Below are positions 1 to 64,000 of a stretch of 64,000 nucleotides of DNA, in pieces. The position numbers were made by a program, and so were the translations under genes. The stretch lies in NCBI GenBank assembly GCA_014376785.1, contig JACMQW010000007.1, positions 1 to 64,000 of the forward strand, written 5' to 3'. This stretch comes from Oligoflexia bacterium (lineage in GTDB: Bacteria > Bdellovibrionota > UBA1018). Each line of letters opens with the position of its first letter. Positions within the stretch are counted from its first letter, which is position 1. The notes under the pieces are model-generated. The model saw only the letters and a list, made by a program, of their open reading frames with translations, did no database searches and was not told the DNA's origin.

Positions 1-453
1 GATCAACCGACCGTTTTCACGCATCGAGACTTTCACTCCAGAAACATCATGGCGGCTCCCGTTTCAAAGGGAGACACCCGACTCGTGATGATCGACTTCC
101 AAGATGGGAGAATGGGTCCGGCACAGTATGACCTCGCATCGCTTTTAAAGGACAGCTACTACCAACTTGAAGACACCCAGGTACAACATCTTTTAAACTA
201 CTACATTGTTCGCCGGGAAGCGCTCAGTGGGATAAAAATTGACCGCGAAGAGTTTGTTCGGATGTTTGATCTGATGTCTGTTCAGCGAAACTTCAAAGCG
301 ATTGGCTCCTTCGCTTCGTTTCTAAATCGCCGCGGTAATCCGGGCTATTTGAAATACATCGGAAATACTTTTGAAAACATTCGCCGTACTCTTCTGAAAT
401 ATCCGGAATATTCCGATCTTCGCGAGGTCCTTTTCCATTACTACTATTTCTAA
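1..453 (+). CDS. amgK: AmgK-like aminoglycoside phosphotransferase-family sugar kinase, C-terminal part (5' truncated by window edge)
   Basis: Frame open from base 1: DQPTVFTHRDFHSRNIM...VMIDFQDGRMGPAQYDLASLLKDSYY; HRDFHxxN and IDFQD catalytic/metal motifs; adjacent to MurU-like gene. Confidence 0.85.
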   Translation, partial: DQPTVFTHRDFHSRNIMAAPVSKGDTRLVMIDFQDGRMGPAQYDLASLLKDSYYQLEDTQVQHLLNYYIVRREALSGIKIDREEFVRMFDLMSVQRNFKAIGSFASFLNRRGNPGYLKYIGNTFENIRRTLLKYPEYSDLREVLFHYYYF

Positions 454-457
454 TGCC

Positions 458-1447
458 ATGATTATGGCGGCCGGACTCGGAACCCGCCTTCGTCCTTTTA
501 CGGAGAAAGTTGCGAAGCCGCTTTTGCCGCTGATGGGAATTCCCGTGGCACAGTTTGCTTTCGATCAGCTCAAGCGGACGTCGATTTCAAAAATCGTGGC
601 GAACGTCCACCACCTCGCGACAGCATCTTCCCAAGCTTTGCGCTTTCTTGATGCTCCCGCTCCGATTGAGATCAGCGATGAAAGCGATCTACTGTTAGGG
701 AGCGCCGGTGGCTTAGCGAAGGCCGCACCGCTCTTTAAGGGAGAGCCTTTCTTCATATTGAATGCAGACACCTTATGTAATTCTCATCTTCAGGACTTGG
801 CAAAGCACCACCTCCTTTTAAAACACCAGTACAGCGTCACCTTGACTCTGCTTCTTTTCAAAAGAGCTCCGACGCTGGGGAATTATCGAGAAATTTTAGT
901 CGATGATCGACGAAGCCTCATTCGCGGAATCGGAGAGGCAAGGCAGCACCGCGTGTTTTACGCGGGTGCTGGAATTCTTGAGCCCTCTTGCTTGAAAGAC
1001 GTTGATCCAAGCTCACCAAGTGAGTTTGTTCCAAAAATTCTAGAGCCCGCCATTCGCGCGGGTCGCGCGGGCGCTTTTCTTTTCGATAATTCCCTAGAGT
1101 TCGATAATGCGCGTTGGTTTGATATTGGGAGCCCTGAGCTCTGGCACCAGACTCACCTGGATTGGATGCGCCTTTACGAAGAAGGTGAACTGCCCTCCAT
1201 TTGGTCCGAACGCATTCTGAAAGCGAATCGCCGTATCCGTCCAAATGTTTGGGTCTCTCATCGTGCGCCTGAGAATATAGACACCTCTCAATGGGGGGCT
1301 CCTGCCTACTGGGCGCCGGAAGGATCTGACAATGAGGCTCCTAAAGTTTTAGCCGCGAGGACCATTCTCTATGGCCGGTCCCCTTTTTCGTCCATCACGA
1401 CGCCGGTAAGTGGGATCGGCTATCGCGGTTTATGGAAGACGCTTTAA
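458..1447 (+). CDS. murU: MurU-like nucleotidyltransferase (MurNAc-1-P uridylyltransferase)
   Basis: MIMAAGLGTRLRPFTEKVAKPLLPLMGIP nucleotidyltransferase signature; 4 nt downstream of amgK-like gene. Confidence 0.8.
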   Translation: MIMAAGLGTRLRPFTEKVAKPLLPLMGIPVAQFAFDQLKRTSISKIVANVHHLATASSQALRFLDAPAPIEISDESDLLLGSAGGLAKAAPLFKGEPFFILNADTLCNSHLQDLAKHHLLLKHQYSVTLTLLLFKRAPTLGNYREILVDDRRSLIRGIGEARQHRVFYAGAGILEPSCLKDVDPSSPSEFVPKILEPAIRAGRAGAFLFDNSLEFDNARWFDIGSPELWHQTHLDWMRLYEEGELPSIWSERILKANRRIRPNVWVSHRAPENIDTSQWGAPAYWAPEGSDNEAPKVLAARTILYGRSPFSSITTPVSGIGYRGLWKTL

Positions 1448-2590
1448 GATTTCGGCCCAGTTTTTCCCGGGGGTGATTTTTCCCGGAGGGCCAAATTTCT
1501 CCGCTCCGGTCCAGGGACCTCCAACGGGAAGCCCTAAGAGAGAGCGGTACCCCAGAAATGCGAAGGCCTGGGCCTCAATGAATTGGGAATCAAATCCGAC
1601 ATCCTCAATTCTCAATACCGAGATATTCGGTAAGAGATCTGCCAGCCAAAGCCGAATCGTGTCGTTTTTTGCGCCTCCTCCGCAGAGGTAAATCGCCGAT
1701 AACGGGTTCCCATTCCCGATCACAAACTTCTCGTAAGCTTGGACTATGGTTTCGACGGTATAGGCGGTCGCCGTCGCGACCAGATCTTCGCCAGTCAATT
1801 TCTTGGCGCGCGCGAAGAAGTACTCGGGAGGAAATTCGTCTCTTCCCGTTGATTTCGGTGCTGGACGCTTCAAATAGGGATGTCGCAAGAGTGCTTTCAA
1901 CGCAGGAAGATCTACTCGACCACTCAGTGCGATTTTTCCGCCTGCATCGAATGTCTTTTTTCCCTTAGAAATTCTTTCAACCGCCGCATCGATCCAGACG
2001 TTTGCGGGTCCCGTGTCGACTCCAAAAACGCTTCCATCCGGCTTGATGTAAGTGAAATTGCTAATTCCTCCAAGGTTGTGGAGAGCAACTCCCTTTTCAG
2101 ACCCAGGGAGAACCGAGCTCAAGAGATAGTGATAGATCGGGACCAGTGGCGCCCCCTCACCTCCAGCCGCGATGTCGCCTTGGCGAAAGCCCGAAATGAC
2201 CGTTCTCCCCGTCATTTCGGCGACCACGGTTGGTTCTCCTAGTTGGACGGTGTAAGCCGTGGGTTTTCTAAGCGGCGCATGTGCAACCGTTTGTCCGTGC
2301 ATCGCTATGATTTCGGGGCGCTCTTTCGCAGTTAGACCCTCGATGATTTCAGTGAGTGTTTTTCCAAGCCACGTCCCAATGTCCGCATCTAAACTGAAAA
2401 TCTCATCGAGGCTCAGGCGAGCGCCTACCTTTTGAATTGCAAACACACGGTCACGTATTTTTTTAGGATACGGCCGACTTGCTTCCCATTTCGGCGACCA
2501 GCTTTCTGAATCAAATTCGACCGATGCGATATCTACGCCGTCACACGAAGTCCCTGTCATCACGCCCGCAATAGTCACGCGTTTAATCAT
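1430..2590 (-). CDS. anmK: Anhydro-N-acetylmuramic acid kinase
   Basis: GVMTGTSCDGVDIASVEF N-terminus, MHGQTVAHAP, FGVDTGPANVWIDA motifs; length 386 aa. Confidence 0.93.
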   Translation of the reverse strand: MIKRVTIAGVMTGTSCDGVDIASVEFDSESWSPKWEASRPYPKKIRDRVFAIQKVGARLSLDEIFSLDADIGTWLGKTLTEIIEGLTAKERPEIIAMHGQTVAHAPLRKPTAYTVQLGEPTVVAEMTGRTVISGFRQGDIAAGGEGAPLVPIYHYLLSSVLPGSEKGVALHNLGGISNFTYIKPDGSVFGVDTGPANVWIDAAVERISKGKKTFDAGGKIALSGRVDLPALKALLRHPYLKRPAPKSTGRDEFPPEYFFARAKKLTGEDLVATATAYTVETIVQAYEKFVIGNGNPLSAIYLCGGGAKNDTIRLWLADLLPNISVLRIEDVGFDSQFIEAQAFAFLGYRSLLGLPVGGPWTGAEKFGPPGKITPGKNWAEILKRLP

Positions 2591-2655
2591 CTCTAAATCT
2601 TATCGGTAAGCGGCCTCAGATTGAATCTTTTCGCGCAACGTGCGAATTTTTAACC

Positions 2656-3372
2656 ATGCGACTTTGGAAAACACCCGGCCGACTTCGTCGAATCGCGGCG
2701 ACACTTTTGGCCGTCATCCCTTTGACTTTCGCAGCCTATCTCTTGGCTCGCAGGATGCCCTGGTGGAGGTGGGACTGGGAAAGGGAAGGGCGCTATTGGA
2801 TCTCGGGTTCCCTCTTTACGCTTTTGCTCTGCGCCGGTCTTTTTCGCCGCAGCGTAGCTGCGCTGCTGTTAGTGTCCGGATTTTCCGCAGTATTTCCTTT
2901 TTTATGTCTGCTCTACTCCGTTCGCCATGAAAACGTCGGACTCGGTCTTTTATCCGTGGCACTCGGACTGCTCGCATTTGGTTATTTAGACCGGCTTTGG
3001 GCGGCCTTCGATTTACCGGCGCTTTCGCCCGGAATTCGCTGGTACCAAGGATCTCCGGAGCCCATACCGGGATTATCTCTCGACTGGGGCGATTATAAAA
3101 ACCTTCGTGTGAGCAAACTCGACCTCGAAAGTGGTTTTATCTTAGGAAATTTCGAAATCGGTTCTGAGAAGAACCTTCCCAGTGAGATCACCTTTTACTA
3201 CCGAGGTTCTCAGATCGCATGCGGAGTGCGGCTGGTGTCTGCGCTTCCCTCTAAAATCCATTCTGCCTGGGCAGGAATCGGGGTAGAATTTAAGAACACC
3301 GACCGCGACTCCCGAAAGGATCTCGCGGATTTTATTGAAGTGCTCCGGGGAGAAGGCCATGTCAGCAGCTAA
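2656..3372 (+). CDS. Hypothetical membrane protein with soluble C-terminal domain
   Basis: 238-aa ORF, several hydrophobic N-terminal segments, no family recognised with confidence; overlaps downstream lipoprotein start. Confidence 0.6.
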   Translation: MRLWKTPGRLRRIAATLLAVIPLTFAAYLLARRMPWWRWDWEREGRYWISGSLFTLLLCAGLFRRSVAALLLVSGFSAVFPFLCLLYSVRHENVGLGLLSVALGLLAFGYLDRLWAAFDLPALSPGIRWYQGSPEPIPGLSLDWGDYKNLRVSKLDLESGFILGNFEIGSEKNLPSEITFYYRGSQIACGVRLVSALPSKIHSAWAGIGVEFKNTDRDSRKDLADFIEVLRGEGHVSS

Positions 3373-3838
3373 ATTTTGTTCCTATCTCGCGTTCGTGCTT
3401 TTTTGCACGCTCCTTGCCACTGGCTGCACACAGAAAGTCGGCGACGCTAACGATCCAAAGCAAAGGCTAACGGATTATATATCGACGAGCTTTTCCGTTC
3501 ACACAACGGCCGATCGCTTGAAACTACAGAACTATTTAACCGGCGGCGCAAAGAATCGACTCGTCTCGTGGAGTGACGAACAGTTTCGCCAAGCATTTGT
3601 AGATTCTAAGCGAGAGTTCGTGAAGCTTGCCATTCGCGATGTGAAAGCGGTGAACGATAACCGAACCGATCTCACCTATGAGTTGACCTATCTAGATCAA
3701 GGTCGCGGCCCCGACGCACGGGTAACGACTAAACGGATGTGCGAAATGAGTCTCGAGAATGGAAAGTGGTTCATTCGCGAGGTAAAAAACATCAAAGAGC
3801 TCATCGAATACAAAAACGAAATCTCGATCGTTTATTAA
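3359..3838 (+). CDS. Hypothetical lipoprotein
   Basis: MSAAKFCSYLAFVLFCTLLATGC lipobox (LATGC); start overlaps previous ORF by 14 nt. Confidence 0.7.
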   Translation: MSAAKFCSYLAFVLFCTLLATGCTQKVGDANDPKQRLTDYISTSFSVHTTADRLKLQNYLTGGAKNRLVSWSDEQFRQAFVDSKREFVKLAIRDVKAVNDNRTDLTYELTYLDQGRGPDARVTTKRMCEMSLENGKWFIREVKNIKELIEYKNEISIVY

Positions 3839-4908
3839 TCGACGAGCTGAATTTCTGCGCCATCGCCCGACCGGCTGAGCGATTCATCGCCAGACGGGGT
3901 ATACTCGTGTTTTTTTCGCGGAAGACACCCACTTGCTTGAAGGGCTTCCCGCATTGAAGGGGGCGTGATTTCTGAGAGCAGTCCCGCAACATCCAGCGGC
4001 TGATCTCCTTCGCAACTCCCATCTAATAAGAGTAAAGTCTTGCTACCTCCGAGCACGGTGAAAATCGTGTGTGCAGCTGGCGTTCTACAAAGCATCTTTC
4101 GGCAAAACGAATCACAGCGCAGGACCTTCGTGGGAAACGGATCCATTTCCCCAACCCATCTTTTACACTTTCCAGCGAGGCTAGTTACCGCTGCGTAATA
4201 ATTTGCGCCGCATTTTAGAAGAGCGGCATTCGGGAGGGTAATTGCTTGGAGTTCGCGTAAAAGCTTCACGCCGTCACTCCCATAGGGACCCGGACAAGAT
4301 CGGAGGAGTGTATTCACCGAGCCCACTGTTCGAGCAATCCAGGCAGTGGAAGCTTTATTTGCTTTCCTCAAAGCGTCGCCTTGAAGGGGTAGAGCCTGCT
4401 TGTGAAAAGCGACTTCGGTTACCACGCGCTCTATCCACAGCTTCAGGTCAGGGACCATTTCTTTTCGACACGTTTGCCCAAGCAAACAGGGATGAATCAG
4501 GGCAACCACTCCCGTTCCGCCCGAAGTCTTTGCGCTCAACACACATCCGCTCGCCTCTGAAGACGGGCATCCCTGGCAGGCTTCACCTAAACAAGCCCAT
4601 ATCTCTGTGTCTTGGAGACTTTCGAGAATCCTCTTCCGATCTCCCGCGCTCGGTTCTGCATGAAAAACTTCTTTAAACCAAGAAGCGGGAGCGATCCGAA
4701 TCGCGTCCATTACGGGGGTTATTTTTTCTCTCAAAGCCGCTTCCGCACCTGAGGGAACCGGTCCAAATTGGGTTTGAAATTTTACTGCGCGGAATGCATT
4801 TCGATTCAACCGACCCTCGGTAGACGTCGGCATTCCTTCAGAAGCAAAGCCGCTGAGCGAAACCACAACTGCCATGTAGGGCAGAGCGGCAAATAGCATT
4901 CGAAACAC
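3835..4908 (-). CDS. Exported cysteine-rich hypothetical protein
   Basis: Signal-peptide-like N-terminus MFRMLFAALPYMAVVVSLSGFASEG; many Cys; GTG start overlaps fliW TAG stop (TAGTG). Confidence 0.65.
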   Translation of the reverse strand: MFRMLFAALPYMAVVVSLSGFASEGMPTSTEGRLNRNAFRAVKFQTQFGPVPSGAEAALREKITPVMDAIRIAPASWFKEVFHAEPSAGDRKRILESLQDTEIWACLGEACQGCPSSEASGCVLSAKTSGGTGVVALIHPCLLGQTCRKEMVPDLKLWIERVVTEVAFHKQALPLQGDALRKANKASTAWIARTVGSVNTLLRSCPGPYGSDGVKLLRELQAITLPNAALLKCGANYYAAVTSLAGKCKRWVGEMDPFPTKVLRCDSFCRKMLCRTPAAHTIFTVLGGSKTLLLLDGSCEGDQPLDVAGLLSEITPPSMREALQASGCLPRKKHEYTPSGDESLSRSGDGAEIQLVD

Positions 4909-5465
4909 TATGCCTGCAGGGTTTTAACCGTCAGGGACGGAGGAATGGTATCAACCGAGATCACCGAACTAGCGCGAGGTGCTTCGTCTCTAGCCGACGA
5001 GCCTGGGCGCTGAGACGCGATCGTCATCAAGTGAGCCCGAAGCTCTTTAAACATCGGATGCTTCAGCGTGTACTCGTTTTCCTGGAGCACAACTTGTTTT
5101 GCCACGTGTTCCCGAAGGTTAATCACCAAGGGTGCTTTTAAATTCGCCGTCATCTGCGTGATGTCGTCGCCGATGGTGAGGAGGGAAAAAACGGCGGATT
5201 GGTTCACGTTATCCAGTCGAAGCTCGCGCAATTCAGCAGCGGAAAGCCTGACGGTGTAATCGTTCTTGAAAATTTTCGGCTCCAAGACGGGAATTGCGAG
5301 ATCCGGCTTCTCTAGAGACTGCAGCCAGATAATGAGAACATCGTCATTGGGATCGATGAGGCAGAACTTCGTGTATTCCGGAAATCCAAGAATTCCACCT
5401 GGAATGGATACGAGATCTGCTTCCGCGACTTCGAGCGTGCCAAAACGTCCTGTTTCTACAATCAT
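4908..5465 (-). CDS. fliW: Flagellar assembly factor FliW
   Basis: MIVETGRFGTLEVAEADLVSIPGGILGFPEYTKFCLID; next to csrA. Confidence 0.93.
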   Translation of the reverse strand: MIVETGRFGTLEVAEADLVSIPGGILGFPEYTKFCLIDPNDDVLIIWLQSLEKPDLAIPVLEPKIFKNDYTVRLSAAELRELRLDNVNQSAVFSLLTIGDDITQMTANLKAPLVINLREHVAKQVVLQENEYTLKHPMFKELRAHLMTIASQRPGSSARDEAPRASSVISVDTIPPSLTVKTLQA

Positions 5466-5545
5466 GCTCTGCCTTTCCTTTGCACCATCCTGGCGCAAGT
5501 TGAATCAACGAATTTGAACAAATGATCGGCTCAAATCAAAAAGCC

Positions 5546-5770
5546 TTAGCCTTTTAATACTTTAGAAACTTGGTTCACCGCAACAGGAGTCTGTGCTGCC
5601 TGCTTATTCTGATCCTGAATGGCCGAATAAACTTCTTCGCGATGAATTTTCGTCTCTTTGGGTGCCTGGATCCCTAAACGGACCTGCTTCCCTTTAATCT
5701 GCACAACGACGATCTTAATATGATCATCGATTGCGATACTTTCCCCGAGTTTTCGGGTGAGGACCAACAT
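5546..5770 (-). CDS. csrA: Carbon storage regulator CsrA
   Basis: MLVLTRKLGESIAIDDHIKIVVVQIKGKQVRLGIQAPKETKIHREEVY. Confidence 0.97.
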   Translation of the reverse strand: MLVLTRKLGESIAIDDHIKIVVVQIKGKQVRLGIQAPKETKIHREEVYSAIQDQNKQAAQTPVAVNQVSKVLKG

Positions 5771-5862
5771 AAGATCTCCATCTCTAGTAAAGCCAGTAAT
5801 CCTTTACCGACAGACCGTTTATTCTAACGCTCTGCAAATCTCAACCCTTCTTTTCAAATCTG

Positions 5863-6882
5863 CTATTTAAGAAAGTCCATGAGGGTAGGTTGGAGAAGCT
5901 TATTCGACGATTGCAGTGCACTTCGAAACACCGTTTCTTCTTTTGCTAAATCGCTAACAACCTGCGCCATGTCGGCGTCCTCCAGGTGAGACCCCAGCTG
6001 GGCATTCGTAATGTTCTGTCGCTCGAGCGACTGGGTCATGGACTGGAGTCCGTTAACCCGTGAACCAATTTTTGCGCGCATGGAATTTAATCGGCCGTGA
6101 ATTTGGTCGAAACGGTCCAGCGTATTCCGAATGGTGTCCGTGTCGCTCGTAAGAAGGCCGATGCGTAGGTTTTGGAGTTCTTCGAATACGTTTACATTTT
6201 CGGGCTGGGGGCCATTTCGCGCGGGGTCGTTCGAGAAGCGGCCCGCCGCCGAATAGTTCGCCGGCTGTCGGCTGCCCATTCGCATTTGCAACTCTGGGGA
6301 AGCGCTCATTTCCGCAGGACGTTCTTCCGCCCTTGGGTTTGTGTTGAATGCTTCGTGTCCCGGAATGTTCATCGCGATAAAAACGTCCCGCCCGACTTCG
6401 ACCATCATCGAGCCATCATCGCCGACGTATTTTCCGTCCGGGGTGACGGGAGGCTTGTCTGTTTTATAACCTCCAAATAGATATCGGTCACCCACGCGAC
6501 GATTCGCTGCACCGATCGCGCTCTGATACATCTGAGTGATTTCTTCCGAAACCGCAAGTCGAGTGTCGTCGTTTGCAGAGGCGCCACTTGCCTGCTGGAG
6601 CGCGATCTCTTTAGCGCGAACCACAATGTCTGAAAGTTCCGAAAGCGCTGATTCCGTATTATTCAACTGAGCTTCGGCAAGTTTTGCGTTCATCGTAAAC
6701 TGTTCGTTATTCACTTTATCCGTCCTCATCTCGAGCACTTTCGATGCGCCCACGGGGTCATCGGAGGGAGTATTCAGCTTCTTTAACGTCGAAGACTCGG
6801 TTTGGAGCTTTTCCATCCGACCCTTTGTTCGGTTAATCGTTTCGCGAACCAGACCGAAGTTCGTATTGTCACTGACGCGCAT
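5863..6882 (-). CDS. flgL: Flagellar hook-associated protein 3 (FlgL)
   Basis: MRVSDNTNFGLVRETINRTKGRMEKLQTESSTLKKLNTPSDDPVGASKVL; downstream of flgK. Confidence 0.92.
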   Translation of the reverse strand: MRVSDNTNFGLVRETINRTKGRMEKLQTESSTLKKLNTPSDDPVGASKVLEMRTDKVNNEQFTMNAKLAEAQLNNTESALSELSDIVVRAKEIALQQASGASANDDTRLAVSEEITQMYQSAIGAANRRVGDRYLFGGYKTDKPPVTPDGKYVGDDGSMMVEVGRDVFIAMNIPGHEAFNTNPRAEERPAEMSASPELQMRMGSRQPANYSAAGRFSNDPARNGPQPENVNVFEELQNLRIGLLTSDTDTIRNTLDRFDQIHGRLNSMRAKIGSRVNGLQSMTQSLERQNITNAQLGSHLEDADMAQVVSDLAKEETVFRSALQSSNKLLQPTLMDFLK

Positions 6883-6906
6883 TTAAAACTCCTTCCTATT
6901 CACTCA

Positions 6907-8328
6907 TTAACCGCGTCTTAAATTTAAAACGGTTTCTAAGCATTGGTCAGCCACGGAAATCACTTTCGCAGACGCATCGAATGCTCTTTGAAATTGGAGC
7001 AAATTCGCGGTCTCTTCATCAATCGAAACACCGGAAATCTGTTCCCGCATTTTATTAAGCTGCATTCCGATGTCTTTTTGCTGAACGAGCGCATTTCGCG
7101 TTCGACCGGCATGAACTCCCACATCAGAAACGATCCCGTTGTAGTAGGAATCGATGGAGGCGTTTCCACCGTCCATAACCCGCATGTTTTGGATTTGGGA
7201 AATCGCGACCGCGATTCGGTTATCGCCAGGAGAATCTGGAAGCGCACCGGCTGCGATCTGGTTCGCATCGTTTGCGACGGCGTCTGAAAGCTCCATGTAC
7301 TGAGACGCCCGCTCTTTGTTTGGTTGAGCCTTGAAGAAATCGACACCACTCGTTCCGTACCGAGTGATTCCCTCACGGTGAAGCGCGTTCACCGAATCCG
7401 TGATTGTCGTCGCCATATCATCGAGGCGATTTAAAATCCCGGAGAGAGTTTGATCTCGCACTTCGAGCAATGCCCCTATTTTCCCACCCTTGAGCGCATG
7501 CGTAATGTCATTGGACGCATTTCCGGAAGAACGAATCGCAAATGAGTTTTCCGGCTTTCCCTCTCCGTCATCGGGAGAGCGATAGACGGTAAGGGTTTCC
7601 GCAACTGGACCACTCAGCAAGGGGCCCACGCCTTTCATATCGATGTTGTAGGCGCCATCTTTGTCTAGATGCACCTGCACGTCAGCGTAAGTAGAAAGGT
7701 TCTTCATTGCGAGGTCGCGCTGGTCTCGCAGATCATTTGCGACGGCGCCCGAAATTTCTTGGATCTTTATTTTTTGGTTCAGGTCTTTCACTTGTTCAGT
7801 AACGGCGTTCATTTCCGAAGCAAATCCCTCAACTCGGGCATCCAAGTGAGAGCGCACATCCTCTACAGAAGATCGGAGCCGCTTAAAATCATTTGCCATT
7901 GCAAGGGAAGACTCTCGAACGCTCTGTCTAACCGCTTCATTATCGGGCTCGTTCGCGAGCTTCCTGAATTCGTTAAAAAATTTAGAAACGATTCGGTTGA
8001 GGCCTTCTCCGCCCATTTCGTTGAAAATGTCCTCGGTTTGCTTCAGCGCGAGGTCTTTTTCTTCTAAATTCGCGAGATCACGGCCCGCATTGCGAATTTG
8101 TTTTTCGATGTAATTGTCATTAATCCGCTCCGTACGTGCGAGCAATGTTCCAGTACCAATGAGATTTTTTCCGCCATGCGGAGAAACGCCGTCCGCCTTT
8201 TGCTGGACGCGCTGACGCGAGAACCCTTCCGTATTCGCATTCGAAATATTGTGGGACGTGGTCGCCATCTGCGCTTTCGCAGCGACCATCCCGCTTCTTC
8301 CGGTTTGCATGACATTTGGAAGTGCCAT
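6907..8328 (-). CDS. flgK: Flagellar hook-associated protein 1 (FlgK)
   Basis: N-terminal GRSGMVAAKAQMATTSHNISNANTEGFSRQRV and C-terminal VSIDEETANLLQFQRAFDASAKVISVADQCLETVLNL. Confidence 0.95.
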   Translation of the reverse strand: MALPNVMQTGRSGMVAAKAQMATTSHNISNANTEGFSRQRVQQKADGVSPHGGKNLIGTGTLLARTERINDNYIEKQIRNAGRDLANLEEKDLALKQTEDIFNEMGGEGLNRIVSKFFNEFRKLANEPDNEAVRQSVRESSLAMANDFKRLRSSVEDVRSHLDARVEGFASEMNAVTEQVKDLNQKIKIQEISGAVANDLRDQRDLAMKNLSTYADVQVHLDKDGAYNIDMKGVGPLLSGPVAETLTVYRSPDDGEGKPENSFAIRSSGNASNDITHALKGGKIGALLEVRDQTLSGILNRLDDMATTITDSVNALHREGITRYGTSGVDFFKAQPNKERASQYMELSDAVANDANQIAAGALPDSPGDNRIAVAISQIQNMRVMDGGNASIDSYYNGIVSDVGVHAGRTRNALVQQKDIGMQLNKMREQISGVSIDEETANLLQFQRAFDASAKVISVADQCLETVLNLRRG

Positions 8329-8346
8329 TCGTCCCTTCTCTATCCG

Positions 8347-8925
8347 TTAAGCTTCAGTTGATAACAGGCGGGCGCCGCCCGTTTGAGCAAGTTTTTGGCC
8401 CTGATTGCTGTAGGTGTCAGTTTGCGGTACCGACTCACCGAGCACATTTTTTTTCATCGCCCGAACATGCTCGAGTGATTGTTCGACAAAGTCTCGATTC
8501 GACGCATTCAGTTTTTTTGCCCGCTCAATTAAAACGGTGAGCGCCGTGAGCGAACTCCTAAAGCGTTCGGCACCTTTGGCGTCTTCGGGCTCTATTTCTT
8601 GGATGATGAAATTCAAGGTCAGGTCCGAAAGAGGTCGCTTCCAAATCGACGCGAGTAGGGTCGAAATTCGGATTCGGTCGGCTTCCGCATGGCGAATCGT
8701 TTCAATCACGAGTTCTTTAGCAGAAGTCTGCTCGAGAATCTGTCGTGTATCTGCCGCGATGAAGGCTTCCCGCTCTTGCTTACAGACCTCGTAAAGTTGG
8801 CGGTGCAACCCAACCATTCGGCTGAGACAGAGGTACAATTTCTCGAGCTCGCTTGCGCCCGCAATATCCGAAGTGATGATGCGGTCTTTGGCTTCGGACA
8901 TGGATGAGGGTTGGGTTTCGGTCAC
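8347..8925 (-). CDS. flgN: FlgN-like flagellar chaperone
   Basis: Helical protein of appropriate length directly upstream of flgK; position between flgM and flgK. Confidence 0.75.
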   Translation of the reverse strand: MTETQPSSMSEAKDRIITSDIAGASELEKLYLCLSRMVGLHRQLYEVCKQEREAFIAADTRQILEQTSAKELVIETIRHAEADRIRISTLLASIWKRPLSDLTLNFIIQEIEPEDAKGAERFRSSLTALTVLIERAKKLNASNRDFVEQSLEHVRAMKKNVLGESVPQTDTYSNQGQKLAQTGGARLLSTEA

Positions 8926-9023
8926 GTGAATCCTCCTGATTCAGTTTCCCTTGGCTGAGGCGAAGCGTTGTCGCGATCATCTTGATCGCAAGCGAAACCA
9001 TTCTCTGGGAATGGTTTTAAAAA

Positions 9024-9344
9024 CTAGAACGACGCGTGTTCACCGATCATCTTATCGGCAATCGCATCGTTATCGATTTGGTAGTCGCCCGATGCGATCC
9101 GCTTTTTTAGCTCCGCAATTTTATCTTCGCGGATATCTGAAACCGCGCTCGCTACTGCGTGAGCTTTCGCGAAATCTTTTCCTTTCGCAGAAATCTCAGC
9201 TCCAGCGGGCTCCGCATCAGCTTGATTTTTCGCCATCTGCTCGACTTGTCTTGCTCGGTCAGGTTTTGCGGTCGCTTCCGATTTTTTCAAACCTTCGGTC
9301 TGCGTGCCCTGAACATTTCCACTAACGGATGGATTCACTCTCAT
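9024..9344 (-). CDS. flgM: Anti-sigma-28 factor FlgM
   Basis: MRVNPSVSGN...VSDIREDKIAELKKRIASGDYQIDNDAIADKMIGEH. Confidence 0.9.
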   Translation of the reverse strand: MRVNPSVSGNVQGTQTEGLKKSEATAKPDRARQVEQMAKNQADAEPAGAEISAKGKDFAKAHAVASAVSDIREDKIAELKKRIASGDYQIDNDAIADKMIGEHASF

Positions 9345-9726
9345 CGGTACCTCCTGTACGGACTGCGGGGGCGGGTGCTACTACTTGCGCTTCTCTTCCA
9401 TGGATCGGCGCCTGCTTACCATTGTAGCTACGGCTTTCCAGATAGGCAATGATCTGATCAGCTAATCCGACCGAGTTATTGTGAGCCGTTTTTTGGGCAA
9501 TCTCTGAATCCAGCATACCCCGATATAACTTTGTCGCCGGGTTTTCCAAACTGAATTCATTTTCTTGAACAGTTCCGCGCATCGCCTGCATCATGGTGTT
9601 CAAAAACATGGCCTCCAGGCCCTCCGCGGCCTGGCGAATCTGGGGGTCCACCTGGTCACGATTCCGAGCGCCATTTGATTGGCGTACGGGTTCGCTATTA
9701 AGGGGGGAGAGGGGCGAGATTTTCAT
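9322..9726 (-). CDS. flgJ: FlgJ-like rod-binding protein (no muramidase domain)
   Basis: EGLEAMFLNTMMQAMRGTV...YRGMLDSEIAQKTAHNNSVGLADQIIAYL rod-binding domain; 134 aa only. Confidence 0.88.
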   Translation of the reverse strand: MKISPLSPLNSEPVRQSNGARNRDQVDPQIRQAAEGLEAMFLNTMMQAMRGTVQENEFSLENPATKLYRGMLDSEIAQKTAHNNSVGLADQIIAYLESRSYNGKQAPIHGREAQVVAPAPAVRTGGTDESESIR

Positions 9727-10019
9727 CCCACCCCTCTCAGCTGCGCATCTGCGTTCTCGTTCTCCACTTCCATGTGGGAGAGGGCGTTGGTTTCAAGATT
9801 TGATTCAAAACCCGGGGCCTGGACTTTCGTCCGGGACAGTTCACGCACACATCCTGTGTTTGTAACCTGTAAGGGTTCAGATTCCCGTCTTGTTTCCTGG
9901 ATCAACGCCCGTTGAGTCGCATCTTCCCTGACGCGTGAACGAGTCACGTCCAGATCGCGGCAATCGGTGAGTAACGGTCCATGAACACTGTCTAAAATAA
10001 AATCTTTCCAAAAAATCAT
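9723..10019 (-). CDS. Small hypothetical protein between flgI and flgJ
   Basis: ATGA overlap with flgI stop (10016-10019) and with flgJ start (9723-9726); no family recognised. Confidence 0.5.
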   Translation of the reverse strand: MIFWKDFILDSVHGPLLTDCRDLDVTRSRVREDATQRALIQETRRESEPLQVTNTGCVRELSRTKVQAPGFESNLETNALSHMEVENENADAQLRGVG

Positions 10020-11065
10020 AAAATCTCCAGCTCGGCTTGTAAGGCGCCCATGCTTTTTAGAGTTTGAAAAATAGAGGTCAGATCTTTTGGCTGCACTCCG
10101 AGCGCATTTAAAGCTTTCACTAAATCGGAAACGCTTGAACCGCTTTTAAGTTCTGCTACTCGTCCATTTTTTCCGGCTGCTCCTCCGGTGCCACCCACTT
10201 GAATGGAAAGATCTCCATGCGCAATCGCAACCGGAGTGATCGTGATCCGGTCGCCCATTACCACCGTGCCCGTGCGCTCATTCAGCACAACTTTCGCTTT
10301 CGTGTCGACGTTCACGTTAATGTTTTCAATTGCGGCTAAAAACTCAACTGAATTTCCTGCGTAATTAAATGGAACAACCACATCGATCGTGGCGCTATCT
10401 CGAGCACTCGCATATTTTCCGCCGAGCTCTCCGTTAATGAGTACCGCGAGCCGTGCAGCCGTCGTGAAATCGGGGGAGTGCAACGTCATCCGGACTGATC
10501 GCTTTTGTGAAAAATTAGTGTCGACATCTTTTTCGACAGTCGCACCCATCACGACCCGTCCGACCGTAGGAAAATTCTTGGTTGTTCCATCCGCAATTGA
10601 ACCAATGGACACCGAGCCTTGGGCAACAGCGTAAATATTTTGGTCGCCCGCTCGAAGGGGCGTCACTAACAACGTTCCACCCTCGAGTGACGATGCGTCC
10701 CCGATAGACGAAACAGTGATGTCGATTTTATTTCCGGCGCGAGCAAATGCGGGCAGTTTCGAAGTGACGATAACCGCGGCGGCATTTTTAGATTTAATTC
10801 CGGCTGGGTTCTTCACGTCTAATCCCAGTTTTTCGAAAAGACGCCCCAGGGATTGGCTGGTGACTTCCGCGCTGGAGTCTCCGCTTCCCTTCAAGCCCAC
10901 GACGATGCCGTAGCCGATTAGAATGTTCTCTCGAACGCCCTTCACGTCAGCCACATCTTTTAACCGTGCCGCCATTGCTGGAGCCGCGGTAATGAGCATC
11001 CCGATATTCAGAGTTGCCGCTAATACGGCAACATTATTAGCGAACCGCTTCGATACGATATTCAT
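10016..11065 (-). CDS. flgI: Flagellar P-ring protein FlgI
   Basis: ARLKDVADVKGVRENILIGYGIVVGLKGSGD...; signal peptide; likely ATG at 11065 within the longer ORF (to 11125). Confidence 0.95.
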   Translation of the reverse strand: MNIVSKRFANNVAVLAATLNIGMLITAAPAMAARLKDVADVKGVRENILIGYGIVVGLKGSGDSSAEVTSQSLGRLFEKLGLDVKNPAGIKSKNAAAVIVTSKLPAFARAGNKIDITVSSIGDASSLEGGTLLVTPLRAGDQNIYAVAQGSVSIGSIADGTTKNFPTVGRVVMGATVEKDVDTNFSQKRSVRMTLHSPDFTTAARLAVLINGELGGKYASARDSATIDVVVPFNYAGNSVEFLAAIENINVNVDTKAKVVLNERTGTVVMGDRITITPVAIAHGDLSIQVGGTGGAAGKNGRVAELKSGSSVSDLVKALNALGVQPKDLTSIFQTLKSMGALQAELEIL

Positions 11066-12104
11066 AGAGCTTTCCTGCAGGGATGGTTTCATCCGCTGAA
11101 ATGTCGGTATTTTTTGCGATGGCAATCACGCTCACCATTTTCGTTTGGCCGTGTAGCCGAACCTTTTTCAATCCTCGAAGTTTATAGTTTCCATTCGGAT
11201 ACCGCTCGAGGACTTCCATCATGACAGGGTCATTTGGTTTTAGCTCCATCGACTTTCGAAGATCCACTTGGGCCCATGCAACCGACGGAACCGTGACGTT
11301 TTTTCCGTCGTCTGCCGCCGCGGGCGCACGGTTCGCAGCCGATTGCGAGTTTGCGACCTGATCCCCCTTGGCGTCTGCCGTTGGAGCATTCTCAGGCAAG
11401 CCCATCGCAAGCCTCCGAGCTCGCTCTTGCGCAATATCCATTTCGCTTTCTCTCTCTTCGGGAGACATCGTACGCTTAAGCTCTGCAGCTACGTCCTTAA
11501 GGAACTCCTCGTCCATCAGAACGGTGATGAGGTCACCCTCGGATTTGATTTGGTTTTTGGTCAGGAAATAGTTCGTCTGTCCTTCGGATGTCCAAAGCGA
11601 TCCGTCATCTCGTGAGTCATCAACGAAGTCCGCTCGGGTGGCGCGGTTTCCATTTTTATACTTCTTCTGCAGGACTGGCCGAGCGGCTAATTTGGGTTCG
11701 CCCTCTTCTTCCTCGCGAGAGGGCCGACTGCGAACGAGTCTTTCATCATCTCCTGCTGCGAGCCAAGAACCTTGGCCTCCCATGCGCCCCGATGTCGCCT
11801 GGCCATCTCCTCGGCGAGAGCCATTTTCAGAATCGGGTCCCCGTCCGCGGTCATCTCCGAGCATAGAAGCTTCCGAAAACCGACCTCCCGTGGTTGGCTC
11901 TTTTTCATATCGATACTCATCATTCAAATCCGGCCGAAGACCGCCAAGAAGCTGCGAACACCCACTTAAACTACCGAGCGCAAAGAGAAGCCCCGCCGCA
12001 AAAACAGCCACGACGATCGATGGCGCTCCAGAAAAAAGTCCAGGTGAATTTAAATCGTCATGCAGATCCAAATTGATGGGATTGCGATCATACTCACGGT
12101 TCAT
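11037..12104 (-). CDS. flgH: Flagellar L-ring protein FlgH, with long low-complexity insertion
   Basis: Lipobox SLSGC; GSLWTSEGQTNYFLTKNQIKSEGDLITVL...; C-terminal MEVLERYPNGNYKLRGLKKVRLHGQTKMVSVIAIAKNTDIS; position between flgA and flgI. Confidence 0.9.
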   Translation of the reverse strand: MNREYDRNPINLDLHDDLNSPGLFSGAPSIVVAVFAAGLLFALGSLSGCSQLLGGLRPDLNDEYRYEKEPTTGGRFSEASMLGDDRGRGPDSENGSRRGDGQATSGRMGGQGSWLAAGDDERLVRSRPSREEEEGEPKLAARPVLQKKYKNGNRATRADFVDDSRDDGSLWTSEGQTNYFLTKNQIKSEGDLITVLMDEEFLKDVAAELKRTMSPEERESEMDIAQERARRLAMGLPENAPTADAKGDQVANSQSAANRAPAAADDGKNVTVPSVAWAQVDLRKSMELKPNDPVMMEVLERYPNGNYKLRGLKKVRLHGQTKMVSVIAIAKNTDISADETIPAGKLYEYRIEAVR

Positions 12105-12835
12105 AGAGTCACCTCGACTAAGTTTCCTTCTCGCAACTGGCCCACGAGTTCTTTTTTCGTTTTTTGCGTGAGAACTCGCACATTCTGGTCGCGGTAACCT
12201 GGCTCCTGAACGATCGCCATCGTCGTCAGAGAAACTTCTCCAGACTGAATTTTCACTTGGACGGTATCGCCGCGGCGAATATCAGGGACTCGCTCTACGC
12301 CACTGGTTAATGGGTACTGGCCTTCCAAAATAGTCTGGCGGGCTTGCAGTCCTTCAATGGATTCATTCGCGCCGAACATGACTCCGCGGTATTGATAGGC
12401 TAAACCCTGCGCTACGTTGATGGATTGGATTTGAAAATCTTCCTTTTGCAGCCTGTCTCCTGGACGAATTCTTCGACTCGCGACATAAGTCGGCACTGAC
12501 GCCGAAAAATGCGCTTGTCCGAGGGCCGAACTCCCATCCGAGTACGATGCCGAATACTCTGCCGTTCCGGTGCCGCTTTCCGAGAGAATGCGAATCACCA
12601 GGAGTGTCGCTCCTTCGTGAGCCACAGGAAATGTCGAACCGTTCAAAAACTCAATGTTAGCGCGCGGAAATTTCTTTCCGATTTCTAACCGAAGGGCGGG
12701 CTCAATATTTTTTTCATTATTTTTGCTCAAGTTTTCGGCCGCCATTCCGAAAGAAGAGAGGGCGAGTCCAATACCGAATCCTGCCGCAAATTTAATCATG
12801 AGTTTCTTCAAAGGCACCCCGGTAAGTTTGATCAT
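12101..12835 (-). CDS. flgA: Flagellar P-ring assembly chaperone FlgA
   Basis: YVASRRIRPGDRLQKEDFQIQ...VPDIRRGDTVQVKIQSGEVSLTTMAIVQEPGYRDQNVRVLT SAF-like domain; between flgG and flgH. Confidence 0.9.
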   Translation of the reverse strand: MIKLTGVPLKKLMIKFAAGFGIGLALSSFGMAAENLSKNNEKNIEPALRLEIGKKFPRANIEFLNGSTFPVAHEGATLLVIRILSESGTGTAEYSASYSDGSSALGQAHFSASVPTYVASRRIRPGDRLQKEDFQIQSINVAQGLAYQYRGVMFGANESIEGLQARQTILEGQYPLTSGVERVPDIRRGDTVQVKIQSGEVSLTTMAIVQEPGYRDQNVRVLTQKTKKELVGQLREGNLVEVTL

Positions 12836-13614
12836 TTCAGATTGACGGTCGCGTTCAGCATTTGATCGGCAATCCCCAGAAGCTTCGTGCCCATTTCATA
12901 TGCACGCTGGGTTTGAATCATTTCGACCATGGAGCTCGCGACGTTCACGTTTGAAGCCTCGAGCGCGCCTTGTGCCACTTGCCCGACTCCGTCTTCTCCT
13001 GGAATGCTTTGGATCGGCGCGCCGCTCGCTTGGGTCGGTCGATAAAGGCCGTCCCCGCTCGAAGAAAGTCCCTGCTCGTTCACAAACGTGGCGAGCTGGA
13101 TTTGCCCGAGGGTAGTTTCCTCGGCGTTTGGTAAAACTGCTTTTATTTCGCCATTCGGCGCGATGGTGATCGCAAGCGCATTTGCCGGCAGCACCACGTT
13201 CGGAACAAGTTGCGATCCATTTGCGAGCATCATTCGCCCCTGAGCATCACGGTGGAACGCTCCCGCTCGAGTGTACGCGACCTCTCCGTTCGTACGTTGG
13301 ACAGGAATGAAGCCCCTTCCCTCGATCATCATATCCATCGGATTTCCCGTTTGTTTTGAGGGACCCTGCTCAAAAATCCGGTGACTGGCTCCGACTTTCA
13401 CGCCCAGTCCGGTTTGGATTCCCACCGGCGTCTGGGAAGTCGCGCCGACTTGGGTGCCAGGCTCGCGGTCTGTTTTATACATGAGCTCAGAAAATTCCGT
13501 ACGGCCTCGCTTGAATCCATCGGTGTTTACGTTTGCGAGATCGTTGGAGATCCGTTCGAGATTCGCGCTTTGCGCTTCGAGTGCCGTCGCTGCTGTGTGT
13601 AAAGTTTGAATCAT
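12832..13614 (-). CDS. flgG: Flagellar distal rod protein FlgG
   Basis: MIQTLHTAATALEAQSANLERISNDLANVNTDGFKRGR...ALEASNVNVASSMVEMIQTQRAYEMGTK. Confidence 0.95.
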   Translation of the reverse strand: MIQTLHTAATALEAQSANLERISNDLANVNTDGFKRGRTEFSELMYKTDREPGTQVGATSQTPVGIQTGLGVKVGASHRIFEQGPSKQTGNPMDMMIEGRGFIPVQRTNGEVAYTRAGAFHRDAQGRMMLANGSQLVPNVVLPANALAITIAPNGEIKAVLPNAEETTLGQIQLATFVNEQGLSSSGDGLYRPTQASGAPIQSIPGEDGVGQVAQGALEASNVNVASSMVEMIQTQRAYEMGTKLLGIADQMLNATVNLK

Positions 13615-13644
13615 TTGATCGTCGCCTCGCAGTTAGATGTCGAT

Positions 13645-14526
13645 TTAAAGTTTGCCGATGTCATTTGCTTCGCGGCCCATCATCTCGCCAAACGTTTTCA
13701 TGACTTTAAGATCGTGTTCGAAGAGGCGATTTGCCTTAATTAAGTTCGTCATCTCTTCGACTGGATTCACATTCGAACCTTCGAGCATCCCTTGATGGAC
13801 ACTGGTATTCGCGGGCTCATTTGCCGGGTTCTTCGAAACGTCGCGATTCGTAAAATACTGAAGTCCTGTTTTCTGCAAATATTTCGGGTCTTGAAATTCG
13901 ACGAGGCTGATTTGTCCGATGAGATCACTCCCGCCGTAAACTTCGCCTTTTTCCGTGATGCTAACGTTTCCTCGGTCCTTTAAGTTAATGAAACGCGATG
14001 CAACCGATGGATCCGAAAGAGAGCCTGGAGCAGGCTCAGTTGTGAATTCACCATTCACAGGTGCGGAGGTGGTGCCGGCGAGACCGCCAGGCTTGGACAA
14101 AAGAACGGGATAACCTTCATTGGTGACCAAACGCCCATCAACGGCAATTTTCAAACTGCCGTGCCGAGTGTATTTGAGCCCGGTTGGTGAAGAAACTTCG
14201 ATTAATCCGGGACCTTCAAGCGCAACGTCGAGTGCGCCTTTAGTCACCTTCATCGGACCTTGCTTGAAACTGGTATAGGTCCCATGCACGATGACGTGTG
14301 ATTGGTCTTTGTCGTAGATGGGATTCAAATCTTTATCTTTGATCGGCCCGATATGAACAGACGGACGATCGCCATCGCGCTCTACGGAGGAAAGATACTC
14401 CTTGAACGCGGGCAAATCTTTCTTGAAGCCGTTCGTATCCACATTCGCTAAGTTATTAGCGACGGTATCGACAGCCTGGGCCTGCGCAGCAGCACCCGAT
14501 ACGGAAGTCCACATCCCTGTGGCCAA
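13645..14526 (-). CDS. flgF: Flagellar proximal rod protein FlgF
   Basis: MWTSVSGAAAQAQAVDTVANNLANVDTNGFKKD...GMLEGSNVNPVEEMTNLIKANRLFEHDLKVMKTFGEM; TTG start preceded by GGGGGA. Confidence 0.9.
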   Translation of the reverse strand: MATGMWTSVSGAAAQAQAVDTVANNLANVDTNGFKKDLPAFKEYLSSVERDGDRPSVHIGPIKDKDLNPIYDKDQSHVIVHGTYTSFKQGPMKVTKGALDVALEGPGLIEVSSPTGLKYTRHGSLKIAVDGRLVTNEGYPVLLSKPGGLAGTTSAPVNGEFTTEPAPGSLSDPSVASRFINLKDRGNVSITEKGEVYGGSDLIGQISLVEFQDPKYLQKTGLQYFTNRDVSKNPANEPANTSVHQGMLEGSNVNPVEEMTNLIKANRLFEHDLKVMKTFGEMMGREANDIGKL

Positions 14527-14783
14527 ATTGAGTATCCCCCTGGAGCTCGGACGCCATCATGGCAAAAGCTACCGTAGGTAAATAAAGCAATGGGTGTGCC
14601 GCCGCTTATTCTTCAATCATTCCAGTAAAAGGAGCGAATTTTCAATCAATGCTCGGCAATTTTAGCCGTTTAACTCGGTCGAAAGTGCCGGATAAGGGAA
14701 AATTTTTCCGCCCTTCACTCCTGGTGACTGAATGGAGGTTGAGCCGCAGCGCAGCCCTGTGAGATGTTTCCCTTCTACTCGAG

Positions 14784-15653
14784 ATGAATATGAAACGCTT
14801 AGAGTCCCGCCCCTATCGCGATAGTTTTCTGCCGACGTTAAAAGCACAGGTCGCAGATTGCATCCGCACGATCGGTCGACGTCCCGCACTTCGGGTGGTA
14901 ATCGTGGGCGAGGATCCTGCGAGTCAGATTTACGTCGCACATAAAGAAAAGTTGGCGGCCGAAATCGGGATGGACTCTTTGACCGTTCGCTTTCCCTCTA
15001 ACGTGCCTTCATCTACCGTTCGAGATGCGGTTGCTGAGTTGAATAGCGATCCTAACGTCGACGGGATCCTCATCCAGCGGCCCCTTCCTAAACATTTTCG
15101 CGAAGAAGACGTCTTACTCTGGATCCTTCCCGCTAAAGACGTGGACGCTTTTCATCCGGAAACCGTAGGACGCATGGTTTTGGGTTTGGAAGGGTTCACT
15201 CCCTGCACACCGGGCGGATGCCTCAAGCTTTTGGATTTCTACGGTTACGACGTTCGCGGAAAAATTGCCTGCGTGGTCGGTAGAAGCTCTATCGTCGGAA
15301 AGCCTCTCGCAGCGCTCCTGTTAGCGCGCGACGCTACCGTGCTTCATTGTCATAGTCAGACGAATGATCTCGCTTCGATGACACGTCAGGCGGATTTTCT
15401 TTTCGTCGCGATCGGCAAAGGCGAGTTCATCAGAAAAGAACATGTGAAACCCGGCGCCGTTGTAGTTGATGTCGGAGTGTCCAGAAATGAAGACGGAAAA
15501 ATTGTAGGCGATGTAGCCTACGAAGAAGTCTCGGAGATCGCAGCGGCTCTCACCCCAGTCCCCGGAGGCATCGGCCCGATGACGATTCTTGGGCTACTTG
15601 AAAACACCCTCACGAGCGCACGGCGTTCAGCAGAAAACAGAGAAAAAAAATGA
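14784..15653 (+). CDS. folD: Bifunctional methylene-THF dehydrogenase/methenyl-THF cyclohydrolase
   Basis: VDGILIQRPLPKHF, KDVDAFHPETVGR, CTPGGCLKLL, VVGRSSIVGKPLAALLL motifs; start may be 14784 or 14790. Confidence 0.96.
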   Translation: MNMKRLESRPYRDSFLPTLKAQVADCIRTIGRRPALRVVIVGEDPASQIYVAHKEKLAAEIGMDSLTVRFPSNVPSSTVRDAVAELNSDPNVDGILIQRPLPKHFREEDVLLWILPAKDVDAFHPETVGRMVLGLEGFTPCTPGGCLKLLDFYGYDVRGKIACVVGRSSIVGKPLAALLLARDATVLHCHSQTNDLASMTRQADFLFVAIGKGEFIRKEHVKPGAVVVDVGVSRNEDGKIVGDVAYEEVSEIAAALTPVPGGIGPMTILGLLENTLTSARRSAENREKK

Positions 15654-16774
15654 CTCAACTAAAAAGGACCGCCCTCTTTGAGGAGCATGTAAAACTCGGT
15701 GGAAGACTGATTGATTTTGGTGGCTGGGAACTTCCGGTCCAGTATTCGGGAGTGATGGACGAACACCTCGCGTGTCGGACCGCGGCCGGCCTCTTCGATG
15801 TGAGTCATATGGGAGAAATCTTGGTGAGTGGCGGAGATGCAGAGCGTTTCCTTTATCACCTTGTTTCGAACGATGTTTCGAAAATGGAAATCGGACAGGC
15901 ACAATATTCTATTCTGTGTCGGCATAACGGTAGCTCCGTGGATGATTTGATCGTTTATCGTCGCACAGAGAACGACTACCTAGTCGTAGTGAATGCTTCG
16001 AACACGGATAAAGATTTCGAATGGATGAAAAAAATTCACGAAGAAGGCCGCTTCGCTTGCCGACTTGAAAACGTGAGTTCGGAGTGGTCACAAATTGCCA
16101 TTCAAGGTCCCCGCGCAACCGAAATCCTTCAGTCCCTTACGCGTGCGAAGCTCTCAGAGGTAAAAACTTTCCGTTTTATTGAAGACTGGATAAATGGTGT
16201 GCCCGCAATTTTATCTCGAACGGGGTACACCGGAGAAGATGGCTTTGAAATTTATGTTCCCTGGAACGAGGCGCCGAAAGTCTGGTCGACTCTGGTCGAA
16301 AAGGGTGCGGAGTTCGGGCTTAAGCCTTGCGGATTAGGTGCGAGAGATACTCTGCGCCTCGAGGTAAAATACCCTCTATACGGGCACGAACTCGACGATG
16401 AAACGAACCCGGTAGAGGCGGGGCTCGGATGGGCCGTGAAAACGGATAAAACTGAGTTTGTCGGCAAGGAAGCACTTGCAGCGGCAAAGACGGGAGATGT
16501 ACGGAAAAAACTGGTAGGAATCGGTTTCCTTGCTCCCGGAATTCCTCGCCAAGGATATAAAATTTTTAGTCCCGATGGATTAAAAGAGGTCGGCGTGATT
16601 ACCAGCGGAACCCAATCTCCCTGTCTAAAAAAATCGATCGGTCTCGCTTTTGTTGATCCCGCGCACTCCGTGGTAGGCACGAAACTCTTGATTGAGATTC
16701 GCGGAAATCGCGTCCCTATCGAAGTCATTCCGACCCCTTTTTACAAACGCCCTGACGAACGACGAGAGGAATAA
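15650..16774 (+). CDS. gcvT: Glycine cleavage system T protein (aminomethyltransferase)
   Basis: TALFEEHVKLGGRLIDFGGWELPVQYSGVMDEH...; ATGA overlap with folD. Confidence 0.96.
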   Translation: MTQLKRTALFEEHVKLGGRLIDFGGWELPVQYSGVMDEHLACRTAAGLFDVSHMGEILVSGGDAERFLYHLVSNDVSKMEIGQAQYSILCRHNGSSVDDLIVYRRTENDYLVVVNASNTDKDFEWMKKIHEEGRFACRLENVSSEWSQIAIQGPRATEILQSLTRAKLSEVKTFRFIEDWINGVPAILSRTGYTGEDGFEIYVPWNEAPKVWSTLVEKGAEFGLKPCGLGARDTLRLEVKYPLYGHELDDETNPVEAGLGWAVKTDKTEFVGKEALAAAKTGDVRKKLVGIGFLAPGIPRQGYKIFSPDGLKEVGVITSGTQSPCLKKSIGLAFVDPAHSVVGTKLLIEIRGNRVPIEVIPTPFYKRPDERREE

Positions 16775-16776
16775 AA

Positions 16777-17163
16777 ATGAATTTTCCGGAAAATCTAAAA
16801 TATACAAAAGACCATGAATGGGCGAAAATCGACGGCACCCAAATCACTGTCGGAATCACCGACCACGCGCAAAGTGCGCTGGGTGATGTGGTCTTCGTGG
16901 AGCTTCCAAAAGTCGGTCGAGACCTGAAGGCTGGAGAAACTTTTGGCGTGGTAGAGAGCATTAAAGCCGTCTCAGACCTCTACTCACCTGTTTCGGGGAA
17001 AGTTTTGGCTGTGAACGATGCCGTCGTTGGAGAGCCTTCCAGCGTGAATCGCGATCCCCATACGAGCGCTTGGTTGATCAAGATCGAAACCTCCGACGCT
17101 TCCGCGCTGAGTGGCCTCATGGACTCGACCGCTTATTCTGCGTTTGTCAGTTCGATTAAGTAA
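16777..17163 (+). CDS. gcvH: Glycine cleavage system H protein
   Basis: KYTKDHEWAKIDGTQITVGITDHAQSALGDVVFVELP...GVVESIKAVSDLYSPVSG lipoyl-lysine motif. Confidence 0.97.
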   Translation: MNFPENLKYTKDHEWAKIDGTQITVGITDHAQSALGDVVFVELPKVGRDLKAGETFGVVESIKAVSDLYSPVSGKVLAVNDAVVGEPSSVNRDPHTSAWLIKIETSDASALSGLMDSTAYSAFVSSIK

Positions 17164-17180
17164 TGAAGTGAAAGAAAAAA

Positions 17181-17210
17181 AGGTTCCGGACATTCAGTTG
17201 TCCGGAACCT
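17181..17210. terminator. Bidirectional intrinsic terminator between convergent gcvH and gcvP
   Basis: AGGTTCCGGACA-TTCAGT-TGTCCGGAACCT perfect 12-bp stem, A-run before and TTTT after. Confidence 0.85.
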
Positions 17211-17233
17211 TTTATGATGAAGCACTCAGCTCG

Positions 17234-20101
17234 TTACGTGTAGGACTCGATAGGTGGGCAGGCGCAAATCAGGTTTCGCTCTCCGTAGACGTTATCGATT
17301 CGGGCAACCGATGGCCAAAACTTCGATTCCTTCACCCATGGCGCTGGAAAAGCTGCTCGCTCCCGCGAATAAGGAAGCTCCCATTTTTCACGAGTCACCC
17401 TTTCCGCGGTGTGCGGAGAGTTCTTTAGGAGGTTCACTTTACGATCCGCGGTCCCTTCTTCGATCTCTCGAATTTCGTCCCGAATACGAATCATTGCTTC
17501 AACGAAGCGGTCGATTTCCGGCTTGGACTCGCTCTCGGTTGGCTCGATCATCATCGTGCCCGGCACCGGAAAAGAAATAGTCGGAGCATGGAATCCGTAA
17601 TCCATAAGGCGCTTCGCAACATCTTCCACTTCCACACCGCTCGTTTCTTTTAGCGGACGTAAGTCGATAATGCATTCGTGCGCAACAAACCCATTTTTGC
17701 CTGCGTAAAGAACGGGGTAATGGCTGGCAAGCTTTCTTGCGATGTAATTTGCGCTCAGAATTGCGGTCTCGGTTGCTTGACGGAGTCCTTCCTCGCCCAT
17801 CATAAGAATATAAAGATAAGAAATGGGTAAAATAGAGGCGCTGCCGTAAGGTGCGGCGGAAACCGTGCCGAGCGATTCCTCGCCGCCACATTTAACGAGT
17901 GGATGATTTGGCAAGTGGGGAGCAAGGTGCTTCTTTACCCCAATCGGGCCCATACCCGGTCCACCGCCACCGTGGGGGATACAGAATGTCTTGTGCAGGT
18001 TTAAGTGACAAACGTCCGCACCGAAATCACCCGGCCTGCACAATCCGACTTGCGCGTTCATGTTCGCGCCGTCCATGTAGACCTGTCCACCATGCCGATG
18101 CACGATTGCGCAAATTTCCTGGATAGATTCTTCAAACACTCCATGTGTCGATGGATACGTCACCATCAAAGCCGAAAGATGATGCGCGTGAGTTTCGGCC
18201 TTTGTTCGCAGATCATCGAGATCGATATTTCCGCTGGTGTCGCATGCAACCACTACAACTTGGAGTCCGGCCATAGAGGCAGAGGCCGGATTCGTTCCGT
18301 GAGCGGAGGAAGGAATGAGACAAATATTTCTCGCACTCTCTCCGCGCGATTCTTGATAACGACGAATCGAAAGAAGCCCCGCGAACTCACCCTGCGAGCC
18401 CGCATTCGGCTGTAAAGAAATCGCATCAAATCCGGTGATTTCGGCGAGTCTCACTTCCAGGTCTCGCAACATCTCCAAGTATCCGCGCGTCTGATCCACA
18501 GGTGCAAAAGGATGAAGCGAACCAAACTCTGGCCAGGTAACCGGAAGCATTTCAGTCGTCGCATTCAACTTCATCGTGCAACTTCCCAAGGGGATCATCG
18601 ACTGGGCAAGCGAGAGGTCTCGACTCTGAAGTTTCGTGATGTAGCGAAGCATTTCCGTTTCGGAATGATGCTGATTAAAAACCGGATGTGAAAGAAACGC
18701 CGTCTTTCTCAGGAAACTCTCGGGAACACCGGACTTCCGCAGCGAATAGGCAGTAGCGGCATTCACAGCCGCACCTCGGCCTTCTGCAAATAATTGGAGC
18801 AGTTGCTCGATGTCTGAAAGGCGAGTCGTCTCATCGAGAGTGATTCCGACCGATCCAGAATCGATTCGACGAAGATTAACGTTACTTCCATCGCTCAATG
18901 CATGGATTTTGGCAGCGTCTACTCCGCTGATGGTCAGCATGTTAAAATAAGTTTCATTCGTCGAGTAACCAAGCTTCTTTAAGCCCGCCGCAAGAACACT
19001 CGTTGCTCCCTGAATGCGCTCCGCGATTTTTTTAATTCCCTGCGGACCGTGATAGACGGCATACATACTCGCCATGATTGCGAGAAGGACTTGGGCGGTG
19101 CAGATGTTGGACGTCGCCTTGTCTCGACGAATGTGTTGCTCACGCGTCTGCAATGCAAGTCGGATGGCATTTTTTCCGGTCGCATCTTTCGAGACGCCCA
19201 CGATTCTTCCCGGCATCTGTCGTTTGTAGATGTCTTTCGTAGCCAAAAACGCCGCGTGTGGGCCGCCGAATCCCATCGGTACGCCGAAACACTGGGTACT
19301 TCCGACCGCGAAGTCTGCGCCGAGTTCTCCAGGAGACTTCAAAAGAACGAGTGCCATCAAATCACATGCGAGAGTAACTAAAACTTTTTCATCGTGAGCG
19401 CTCTGAATGAAGGGAGCAACATCGGTCACGTCACCATAAGTTCCAGGATACTGCAGGAGCGCACCAAAAAGCGGTTGATCGAATTTAAAAGTGGAACCTT
19501 CGCCTCGTACTGTTTTAATGCCGAGATATTTCGCGCGTGTCTCGACGACTGCGATCGTTTGGGGATGCACATCTGCCGCGATAAAAAAGGACTTCTCGTG
19601 ATCTCGTCCCTGGATAGCGAAAGTCATCGCCATTGCTTCTGCAGCAGCGGTCGCTTCATCAAGCAGAGATGCGTTTGAAATTTCAAGCCCTGTGAAATCC
19701 ATCACGAGAGTTTGAAAGTTTAGGAGTGCTTCAAGCCTGCCCTGGGCAATTTCAGCTTGGTACGGAGTATACTGAGTGTACCACCCAGGATTTTCTAAAA
19801 TGTTTCGAAGAATCACCGGCGGGACGATCGTGTCCACATAACCTGTGCCGATGTAGGAGCGGCAAACACGATTTTTTTTTGCCATCTCTTTGAGCCGCGC
19901 GATTGCGCTCACTTCGGAGAGGGGTTGCTCGAGCGCAAGCTTTTTCTTCAATCGAATCCCTGCAGGAATCGTTTGATCGATCAGCTGCTCGATTGTTTCG
20001 ACGCCTACCGCAGCGAGAAGTTCTTTCTTCTGCTCTGCATTTAATCCGATGTGCCGAGATTTAAAAGACTCGGAAGAGAAGAGCGACTCGATCGTATTCA
20101 T
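17234..20101 (-). CDS. gcvP: Glycine dehydrogenase (decarboxylating), single-chain P protein
   Basis: [15 protein letters not shown]...[20 protein letters not shown]...[25 protein letters not shown]-lysine motif; start at MNTIESLF more likely than the 20185 ORF start. Confidence 0.97.
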
Positions 20102-20252
20102 AGAAAAACCCCTCGATTTCCCGACTCTATCAATAGAAAGATATTTTTCCACCGCGTGATTTGGGTCTTGACCCGTTTTTTTCAAACGGGGCTTGAGAAA
20201 GCTTGTGAGTTCGCTATCTTCTCCCTCTGTCTTTCAAGGAGAACTGATCTTG

Positions 20253-20621
20253 ATGTGGAATCTTCACCCTGGCATGAAGCCAGGAGCGCCTCAAAACGCA
20301 AGTTACAGCGCAGACGTTGCGCTTGAAATGAAACGCAAAGCGGAAGAATCCGCACAGCGCGCACGCCTAAACCAAGTCTTTAATACGGCGCTCGTATCGA
20401 GCCGTAGCGAATCTCACCCTGACTCTGCGCGCGAAATCCAAGCATTGATGGACACTCCTGCTTTCGGAGCTATTCTGCAATCGATTCAGTTGCTTGCTGG
20501 TGAACAAGGACACTCCGAGATGGATGCTGCTCGCGAAGTCATTCGGACCTTCCGCAAGATGGAATCTCTCTGGACCGAATACCTCGTTGCTGAAGGCGTG
20601 AATCGCCTCCAGAGCCCCTAA
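20253..20621 (+). CDS. Hypothetical helical protein
   Basis: ATG preceded by AAGGAG; MWNLHPGMKPGAPQNASYSADVALEMKRKAEESAQRARL...; 122 aa. Confidence 0.6.
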   Translation: MWNLHPGMKPGAPQNASYSADVALEMKRKAEESAQRARLNQVFNTALVSSRSESHPDSAREIQALMDTPAFGAILQSIQLLAGEQGHSEMDAAREVIRTFRKMESLWTEYLVAEGVNRLQSP

Positions 20622-21517
20622 GTCTTCAAAACAAAATTCCAACTGACCAGAACTTGTCCTTTAACATCTACCAGCCCACTCGGCGGGTTTGGAAAAGGTC
20701 CCGCGTCATTAAAGGCTTTAATTGCGGCGTCATCTAAGTCTCGAGTTCCCGATGCTCCGATGATTTGAACCTTGGTGATTCTTCCGGCTGGGTCCAGTGC
20801 GACGAGGAGTTGGGTCGTGTAGTCCTGTTCGCTCGCGAGTTGCCGACCACGGTAAAAATATTTCGTCAGTCGTTCGCGGAGCGACTTATCCCACTCACGG
20901 TCGAGTCGCTCTCGAATGCGTTGAAAATATCCGTAGAAAACAAACTCTCTAGTATTGAGAACGGTTTCTTCTCCCGGCTTGAAACCTTTAACGTACTCAC
21001 CGCGCACTTGCGCAGTAATGGCGGCGTCCGCGATGCTATGAGATTTCTCCGGCTTGGGCGACTCGGCGGAGTTTGCGCTGATTGCGATTCCATATTTCGC
21101 CAACGCACCGGTAGAGGTAATCAGCGCTTCCGTTGGTGGGGCAACTTCGCTTGTCTGCTTTTCCTTCGAGCGCAAATCTGGTGAGGCTTTCGCGACCGTG
21201 GGTTGGGGAGCGGTCCCAACTTTCGGAGCGGAAACCGTCTCTCGAGAAGTGGTCTGGGTCCGCTCACCAAGGAAAGCGTTGGGCGCAGCAAGCTTCGCCG
21301 GATTCGCCCTTTCGCTTTGGACGACTTGATTCTTCAGTGAAGACTCGGGTGTTCTTTTTGGAAGCGATTCCAATTCGATCAGGGTCACTCTGGGGATAGC
21401 GGCCAACGTGGGAGGAGGCAATCGGGTCGCAAAAATGCACCACGCAACAAAGAACCCCGCGTGGAGAAATAAGGAATACGCAAAAAACCGAGGTGTGCGA
21501 AGAAATGCTCCCATCAA
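20618..21517 (-). CDS. TonB-family energy-transducer-like protein
   Basis: N-terminal TM, Pro/Lys-rich linker, C-terminal LVALDPAGRITKVQIIGASGTRDLDDAAIKAFNDAGPFPNPP typical TonB C-terminal domain. Confidence 0.85.
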   Translation of the reverse strand: MMGAFLRTPRFFAYSLFLHAGFFVAWCIFATRLPPPTLAAIPRVTLIELESLPKRTPESSLKNQVVQSERANPAKLAAPNAFLGERTQTTSRETVSAPKVGTAPQPTVAKASPDLRSKEKQTSEVAPPTEALITSTGALAKYGIAISANSAESPKPEKSHSIADAAITAQVRGEYVKGFKPGEETVLNTREFVFYGYFQRIRERLDREWDKSLRERLTKYFYRGRQLASEQDYTTQLLVALDPAGRITKVQIIGASGTRDLDDAAIKAFNDAGPFPNPPSGLVDVKGQVLVSWNFVLKT

Positions 21518-21531
21518 GGAGCTTTTCGGGC

Positions 21532-24138
21532 TTACTCGATGTCTTCTTTAAGGAAATCCCCGGTCGAACGTGAAGGTTGTTTTACGCCGTCTGCCCCGAC
21601 TCCCGACTCTTTCGGCTCAGTCCCTTCGATGAAGGCCTCTTTGATCGCATAAGAGGCATTCGGCGGGGCGAGTTTTCCGGTCTGGGGGTGGATTGACGCA
21701 AAAACGACTCCCGGAGGAATTTCAAAATCTACTTCCGGTTGGTTTTTGACCGCTTCTTTCATAAACTCAAGCCAGATCGGGAGAGCGGCTCGTGCGCCCG
21801 TTTCTCCTCGACCGATCGGACGTTGGGTATCGTAACCGACCCAGGCACCGGAAACGATGTTCGGGGTGAAGCCCATAAACCACGCGTCTTGGTAATCGTT
21901 GGTCGTTCCTGTTTTTCCTGCCGATGCTCGTCCAAGCTGTTTTGCTCCGCCCCCTGTGCCGAAGTTCACCACTTCTTTCATCAGATGGGTCGCGACGAAT
22001 GCGATGCGCGGGTCAATAACTTGGTCCGGGTCTCCTTGAAGGGGATACGCCGGGTAGCGAATCACACGAACCGACGCATTCATGGATGAGTTCGTTTGGC
22101 TGGTCGGCACTCCGTTTACGTCGCTCCCCGTGGGAGCGTCAGTGCTTGGAGTCTCCGCCGTCACCATTTTCATGACGGCATCGAGCGGTTTTTCGAGCAC
22201 TGGTTTATTCTCCTCAAGCAGCTTCCCGTCGCGATCTTTTACGATCGAGTAGTAAATCGGGGTGAGCCTCCTTCCAAGCCTCGGATAGATTGCGTAGGCC
22301 TTAGTGAGTTCGGCCAGCGAAATGGTTCCCGAACCCAGTGAAATGGAAAGATCCTGGGGAAGGTTCGTCGGCATGCCGATTCGCTTTGCAAATGCAGTGA
22401 CCGCCGCCACTCCGACATCCTGGACAATTTTAATCGTCGGGATATTTCTCGAGTGAATGAGAGCCTGGCGAAAAGTAGTGTCACCGTAAAACTTTTCTTC
22501 GAAGTTGGCTGGCTTCCACTTCCCACTCTCTTCGTCGTTGTAGACGATCGGTGCGTCGACGATGATAGAGGCTGGAGTATAGCCTTTTTCCAAAGCAGTC
22601 GAAAAAATCATGGGCTTGAAAGAGGAACCCATTTGTCTCTGCGCTTGAAGGGCCCGGTTGAATTCAGACTTCGCGTAATTGAAGCCACCCTCTACGGCGA
22701 TAACTTGGCCCGTATGCGTATTCATTGAAAAGAGTGCACCCTGAATTTCGGTGTCTTGTTCGAGGTCTGCGGAAATTTTTCCGAGCTCTTTTTTCAGAAT
22801 GCGAATCTGGATGACGTCTCCCCGCGAGAGCAGCTGGGACGCGGAAGAAATTCCTGCCTTCGCCCAACTCAAGGTGGAAGCTGCGATTTCCACTTTTACC
22901 GCACCGATTTCGACTATGGCTGCTTTTGACTTGGGATCGAACCCACTCACGATTCCTGTATAGATTTCTCCAGCCTTCACTAAATCAGATTCTTCTTGAA
23001 GGCCTGCGAATTTCACTGCCTCGATCGTATCGATCACGCCCGTCGGAAGAAGAACGTCATAACCCAACTGATCCATGACGAGGTGAATGCGTGCGTCCGC
23101 AATCCACTTCGCAATGTCTTCATCTTTCTTCAGTTTCTTCAGCGGTCCCCGAAAACCATTTCTCCGGTCGATTGCGCGAAGTCCTTCTCGAACAGATTTA
23201 CCTGCTGTTTTTAAAAGCTCGGGGTCGACATCGCTGTAGATTTGTAGACCATCTTCATAAAGCGCACGGTCACCGTATTTATCGATGATTTGCCTTCTCA
23301 CCGTCTCGATAAAATACGCGCTGTAACGTGGGTTTACGTCGACACTATCATGGACCTTTAATTTTTCTTGGGCTGCAGAGTCGTGCTCGGCTTGGCTGAT
23401 GTACTTATTTTCATACATTCGCCTCAAGACGTAGAGTTGCCGTTCTTTTGCTCGTTTTGGATTTAAATGCGGAGAGTAAATCCCCGGAGCTTGTGGCATT
23501 CCCGCAATCATCGCGCATTCCGCAATTGACAGTTTCGAAACATCTTTATCGAAATAGACTTTAGCCGCTGCCTGTACCCCGTAGGAACCGTGTCCGAGAT
23601 AGATCTGATTCAGATATAAAAATAGAATTTGCTGTTTCGTCAGATTTCTTTCGATCTGACTTGCGAGGATGAGTTCTTTTGCCTTCCGAACAAAGCTCCG
23701 TTCCCTTGTCAAAAGGAGAGATTTAGCCACCTGTTGGGTGATCGTGCTGCCTCCTTGGACAACGTGACCCGCTCGCGCATTCGCAATAGCGGCTCGAAGA
23801 ATCGATGCTAGGTTCACCCCTTGGTGAGTGAAAAATTGGTCGTCTTCAGCGGAGATCACGGCTTGGACCAGCTTTTCAGGCATTTTTTCGTAGGGGATGA
23901 GGTATCTTCGTTCGCGGTAAAACTCGCCGATGACGGTGGACTCTTTACCTCCAGTAGCAATCAACTGGGAGACCACGGCGGGCCGATAATCGGCGACGGT
24001 GATAATCGTGGGTAAGCTTCGAGAAAAATACCAGAATGCTCCGCCCCCGAGTAACGTGATGATAATCGATCCGAGAATCGCAGCTAAGAAAGCGAATTTT
24101 ATCCCGGTCCGCACGAAGTTTTGAGCGACGCTGGTCAT
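21532..24138 (-). CDS. mrcA: Class A penicillin-binding protein 1A (GT51 + transpeptidase)
   Basis: AVISAEDDQFFTHQGVN, QGGSTITQQVAKSLLLTRERS (GT51); MGSSFKP, GKTGTTNDYQDAWF (transpeptidase). Confidence 0.95.
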   Translation of the reverse strand: MTSVAQNFVRTGIKFAFLAAILGSIIITLLGGGAFWYFSRSLPTIITVADYRPAVVSQLIATGGKESTVIGEFYRERRYLIPYEKMPEKLVQAVISAEDDQFFTHQGVNLASILRAAIANARAGHVVQGGSTITQQVAKSLLLTRERSFVRKAKELILASQIERNLTKQQILFLYLNQIYLGHGSYGVQAAAKVYFDKDVSKLSIAECAMIAGMPQAPGIYSPHLNPKRAKERQLYVLRRMYENKYISQAEHDSAAQEKLKVHDSVDVNPRYSAYFIETVRRQIIDKYGDRALYEDGLQIYSDVDPELLKTAGKSVREGLRAIDRRNGFRGPLKKLKKDEDIAKWIADARIHLVMDQLGYDVLLPTGVIDTIEAVKFAGLQEESDLVKAGEIYTGIVSGFDPKSKAAIVEIGAVKVEIAASTLSWAKAGISSASQLLSRGDVIQIRILKKELGKISADLEQDTEIQGALFSMNTHTGQVIAVEGGFNYAKSEFNRALQAQRQMGSSFKPMIFSTALEKGYTPASIIVDAPIVYNDEESGKWKPANFEEKFYGDTTFRQALIHSRNIPTIKIVQDVGVAAVTAFAKRIGMPTNLPQDLSISLGSGTISLAELTKAYAIYPRLGRRLTPIYYSIVKDRDGKLLEENKPVLEKPLDAVMKMVTAETPSTDAPTGSDVNGVPTSQTNSSMNASVRVIRYPAYPLQGDPDQVIDPRIAFVATHLMKEVVNFGTGGGAKQLGRASAGKTGTTNDYQDAWFMGFTPNIVSGAWVGYDTQRPIGRGETGARAALPIWLEFMKEAVKNQPEVDFEIPPGVVFASIHPQTGKLAPPNASYAIKEAFIEGTEPKESGVGADGVKQPSRSTGDFLKEDIE

Positions 24139-24148
24139 GTTTCTTCCT

Positions 24149-25096
24149 TTATTCCATCTTTCGGCCAACAAGACCGAGGATTTCATTTGCCGCCTGATGA
24201 ACGGCGTTCTTACCGCCAAAAGCGGCTTGATTTCTTTTCTTCACATCGAGGTCGTCCAGTCCGGGAAGTGGAACCGAAATCAAAGTGGCGTTTTGGCCTT
24301 CGAGCAACTTCCGAAAGAGTTCCGTCGGTTCGGCACCCGCGGTTACGACGACGATTGGATATTGTTCGGCCTGATGAGCCAGTCGATATTCTTCCGCGAT
24401 CTTTCGCGGAGCGGCTTTTATACTTCGTCCCTCAAAAAGAGTCGGAGCAAAGCCGTTCGCCCCTGCTAGCGATCCTCGGACGGCACGCCATAAATCGCCC
24501 TTTTTCGCTTCGAAAATCTCAGATGTTTTTGCGTCCTCGACGAGAATGTGAAGTCGCTCCGAAAAATTTTCGACTCTGAGGGCTCCGAATACTTCGTGAA
24601 GTTTCTCGTCCAGGTCGCTTTCCGGAGACCGAAGCGCGAATCCGAGCTTTCCGTCTGGCTTGCGGAGATTCTTCTCGTTGAACCGGAGGAGCGCCCAATC
24701 GATTCGATTTGGATTGGGCTGCGTGAAATACAATGCCGCCGCGAGGGCTCCTACTTCGGTTGCATAGATCGAATGAACCGTGATTTTCAGTTCCGACAGC
24801 GCTCGGAGAACGCCCACATAGGTATATCCATGTGCGAGACCCGATCCAAAAACGAGTGTGATTTGATCAGACTTTAGGACGGGCTCTTTCGTTTTCGGAA
24901 GATTTTCCGACCCAGAAAAAGGTCCGTAGACCTCTGAGCCGTTATTATTTGTCTTTTTCGTCGTACCGGACTCGGCTTTTTCGCTTCCTTTCGGCTCCGT
25001 GTGGCGGGTGGCAGATGCACACCCTCCCAGCAGATGAAGGGAGAGGATACAAACAACCGCTTTCCGGATGATTTTAAAATTTTCCAATGACCTCAT
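24149..25096 (-). CDS. Patatin-like lipoprotein, apparently lacking canonical GxSxG
   Basis: Lipobox LLGGC; LVFGSGLAHGYTYVGVLRALSELKITVHSIYATEVGALAAALYF aligns by eye with patatin GGGxxRGxxhxGVLxxLxexgixhdxhxGTSxGAxxaaly. Confidence 0.7.
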   Translation of the reverse strand: MRSLENFKIIRKAVVCILSLHLLGGCASATRHTEPKGSEKAESGTTKKTNNNGSEVYGPFSGSENLPKTKEPVLKSDQITLVFGSGLAHGYTYVGVLRALSELKITVHSIYATEVGALAAALYFTQPNPNRIDWALLRFNEKNLRKPDGKLGFALRSPESDLDEKLHEVFGALRVENFSERLHILVEDAKTSEIFEAKKGDLWRAVRGSLAGANGFAPTLFEGRSIKAAPRKIAEEYRLAHQAEQYPIVVVTAGAEPTELFRKLLEGQNATLISVPLPGLDDLDVKKRNQAAFGGKNAVHQAANEILGLVGRKME

Positions 25097-25845
25097 CCTT
25101 CGTGCTCGCGACGCCAATGAGCGAGATATTCAATATTGCCGTCGGTCCCTGTAATCGGAGATTCTACCCACTGAACCCGGTTCCATCCAAGCGTCTTGGC
25201 AAATTCAGTGATGCGTTCGAGCGAGTTTCTTCGCGCCACATCGGAAGTCACAATTCCGCCACGCCCGACGTCCGCTTTGCCGACTTCGAACTGAGGCTTA
25301 ACTAGGGTGACCACGTCCCCCCCCTTATGAACGAGGGGAAAAACGGCCGGAAAAATCTTATCTAATGAAATGAACGAGACATCCATGACCACGATGTCAA
25401 CTTTCTGTCGAATGTCCTCTTCTTTTAAATTTCTCGCATTCGTCTTTTCTAGGCAGGTCACTCGAGGATCGGAGCGGATTTTCCAATCCATCTGATTTGT
25501 GCCCACATCGATCGCAATCACTTTGGAGGCGCCTCTTTCTAAAAGCACTTGTGTGAATCCGCCGGTAGAAGCGCCGATATCTAATCCAACTTTCCCAATT
25601 ACGGAGATCAGAAACGTATCCAATGCCCCGATCAACTTGAGTGCCCCTCGTGAAACGTAAGGATGGTCAGGTTCCCGCAACCGAATCGCCACTGATAATA
25701 GATAGGCCGTACCCGCTTTCTTAGCGGGTTCATCGTCTACCAAAACTTTTCCCGCCAAAATCAAGGCTTGAGCACGTTCACGACTCTGTGCCAATCCTCG
25801 ATCTACCAAAAGCAGGTCGAGTCTCTTTCGCGGTTCCGCACTCAT
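25093..25845 (-). CDS. tlyA: TlyA-family rRNA methyltransferase
   Basis: RKRLDLLLVDRGLAQSRERAQALILAGKVLVDDEPAKKAG S4 domain; KVGLDIGASTGGFTQVLLERGASKVIAIDVG; MDVSFISL. Confidence 0.95.
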   Translation of the reverse strand: MSAEPRKRLDLLLVDRGLAQSRERAQALILAGKVLVDDEPAKKAGTAYLLSVAIRLREPDHPYVSRGALKLIGALDTFLISVIGKVGLDIGASTGGFTQVLLERGASKVIAIDVGTNQMDWKIRSDPRVTCLEKTNARNLKEEDIRQKVDIVVMDVSFISLDKIFPAVFPLVHKGGDVVTLVKPQFEVGKADVGRGGIVTSDVARRNSLERITEFAKTLGWNRVQWVESPITGTDGNIEYLAHWRREHEG

Positions 25846-27572
25846 GCTTGCAACACCCTGCGGACGGCGTCATCCGTAAAACCGTACCCTTGCTCGATCT
25901 CAGGCACAGTACCGTGGGGTAAAAAGATATCCGGATAATCGAAATAGTGTGCAGGGATTAACGGATAGCGAGAGGCCAAATCCACTGACAAGCTCCCTCG
26001 GTGGATACCATCTTCAAAATAAAGGACTCTGTCGAACTGATTCGCTTTCTGATCAAGCATCTGAATCAGTGCCTCCGGAATTGGCTTTGCTTGGATCACA
26101 CTCACGTGAGCTATGGTGTTTTGGAGATCTTGTGAAAGAGATGAAATGATTTTCCGAACACGAATGCCAATGGGACCAAACGTCACAATGAGCTGACGAC
26201 TGAGCGGCGTGACTGAATCTAAACCTCTGAGTGGCGCATAAGTGACATCACCTTTGAGAGATGCTTTTCCCCGGGGGTAACGGATAAATGTCGGTTTTCC
26301 AGATCCGAGAGCATCTTGGAAACTCCCTTCGATGTCTTCTCCGACTTCGGGGGTGTAAATTCTCAAACCCGGAACCATTCCGCCGTACGCCAAATCAAAA
26401 ACGCCGTGATGAGTAGGACCATCGGCTCCCACCAGTCCGGCTCGGTCCACACCGAAAATAACGGGAAGTTCTTGGAGAGCAATATCGTGAATAATCGCGT
26501 CGAATGCCCGCTGAAGAAACGTCGAATAGATTGCGCAAACGGGCTTCCAACCATTTGCGGCAAGACCGGCAGCAAATGTCGCTCCATGCGCTTCTGCGAT
26601 CCCGACATCGAAAAACCGCTCAGGAAACTTTTTCGCAAAGGGAAGCAGGCCGGTTCCATCCGCCATCGCCGCCGTGATTCCCAGAATTTTTGGATCGTGT
26701 GCGGCTTGATCGAGAAGGGCGTCGCAGAAAAGATCGCTCCAGGTTCGTTCAGCCGCGACCTCCTCCGGTGCTTTCGTTTTTCCGTCGACCGGTCCGGATT
26801 GGGCGGGTCCTACCCCGTGATAAAGTGCGGGCTGAGATTCCGCGGGAGAATAGCCTTTTCCCTTCTGCGTGAGAAGATGTAGCAAAATGGGTTTCGTTGG
26901 CTTAGCGGCTTTGATTCCGTTGAGGGTCGCAAGCAACGTCGGCAGGTCATGACCGCTCATCGGGCCGACATATTCTAGTCCGAACATTTGAAAGTATTCG
27001 GCCGCTTGGCCGTTTTCTAAAATATGGTGAAGCCCTCCCACATTTTCGGAAATCGACATCTGGTTGTCGTTCAAAATAATGATCATCGGGCCAAAATAGT
27101 TAGGCGATTGGATATTATTCAACGCTTCAAAAGCAACTCCGGCGCTTAGGCCCCCGTCTCCCACCACCGCAAGGGTCCAAGCATCACTGCGGTAAGCAAA
27201 GCCCAGGGCCGCCGATAAAGCGGTGCTGCTATGGCCAGCGCCGAAAGCATCGTGTTCGCTTTCAGCGCGCGAGAGGAAACCCGAAATTCCTCCGCTTTTT
27301 CTGAGGGTCGAAAACCTGTTTGCGCGGCCGGTGATGAGTTTGTGCGCGTAGGCTTGGTGACCCACATCCCAAATCATTTTATCTTTAGGCGATTCAAAAA
27401 TTCGGTGAAGGGCGACCGCAATTTCCACAGCGCCCAAACTTGCGCCGAGATGGCCGCCGTTCCGCAAACTCACGGCGATAATTTCCTGTCGAATCTCGTC
27501 GCAGAGAATTTCTAGCTCTTCGACGTTTAAGGTTCGAATCTCCGCAGGGAGCTTCAGTCTCCCAAGCAACAT
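25842..27572 (-). CDS. dxs: 1-deoxy-D-xylulose-5-phosphate synthase
   Basis: NGGHLGASLGAVEIAVALHRIF, DVGHQAYAHKLITGR, VVGDGGLSAGVAFEALNN, DRAGLVGADGPTHHGVFDL. Confidence 0.96.
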   Translation of the reverse strand: MLLGRLKLPAEIRTLNVEELEILCDEIRQEIIAVSLRNGGHLGASLGAVEIAVALHRIFESPKDKMIWDVGHQAYAHKLITGRANRFSTLRKSGGISGFLSRAESEHDAFGAGHSSTALSAALGFAYRSDAWTLAVVGDGGLSAGVAFEALNNIQSPNYFGPMIIILNDNQMSISENVGGLHHILENGQAAEYFQMFGLEYVGPMSGHDLPTLLATLNGIKAAKPTKPILLHLLTQKGKGYSPAESQPALYHGVGPAQSGPVDGKTKAPEEVAAERTWSDLFCDALLDQAAHDPKILGITAAMADGTGLLPFAKKFPERFFDVGIAEAHGATFAAGLAANGWKPVCAIYSTFLQRAFDAIIHDIALQELPVIFGVDRAGLVGADGPTHHGVFDLAYGGMVPGLRIYTPEVGEDIEGSFQDALGSGKPTFIRYPRGKASLKGDVTYAPLRGLDSVTPLSRQLIVTFGPIGIRVRKIISSLSQDLQNTIAHVSVIQAKPIPEALIQMLDQKANQFDRVLYFEDGIHRGSLSVDLASRYPLIPAHYFDYPDIFLPHGTVPEIEQGYGFTDDAVRRVLQA

Positions 27573-27581
27573 GAACGCCGC

Positions 27582-27839
27582 CTATTCTTCAAACGCTTTG
27601 GTTTGAATCTTTCCATCGCCACCGATTTTAATCAGTTGCTCCACTTTTTGCTCCGCAACAGTCAAAGACTGCTGACAAAAGCGCGTGAGCTTAACTCCCT
27701 CTTCGAACACTTTCAGAGAGTCTTCTAATGAAAGGGCTCCCCCTTCGAGTTTCTTTACTAAGTCTTGGAGCTGAGAAAACGCGCTTTCAAACGTCTGGCT
27801 TTCTTCACCTTCGTTCTCGGTATTTTTAGAATCTACCAT
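27582..27839 (-). CDS. xseB: Exodeoxyribonuclease VII small subunit
   Basis: TFESAFSQLQDLVKKLEGGALSLEDSLKVFEEGVKLTRFCQQSLTVAEQKVEQLI. Confidence 0.95.
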   Translation of the reverse strand: MVDSKNTENEGEESQTFESAFSQLQDLVKKLEGGALSLEDSLKVFEEGVKLTRFCQQSLTVAEQKVEQLIKIGGDGKIQTKAFEE

Positions 27840-28005
27840 CCAGCCTCTCGAATCTTCAGTAAGGGGTTAAACGTCGGTTTTAAGTGCACTGTCGAAAACT
27901 TAGACAGTCCATTCGGACGGGCAAAAAAAGAGTCCTTTAATATCCATAATTTATGGCCCTGATTCTGGCAAAGGTTTTGCTCTCTAACCCGTGGAGATTT
28001 TGCTC

Positions 28006-29448
28006 ATGATCCCATCATCCATCCGGTTACGCATCTTTTTGATCCTCAGTTTCACGGCGCTTTCTCTCAGCGGTGCTTGGGCGGCCTATGAACCGAGCTC
28101 AACTCTCTCATTGACCAAACCTTTCGATCCAGACCGTGCTTTTAGAGCCCACTATGGAACGAAGGATGCTGCTCGCGAAGCCATAATGAGCACCCCAGGC
28201 CTGCCCTCGAATATTCATCAGATGGCTCTGAATGATTTTGACAACCGGATCGACGAAACTTTTCGCGTCCCCGCACCTTTGCGTGACACCGTCTCACTTT
28301 GGCTTCGGGTCTATACTGAGTTCACAACTGAGCAGACGGTGCTATTCGACAAAAAGCACCCTGAAGTCATCTACGAAGTTCTGGACTTTCGCGACCTCAA
28401 ACGGCGCTCTCGCAATGCCATGGCTTATGAACTCACTCGCGAAAGAAAACTGAAGAAACAAATGGCTGAATACCGAGTCGCTTTTTCTACTTTGATTAAA
28501 AAAAGTAAGAAGGGAAAGGTTTCTGCCGACGATAGCCGCCTGAGTGTCTTAGAAAAAAAGATCCTTCTCGCTCTGAGCCGCTCTGAGCATCAACACCCTC
28601 TTCGAGAGTGGAACACCGGTTTTAGAGCCCAAACGGGTCAGCGCGACCAAGTGGTTAAGGGATTACTTTCCGCAGAGACCTTCTTTCCCAAGATGGAGGA
28701 GATTTTTGAAGAATTGGGCATTCCAAAAGAGCTGACGCGGATTCCGCTCGTAGAAAGCTCATTTAACATCAACGCCCATTCAAAGGCAGGAGCCCAAGGC
28801 GTTTGGCAGTTTATGCCTGCGTCCGGAAAAGAGTTTATGAAAGTCGATGCCGCGCTCGGAATCGATGAACGCCTCTCACCCTTAAAGTCTACCGTGGCCG
28901 CTGCGCGACTTTTGAGAAGAAACCTCATCATCGCTGGGAACTGGCCGCTCGCCATAACGGCGTACAATCACGGCTACACGGGGATTAAGCCTCTTTCGCC
29001 TGCAGAAAGAGCGACCGCCCTCGATGGTCGCCTCTTCACCCTTTGTTCGAATAAACGTCGAACCTTGGGGTACGCGAGTTCAAATTACTACGCCGAGTTT
29101 TTAGCGCTTCTCCACGCAGAAGCTTATAAAGATCTCTTTTACGGAGACACTCCTCTGCCGGTTGCGCCTGCCCTCACCTTTCACCGGGTAAAAGTTCCGC
29201 TGAGCGGGCGAGATTTCGCGAGCCGGAATGGCATTCCACTTCAGGACTTTCGACTCTTTAATCCGGATGTGAAAAATATGAATGCCCGCCTACCCCTCGG
29301 GTTTCATGTCATTCTTCCTGGAAATGACGGAGAAATCGATGACCTGATCAGTTCGATTAAAGCCCGCGTGGTTCGCACGCGCCGCTTCGCAGGTAAAGAT
29401 CGAAAGCGTCAGACTAGGAGTTCACCGGCGGTTGCAATCTCACAATAG
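28006..29448 (+). CDS. MltD-like membrane-bound lytic murein transglycosylase (GH23)
   Basis: Signal peptide; LTRIPLVESSFNINAHSKAGAQGVWQFMPASGKEF...AITAYNHGYTG. Confidence 0.9.
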   Translation: MIPSSIRLRIFLILSFTALSLSGAWAAYEPSSTLSLTKPFDPDRAFRAHYGTKDAAREAIMSTPGLPSNIHQMALNDFDNRIDETFRVPAPLRDTVSLWLRVYTEFTTEQTVLFDKKHPEVIYEVLDFRDLKRRSRNAMAYELTRERKLKKQMAEYRVAFSTLIKKSKKGKVSADDSRLSVLEKKILLALSRSEHQHPLREWNTGFRAQTGQRDQVVKGLLSAETFFPKMEEIFEELGIPKELTRIPLVESSFNINAHSKAGAQGVWQFMPASGKEFMKVDAALGIDERLSPLKSTVAAARLLRRNLIIAGNWPLAITAYNHGYTGIKPLSPAERATALDGRLFTLCSNKRRTLGYASSNYYAEFLALLHAEAYKDLFYGDTPLPVAPALTFHRVKVPLSGRDFASRNGIPLQDFRLFNPDVKNMNARLPLGFHVILPGNDGEIDDLISSIKARVVRTRRFAGKDRKRQTRSSPAVAISQ

Positions 29449-29485
29449 AAAGCCACATTCAGCGAAGCGTTTTCGCGCCCAAGGG

Positions 29486-32329
29486 TCAAGGGCCTACAAC
29501 GTTGATGACACCTGGCTGCGCATAAACGAGTTCCGACCAAACGGGCGTTCCACGCTCATCAACGAGCGTGGGAGCAGCCGCGCCCTCAGGAACCTGCACA
29601 CCGATAAATCTACCAAGTCCCGTCTGAGCATTCGGCGTGGAGATGAGCTGATCTGACGCATCTAAGAGGTACCGCTCAGGAATAAGCGAACTTTTCTTGT
29701 CGAACGTTCCGATTCGCAGAGTACGACTTTCTTTGGGATTTCTCGGTAACGCTGCGTACGGGACGACTCCAGCGATCACTCCGCTGTAAGGGCTTACTCC
29801 ACCGGCGAGTTGCTTTAACCAGCCACTGACGCGGATTTCGTTGAAATAGAACAACGTCATAAGCCCCGTTTTAGAATCGCGCTCTCCGAGTCTCACACGG
29901 TAGCGATTCTTATAACTTTTCTCATCCGTAAGCAGGTCGACGAAGACTGGGTAGTCCCCGAAAAATGAGACGTCGGAAATTTTCAGAATACCTTTTCGAT
30001 CTGAAATCCCCACTTTTCCGGATTGGCCTACGATCTCTCCGGTGAGGTTCGGGAGCGTTTTCTCGTTTCGAGAGGAAGCATCGAGAACCAGAAATGAAAG
30101 GCTCTTCTTCTCGGCTTTAGGGATTTTCACGAACGTCGCGAGACCAGATTTCACCATCAGAGGAATCGCTCCTCTCACGCCACGAGACGAATCTCTAATA
30201 CTGAGAAGCGGTTGTCCGGGTTGGACATTTAGAAAGACGAAGGGTCTGGTAATGCTGTTCTCAACGAGTCCGTTTCTTAGGCCTTGATCCAAATAGATCG
30301 GCGCGTCCGCACGCCCTAAAAGTTCAACCTCTACTCCTCTCGGAGTTTCTCCGAACAAGATTCCGGTGCCCTCATGTGTGTTCATATGCGAAACAACCGA
30401 GAGAATTCGAATGGATGCGTTCGACAACATCGGCACACGGTTTTCGCTCGTCAGTTCGCCCGGTTTCGAAAAAATGAGGGTGGGCCAATGTTCCTTTTCA
30501 GTTCCATAGACCTCCCACCAGCGCGCTTGGTTTCCCGAAGCTAATCCTTCTAATGTCAGAGCTCTCTGACAAACGGTCAGCGATTCTTTATCCGCACTCG
30601 GAACAAAGGCTTCTACCCCGATCCGCGCCGTCTCGCACTTCTTCAGCTGGACTGCCGGAGTCAAAACCTGCTTGGAAGCATTCAGGCTGAGTTCCGTAAC
30701 GGTCGCACTTTCCGCGGTGGCTGAAAGTGTTTGAAGTTCTGGCTTCACATCTCCCTTAGGTGATTCGAAAGAGAACTTCGCGAGAGAAATTTCTGTTTCT
30801 CTTGATTTTGTGGGTGAAGCTGAGGTCGGGGCTGGAATTCCGACGTAGATCTTAGATGGAGAGAAAGACGAATCAACCTTCTTCTCAGCAGCAGAGGGTG
30901 CATTCCAATCAATAGAGATCCCCGAACGGTCTTGAGTAATTCCGTTTCCGTAAGACGCGCTCAAAGTGGAGTGGTCACCGAGCGCCCGGTGGATCGTTTG
31001 CACTGGGAGCACTGGAACACTCGGAACATTCTCAGAATGAAATGAGTAGTCAGAATTCTCTTCCTGCGAAGTGCCTTCGGTATCCGCAGCTAAATCATAG
31101 ATCGAAGCCACATCTGCTGAGTATTCACCTAGGTCGCCTGCTGGACTTGATCCGCTTACAGATGATTTATTCGCAGAGACTTGTGCGTTCGGGACGTGGA
31201 TCGTGGTTGCGACATCCGATGTCGGCGGTAAGGTGGCGATTTGATGAGTTTCAACCTTATCTTTCTGTTTTGGTGGGCCGGTGGATGGGGGCGGGCTCGT
31301 TTTTTGGATAGTCACCTGCTTTAGCTGACTATCCAGGGGGAGATCTGCACTTTCGGGAATGGCATCTAACGAAGTCGTTTGGAAGCTAGAGACCATCGCA
31401 TCCTGAGTTCTAGAAGGACGATCAACTTTTCGATCAGACGGCTTCGCAACATCGTTCATTGCATTCATCACCGCAGCATTGGCAGTGAGGGTTGCCTGAG
31501 GGAGTTTTTCTAAGGCTTGAGGAACTTCATCGAGCTGTTCGGAAGAGGAAGAAATATTTGCACGAGACGAGGCGGTCATTTGAATCGCATCGTTCGACGC
31601 GCTGATCGCTTTCGAATCGACTGACGCAACCTCTACTCCCTCGGGTAATAAGTCCATCGAGACGGGTTGCTTTTCAAATTTGTCCTCAGGAGAGGCAATC
31701 GCACTGAGCGCTAGCAGTCTCTGATCGCCCGGCGACTTTTCCGGGTCGCCTCCCAGGGCTGGGATTTCTTCATATTCGTAGGCGGGAGTTTTTTCGGCAA
31801 TTGCGATCGACTCGGACTCGTAACCTGTTTGGTCCATCGCTAAAAACTGGAAACGAACCCGTCGATAAACAGAGGCGAGCAATCGACTTTCTGTCTGCGG
31901 ATCGACTGCTTTTTCAAGGTCGGCTATCTCAGCTGCTTCAGCTTTCGAAAAGAGTGTGGACGTTGCCCGTGGAGCTGACGCCTGCGCAATTTTTAAGGAG
32001 ACCTGTTTTTTAACCGAGATCTTTCTAAACCGGGTGCTTGCCTGCGGAAGCTCCTCCGCCACGGCGAACTTTGAAACGCCCAACAGGCGCGTTTCTTCTG
32101 CAAAGATTTTTTCGTCATCCATCCGCGCAAGAGCCATAGACGAATGGGAAAGTTTCTTGAAAGCGGTTAAATCAACGGTAATCGAGCTGGTTTTGCTGAG
32201 TTTGTCGATCGTGGAGGTTGAAATGAGCGCAAGCGTACCGGTTGCAACCAGCGACACCGCCGCGGTCCATTGAGCAATTTGTCGGAGATTTCTCTGCGAC
32301 CCAGACTTCGTAATGAAAGCTCGTTCCAT
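29486..32329 (-). CDS. Large exported/anchored hypothetical protein (about 950 aa)
   Basis: N-terminal TM segment WTAAVSLVATGTLALIST, long Ser/Ala/Pro-rich low-complexity middle, beta-rich C-terminal region; no family recognised; ORF extends to 32347. Confidence 0.75.
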   Translation of the reverse strand: MERAFITKSGSQRNLRQIAQWTAAVSLVATGTLALISTSTIDKLSKTSSITVDLTAFKKLSHSSMALARMDDEKIFAEETRLLGVSKFAVAEELPQASTRFRKISVKKQVSLKIAQASAPRATSTLFSKAEAAEIADLEKAVDPQTESRLLASVYRRVRFQFLAMDQTGYESESIAIAEKTPAYEYEEIPALGGDPEKSPGDQRLLALSAIASPEDKFEKQPVSMDLLPEGVEVASVDSKAISASNDAIQMTASSRANISSSSEQLDEVPQALEKLPQATLTANAAVMNAMNDVAKPSDRKVDRPSRTQDAMVSSFQTTSLDAIPESADLPLDSQLKQVTIQKTSPPPSTGPPKQKDKVETHQIATLPPTSDVATTIHVPNAQVSANKSSVSGSSPAGDLGEYSADVASIYDLAADTEGTSQEENSDYSFHSENVPSVPVLPVQTIHRALGDHSTLSASYGNGITQDRSGISIDWNAPSAAEKKVDSSFSPSKIYVGIPAPTSASPTKSRETEISLAKFSFESPKGDVKPELQTLSATAESATVTELSLNASKQVLTPAVQLKKCETARIGVEAFVPSADKESLTVCQRALTLEGLASGNQARWWEVYGTEKEHWPTLIFSKPGELTSENRVPMLSNASIRILSVVSHMNTHEGTGILFGETPRGVEVELLGRADAPIYLDQGLRNGLVENSITRPFVFLNVQPGQPLLSIRDSSRGVRGAIPLMVKSGLATFVKIPKAEKKSLSFLVLDASSRNEKTLPNLTGEIVGQSGKVGISDRKGILKISDVSFFGDYPVFVDLLTDEKSYKNRYRVRLGERDSKTGLMTLFYFNEIRVSGWLKQLAGGVSPYSGVIAGVVPYAALPRNPKESRTLRIGTFDKKSSLIPERYLLDASDQLISTPNAQTGLGRFIGVQVPEGAAAPTLVDERGTPVWSELVYAQPGVINVVGP

Positions 32330-32397
32330 CGAACCCGAAATTTTCATGAGTATCCTGCGTAAAGGATAACCAGATTTTCACGGCTGAGCAAGCAAAC

Positions 32398-32435
32398 GGG
32401 GAGCGTTTCATCCTGCTTTGGTTAAACCGCTCCCC
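32398..32435 (-). terminator. Probable terminator hairpin downstream of atpC
   Basis: GGGGAGCG ... CGCTCCCC 8-bp stem flanked by AAAAT/GTTTG on the minus strand. Confidence 0.5.
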
Positions 32436-32456
32436 TACATTTTCTATTGCGTCGAT

Positions 32457-32876
32457 TTACTGACGAGTTTGAACTTCACGACCGGCGACTTGCTGACGAA
32501 TCAGCGAACGCTGAAGCTTCAACTCATACTTGCGAAAAAGTTTTGAATCGAGCTCGGGGTCGGTGAGTGCATTCTCCGCTTTTTTCTGAGCCGTACGAGC
32601 TCGGCTCGGATCGATTTCCTTCGCGAGCTCTACGGTTTCCGCGGTCACCGTAACGCTTTCTCCACCGCGCACTTCGAAAAAACCCGAAGTGATCACGCCA
32701 TGAATAGGATTTCCATCGAGCGGTTGAAAAGCAAACTCACCCGTCTCGAGGGTTCCGATCATATCCGCGTGCTGAGGAAGAATCTGAATCTGTCCTTCGC
32801 TACCGGGCAGGGTAACCGAAGAAACTTCGGTCGAACTAACCACCCGCTTTTCGGGGGAAAGAATATTCAACTGCAT
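32457..32876 (-). CDS. atpC: ATP synthase F1 epsilon subunit
   Basis: MQLNILSPEKRVVSSTEVSSVTLPGSEGQIQILPQHADMIGTLETGE. Confidence 0.95.
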   Translation of the reverse strand: MQLNILSPEKRVVSSTEVSSVTLPGSEGQIQILPQHADMIGTLETGEFAFQPLDGNPIHGVITSGFFEVRGGESVTVTAETVELAKEIDPSRARTAQKKAENALTDPELDSKLFRKYELKLQRSLIRQQVAGREVQTRQ

Positions 32877-32900
32877 CGACTTCTCCTCCCTAGTTCAGAA

Positions 32901-35251
<2,351 letters not shown>

Positions 35252-35268
35252 AACCTAGCCCCCAAGAC

Positions 35269-36774
35269 TTAAGCTGTGAAAGTTCCCGCAAACTCTTCGA
35301 GCGCGGCTGTGAGACGCGCCTGGAGATCTCCGTCGATCTTAGCGGTCTGCATCGACTTCAAGATTTCCGGATATTTACGGTGCATGAATTCAAGAATCTG
35401 CTTTTCATAACTCTTCAAAGAACTAACCGGATATTTATCCGTAAAGCCTTTGGTTCCGGCATAAACCATGAGCACTTGCTCCTCGACCGACATCGGCGAG
35501 TACTGGTCCTGCTTCAACATCTCAACCAAGCGGCTTCCCCGAGCTAGCTGCTTCTGGGTGGCGGCATCGAGATCGGATCCGAATTGGGAAAAAGCTGCCT
35601 TCTCGCGATATTGGGCGAGATCGAGGCGAAGCGTTCCGGAAACCTGCTTCATCGATTTAATTTGAGCCGCTCCTCCCACGCGTGAAACAGAGATACCCAC
35701 GTTCACTGCAGGACGCACTCCGGAGTGGAAAAGGTCGGTTTCCAAGAAAATCTGGCCATCCGTAATCGAAATCACGTTGGTCGGAATGTAGGCCGAAACG
35801 TCGCCTGCTTGGGTTTCGATAATGGGAAGCGCGGTCAGAGAACCTCCTCCCATTGCATCGGAAAGTTTAGCTGCCCGCTCTAGCAAACGAGAGTGCAAAT
35901 AGAACACGTCTCCGGGATATGCTTCCCGGCCCGGCGGCCGGCGAAGGAGAAGGGAAAGCTGACGGTAAGACTGCGCCTGCTTCGTCAAATCGTCATAAAC
36001 GATCAATGCGTGCTTCCCGTTATCGCGGAACCACTCGCCGATGGTCACGCCGGTGTATGCGGAAAGAAATTGCATCGGAGCTGATTCAGAAGCCGTTGCC
36101 GCAACAACCACGGTGTAATCGAGCGCCCCATATTGGCGAAGTTTATCAACAACCTGAGCAACGGTGGATTGCTTTTGTCCGATAGCGACGTAGATGCAAT
36201 AAACTCCGCGACCCTTTTGATTGATGATCGTGTCGAGAGCGACCGCTGTTTTACCGGTCTGACGATCTCCGATGATCAATTCGCGTTGGCCGCGCCCAAT
36301 CGGGATCATGGAATCAATGGCTTTAATTCCGGTCTGCAACGGTTCGTTAACCGACTGTCTTGCAACGATTCCAGGTGCTTTGATTTCAATCTTGCGCGTT
36401 TCTTTTGCGTTGATGTCGCCCTTGCCGTCGATCGGTATCGCGAGCGCGTTCACGACTCGGCCACAAAGCTCTTCTCCTACCGGGACCTGAACGATTTTGC
36501 CGGTTCTTTTAACGGAGGTACCTTATTTGATTGCAGATTCATCTCCGAGAATCGCAACACCGACAGCGTCGGTCTCGAGGTTCAGAATCATTCCGAAAAC
36601 GCCGCTGCCGAAATCGACAAGCTCTCCAGCCATCGCTTTCTCAAGGCCGTAAATTTTCGCGACCCCGTCTCCGACGGAAATGACGGATCCGGTTTCGGAA
36701 ATGTCGAGCTTCTTGTCGAAGTCTTTGAGTTGGGTCTTTAGGATCTGCGTGATTTCTTCGGGGCGAATTTGCAT
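35269..36774 (-). pseudogene. atpA: ATP synthase F1 alpha subunit interrupted by an in-frame TAA (36523-36525); possibly a sequence error
   Basis: ORFs 36774-36523 and 36453-35269 are in the same frame; conceptual read-through gives ...[48 protein letters not shown]...; P-loop [15 protein letters not shown] intact. Confidence 0.85.
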
Positions 36775-36798
36775 ATTTACCTCTGCTTAAAAACGAAA

Positions 36799-37368
36799 CT
36801 AAACGGAACGGGCGCCTACTGGTTTACCGTAAACCAGTCGCTCCCGAAGTTGATTGAGTTGTGATCGCATCGACCCATCGTAAGTCGTTCCGGCCACGGT
36901 AACCTTCAGTCCGGCGAGCAAGCTTGCGTCAACCGAAGCCCTAAATACGACCTTTTTGCCGAGTTTTCGCGTAAAATCGGCCGCAAGCGAATCAAGCTCT
37001 TTCTGATTCATGACATCTGCAGATACGACGTGACCGAGAGTAGCGCCTTCGCTTTCCAGACGAGCAATAACGAACGCGTTCGTCACCGCTTCAAGTAACG
37101 GTCCTCGTCCCTTTTCTGCAATCAGGGTTAAAAACTGAACCGTTAACTTTGAAAACTCCATTTGGGTTGCGATGGCTTTCGCAACAGAAGCTTTGTCTGC
37201 AGCCGAAATCACTGGGCTCGTTAGAGCTGCTTCAAGGCCAACGGAGGTTTTTACCGCCGAGACAAAAGCGGAAAGTTCGGACTCGATTTGATCGAGATCC
37301 GAATCCTTCAACCCGGCCTCTCGCGCAGCCTCTAACAACGCCGTGGCATAAGATCGACTGACGCTCAT
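36799..37368 (-). CDS. atpH: ATP synthase F1 delta subunit
   Basis: MSVSRSYATALLEAAREAG...GLKVTVAGTTYDGSMRSQLNQLRERL. Confidence 0.95.
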   Translation of the reverse strand: MSVSRSYATALLEAAREAGLKDSDLDQIESELSAFVSAVKTSVGLEAALTSPVISAADKASVAKAIATQMEFSKLTVQFLTLIAEKGRGPLLEAVTNAFVIARLESEGATLGHVVSADVMNQKELDSLAADFTRKLGKKVVFRASVDASLLAGLKVTVAGTTYDGSMRSQLNQLRERLVYGKPVGARSV

Positions 37369-37859
37369 CGGCTGGTCTCCACTTGTTTAGAGAAATCTTT
37401 AGTCATTTGCTCCCGCACTTCGCCCGTTATCCGTGAACGCAAATGAACTTCCGTTCTCAAAATAACCTGATTCGCCAGTTCCGCGCGAATTTGATCGCGA
37501 AATTCATGAATCATCGACTCGCTCGTGCGCTTCGAGTCGATGACGATTTGGTCAGCCGCGCGCTTTGCCTCAGTGACGATTCTTACCCTTGAAGACTCCA
37601 CTTCCTCGCGAATTTGTTGGGTCAGCGACGCAACCTCTGCATCCATCGTTGAAAGGCGTTGAGAATACTCTGCGTAGCGCTTCTGTGCTTCACGCAACTT
37701 TGCGTGAACTCGCTCGATTTCGTCTCGCAAAGTTGCGTGTCGATCCAACACAAAATCTTTCAACGGCTTTCGTAGAAAATAGACTAGCCCTGCGACTAGA
37801 ATCGCAAAGTTAATTAATGGATAAATGAGTCCGCTCAACGGCGAATGTTCCGACATCAT
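37365..37859 (-). CDS. atpF: ATP synthase Fo b subunit
   Basis: N-terminal TM followed by long helix FVLDRHATLRDEIERVHAKLREAQKRYAEYSQRL. Confidence 0.88.
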   Translation of the reverse strand: MMSEHSPLSGLIYPLINFAILVAGLVYFLRKPLKDFVLDRHATLRDEIERVHAKLREAQKRYAEYSQRLSTMDAEVASLTQQIREEVESSRVRIVTEAKRAADQIVIDSKRTSESMIHEFRDQIRAELANQVILRTEVHLRSRITGEVREQMTKDFSKQVETSR

Positions 37860-38311
37860 TATTGCCTCTTCGTGAGCATGTCCGAAATTTGGAGAGAGAG
37901 CCCTTCGACGTCGGCTTCAAGAGACCGCTTCAGGCTAGTGGATTGGGACTGAATAGATTCTAACGCTGCTTGCGTAATTCGCTTGGCCTCTTCGCGAGCG
38001 CCGGTCATGATTTTGGATTCTTCCGCTTTCACTTCACCCATCGCCCGCTCGAATTCAGCCCTCGCAAGCGTTCGCTCTTCATTCATTCGAGCTCGAAACT
38101 CTTCAAGTTTCGCATTGGCTTGCTTCACCAATTCTTCCGCCCGCTCGCGATCCGCTACCGTTTTCTGGTGCCGCGCTTCGATCAATTTTTGGAATGGTTT
38201 GAAGAAGACAGTGGGGACGATAAAAAAAATTACCGTAAATACGGCAAATTGAACGAAAAACGTAGAGTTTAAATCGAGTTGCGCGAGGATGGCGGCCACA
38301 AAAGTCTCCAA
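37859..38311 (-). CDS. ATP synthase Fo b'-type subunit
   Basis: N-terminal TM FFVQFAVFTVIFFIVPTVFFKPFQKLIEARHQKTVADRERAEELVKQAN; tandem with second b-type gene. Confidence 0.88.
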   Translation of the reverse strand: METFVAAILAQLDLNSTFFVQFAVFTVIFFIVPTVFFKPFQKLIEARHQKTVADRERAEELVKQANAKLEEFRARMNEERTLARAEFERAMGEVKAEESKIMTGAREEAKRITQAALESIQSQSTSLKRSLEADVEGLSLQISDMLTKRQ

Positions 38312-38438
38312 AATACGCTAAGTTATGAGCGAAGTTGTAGCTAACATGCACGATTCTTCACGGTCAAGGAAATCCAAAGATCTCTGCAACGAAGGAGAAA
38401 GGGGTGCCTTTAAAAAAGAAGGCTGTCCCCAAATAAGA

Positions 38439-38840
38439 TCAAAGAGGCCGCGAAGCCACGGTGGGAGAAGGTACGGAGGCGGAGTTGATCATTTTACTCG
38501 ATCCTTCGAAAATCACTCCCTCATCCACTTGAAGACTCGGCGTGACAATGCTGCCTCGGAATACAGCCGGAGCGTGCACTTCTACACGATGTCTTGCTTT
38601 AATATTCGCGTGCACTTCGCCACTGATAATGACGATTCCCGCGTCTATTTCTCCGCTCACTTTGGCTCCCTCTCCAATAATGAGGGTATCTGGGGTGAAG
38701 ATTTGACCTTTGAATGCTCCACCAATTCGAAGCGTTCCCTGAAACGTGAGTCGTCCCTCAAATTCCGAACCGGCGTCTAGAACGCCTGTAACAGCTGAAA
38801 ACGTGGCGGGGGTCGAAAGCGGGTTTTTTTTAGATCGCAT
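38439..38840 (-). CDS. Bactofilin (polymer-forming cytoskeletal protein)
   Basis: SEFEGRLTFQGTLRIGGAFKGQIFTPDTLIIGEGAKVSGEIDAGIVIISGEVHANIKARHRVEVH. Confidence 0.93.
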   Translation of the reverse strand: MRSKKNPLSTPATFSAVTGVLDAGSEFEGRLTFQGTLRIGGAFKGQIFTPDTLIIGEGAKVSGEIDAGIVIISGEVHANIKARHRVEVHAPAVFRGSIVTPSLQVDEGVIFEGSSKMINSASVPSPTVASRPL

Positions 38841-39796
38841 TAGCGAGAAGTTTGCATGAGGCTGATCAGACGTTCAAGCTCTTCGCGCGACGAATAATGA
38901 AGAACGAACTTTCCTCGTTTTTCATTTCCTTTGAGTTCAGCCTTAATGCCGACGGCGCGTGTAATTTCGAGCGCGAGGTTTTTCAGACGAGACTGTACTG
39001 GAGTAAGGTTCTTCATCGCCTCAGCAACTACGTTTCCCGTGGAACCGAATTTCTTTTGCATTTCTGCAACCAGGGCCTCCGTTGCGCGGACTGACAATTT
39101 TCCTTCGATGATTGCTTTTCGAGCGAGCAGCCTTTGATCTTGGTCTTCCAGCGAAAGGAGCGACTTTCCGTGACCGAAGGAAAGGGTTCCCTTTTTGAGG
39201 TCATCAATGATCGCTTCAGGCAGGCGAAGCAAACGAACAAAGTTTGCAACCGTGGAGCGCTCTTTTCCGACGCGCTCCGCCGTTTCGTCCTGGGTGAGGT
39301 TGAAATCTTGCATCAATTGCAGGTAAGCCAGGGCTTCATCGATGCAATTTAAATTGGACCTTTGGATGTTTTCGACGAGCGCCAACTCAAGCGCTTCTTT
39401 GTCCGTCGATTTTCGGATGACAATGGGAACTTGTTTTAATCCGGCGATTTTTGCTGCTCTGAGCCGTCTCTCGCCCGCAATCAGCTGATATCCCACTGGC
39501 CCCTTGCGGACAACCAAAGGTTGAATAATGCCGTTGGTCAAAATCGACTGAGACAGTTCGTTCAGTTCGCTTTCTATAAATTCCCGGCGGGGCTGATAAG
39601 GGTTCGGAACGATGTCTTCGATATTGGCAAATGAAAGACCAGGAATTCTATTGGCCTGCGTCATTTCTGGTGCCGGAATAGCGGGTCCTGCCGCTTGAGC
39701 ACCGACCCCCATGGGATGGTGTGTCGCAGTCTGCGTCGGCTGACTCATTGGTAAGAGTGATGCGAGTCCTTTTCCTAAAACTGGTCTTTGTGCCAT
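38840..39796 (-). CDS. parB: Chromosome partitioning protein ParB
   Basis: RPVLGKGLASLLP; DIVPNPYQPRREFIESELNELSQSI; LIAGERRLRAAKIAGL; ALVENIQRSNLNCIDEALAY. Confidence 0.97.
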   Translation of the reverse strand: MAQRPVLGKGLASLLPMSQPTQTATHHPMGVGAQAAGPAIPAPEMTQANRIPGLSFANIEDIVPNPYQPRREFIESELNELSQSILTNGIIQPLVVRKGPVGYQLIAGERRLRAAKIAGLKQVPIVIRKSTDKEALELALVENIQRSNLNCIDEALAYLQLMQDFNLTQDETAERVGKERSTVANFVRLLRLPEAIIDDLKKGTLSFGHGKSLLSLEDQDQRLLARKAIIEGKLSVRATEALVAEMQKKFGSTGNVVAEAMKNLTPVQSRLKNLALEITRAVGIKAELKGNEKRGKFVLHYSSREELERLISLMQTSR

Positions 39797-39822
39797 CTTC
39801 AATCCCCCGTTAGGCAAATCCA

Positions 39823-40737
39823 TTAATTTTTCTCTTGAGTCAATTCGCCTAAGTAGGGAGGCGGCATTGAAAGTCCAGGAACCACGTTTTCGCTTTTTGC
39901 TTGCTCTGCCATTTCACTAAAAGCGTCTACCTGGTTTCTCGCTAAAAATTCATTTGCCAAACTCAGGTAAGCAACGCTTCCTTTAGAGTTCACGTCGTAA
40001 AGCACAATGGGTTTGCCAAAACTGGAGCACTCCGAAAGTCTGACGTTTCTGGGAATGACAGTGGTGAAAACCTGAGTGGTAAAGTGTTTTCGGACCTCAT
40101 CGACGACTTGGTTTGAAAGATTCGTTTTAGAATCGTACATCGTCAGCAAGATTCCTTCTTCTCCCAGCTTCGGATTGGTGCTCTGACGGATTAGCCCAAT
40201 GGTGTGAATGAGCTGCGTTAGGCCTTCGAGAGCAAAGTATTCACACTGCAAGGGCACCAAGTAACTGTCCGCGGCAGTGAGAGCGTTTACGGTCAGAAGT
40301 CCCAATGAAGGGGGGCAGTCGATGAGGATGTAATCGTATTGTGCCCTTACTTCTGCAATTGAAGTTCGAAGCTTTGATTCCCTGGCAAAAGCGGAAACCA
40401 ACTCTATCTCCGCACCGGTTAAGTCTGAGTTGGATGGAGAAACAAAGAGGCCATCTACTTCGGTAGGTCGAATAGTTTCAGATAATTTCGCTTCACCGAT
40501 CAACGCATTGTAAATCGTCGGACCCGATGCTGCCATTTGGCGGTCTATTCCAAGGGCGGAAGATGCGTTTCCTTGGGGGTCGAAGTCCAACACTAAGATT
40601 TTCCGGTCGGCCAAAGCCAAACAAGCGGCGAGGTTTACGGTCGTGGTCGTTTTTCCAACCCCACCTTTTTGATTAATCAGCGCCACGATTTTTCCCAGTC
40701 GTGGGGCGTCGTTCATTTTCTCGTTAAATGAAGCCAT
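39823..40737 (-). CDS. parA: Chromosome partitioning ATPase ParA
   Basis: IVALINQKGGVGKTTTTVNLAACLA; VLDFDPQGNASSALG; YILIDCPPSLGLLTVNAL. Confidence 0.97.
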   Translation of the reverse strand: MASFNEKMNDAPRLGKIVALINQKGGVGKTTTTVNLAACLALADRKILVLDFDPQGNASSALGIDRQMAASGPTIYNALIGEAKLSETIRPTEVDGLFVSPSNSDLTGAEIELVSAFARESKLRTSIAEVRAQYDYILIDCPPSLGLLTVNALTAADSYLVPLQCEYFALEGLTQLIHTIGLIRQSTNPKLGEEGILLTMYDSKTNLSNQVVDEVRKHFTTQVFTTVIPRNVRLSECSSFGKPIVLYDVNSKGSVAYLSLANEFLARNQVDAFSEMAEQAKSENVVPGLSMPPPYLGELTQEKN

Positions 40738-40783
40738 ATCTCTGTCTTTCGCGTGGAATCAGGTATTCAAGCCTGTTTTATGT

Positions 40784-40815
40784 GGGTACTCGGTCAGATA
40801 AAAACCCGAGTACCC
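40784..40815. repeat. Strong inverted repeat/hairpin in parA leader (rsmG-parA intergenic)
   Basis: GGGTACTCGG (40784-40793) ... CCGAGTACCC (40806-40815), perfect 10-bp stem, 12-nt loop. Confidence 0.8.
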
Positions 40816-40958
40816 AAGATCCCTGCTCCGCGTGGTTGTGGAGGGCGGGATATTCACTCAAATCGGTGAAAAAATATTCTACTCACTCAGAGTATGGACG
40901 CGAAATGAAATCAGCAAGGTTTTTCGTTCTTCTTTTTATTGGCAATCAAAAATAGGGA

Positions 40959-40974
40959 TGTTCCACGTGGAACA
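40959..40974. promoter_or_regulatory. parS site (ParB-binding)
   Basis: TGTTCCACGTGGAACA, perfect 16-bp palindrome of parS type, about 220 bp upstream of parA. Confidence 0.93.
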
Positions 40975-40979
40975 ATCAC

Positions 40980-41624
40980 TTATTTTCTAATGAGTTCAAC
41001 TAAAACACGCGATTTTTCCAATAAACCCACCTTGTATCGGTGTTCTCTTCCTAGATTCAGCCGCTTACCGCGCGAAGTCTTTCGAAATTCACTCCACTCT
41101 TCTTCCCATTTTGGACCTTTCATCAGCAGAAGCTTGTTCCACGTGGAACATTCCTCAATCCAACCGTGGATTCTGCCCACCGGGCCGACTGCGCGGGCAA
41201 AAATAGTGTCTACAGAGTGACTACTCAAATAGGTTTCGGCGCGAGAGTGAACCGAAATAATGGCCTTAATAGCGAACTGATCGATCATTTTCTGACTAAA
41301 ATCGGCCTTCATCTTCTCAGAGTCGCAAGAGATAATCGTTTCGTGACTATTCAACCCGTAAATAAGGGCATAAAGCAGGCCTGGAACACCCATGCCGGCG
41401 CCTAAATCAAGCGCCGGGAAGCTCAACAGTCCAGAACGCTTGAGTTCAACCACATCTAGAACATGCCCTTCAAAAAAATCTGCCGGGGTAAGAAGCCGAG
41501 TTAAATTTTGAAACGAGTTCTCCAAAACAACCTCATCCCTGAAGTCAGCGATTCGGCTAATTTGGTTCTCGTCAAATTCACCCAATCCGCGGAGAAGAAT
41601 TTCGAATTCATTTCTTTCAGACAT
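40980..41624 (-). CDS. rsmG: 16S rRNA (guanine-N7) methyltransferase RsmG (GidB)
   Basis: ALDLGAGMGVPGLLYALIYGLNSHETIISCDSEKMKADF; RAVGPVGRI; next to mnmG. Confidence 0.93.
   Translation of the reverse strand: MSERNEFEILLRGLGEFDENQISRIADFRDEVVLENSFQNLTRLLTPADFFEGHVLDVVELKRSGLLSFPALDLGAGMGVPGLLYALIYGLNSHETIISCDSEKMKADFSQKMIDQFAIKAIISVHSRAETYLSSHSVDTIFARAVGPVGRIHGWIEECSTWNKLLLMKGPKWEEEWSEFRKTSRGKRLNLGREHRYKVGLLEKSRVLVELIRK
41135..41150. promoter_or_regulatory. parS site (ParB-binding), inside rsmG coding sequence
   Basis: TGTTCCACGTGGAACA, identical to site at 40959. Confidence 0.93.
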
Positions 41625-43554
41625 GTGGATGGGCCCCTTTATCAAGCATTTTTAAGTGAATCAGGAGGTTGGCAACCGCTGCAGGCGTCACCCCCATCAA
41701 ACGACCCGCTTGTCCGATCGTTTCCGGCCTAGCTTCTTTGAAAGCATTCAAAATCTCGTTGGAAAGCCCGGGAACCTGCTCATAGTTGAGACCGGCTGGC
41801 ACCCGCATTTTCTCGTTCTTTTCCACCCCGGCAATCATTTCTAAGTCACGCTGAATATATCCCGCATATTTTACCTGGATTTCCACCTGCTCCGAAACAT
41901 CTGATGGGGTACTAGACAAATCAAACGGCACCCTTCCATCCATCTCAGACAATAAATCCATGGTGACTTCAGGCCGTTTAAGAAATGTTGCCAATGATGT
42001 CTTATCCTTGAGCAACGAAAGTCCCTTGGATTTCACCCATTCATTCGTGGCAACGTTAGGATAAAGAAACTCCTCGTGAACTTGAGAAAATAGTTTTTCA
42101 ATTCCATTCCGTTTCTCTACGAACTGCGAATAGGACTTCTCCGAAAGAAGGCCTATTGAATGCCCTTTCGGAGACAGTCGAAGGTCAGCGTTATCTTCGC
42201 GAAGGTGGAGACGATATTCCGCTCTCGACGTGAACATCCGGTAGGGTTCATCTGACCCTTTTAAAATCAGATCATCGATTAAAACACCAATGTAGGCATC
42301 TGATCTTCCAAGCGTGAAAGCAGCTTTTCCTTGAGAGGACAATGAAGCATTCACTCCAGCGATGAGTCCCTGAGCGCCCGCTTCTTCATACCCCGAAGTT
42401 CCATTCACCTGGCCGGCAAAGAAAAGCCCCTTTACATCTTTGGACTCAAGCGTTGCTCCCAACATTCGAGCATCTACCGCATCGTATTCAACCGCATAGC
42501 CGTGGAGCAAAAATTTCGCGTTTTCTAATCCAGAAATAGAATGAATAAATGCTTCCTGGACAGAAACGGGCATCGAGGTTGACATCCCATTCACGTAAAT
42601 TTCGGGAACGTTTAAACCTTCCGGTTCGAGGAAGATCTGATGCCGTTCTTTTTCCGCAAAGCGTTTCACTTTATCTTCAATCGAAGGACAGTAGCGTGGC
42701 CCTACCCCCTGGATCATTCCAGTGAACATCGGAGATAAATCGAAGTTCTCAGCGATGATGTCGTGGGTCTTTGAATTCGTGTACGTTATGAAGCATTCGG
42801 TTTGGCGAAGCTCCGGAAATGACTCGCTGCGATAATAAAACGAAAAGGGGGTTGGTTTCTCGTCACCAGGTTGAACTTCCGTCTTTGACCAATCAATGGA
42901 ATCTTTATGAAGGCGAGGAGGAGTGCCGGTCTTCAGGCGACGAAGCTTAAATCCCAATTCTTCGATGGATCGACTCAACGTTTTAGCCGCTTCGTCCCCG
43001 ACCCTGCCGCCTTCAGACTTGTCAAAGCCGGTGTACATGACTGCGCGCATAAACGTGCCGGACGTGACCACAACACAGCGCGCCTTAATGACCGAACCGT
43101 CCCGCAGCCGAACTCCCGTGATTTTTGAAAAACCCTTTTCAGACACAGACAACAAATCGGCGACTTCGATTTCCAAAATCTCGAGATTTTGGATCCGCAC
43201 CAAGGTCTCTTGCATTTTCACCGCATAAAGGGGCTTGTCACATTGCGCGCGAGAGGAGCGAACAGCTGGTCCTTTTGAAGAATTCAATCGGCGATATTGG
43301 ATGGTGGCCTTATCGGTCTGCATCCCCATAATCCCACCCAAGGCATCAATTTCCTTAATAAGTTGTCCTTTGGCCAAACCGCCCATTGCCGGATTACAAG
43401 AAAGGTAACCAATTCGAGAACGATTTAAGGTGATAAGGGCCGTTTTAGATCCCATTCGCGCGGCAGCATGGGCCGCCTCGGTTCCGGCGTGTCCACCCCC
43501 GATAACCAGGACATCGTAATCAACCTTCTGAGTATGCGAAGCGTTCGAATTCAT
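41617..43554 (-). CDS. mnmG: tRNA uridine 5-carboxymethylaminomethyl modification enzyme MnmG (GidA)
   Basis: YDVLVIGGGHAGTEAAHAAARMG; GYLSCNPAMGGLAKGQLIKEIDALGG; RYCPSIEDKVKRF. Confidence 0.98.
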   Translation of the reverse strand: MNSNASHTQKVDYDVLVIGGGHAGTEAAHAAARMGSKTALITLNRSRIGYLSCNPAMGGLAKGQLIKEIDALGGIMGMQTDKATIQYRRLNSSKGPAVRSSRAQCDKPLYAVKMQETLVRIQNLEILEIEVADLLSVSEKGFSKITGVRLRDGSVIKARCVVVTSGTFMRAVMYTGFDKSEGGRVGDEAAKTLSRSIEELGFKLRRLKTGTPPRLHKDSIDWSKTEVQPGDEKPTPFSFYYRSESFPELRQTECFITYTNSKTHDIIAENFDLSPMFTGMIQGVGPRYCPSIEDKVKRFAEKERHQIFLEPEGLNVPEIYVNGMSTSMPVSVQEAFIHSISGLENAKFLLHGYAVEYDAVDARMLGATLESKDVKGLFFAGQVNGTSGYEEAGAQGLIAGVNASLSSQGKAAFTLGRSDAYIGVLIDDLILKGSDEPYRMFTSRAEYRLHLREDNADLRLSPKGHSIGLLSEKSYSQFVEKRNGIEKLFSQVHEEFLYPNVATNEWVKSKGLSLLKDKTSLATFLKRPEVTMDLLSEMDGRVPFDLSSTPSDVSEQVEIQVKYAGYIQRDLEMIAGVEKNEKMRVPAGLNYEQVPGLSNEILNAFKEARPETIGQAGRLMGVTPAAVANLLIHLKMLDKGAHPHV

Positions 43555-43692
43555 ACATCTCGGGAATAACCTAATTTTTCCTAAAAGGGGACTGCCTTAA
43601 ATCGCACCGCATTAGAATTTATCTGACGTGGGTCGCGGGCTGGGCAATTACGGCCCATCGCAGGCTTCTGCCGGAATCCGTATCCTTGAAGC

Positions 43693-45081
43693 ATGCGTTC
43701 ATGCCTAGTGGGTCTCATTGTCTTCGCCCTCTTTTTTGGATCTTTACAGCCTAGTCAGGCGAAAGATTTCGTTTCTGTTTACCCAGAAAAGGGCGATTGG
43801 ACACTCCACTGGATAAGAATCGATCGCGACGGATTTCCAGTCACGATCGAGCGCTCCCGTTTTTCAGATCGTTCGCAAGCCGAATTGCAGAAGAAAAAAA
43901 CCGTTACAGACCCCGCGCCCTCTTTCAAAAACAAGTTCGTCGATAACAACACGGCCTTGGAACTCAGACCATCATTCACCGACGAAATCTGGCACGCGGA
44001 TCGGTCGTGGGATGAAAATTGGGAAACTCGCTATTCAAGCTGGATTCGTGAAAATTTCGATCCCGCTTTTTTCAAGCGATATGGAATTCGAACCGACTGT
44101 GCTGACGCTGCGATTGCGCTCCGCTGGATTTTTTCACGCATCCACTTCTTGCCGGCAGGAAATCACCTCGTCGGCACTCGCGCTCTATTCACAAATCGTT
44201 CGATGAAACCCGCGTGGAAACGTTTCCCGACAAATATCGAGTGGTTTCGAGACCGGAGATTTCTCGCAGCGCTCGACTACTTAATGCTCAGCACTTCCAC
44301 TCACACCCTCGTTGGCGATGCCTATCCTATTTCCGTCAATCCATCGACGCTGACCGAAGGATCCTTCCACTTAGAGATTCGAAACGAAAGCGGACACGCC
44401 CGAATTATTTCGAAAATCAGCACTGCCCCAAACGTAGCTCCTGTCTTCGACACTTACTCGAATGTTCCACGGAAAATACGAGTCCTTTGGACAGAACCTT
44501 TCCTCGTGTATTCGCAACCGATCCTAGGCCATGGCGGATTTCTCAAGTACCGGTGGGTGAATCTATCAACTTCGTCCGCCTCGCTCGCCCCATCAGAATC
44601 GATGCCGGGATACTCTCTCGAACAATACCGGCCCGACTTTTTTCGACATGGAATTCCTGACTTCAGTGCAGAAGTTGCCGCTCGTTTCCAAGAGACTTTC
44701 GACCCTCTCGCCGCACAAAAATTGATTTACCAGAGCATTAAAAGCGCACTTCAAGAGCGGATAGGTCTTGTCCAGAAAGGCTACGTCGAGTGCCAACGCA
44801 TCCGATGCGTTCCAGGTTCCGACGGGTATGACGTTTGGAGTACTCCTTCAAGAGATTCCCGCATCAAAAATTCCTTCGAACAGATCCAAAACTATCTCAC
44901 CTCTCTTCACGGAGAAGGTCTTTCGAAGTTTCGAACTTTTCATGAAATTGAAAAAGTCCAAATATACCTCGTTTTTCATGGAGAAAAATTCAGGTACGGG
45001 GATTTAGAATCGTTGTGGCTTTCGTCGCGAATTTCATCAGACCCGAGGGTAACCCCGAGAAAACGATGGGGGCTTGATTAA
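43693..45081 (+). CDS. Exported hypothetical protein with possible Cys-His catalytic motif
   Basis: Signal peptide MRSCLVGLIVFALFFGSLQPSQA; RTDCADAAIALRWIF and NESGHARIISK motifs. Confidence 0.65.
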   Translation: MRSCLVGLIVFALFFGSLQPSQAKDFVSVYPEKGDWTLHWIRIDRDGFPVTIERSRFSDRSQAELQKKKTVTDPAPSFKNKFVDNNTALELRPSFTDEIWHADRSWDENWETRYSSWIRENFDPAFFKRYGIRTDCADAAIALRWIFSRIHFLPAGNHLVGTRALFTNRSMKPAWKRFPTNIEWFRDRRFLAALDYLMLSTSTHTLVGDAYPISVNPSTLTEGSFHLEIRNESGHARIISKISTAPNVAPVFDTYSNVPRKIRVLWTEPFLVYSQPILGHGGFLKYRWVNLSTSSASLAPSESMPGYSLEQYRPDFFRHGIPDFSAEVAARFQETFDPLAAQKLIYQSIKSALQERIGLVQKGYVECQRIRCVPGSDGYDVWSTPSRDSRIKNSFEQIQNYLTSLHGEGLSKFRTFHEIEKVQIYLVFHGEKFRYGDLESLWLSSRISSDPRVTPRKRWGLD

Positions 45082-45083
45082 GT

Positions 45084-45494
45084 CTAATTTCTTTTCGGCG
45101 CCGCACCCTGAATGTAGTCGACCACTTCCTGCAAAGAAGTTCCGGGCGTGAAAACCATGTGCACTCCAAGTTCTTTCAGCGAAACGATGTCTTCGTCCGG
45201 AATGATTCCTCCCACGACGAAGAGCACGTCGGTGAGTCCCTCTTTTTTCAACCCATCAATAATTTCCGGAACCAATGCATTATGGGCACCGGACAGAATC
45301 GACAGGCCTACGACATGCACGTCTTCATCGACCGCGGCCCGAACGACCATCTCGGGAGTCTGGTGAAGTCCCGTATAAATGACTTCGAATCCGGCGTCGC
45401 GGAGAGCTCGAGCAATCACTTTAGCGCCGCGATCATGTCCATCTAGGCCGGGTTTAGCGACGAGAACTCGAATTTTTTCATTGGGATTACTCAT
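45084..45494 (-). CDS. Methylmalonyl-CoA mutase-type cobalamin-binding subunit
   Basis: [42 protein letters not shown] (DxHxxG), [19 protein letters not shown]. Confidence 0.93.
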
Positions 45495-45513
45495 AAGTTA
45501 TTTCTCGCTAGTA

Positions 45514-47223
45514 TTAAAATCCACCGACGTCTTGGTAAATTCCATAAACGCCGCGAAGGGTGTCGCAAATTTCTTGAAGGGTCGCGTAGGTTTTAACGGC
45601 TTCGAGAATCGACGGGCACATGTTTTTTCCCGCGGTAGCATCTGCCTTAACGATTTCCAACGCTGCCGCAACCGCTTTCGAATCACGCTTCGCTCGCAGG
45701 GCCACTAATTTTTCGATCTGCCGTTTTTCTACAGATCGATCAATGTAGAGAGTGGCCATCTGCCGCTTCTCTTCCTTAACGATGTGTTTATTCACGCCGA
45801 CCATCACTTTGTCTTTTGACTCGAGCTGACGCTGAAAATGATAGGCCGCATTCGCGATTTCCGCTTGGGGAAATCCTTGCTCGACCGCATTCATCATTCC
45901 GCCCATTTCATCGATTCTTCGGATGTAATCAAGCGCATCGCGCTCAACGCGGTTCGTGAGACTTTCCATGAAATAACTTCCGCCGAATGGGTCGACGACG
46001 TTCGTCACTCCCGACTCCTCAGCAATCACTTGTTGGGTGCGAAGGGCGATCATCACCGCCTCATCCGTTGGAAGAGCCATGGTCTCGTCCATAGAGTTCG
46101 TGTGCAACGAGTTCGTCCCGCCCATCACGGCCGCCAGCGCCTGGATCGCAACCCTCACGATATTATTGTGTGGCTGCTGCGCAGTGAGGGAAACACCCGC
46201 CGTCTGCGCGTGAGTCCGAAGCATCCAGGATTTAGGGTCTTTTGCTCCATAGCGATCTCGCATCAGGCGGGCCCAGATCCTTCGTGCGGCTCTAAATTTG
46301 GCGATTTCCTCGAAAAAATCATTATGCACGTCAAAGAAGAATGAAAGTCTCGGAGCAAATGAATCGATGTCCATTCCACGCGCGAGGCAACGATCGACGT
46401 AAGCCAGCCCATCCGCCAGAGTAAACGCGAGCTCTTGAACCGCGGTCGCACCGGCTTCACGAATGTGGTAACCGGAAATACTCACGGTATTCCAATTGGG
46501 AAAATTCTTAGCGCCATATTCAATCGTGTCGATGACAAGCTCGGTCGCAGGCTTTACGGGAAAGAGCCATTCCTTCTGAGCGATGTATTCTTTTAAGATG
46601 TCGTTTTGGAGCGTGCCTTTCACTTTTTCACGCGGAACGCCCTGCTTTTCAGCCACTGCGTAGTACATCATCAACACGACGATGGCCGGCCCGTTAATGG
46701 TCATCGAAGTGGTGATCTCTCCCAAATCGATGCCCGCGAAGAGTTCTTCCATGTCTTCCAACGAAGAGACCGCAACCCCGCACTTTCCTACCTCGCCTTT
46801 TGAACGTGGTGAATCGGCATCGTAACCCATGAGCGTCGGCATATCGAAAGCGGTGGAAAGCCCCATTTGCCCATTTGCGAGAAGCATCTTAAAACGACCG
46901 TTCGTTTCAGCCGCGCTCGAAAAACCAGCGAACTGGCGCATAGTCCAAAATTTTCCGCGGTACATGTTCCGCTGAACTCCGCGCGTGTAGGGAAACTCTC
47001 CTGGAAATCCAAGGTCCTCCAGATAATCAAATTTTTCTCGCGATAGATCGAGCGGCGTGGAAAGAAGGGGCATGTCCATGTCGCTCCAACTCGTGAACCG
47101 CGCTGGACGAGAAGGAAATTTCTTTTCTCCCGCAGATAGTCTTTTTTCCCATCCGCTAAATTCAGATGCCAGGTCTCTCGTGGATTCTGCTTTGTTCGCC
47201 TTTTCCAAATTAACTTCTTTCAT
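45514..47223 (-). CDS. Methylmalonyl-CoA mutase-type catalytic (large) subunit
   Basis: [72 protein letters not shown]; start at MKEVNLEK (47223), not the ORF start 47490. Confidence 0.94.
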
Positions 47224-47234
47224 CTCGTTTCCCT

Positions 47235-48398
47235 CTATCCAGAAATCGCGGCAAACTCTTGGGCCGCAATTACGATTCGCTGAATCTCGCTGGTGCCTTC
47301 GTAAATTTCCGTGATCTTCGCATCTCGGAAGTTTCTCTCCACGACGTATTCTTTGGTGTAGCCATAACCGCCGTGAACTTGAATCGCTTTCGTTGCGATC
47401 CACATCGCCGCTTCGGAAGCGGCGAGCTTCGCCATCGCCGCTTCTTTCGTGAAGCGAGCGCCCGTGTCTTTCATTCTCGCTGCATTCCACGTTAGAAGGC
47501 GCGCGGCCTGAAGGCGGGTTGCCATATCTGCAATGTGGAACTGAATCGCTTGTAGTTTCGCAATCGGTGCGCCGAATTGCTCTCGTTCGAGCGCAAATTT
47601 TTTGGACGCATCAAGCGCGCAACGGGCAATTCCCAGCGCTTGGCCGGCAATTCCGATTCGCCCACCGTCGAGCGTCGCCAGCGCGATCTTCAATCCTTGT
47701 CCCTCGGCTCCGAGCAAACATTCCTGGGGCACGAATACGTCGTCAAAAAAGAGAGACGCGGTGGAGGATGCGGTAATTCCTAATTTATCTTCAAGCTTTG
47801 CCACAGAAAATCCGGGAGATTTCGTATCCACGATAAAAGCGGTAACCGCCTTATGTCCTTTCGTCGGATCAAGCGTCGTAAACACCACCGCAGTGTCTGC
47901 TTCCCTTCCGTTCGTGATCCAATTTTTGGATCCGCGAAGTTTATAGCCGCCATCGACTTTCGTTGCGATGAGCTTCATTCCAGCCGGATCTGAACCAGCG
48001 CCGGGCTCAGAGAGCGCAAAACAGCCCAGCTTTTCGCCTGTCGCAAGCGGAGTAAGCCATTTCTGTTTTTGCTCTTCCGTCCCGAAATTCTGGATCGGCC
48101 AACACGCGAGAGAGTTATTCACGGACATGATCACGCCAGTAGATGCACAAGCAGCTGAGATTTCTTCCATGCACATCGCATAGGAGACGGCATCGAGTCC
48201 CGCGCCACCGTAAGCCTCATCGACCATCATTCCCATAAGGCCCATTTCGGCCATTCTTTTCACATTTTCAGTGGGAAACTCACCGGTCTCATCGTGATGC
48301 TTTGCTTTCGGTGCAACCACCTCGCGAGCAAACGCTCCCACTTGGTCGAGAAGCATTTTTTTATCTTCGTCCTGTTCATTCGGCCAGCCGTGCGACAT
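47235..48398 (-). CDS. Acyl-CoA dehydrogenase
   Basis: [73 protein letters not shown]. Confidence 0.96.
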
Positions 48399-48410
48399 GA
48401 GAAAAACTCC

Positions 48411-49232
48411 TTAGTTCGATTTCAAATCTGCTTCACGAAGGCCGTGAAACTCTGGTTTTCTTTTTTCCGTGAATGCGGTCATTCCTTCTCTTTGATCGAA
48501 GGAACCCATGAGGCGACCAAACGCGTGGGATTCCGCATCGACTTTCGTGTTCAGTCCCATTGCCTCCGTAAATTCGACCATCAACGTCTTTGCTTTTGAA
48601 ACTGCGGACGCGCTCTGGAGTGCAATGCTTTTTGCGTGCACTAGAACCGCTTCCATAAATCCCTCCGCCGGAAGGACGTGGTTTACGAGTCCCATTGCTT
48701 TTGCTTCATCCGCTTTTACTTTTCGACCGGAATAGATCAATTCCTTTGCTCGAGGGAGGCCCACTGCACGGGCGAGTCGAAAGCATCCACCAAAACCAGG
48801 AATAATTCCTAAGCCCACTTCAGGTTGGCCGAATATCGCTTTTTCGCTTGCGATGATGAAATCGCATGCAATGGCCATCTCCGTGCCGCCGCCTAATGCA
48901 AAACCATTCACGGCCGCGATCACTGGCTTTGGCATGGTCTCGAGGAGCTTAGCAACTTCGTGGCCCACTTGCGAAAATCCCACACCGTCACCGGGCGTAA
49001 GGTCCTTCATTTCGGAAATGTCGGCTCCGGCGATAAATGCTTTCTCGCCTTCGCCCGTGAAAACAATCACTCTTACTGCGTCGTCTTGCGCAAGTGAGAG
49101 TAATGCTCTGCGGAGTTCGAGGAGGGTAGCAGAATTGAGAGCGTTTAATGCCTTAGGACGGTTGATTTTTAAAATCGCGATTCCTGGATGCGCATGTTCG
49201 ATCAGAAGGTTTTCGTAATTCGACGCAGTCAT
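48411..49232 (-). CDS. Enoyl-CoA hydratase
   Basis: INRPKALNALNSATLLEL, GEKAFIAGADISEMKDL, PVIAAVNGFALGGGTEMAIACDFIIAS, FGQPEVGLGIIPGFGG. Confidence 0.95.
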   Translation of the reverse strand: MTASNYENLLIEHAHPGIAILKINRPKALNALNSATLLELRRALLSLAQDDAVRVIVFTGEGEKAFIAGADISEMKDLTPGDGVGFSQVGHEVAKLLETMPKPVIAAVNGFALGGGTEMAIACDFIIASEKAIFGQPEVGLGIIPGFGGCFRLARAVGLPRAKELIYSGRKVKADEAKAMGLVNHVLPAEGFMEAVLVHAKSIALQSASAVSKAKTLMVEFTEAMGLNTKVDAESHAFGRLMGSFDQREGMTAFTEKRKPEFHGLREADLKSN

Positions 49233-50143
49233 TTTGTACCCCACCGCATTGGAAGCGGATTCTCCGGATTTGCGTAGTCGTAAAACCCTTTTTTATTTTT
49301 TCGGCCAAACCAACCAGCAGAAACCATCTGCTTCAGAAGGGGGCTCGGTCGGTATTTCGAATCACTGAGGCCTGTGTGAAGGACCTCCATGATCGCTAAG
49401 CAAGTATCGAGACCAATAAAATCGGCGAGGGTGAGCGGGCCCATCGGCTGGTTGGTTCCTAATTTCATCGCTGTGTCGACATCTTCGACGGAAGCAATCC
49501 CCTCATACACCACCTGAACCGCTTCATTAATCATCGGCATGAGAATGCGATTTACCGCAAAGCCGGGAATGTCTTGGACAGAGATGAAGGTTTTCCCCAT
49601 TTTTTCGGAAACCGATTTAACCGCTTCGAAAGCTGCATCAGAGGTCTGGATTGCGCGAATTCCTTCGATCAGCTTCATGACGGGAACTGGATTCATGAAA
49701 TGCATGCCCACCACAAGTGCGGGTCTTTTGGTTTGGGCCGCGATGAGCGTGATGGAAATCGATGAAGTGTTCGTCGCGAGAATCGCGGTCGCCTTACAAG
49801 CTTCATCTAATTTTCTGAAGAGTTCGAATTTCAGAGTTGGATTTTCAGTGACCGCCTCGATGACGAGGTCCGCATCCCTCAGGTCAGAAATACCGCTTAC
49901 TGGCTGAATGCCTGCGAGAATGGTTTTTACTTCTGCAGGCGAAATTTTTTCTTTTTCTATCTGCTTTTGAAGTCCGGCCTCGATTTTCTTTTTTCCCGAC
50001 TCCGCCGTCGCGAGATCACGGTCCGCAAGAAGAACTTTAAATCCGCTTTGAGCCGCGACTTGGGCGATTCCTCCTCCCATCTGTCCGGAGCCTAAAACGC
50101 CGATCTGAGCTATATTCGAAGGAGTCAAAGAAGGTGTAGACAT
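49229..50143 (-). CDS. 3-hydroxybutyryl-CoA dehydrogenase
   Basis: IGVLGSGQMGGGIAQVAAQSGFKVLLADRDLATAE; LATNTSSISIT; GMHFMNPVPVMKLIEGI; DIPGFAVNRILMPMINEA. Confidence 0.95.
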   Translation of the reverse strand: MSTPSLTPSNIAQIGVLGSGQMGGGIAQVAAQSGFKVLLADRDLATAESGKKKIEAGLQKQIEKEKISPAEVKTILAGIQPVSGISDLRDADLVIEAVTENPTLKFELFRKLDEACKATAILATNTSSISITLIAAQTKRPALVVGMHFMNPVPVMKLIEGIRAIQTSDAAFEAVKSVSEKMGKTFISVQDIPGFAVNRILMPMINEAVQVVYEGIASVEDVDTAMKLGTNQPMGPLTLADFIGLDTCLAIMEVLHTGLSDSKYRPSPLLKQMVSAGWFGRKNKKGFYDYANPENPLPMRWGTK

Positions 50144-50168
50144 CTGAAGAACTTCGCCTGAAGCGAAG

Positions 50169-51590
50169 CTATTTTCCAATACAAAATTCCGAGAAGATCC
50201 TGCCCAAAATATCATCTGGAAGCGTCTCACCAATCACTGGACCGAGCGCATTCAGCGCTTGCCGCAAGTCAGACGCGAAAAAATCTTCTCCGGGCGCCGC
50301 GAACGCTCGCTCTAGGTGTTCTTGTGCGTCTCGCACAGCCTGGAGGTGATCCAAACGGGTTAAAAGCACTTCTCCGGGCGCGCGTTCGACCAATGGGATT
50401 CCAAACTCAATAATGCCCCTCACAGAGTCCCGAATGCCGTTGCTGTCCACAACAGACACTGGATAAATGCGTTGAACGCCCAGGTCTGCGACTTTTCTGC
50501 GCGATTCCTGAACACCATCTGGGCTAATCCGGTCCGTCTTCGTAAGAATAACCATCGTCTTTTCCGAAGGTTTTCCAACCGCGCTCCAGACGGCGAGCGA
50601 TTGCTCCCATTCTTCCGAGCTTTCACCAGCCTCGACGATGAATGCGATGAAGTCACATTCGGATGCTGCACGAAGGCTTCGGTCCATTCCGATTCTTTCG
50701 ATGGCATCGTCGGTTCGAGCACGAATGCCTGCTGTGTCTTCAAGCCGAAGGGTGATGGATCGTCCGCCCTGACGAAGCGTGAGCGACTCGCGAACCACGT
50801 CGCGGGTCGTTCCTGCTTGGTCTGAGACGATCGAGCGCTCTTCTCCCAAAAGAGCGTTAAAATAGCTGGATTTGCCGGCATTTGGGCGACCAATAAAGGC
50901 CGCCTTAATTCCGTCTTGGATTTTTCTACCGCGGTCAAAAGAACTCTCGAGCTCTTCGAGGCGTTTCAAAATGTTTTGAGTCCGCTTTTTCAAAACCGGG
51001 AGTGAAAGCTCTTCGACATCTTGATCCGCAAAATCGATACCGATTTCTGCCAGCGTAACGAGTTTTCGAAGCCCTTCCGCAAGTTCGGTAATGAGCTTTG
51101 CTTGCGAGCCTTCCATTTTTTCCAACGCGAGGGTTGCTGCTCCGGCGTTTTTTGCCGCTATGAGATCAGCGACTGCCTGGGCGGCCGTAATGGATGTTTT
51201 GCCATTCCTTACAGCCCGAAAACTAAATTCTCCTGCAAGCGCCTGGCGCGATCCGAGTCCTGAAAGGGCTTCAAGCAATCTTTCCGCGACTGCGGATCCG
51301 CCGTGGATAAAAAGCTCTGCGGCTTCTTCTCCCGTGTGGGATTTCGGGTTTTCGAAGTAAACCGCCATCCCATCGTCTATTAGCGCCGTTCGTTCTTCTG
51401 TCGCTTTTGGGTCCCACATTTTCGAGCGGAAAAAAAATCGCGGGGCTTGCGCCGCGCTCCCACCTCGAGTGATTCGATCTAAGATCTCCCGCGAGCGTGG
51501 GCCACTGATTCGCACGATCGCGAGCGCCCCTCCTGGAGGCGTCGCGAGGGCGTGGATCGTGTCGTGCGAGAGGTACTGCGCCGAACTCAA
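50169..51590 (-). CDS. mnmE: tRNA modification GTPase MnmE (TrmE)
   Basis: DTIHALATPPGGALAIVRISGP; GRPNAGKSSYFNALLGEERSIVSDQAGTTRDVV; C-terminal FCIGK. Confidence 0.97.
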   Translation of the reverse strand: MSSAQYLSHDTIHALATPPGGALAIVRISGPRSREILDRITRGGSAAQAPRFFFRSKMWDPKATEERTALIDDGMAVYFENPKSHTGEEAAELFIHGGSAVAERLLEALSGLGSRQALAGEFSFRAVRNGKTSITAAQAVADLIAAKNAGAATLALEKMEGSQAKLITELAEGLRKLVTLAEIGIDFADQDVEELSLPVLKKRTQNILKRLEELESSFDRGRKIQDGIKAAFIGRPNAGKSSYFNALLGEERSIVSDQAGTTRDVVRESLTLRQGGRSITLRLEDTAGIRARTDDAIERIGMDRSLRAASECDFIAFIVEAGESSEEWEQSLAVWSAVGKPSEKTMVILTKTDRISPDGVQESRRKVADLGVQRIYPVSVVDSNGIRDSVRGIIEFGIPLVERAPGEVLLTRLDHLQAVRDAQEHLERAFAAPGEDFFASDLRQALNALGPVIGETLPDDILGRIFSEFCIGK

Positions 51591-51599
51591 GGAAAACCC

Positions 51600-53162
51600 T
51601 TAGGCTAACCTTTTATTCAGATATTTTTGCTGAGCAATCGAGGCGGCCGCATTGACGAGCATGTAGATCGTTAATCCGGCAGGAAGGTTGATCATCATCA
51701 CGCCGAAAAACAGGGGCATGAATTGCAACATTTTCGCCTGCATCGGATCGGTCGCAGTCGAAGGTGTCACCTTCTGCTGAAGCCACATCATGCCCGTCAA
51801 AAGAACCGGAGTGATGTAGAACGGATCTTTCAAAGAGAGATCCTGAATCCAGCCAAAAAACGGCGCTTGGTAGAGTTCAATCGAGCTGTAGAGCACTCGG
51901 TAGAGGGCAAAAAAGACCGGCATCTGGATCACAATCGGAAGACATCCTGCGACGGGGTTATAGCCCTGCGTCTTCATAAACGTGATCATCTCTCGGTTCA
52001 GAGATTCCTTATCGTCTTTATGTTTTTCTTTGAGCGCATTCATTTGCGGCTGGAGAGCCGCAATTTTTTTCATGCTCTTCATGGATTTGTAGGTGAGAGG
52101 GAACGTGATGAGCTTGATCAAAAGCGTCAGCAGGATAATAGAAATTCCCCAGTTACCAATGGCGGAGTTAATCCACTTCATCACTTTCAAAATCGGATAA
52201 GCGAAGAAGGTGAACCATCCGAAATCGATGGTTAAATCTAAAGAATGTTCGACCGCATGAAGCGTGTTCATTTCTTTCGGCCCGAAATAAGCCTTCAGTG
52301 GAATCCGAATCGTGTTGCCGGTAACTGGGTAAACAAGACTGATTTTAGCGTTCTTTTCGCCGGGGAGGGCTTGGGCTAGAGCTCTCGGAGCCGGGTCAGC
52401 GGGGATCAGTGCCAAAAGGAAATAACGGCTCTGGGCTGCAATCCATTTCGTTACCCCGGGCAAATCCTGAACCGGTTTTACATCTTTCAGATGCAAGCGC
52501 TCCAGTGACGTTCCTTGATAAGCTAAGAGCTGCCGATCATTTGCTTCGTGATCTTCAAGTGGGGCTTTCGCTCCGACAGACACGAATGCGTAGTTCGGTT
52601 TTTTCGTTTTAAACTCTGCAGTGAGGACTAAATCGACCCACTTTTTATCCGCGCCATAGCTGTACTCACGGGTCAGCTTGAGATTCGCATCTTCGTAATT
52701 CCAGATGGCTCCGCCTTCGGAAGCTTTCATGGTTCCTTGAACATTCGAAGCATAAGCCAAGTCGGGAAGGTCGAATGCAAATTCCCCCTCTCCGCCGTTG
52801 TTCTGAGTGACTTCAACCATGTCGATCGTCGGTGCGTCTTTTTTCATCTCACGCTTGTAAGCGGTGAGTTTCCAGTCGGTGAAAAACCTTCCTGCATCGC
52901 CGATGAACGCGGGTCCGGTTCCGGTAGAAATCTCCGTGCTTTTCGCGATAATTTCTTTTTGCGAAATCGCCTGGACGCTTCCACTTAATGCGCCACTACT
53001 GGTCGCCGTGTTCGTGGAATTCGTTCCTGAAGAACCGCCGGCGGTCATCGTCGTGGTTTCTACTGCCGTCGGTTTTGGCATCCTTGGCTCGATGTAAAAC
53101 TTCTGCCAGCCAACGAATACGATGAGGGAAAGTCCGATAGCGATCAACGTCTTACGATCCAT
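51600..53162 (-). CDS. yidC: Membrane protein insertase YidC
   Basis: N-terminal TM and large periplasmic domain; GNWGISIILLTLLIKLITFPLTYKSMKSMKKIAALQPQMNALKEKH; PVAGCLPIVIQMPVFFALYRVL. Confidence 0.97.
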   Translation of the reverse strand: MDRKTLIAIGLSLIVFVGWQKFYIEPRMPKPTAVETTTMTAGGSSGTNSTNTATSSGALSGSVQAISQKEIIAKSTEISTGTGPAFIGDAGRFFTDWKLTAYKREMKKDAPTIDMVEVTQNNGGEGEFAFDLPDLAYASNVQGTMKASEGGAIWNYEDANLKLTREYSYGADKKWVDLVLTAEFKTKKPNYAFVSVGAKAPLEDHEANDRQLLAYQGTSLERLHLKDVKPVQDLPGVTKWIAAQSRYFLLALIPADPAPRALAQALPGEKNAKISLVYPVTGNTIRIPLKAYFGPKEMNTLHAVEHSLDLTIDFGWFTFFAYPILKVMKWINSAIGNWGISIILLTLLIKLITFPLTYKSMKSMKKIAALQPQMNALKEKHKDDKESLNREMITFMKTQGYNPVAGCLPIVIQMPVFFALYRVLYSSIELYQAPFFGWIQDLSLKDPFYITPVLLTGMMWLQQKVTPSTATDPMQAKMLQFMPLFFGVMMINLPAGLTIYMLVNAAASIAQQKYLNKRLA

Positions 53163-53179
53163 AAGTCAGGTCTGCTTTC

Positions 53180-53425
53180 TCAATTTTTTTCAGGAACCGG
53201 ATCATATCCGCATCCACCCCAAGGGTGGCAACGCAAGAGGCGGCGAAGTCCTAACCCGCCTCCAGCCCAAATCCCGTGAGTTTCAACGGCATCGCCAAAA
53301 TAGCGGCTACACGTCGGCTCAAAACGACACCCGTAAGCTGGTCCTACAAGGGCGTGGATAAAAGGCGATATGATCCTTCTATACAGATTAACGAGCGCGT
53401 TTGAAACGAGCCATTTCGCGCTCAC
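53180..53425 (-). CDS. yidD: Membrane protein insertion efficiency factor YidD (start uncertain)
   Basis: [38 protein letters not shown]...[15 protein letters not shown] at 53425 chosen tentatively, overlaps rnpA. Confidence 0.88.
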
Positions 53426-53762
53426 TCGGGAACTCCTCTTCCAGTGTGTGGCGAAGGCGCCGGGCATATTCATAATCAAGTCGACGCCCCCCCGAAATCA
53501 CGACGTTGTAGTCGTAACTTCCTAGGGGCGTTTTCATTTTTCTGAAAGCTTCGCGAATGGTTCTTTTCACTCGGTTCCGCTCAACGGAATTGCACTTCGT
53601 CTTAATCGTTACGCCCAACCGGAAATATCCGAGTTCATTTGGCAGACGAAAAATCGCGCACTCGCGAAGACGCAAGACATCACTCCCCTGGAAGAATTTC
53701 AAAAACTCCCAGTGGTAATGAAGGCGGTATTCGGGTCCGTAGGAAAAATTACTTGGCGGCAA
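53388..53762 (-). CDS. rnpA: Ribonuclease P protein component (start uncertain)
   Basis: [33 protein letters not shown] motif; TTG at 53762 or ORF start 53789, either overlaps rpmH. Confidence 0.92.
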
Positions 53763-53898
53763 TCGTCGATGCGAGGCGCTTACGGCCACGGGTCCGGCGA
53801 CGCGCTAAGATTTTTTTGCCGTTCTTCGTCTTCATGCGCGCGCGGAATCCGTGACGGCGACGGCGCTTGGTACGTGACGGTTGGAGTGTACGTTTCAT
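53749..53898 (-). CDS. rpmH: 50S ribosomal protein L34
   Basis: Translated by hand: [49 protein letters not shown] (absent from the ORF track because it is short). Confidence 0.97.
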
Positions 53899-54033
53899 AA
53901 ACTAAATCCTCGGAAATAAAAAATTAAGAGGCCCATGTTTACTCAAAGCGACCCCGTGTCGTCAAGGGAAGGTTGTCAGTGACAGATTTCCCATGCTAAT
54001 CCCCTAGAAAACGGGGCGGATGGCAGTCGTAGT

Positions 54034-55509
54034 ATGCGAACACTTTTACAATTCGACGATTCTCAATGGCCAGAGGTCTGGCGCGCCGTCTATCGTCATC
54101 TGGAAACAGAAGGGACGCTGACCCCGCAACAACTCCAGCTTTGGATCGCCCCGCTGCGCCTCCTAGGAATCGCCGAAGGCCCAAATCACGAGGGTTTTCG
54201 CGTTCAAATGGCGGCCCAGACGGATTTCGCAAGTCACTGGATCGTCTCTCATTTCCAAATCCAAATTGAGCAAGCCTTCACTCAGATTCTCGGGCAACCT
54301 GCTTCTCTAAGCGTCGTCGTGTCGCTTTCGGACGGAGCCTCCCAAACCGCAGAACCGCCTGTAGAAAAGCTCTCTGCGCCGCCCGGTACCGTTTCATCGC
54401 CTCGTTCCGAGCCGCGACCGCCTGCGCAAGCGGACCCCGTTCCGGATTCAGGTGTCCTCTGGGGCGCAATGAGCCGCAGTCCGCAAACCCAATCCTCTCA
54501 GTTTGATCCGCGGTACACTTTCGATACCTTTGTCGTCGGAGCGTCGAATCAGTTTGCTCATGCTTCTTCTTTTGCGGTTTCGGAGAATCCCGCTCGCCAA
54601 TACAATCCGCTTTTCCTCTATTCACAGCCAGGATTGGGGAAAACCCACCTTCTGCATGCCATCGCAAACCAAGTCTTAGCTCACAATCCGAATTCGCGAG
54701 TGCTCTACATCTCTGCCGAACGGTTCGTGAATGAAATGATCGAGTCGATCCAGCATCACAAAACGACGGAATTTCGAAAGAAATACCGAGATAGTTACGA
54801 TGTGATTCTTTTCGATGACATCCAGTTCATCGCGGGAAAAGAGCGCACCGAGGAAGAGTTTTTTCACACGTTCAACGCTCTCCATTCTTCAAAACGACAA
54901 ATTGTTTTGACGAGCGACCGGCCTCCAAAAGAAATCGAGGGGCTTGAAGAGCGGTTGCGGACTCGGTTTGAATGGGGACTGATTGCTGATATCACCCCGC
55001 CGGAAATTGAGACGCGAATCGCGATCCTGAAAGCCAAAGCGGAACGCGATGACATCTACCTTCCAGACGACGTGGCCACTTTTTTAGCCACGTACATTAA
55101 GTCGAATGTTCGGGAACTTGAAGGAGTGCTGATCAAGCTTCAGGCCCACGCGTCTCTCACGGGTGCGGAACTCTCGCTGGAACTCGCAAAGCAGCAGCTG
55201 AAAATTGTCGTCCCCGAACAGGGATCGAATTACACCATCGAGTCGATCCAATCCGCCGTGGCAAAACACTTCCGGCTGAAAGCGTCTGACTTCAAATCAA
55301 ACTCTAAGCAGCGTTCCGTTGCTCGCCCTAGGCAAATTGCGATGTATTTGATTCGCAAATACACCAGCCTCGGATTCAAAGAGATCGGCCAGTTTTTTGG
55401 GGGCCGAGATCACACCACGATCATGCACGCGTGCCGAGAAATCGAAAAAAAGATCGACGCAGATCCCGAAATAAAAGACGCCGTCGAAGCCATCCAAAAC
55501 CTCCTCTAA
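54034..55509 (+). CDS. dnaA: Chromosomal replication initiator DnaA
   Basis: NPLFLYSQPGLGKTHLLHAIANQVL; ILFDDIQFIAGKERTEEEFFHTFN; SLGFKEIGQFFGGRDHTTIMHACREIEKKI. Confidence 0.98.
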   Translation: MRTLLQFDDSQWPEVWRAVYRHLETEGTLTPQQLQLWIAPLRLLGIAEGPNHEGFRVQMAAQTDFASHWIVSHFQIQIEQAFTQILGQPASLSVVVSLSDGASQTAEPPVEKLSAPPGTVSSPRSEPRPPAQADPVPDSGVLWGAMSRSPQTQSSQFDPRYTFDTFVVGASNQFAHASSFAVSENPARQYNPLFLYSQPGLGKTHLLHAIANQVLAHNPNSRVLYISAERFVNEMIESIQHHKTTEFRKKYRDSYDVILFDDIQFIAGKERTEEEFFHTFNALHSSKRQIVLTSDRPPKEIEGLEERLRTRFEWGLIADITPPEIETRIAILKAKAERDDIYLPDDVATFLATYIKSNVRELEGVLIKLQAHASLTGAELSLELAKQQLKIVVPEQGSNYTIESIQSAVAKHFRLKASDFKSNSKQRSVARPRQIAMYLIRKYTSLGFKEIGQFFGGRDHTTIMHACREIEKKIDADPEIKDAVEAIQNLL

Positions 55510-56154
55510 CTTTACTTTCAAAGTGTTCTGCCGCGGGGTAAATTACGACTCTTCGCGCGACAGCTGACTATTCGCACTCCTGCGTCGACTTTTTGACTAG
55601 TCACTCGTTTCAAGGGTTTTCCGAAGACTAATAAAGTCGGACAAACGATTTCGGGGGATGTTCTTTCACAAAGGCAGAGAATTTTTGGGGGATGAAAGAG
55701 TCCCCAAAACAGTTATCCCCAGGACATCCGCAAAGTTATCCCCAGAAATTTATTTGATAAGTATTTGTAATTATTAAGCTATTAAAGTTACCCCCTGTGT
55801 GGATAACTTTTGGGGAGTGTTTTGGTGTGGGTTAAAAGTTATCCACATGTTTATTTGTGGATAACTCCCGCGCTTTAAATCGATTCATTTCTGAAAACAG
55901 TGAATGACCGAGTAATTAACCCAACTACTCAACTTCATCCCCAAACGCGGGTTGAAAACTTGGGGATACCGTGGTCTTTCTACGCACATCGAGATCCATC
56001 CCCAATTCTGGGAAACGATCCCCGAGAGATTTCCACCGGATTACTCCCGTGGTTTCTATTGGAGTTTCATAGTGTTAGGTGAGTTTTCCACAAATCCACA
56101 GGCCCTATGACGACTACTAGTATTTATATATATATCTCTTAAGAAGAGGACCCA
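55510..56154. other. oriC: Putative replication origin oriC (dnaA-dnaN intergenic region)
   Basis: About 640-bp non-coding gap with clustered DnaA boxes: TTATCCCCA 55713-55721 and 55736-55744; TGTGGATAA 55798-55806 and 55856-55864; TTATCCACA 55839-55847; AT-rich tracts; strand bias flips here. Confidence 0.9.
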
Positions 56155-57261
56155 ATGAAGTTCACCATTCACCGCAATCCTTTTCTGGAAGCTTTAAGCA
56201 AAGCCCAATCCGTGGTGGAGAAAAAGAACACGGTTCCCATTCTGGCAAACATTCTCTTCTCGGTAGACGGCGAAACGCTCTCTGTTTCAGCAACCGATTT
56301 AGAGGTTGGTCTGAAGTCCATGCTGGCGATCACTAAAGGGGAATCTGGCAAGGTGACGCTCTCTGCTAAATCCTTGCTCGATATCGTGAAGGAACTGCCT
56401 CAAGCGGAAATTGAAATTTCCAAAAAAGAAAATGATTGGGTGGAAATTGTCTGTGGGAAGTCTCGCTTCAAAGTCGTTTCTCTTTCCGCAAATGAGTACC
56501 CGGCACTTCCTGCGTTCGAAGAGAAAAAATACTTCGACGCAAAAATTGAAGGCCTAAAAGAAATGATCGACCGCACCAGCTTTGCGGTTTCCACTGATGC
56601 AACCCGGTACTTGATGAACGGGGTTTTCTTCGAGCCCCTCGAAAAAAACATCATGCGCATGACTGCAACCGACGGTCACCGCCTCGCATTCATGGACACT
56701 GAAGTTTTTTCGGTCATGCCCGAGTTTAAGAGAGGCGTGATCATCCCCCGTAAAGGTTTGATTGAACTTCGCAAATTTCTAGATGAAGGCGACGCGACTA
56801 TCGGTCTCGCGTTTGAGCGGGGTTACGTGTTTGCTCATCTGGGCGGAAGTTATCTTTTCATCCGACTCATTGAAGGCGAATATCCAGACTACCGTCAAGT
56901 TATCCCCAAGATGACCGATCGTGTGGCCAAGATCGATAAAGCAACTTTCCATCATGCGCTGAAAAGAGTGAGTCTTTTGGCTCATGAGAAATCGAAAGGC
57001 GTGAAATTTTCAATCCAGCCGGAAATGCTCACCATCTACTCGAGCAATCCCGACCTCGGAGAAGCGAAAGAAGAAATCGACGTGGAGTATTCGGGTGAAG
57101 CGATCTCGATTGGTTTTAATGCAAAATATTTACTCGAGTGCCTCGCAGTCACTCCGGTAGAAAAATTAGAGCTCCATTTCAAAGATCATTTGAGCCCGGG
57201 AATTCTAAGGGGTGAAGGCCAGCCAAATCACACCTATGTTGTCATGCCGATGAGGATCTAG
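56155..57261 (+). CDS. dnaN: DNA polymerase III beta sliding clamp
   Basis: MKFTIHRNPFLEALSKAQSVVEKKNTVPILANILFSV...; C-terminal HTYVVMPMRI. Confidence 0.98.
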   Translation: MKFTIHRNPFLEALSKAQSVVEKKNTVPILANILFSVDGETLSVSATDLEVGLKSMLAITKGESGKVTLSAKSLLDIVKELPQAEIEISKKENDWVEIVCGKSRFKVVSLSANEYPALPAFEEKKYFDAKIEGLKEMIDRTSFAVSTDATRYLMNGVFFEPLEKNIMRMTATDGHRLAFMDTEVFSVMPEFKRGVIIPRKGLIELRKFLDEGDATIGLAFERGYVFAHLGGSYLFIRLIEGEYPDYRQVIPKMTDRVAKIDKATFHHALKRVSLLAHEKSKGVKFSIQPEMLTIYSSNPDLGEAKEEIDVEYSGEAISIGFNAKYLLECLAVTPVEKLELHFKDHLSPGILRGEGQPNHTYVVMPMRI

Positions 57262-57269
57262 ATCTCGCC

Positions 57270-61958
<4,689 letters not shown>

Positions 61959-61970
61959 CAGGAAAAATTT

Positions 61971-64000
61971 ATGGCTGAGAATGGTAACGTAGAAAACCAA
62001 GGGAACGTCACGAACGTCAATATCGAAGATGAAATGAGAGGAGCCTACCTCGATTACGCAATGAGCGTGATCGTGGGCCGCGCACTCCCCGACGTCAGGG
62101 ATGGATTAAAACCCGTGCACCGCCGGGTTCTCTTTTCGATGAACGAACAAAACATTACGCACAATCGACCGTTCGTAAAATCGGCGCGCGTGGTGGGAGA
62201 CGTCATCGGGAAATACCACCCTCACGGAGATACCGCCGTTTACGACGCCCTTGTTCGACTCGCCCAAGATTTCTCGCTTCGCTACCCTCTTATTCGCGGG
62301 CAGGGAAACTTCGGATCCGTGGACGGCGATTTCCCCGCAGCAATGCGGTACACCGAAGCGAAAATGGAGAAGATCACGGATGAACTTCTGGCAGATATCG
62401 ACAAGGAAACTGTCGATTTCGGCCCTAACTACGATGATTCCTTGCAGGAACCTCTCGTCCTACCTTCCCGATTGCCAAATCTTTTGATTAACGGATCCAG
62501 TGGGATCGCTGTGGGAATGGCCACGAATATTCCTCCGCACAACCTAACCGAAGTGGTGGACGCAACCCTTGCGCTCATCGAAAAGCCCCAGCTCTCAACC
62601 GATGATCTCCTTGAGTATGTGAAAGGACCCGACTTTCCGACCGCCGGTATTATTTTCGGTGGCAATGGAGTGAAAGAAGCTTACCGAACCGGTCGAGGTT
62701 CAGTCACCATGCGTGCTCGCGTCGATATCGAAACGCTTAAAAATGACCGAGAGCGAATCGTCATCACCGAAATTCCATATCAAGTGAATAAGGCGCGACT
62801 GATCGAGCGGATTGCGGACCTCGTTCGAGATAAAAAAATCGAAGGAATTTCTGATCTTCGTGACGAATCAGATCGAACGGGAATGCGAATCGTAGTCGAG
62901 ACGAAAAAAGGCGAAAACGCTAACGTTCTCTTAAATCGCCTCTACAAACTGACTCAGCTTCAAGACAATTTTTCCTACAACATGCTGGCCATTCATCAAG
63001 GGCAGCCAAAGACGTTTAATCTTCGCGACATGCTTTGGGCGTTTGTTGAGCACCGGAAAGACGTCGTGGTTCGCCGAACCATTTTCGAACTGAGAAAAGC
63101 GGAAGCGCGCGCGCACATTTTAGAAGGTCTTAAAAAAGCAGTCGAGCACATCGATGAAGTGATTGCCCTCATCAAAGGGTCCAAGGGGCCCGAGGAAGCT
63201 AAAGACGGCCTCCAAATTAAATTCCAGTTCAGTGAGATTCAAGCCCAAGCCATTTTGGAGATGCGTCTTCAAAGATTAACGGGTCTGGAACGCGATAAAA
63301 TCATCGATGAATACAATGAAATTTTGAAAGTAATCGGACGACTGAAGGAAATTCTCGGAAGCGAAAAGCTCGTATTTGGAATCATTGAGGCAGAACTTCG
63401 TGATATTCGTGATCGCTTCGGTGATAAGCGCCGAACCGAAATCATCTACAACGCGACGAGCGAGTTCGAAGAAGAAGAACTGATCGCCGATACTGAGACC
63501 CTCGTTTCGATTACCCATACGGGATACATCAAGCGAACGGATCCTTCTCAGTTCCGCTCCCAGCACCGTGGCGGTAAGGGAATCAAGGGGATGACCACGA
63601 CGGAAGAAGATTTCGTCACGTCGATCTACCACACCAACACGCTCTCTTTTCTTCTCTGTTTCACTGATAAAGGCCGGATGTACTGGCTGAAAGTGTACAA
63701 GATTCCTGAGGCGGCACGGACAGCGAAAGGCAAGGCGATCGTTAACCTGCTGGCCCTTCAGCCGAATGAGAAGATCAAAGCGATCCTTCCAGTGAAAGAA
63801 TTCACGGATAATGAGTTTATTATTATGGTGACGCGAAATGGGATCATCAAGAAAACCGCCCTTTCGGACTTCTCAAATGTCCGCGCGGCCGGAATCATCG
63901 CGCTGACGACCGATGAAGGCGATGAACTAAACAACGCGCGAATCACTCACGGCACAAACGATATTTTCCTTTGTTCTCGAGAAGGAATGTCCATTCGATT
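61971..64000 (+). CDS. gyrA: DNA gyrase subunit A (3' truncated by window edge)
   Basis: Translated by hand: [57 protein letters not shown]...[26 protein letters not shown]; open to the window end, hence absent from the ORF track. Confidence 0.97.

Follow-up and report, generated by a model that had tools for sequence, protein, structure and literature searches.

An in-frame TAA in the single atpA gene of an Oligoflexia bacterium is probably a wrong consensus base

The gene for the alpha subunit of F1 ATP synthase (atpA) in the draft genome of an Oligoflexia bacterium (3.22 Mb in 103 contigs, 96.6% complete, 2.15% contamination) is split by an in-frame TAA, which raises the question of whether the organism has lost the gene, decodes the stop, restarts translation behind it or carries no such stop. 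If the TAA were true, the organism would either respire without a functional ATP synthase or read through UAA in a core gene, both of them unexpected; if the base is wrong, the case serves only as a warning, one wrong draft base having split a core gene in two. The window, i.e. the whole stretch of 64,000 nucleotides that was analysed, contains the features presented in Table 1.

Table 1. Features of the atpA region, in window coordinates
Feature	Coordinates	Strand	Description
atpF'-like	37859..38311	-	ATP synthase b-type subunit, intact
atpF	37365..37859	-	ATP synthase subunit b, intact
atpH	36799..37368	-	subunit delta, intact
atpA	35269..36774	-	F1 ATP synthase subunit alpha; 501 codons across one internal stop; ATG at 36774, end at 35269, translation MQIRPEE...GTFTA*
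atpA piece 5' of the stop	36526..36774	-	83 aa, most of beta-barrel domain PF02874
In-frame TAA	36523..36525	-	codon 84 of 501 in the minus-strand translation (36525..36523); Glu in 109/109 relatives checked
atpA piece 3' of the stop	35272..36522	-	417 codons; PF00006 (nucleotide-binding) and PF00306 (C-terminal) intact
GTG	36451..36453	-	first possible in-frame restart after the stop; 394 aa product without the beta-barrel
atpG	34346..35251	-	subunit gamma, intact
atpD	32901..34325	-	subunit beta, intact
atpC	32457..32876	-	subunit epsilon, intact

The gene displays a full-length match to the TIGR00962 (atpA) profile, and its two pieces align with the model end to end (profile positions 1-82 before the stop and 84-502 after it). 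All three domains of F1 subunit alpha are encoded; the TAA, which is the only internal stop in the frame, interrupts the beta-barrel and leaves the two downstream domains, nucleotide-binding and C-terminal, complete. Translation of the minus strand thus confirms what the initial annotation had described, namely an in-frame TAA in atpA with the same frame going on to the normal end. What sets the gene apart from other AtpA sequences is the TAA, at a position held by Glu in all relatives checked. Among the 29 nearest of them that have a full gene, two of which belong to the same genus (91-92% identity), the counterpart of codon 84 reads GAA (GAG in a few), and all 80 alpha subunits taken from more distant bacteria likewise carry Glu there. 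A stop at this codon was observed in 0 of the 29 nearest and 0 of the 80 distant sequences. Internal stops were likewise absent from the best matches listed in a phylum-wide atpA search, and a contig scan for a genome of the same species returned distant relatives only. The earlier statement that many homologues carry an acidic residue near this position was right as to the acidic character but too loose as to the place, since Glu lies exactly there in all 109 sequences. In this alignment a single G-to-T change separates the TAA from GAA, the codon of an invariant Glu, in line with the change proposed at the outset. One genome of the same order (G044) contains, on contig C113:2165-3346, a second, divergent alpha-type subunit of 51% identity beside its normal atpA.

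A single wrong base in the consensus of the 103-contig draft, or a rare variant taken for the consensus, probably accounts for the TAA, a reading favoured by the single transversion that separates it from the GAA of nearly all 29 nearest relatives, with Glu in 80 more. A coding-strand G may have been misread as T (C as A on the plus strand) at plus-strand position 36525, turning GAA into TAA. Possible sources are an error from sequencing or from DNA damage where coverage was low and, alternatively, a rare variant read that became consensus, and the organism itself would most likely carry GAA and make a normal alpha subunit. Oxidation of guanine while libraries are prepared is a recognised source of G:C-to-T:A errors (PMC5521083), and the direction of the change, typical of oxidised guanine, also favours a consensus error. 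The TAA resembles known single-base consensus errors of this kind in draft and metagenome assemblies in being an isolated transversion within a clean, conserved gene. A literature search returned nothing direct on nonsense atpA or on stop errors in assembled genomes.

The main rival to a consensus error is a real, very recent nonsense mutation that inactivated atpA in the strain sequenced, or in the greater part of the population sampled, leaving cells that live by other means or represent a dead-end variant; it is unlikely, although clearly ahead of every other alternative. Some bacteria's ATP synthase mutants do live by fermentation. The genetic content of the present organism argues against such a mutation. 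A second intact atpA, named beforehand as a finding that would count against the interpretation, was looked for across the 3.22 Mb genome and is absent, the sole close match being the gene described here; no V-type ATPase or other rotary ATP synthase was found in the genome either. The next-best matches to the alpha subunit are a FliI-like ATPase on contig C94 (so typed by inspection of its sequence), followed by AtpD and then a Rho-like ATPase, so that no spare atpA is among them. The other F1 genes and the b genes are intact, as the initial annotation had claimed for the neighbouring atp genes, and follow the b'-b-delta-alpha-gamma-beta-epsilon order of known F1 ATP synthases. They belong to one minus-strand run (32457-43554) in which mnmG, rsmG-like, parA, parB and bactofilin-like genes, named by reading their translations, precede the F1 and b genes. 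Both atpB and atpE are intact on the plus strand of the same contig (C14:66148-67186), ~28 kb from the F1 and b genes and beyond the window. A haem-copper terminal oxidase gene (cytochrome oxidase subunit I) is intact elsewhere in the genome, which makes respiration, and hence a need for ATP synthase, likely. The ATP synthase is therefore complete apart from the interrupted gene and is probably needed. The single atpA, together with the intact state of the remaining ATP synthase and oxidase genes, argues for a consensus error and against a real inactivation.

The pattern of substitution in atpA points the same way. Estimates of dN/dS lie at about 0.03-0.06 and, against the sister species, at ~0.04 for the part 5' of the stop and ~0.03 for the part 3' of it, values that are rough because synonymous sites are near saturation. 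The alpha subunit has accumulated 17 amino-acid changes in its own lineage and 15 in that of the sister species, and its own lineage presents one substitution at 246 otherwise invariant sites. There is thus no sign of relaxed selection on either side of the TAA and no further lesion in the frame; the gene is not decaying, in contrast with what is expected of a pseudogene. This means that the stop, if real, must be very recent, and a real mutation would need to have arisen extremely recently but already be the consensus. The low dN/dS, the similar numbers of changes in the two lineages and the near absence of hits at invariant sites favour a wrong consensus base.

As in stop-codon recoding or suppression, whether by a suppressor tRNA or by programmed read-through, an open and conserved frame lies on either side of the TAA, and downstream the frame shows full conservation and purifying selection, as it would if UAA were translated, by read-through or by recoding as an amino acid, to give a full-length alpha subunit. 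In contrast with these systems, the stop is not conserved in relatives and the machinery is not apparent. Release factors RF1 and RF2 are both intact in the genome, with no sign of alteration, and among the 35 tRNAs typed by anticodon (of 36 matches) none has the anticodon UUA, CUA or UCA, in a set that also lacks some expected tRNAs (e.g. Cys and Phe). TAA is the commonest terminator on the contig, ending 36 of 66 homology-supported genes. Folding of the RNA 3' of the stop is poorer than that of shuffles (z +1.44), with no structure able to aid read-through, and a search around the stop revealed neither promoter nor terminator patterns. Taken together, the absence of a suppressor tRNA from the 35 typed, the intact release factors, the ordinary use of TAA and the lack of downstream structure make recoding or read-through very unlikely. 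A code change or suppressor tRNA was accordingly rejected, in agreement with the initial annotation, which had held a code change to be improbable. More specifically, that a bacterium using UAA as stop makes its only alpha subunit by site-specific read-through, or with a rare tRNA missing from the draft, is extremely improbable.

A working, shortened alpha subunit produced by restart of translation at the GTG beginning at 36453, or later, can be credited with only the slightest probability. The codon is the earliest in-frame start 3' of the stop, as the initial annotation had noted in suggesting re-initiation, it lies 23 codons downstream, and the nucleotide-binding and C-terminal domains would be complete in the product. 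The suggestion is unlikely to hold as to function: the truncated protein would lack PF02874, which spans residues 26-92 in the protein of the sister species, and the alpha beta-barrel domain forms the crown of the F1 hexamer. In addition, a reading of the sequence 5' of the GTG revealed no well-spaced ribosome-binding site, and no relative uses such a shortened form. The list of options given at the outset (error, inactivation, read-through and re-initiation) was sound, and what is left of it is a consensus error, which is favoured, and a very recent mutation.

Between these two, the quality of the assembly speaks for a real mutation. Comparison of 847 kb of the genome with 1.7 Mb from two same-genus genomes covered 286 gene pieces and ~100,000 codons, in which genuine internal lesions were confined to the TAA in atpA and one ggt (gamma-glutamyltransferase) pseudogene; no other frameshifted gene was found in the 286 pieces. 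Other internal stops in the scan were dismissed, by inspection of ORFs and by low flanking identity, as belonging to antisense shadow frames, to ends or to extensions 5' of the true start. An error-prone assembly was thus rejected as a blanket explanation. The otherwise clean assembly and the infrequency of errors count against a consensus error, and the error rate alone would leave a real mutation in contention, as would the genuinely decayed ggt, which indicates that gene loss occurs in this genome. As a rough estimate, however, one nonsense error per ~100,000 codons needs a consensus error rate of only ~1 in 100,000 bases. We infer a wrong base in the assembly, and setting the stop aside as not a real feature of the organism is a judgement of likelihood rather than proof. 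A core gene split by one wrong base may prompt a false call of gene loss.

The ggt homologue, whose family name comes from reading its sequence, lies outside the window on another contig of the genome (C45:46507-47660, locus L178). An in-frame TAA interrupts it at C45:47005-47007, ~205 codons are deleted relative to the same-genus relative, and the frame changes near C45:47172-47190.
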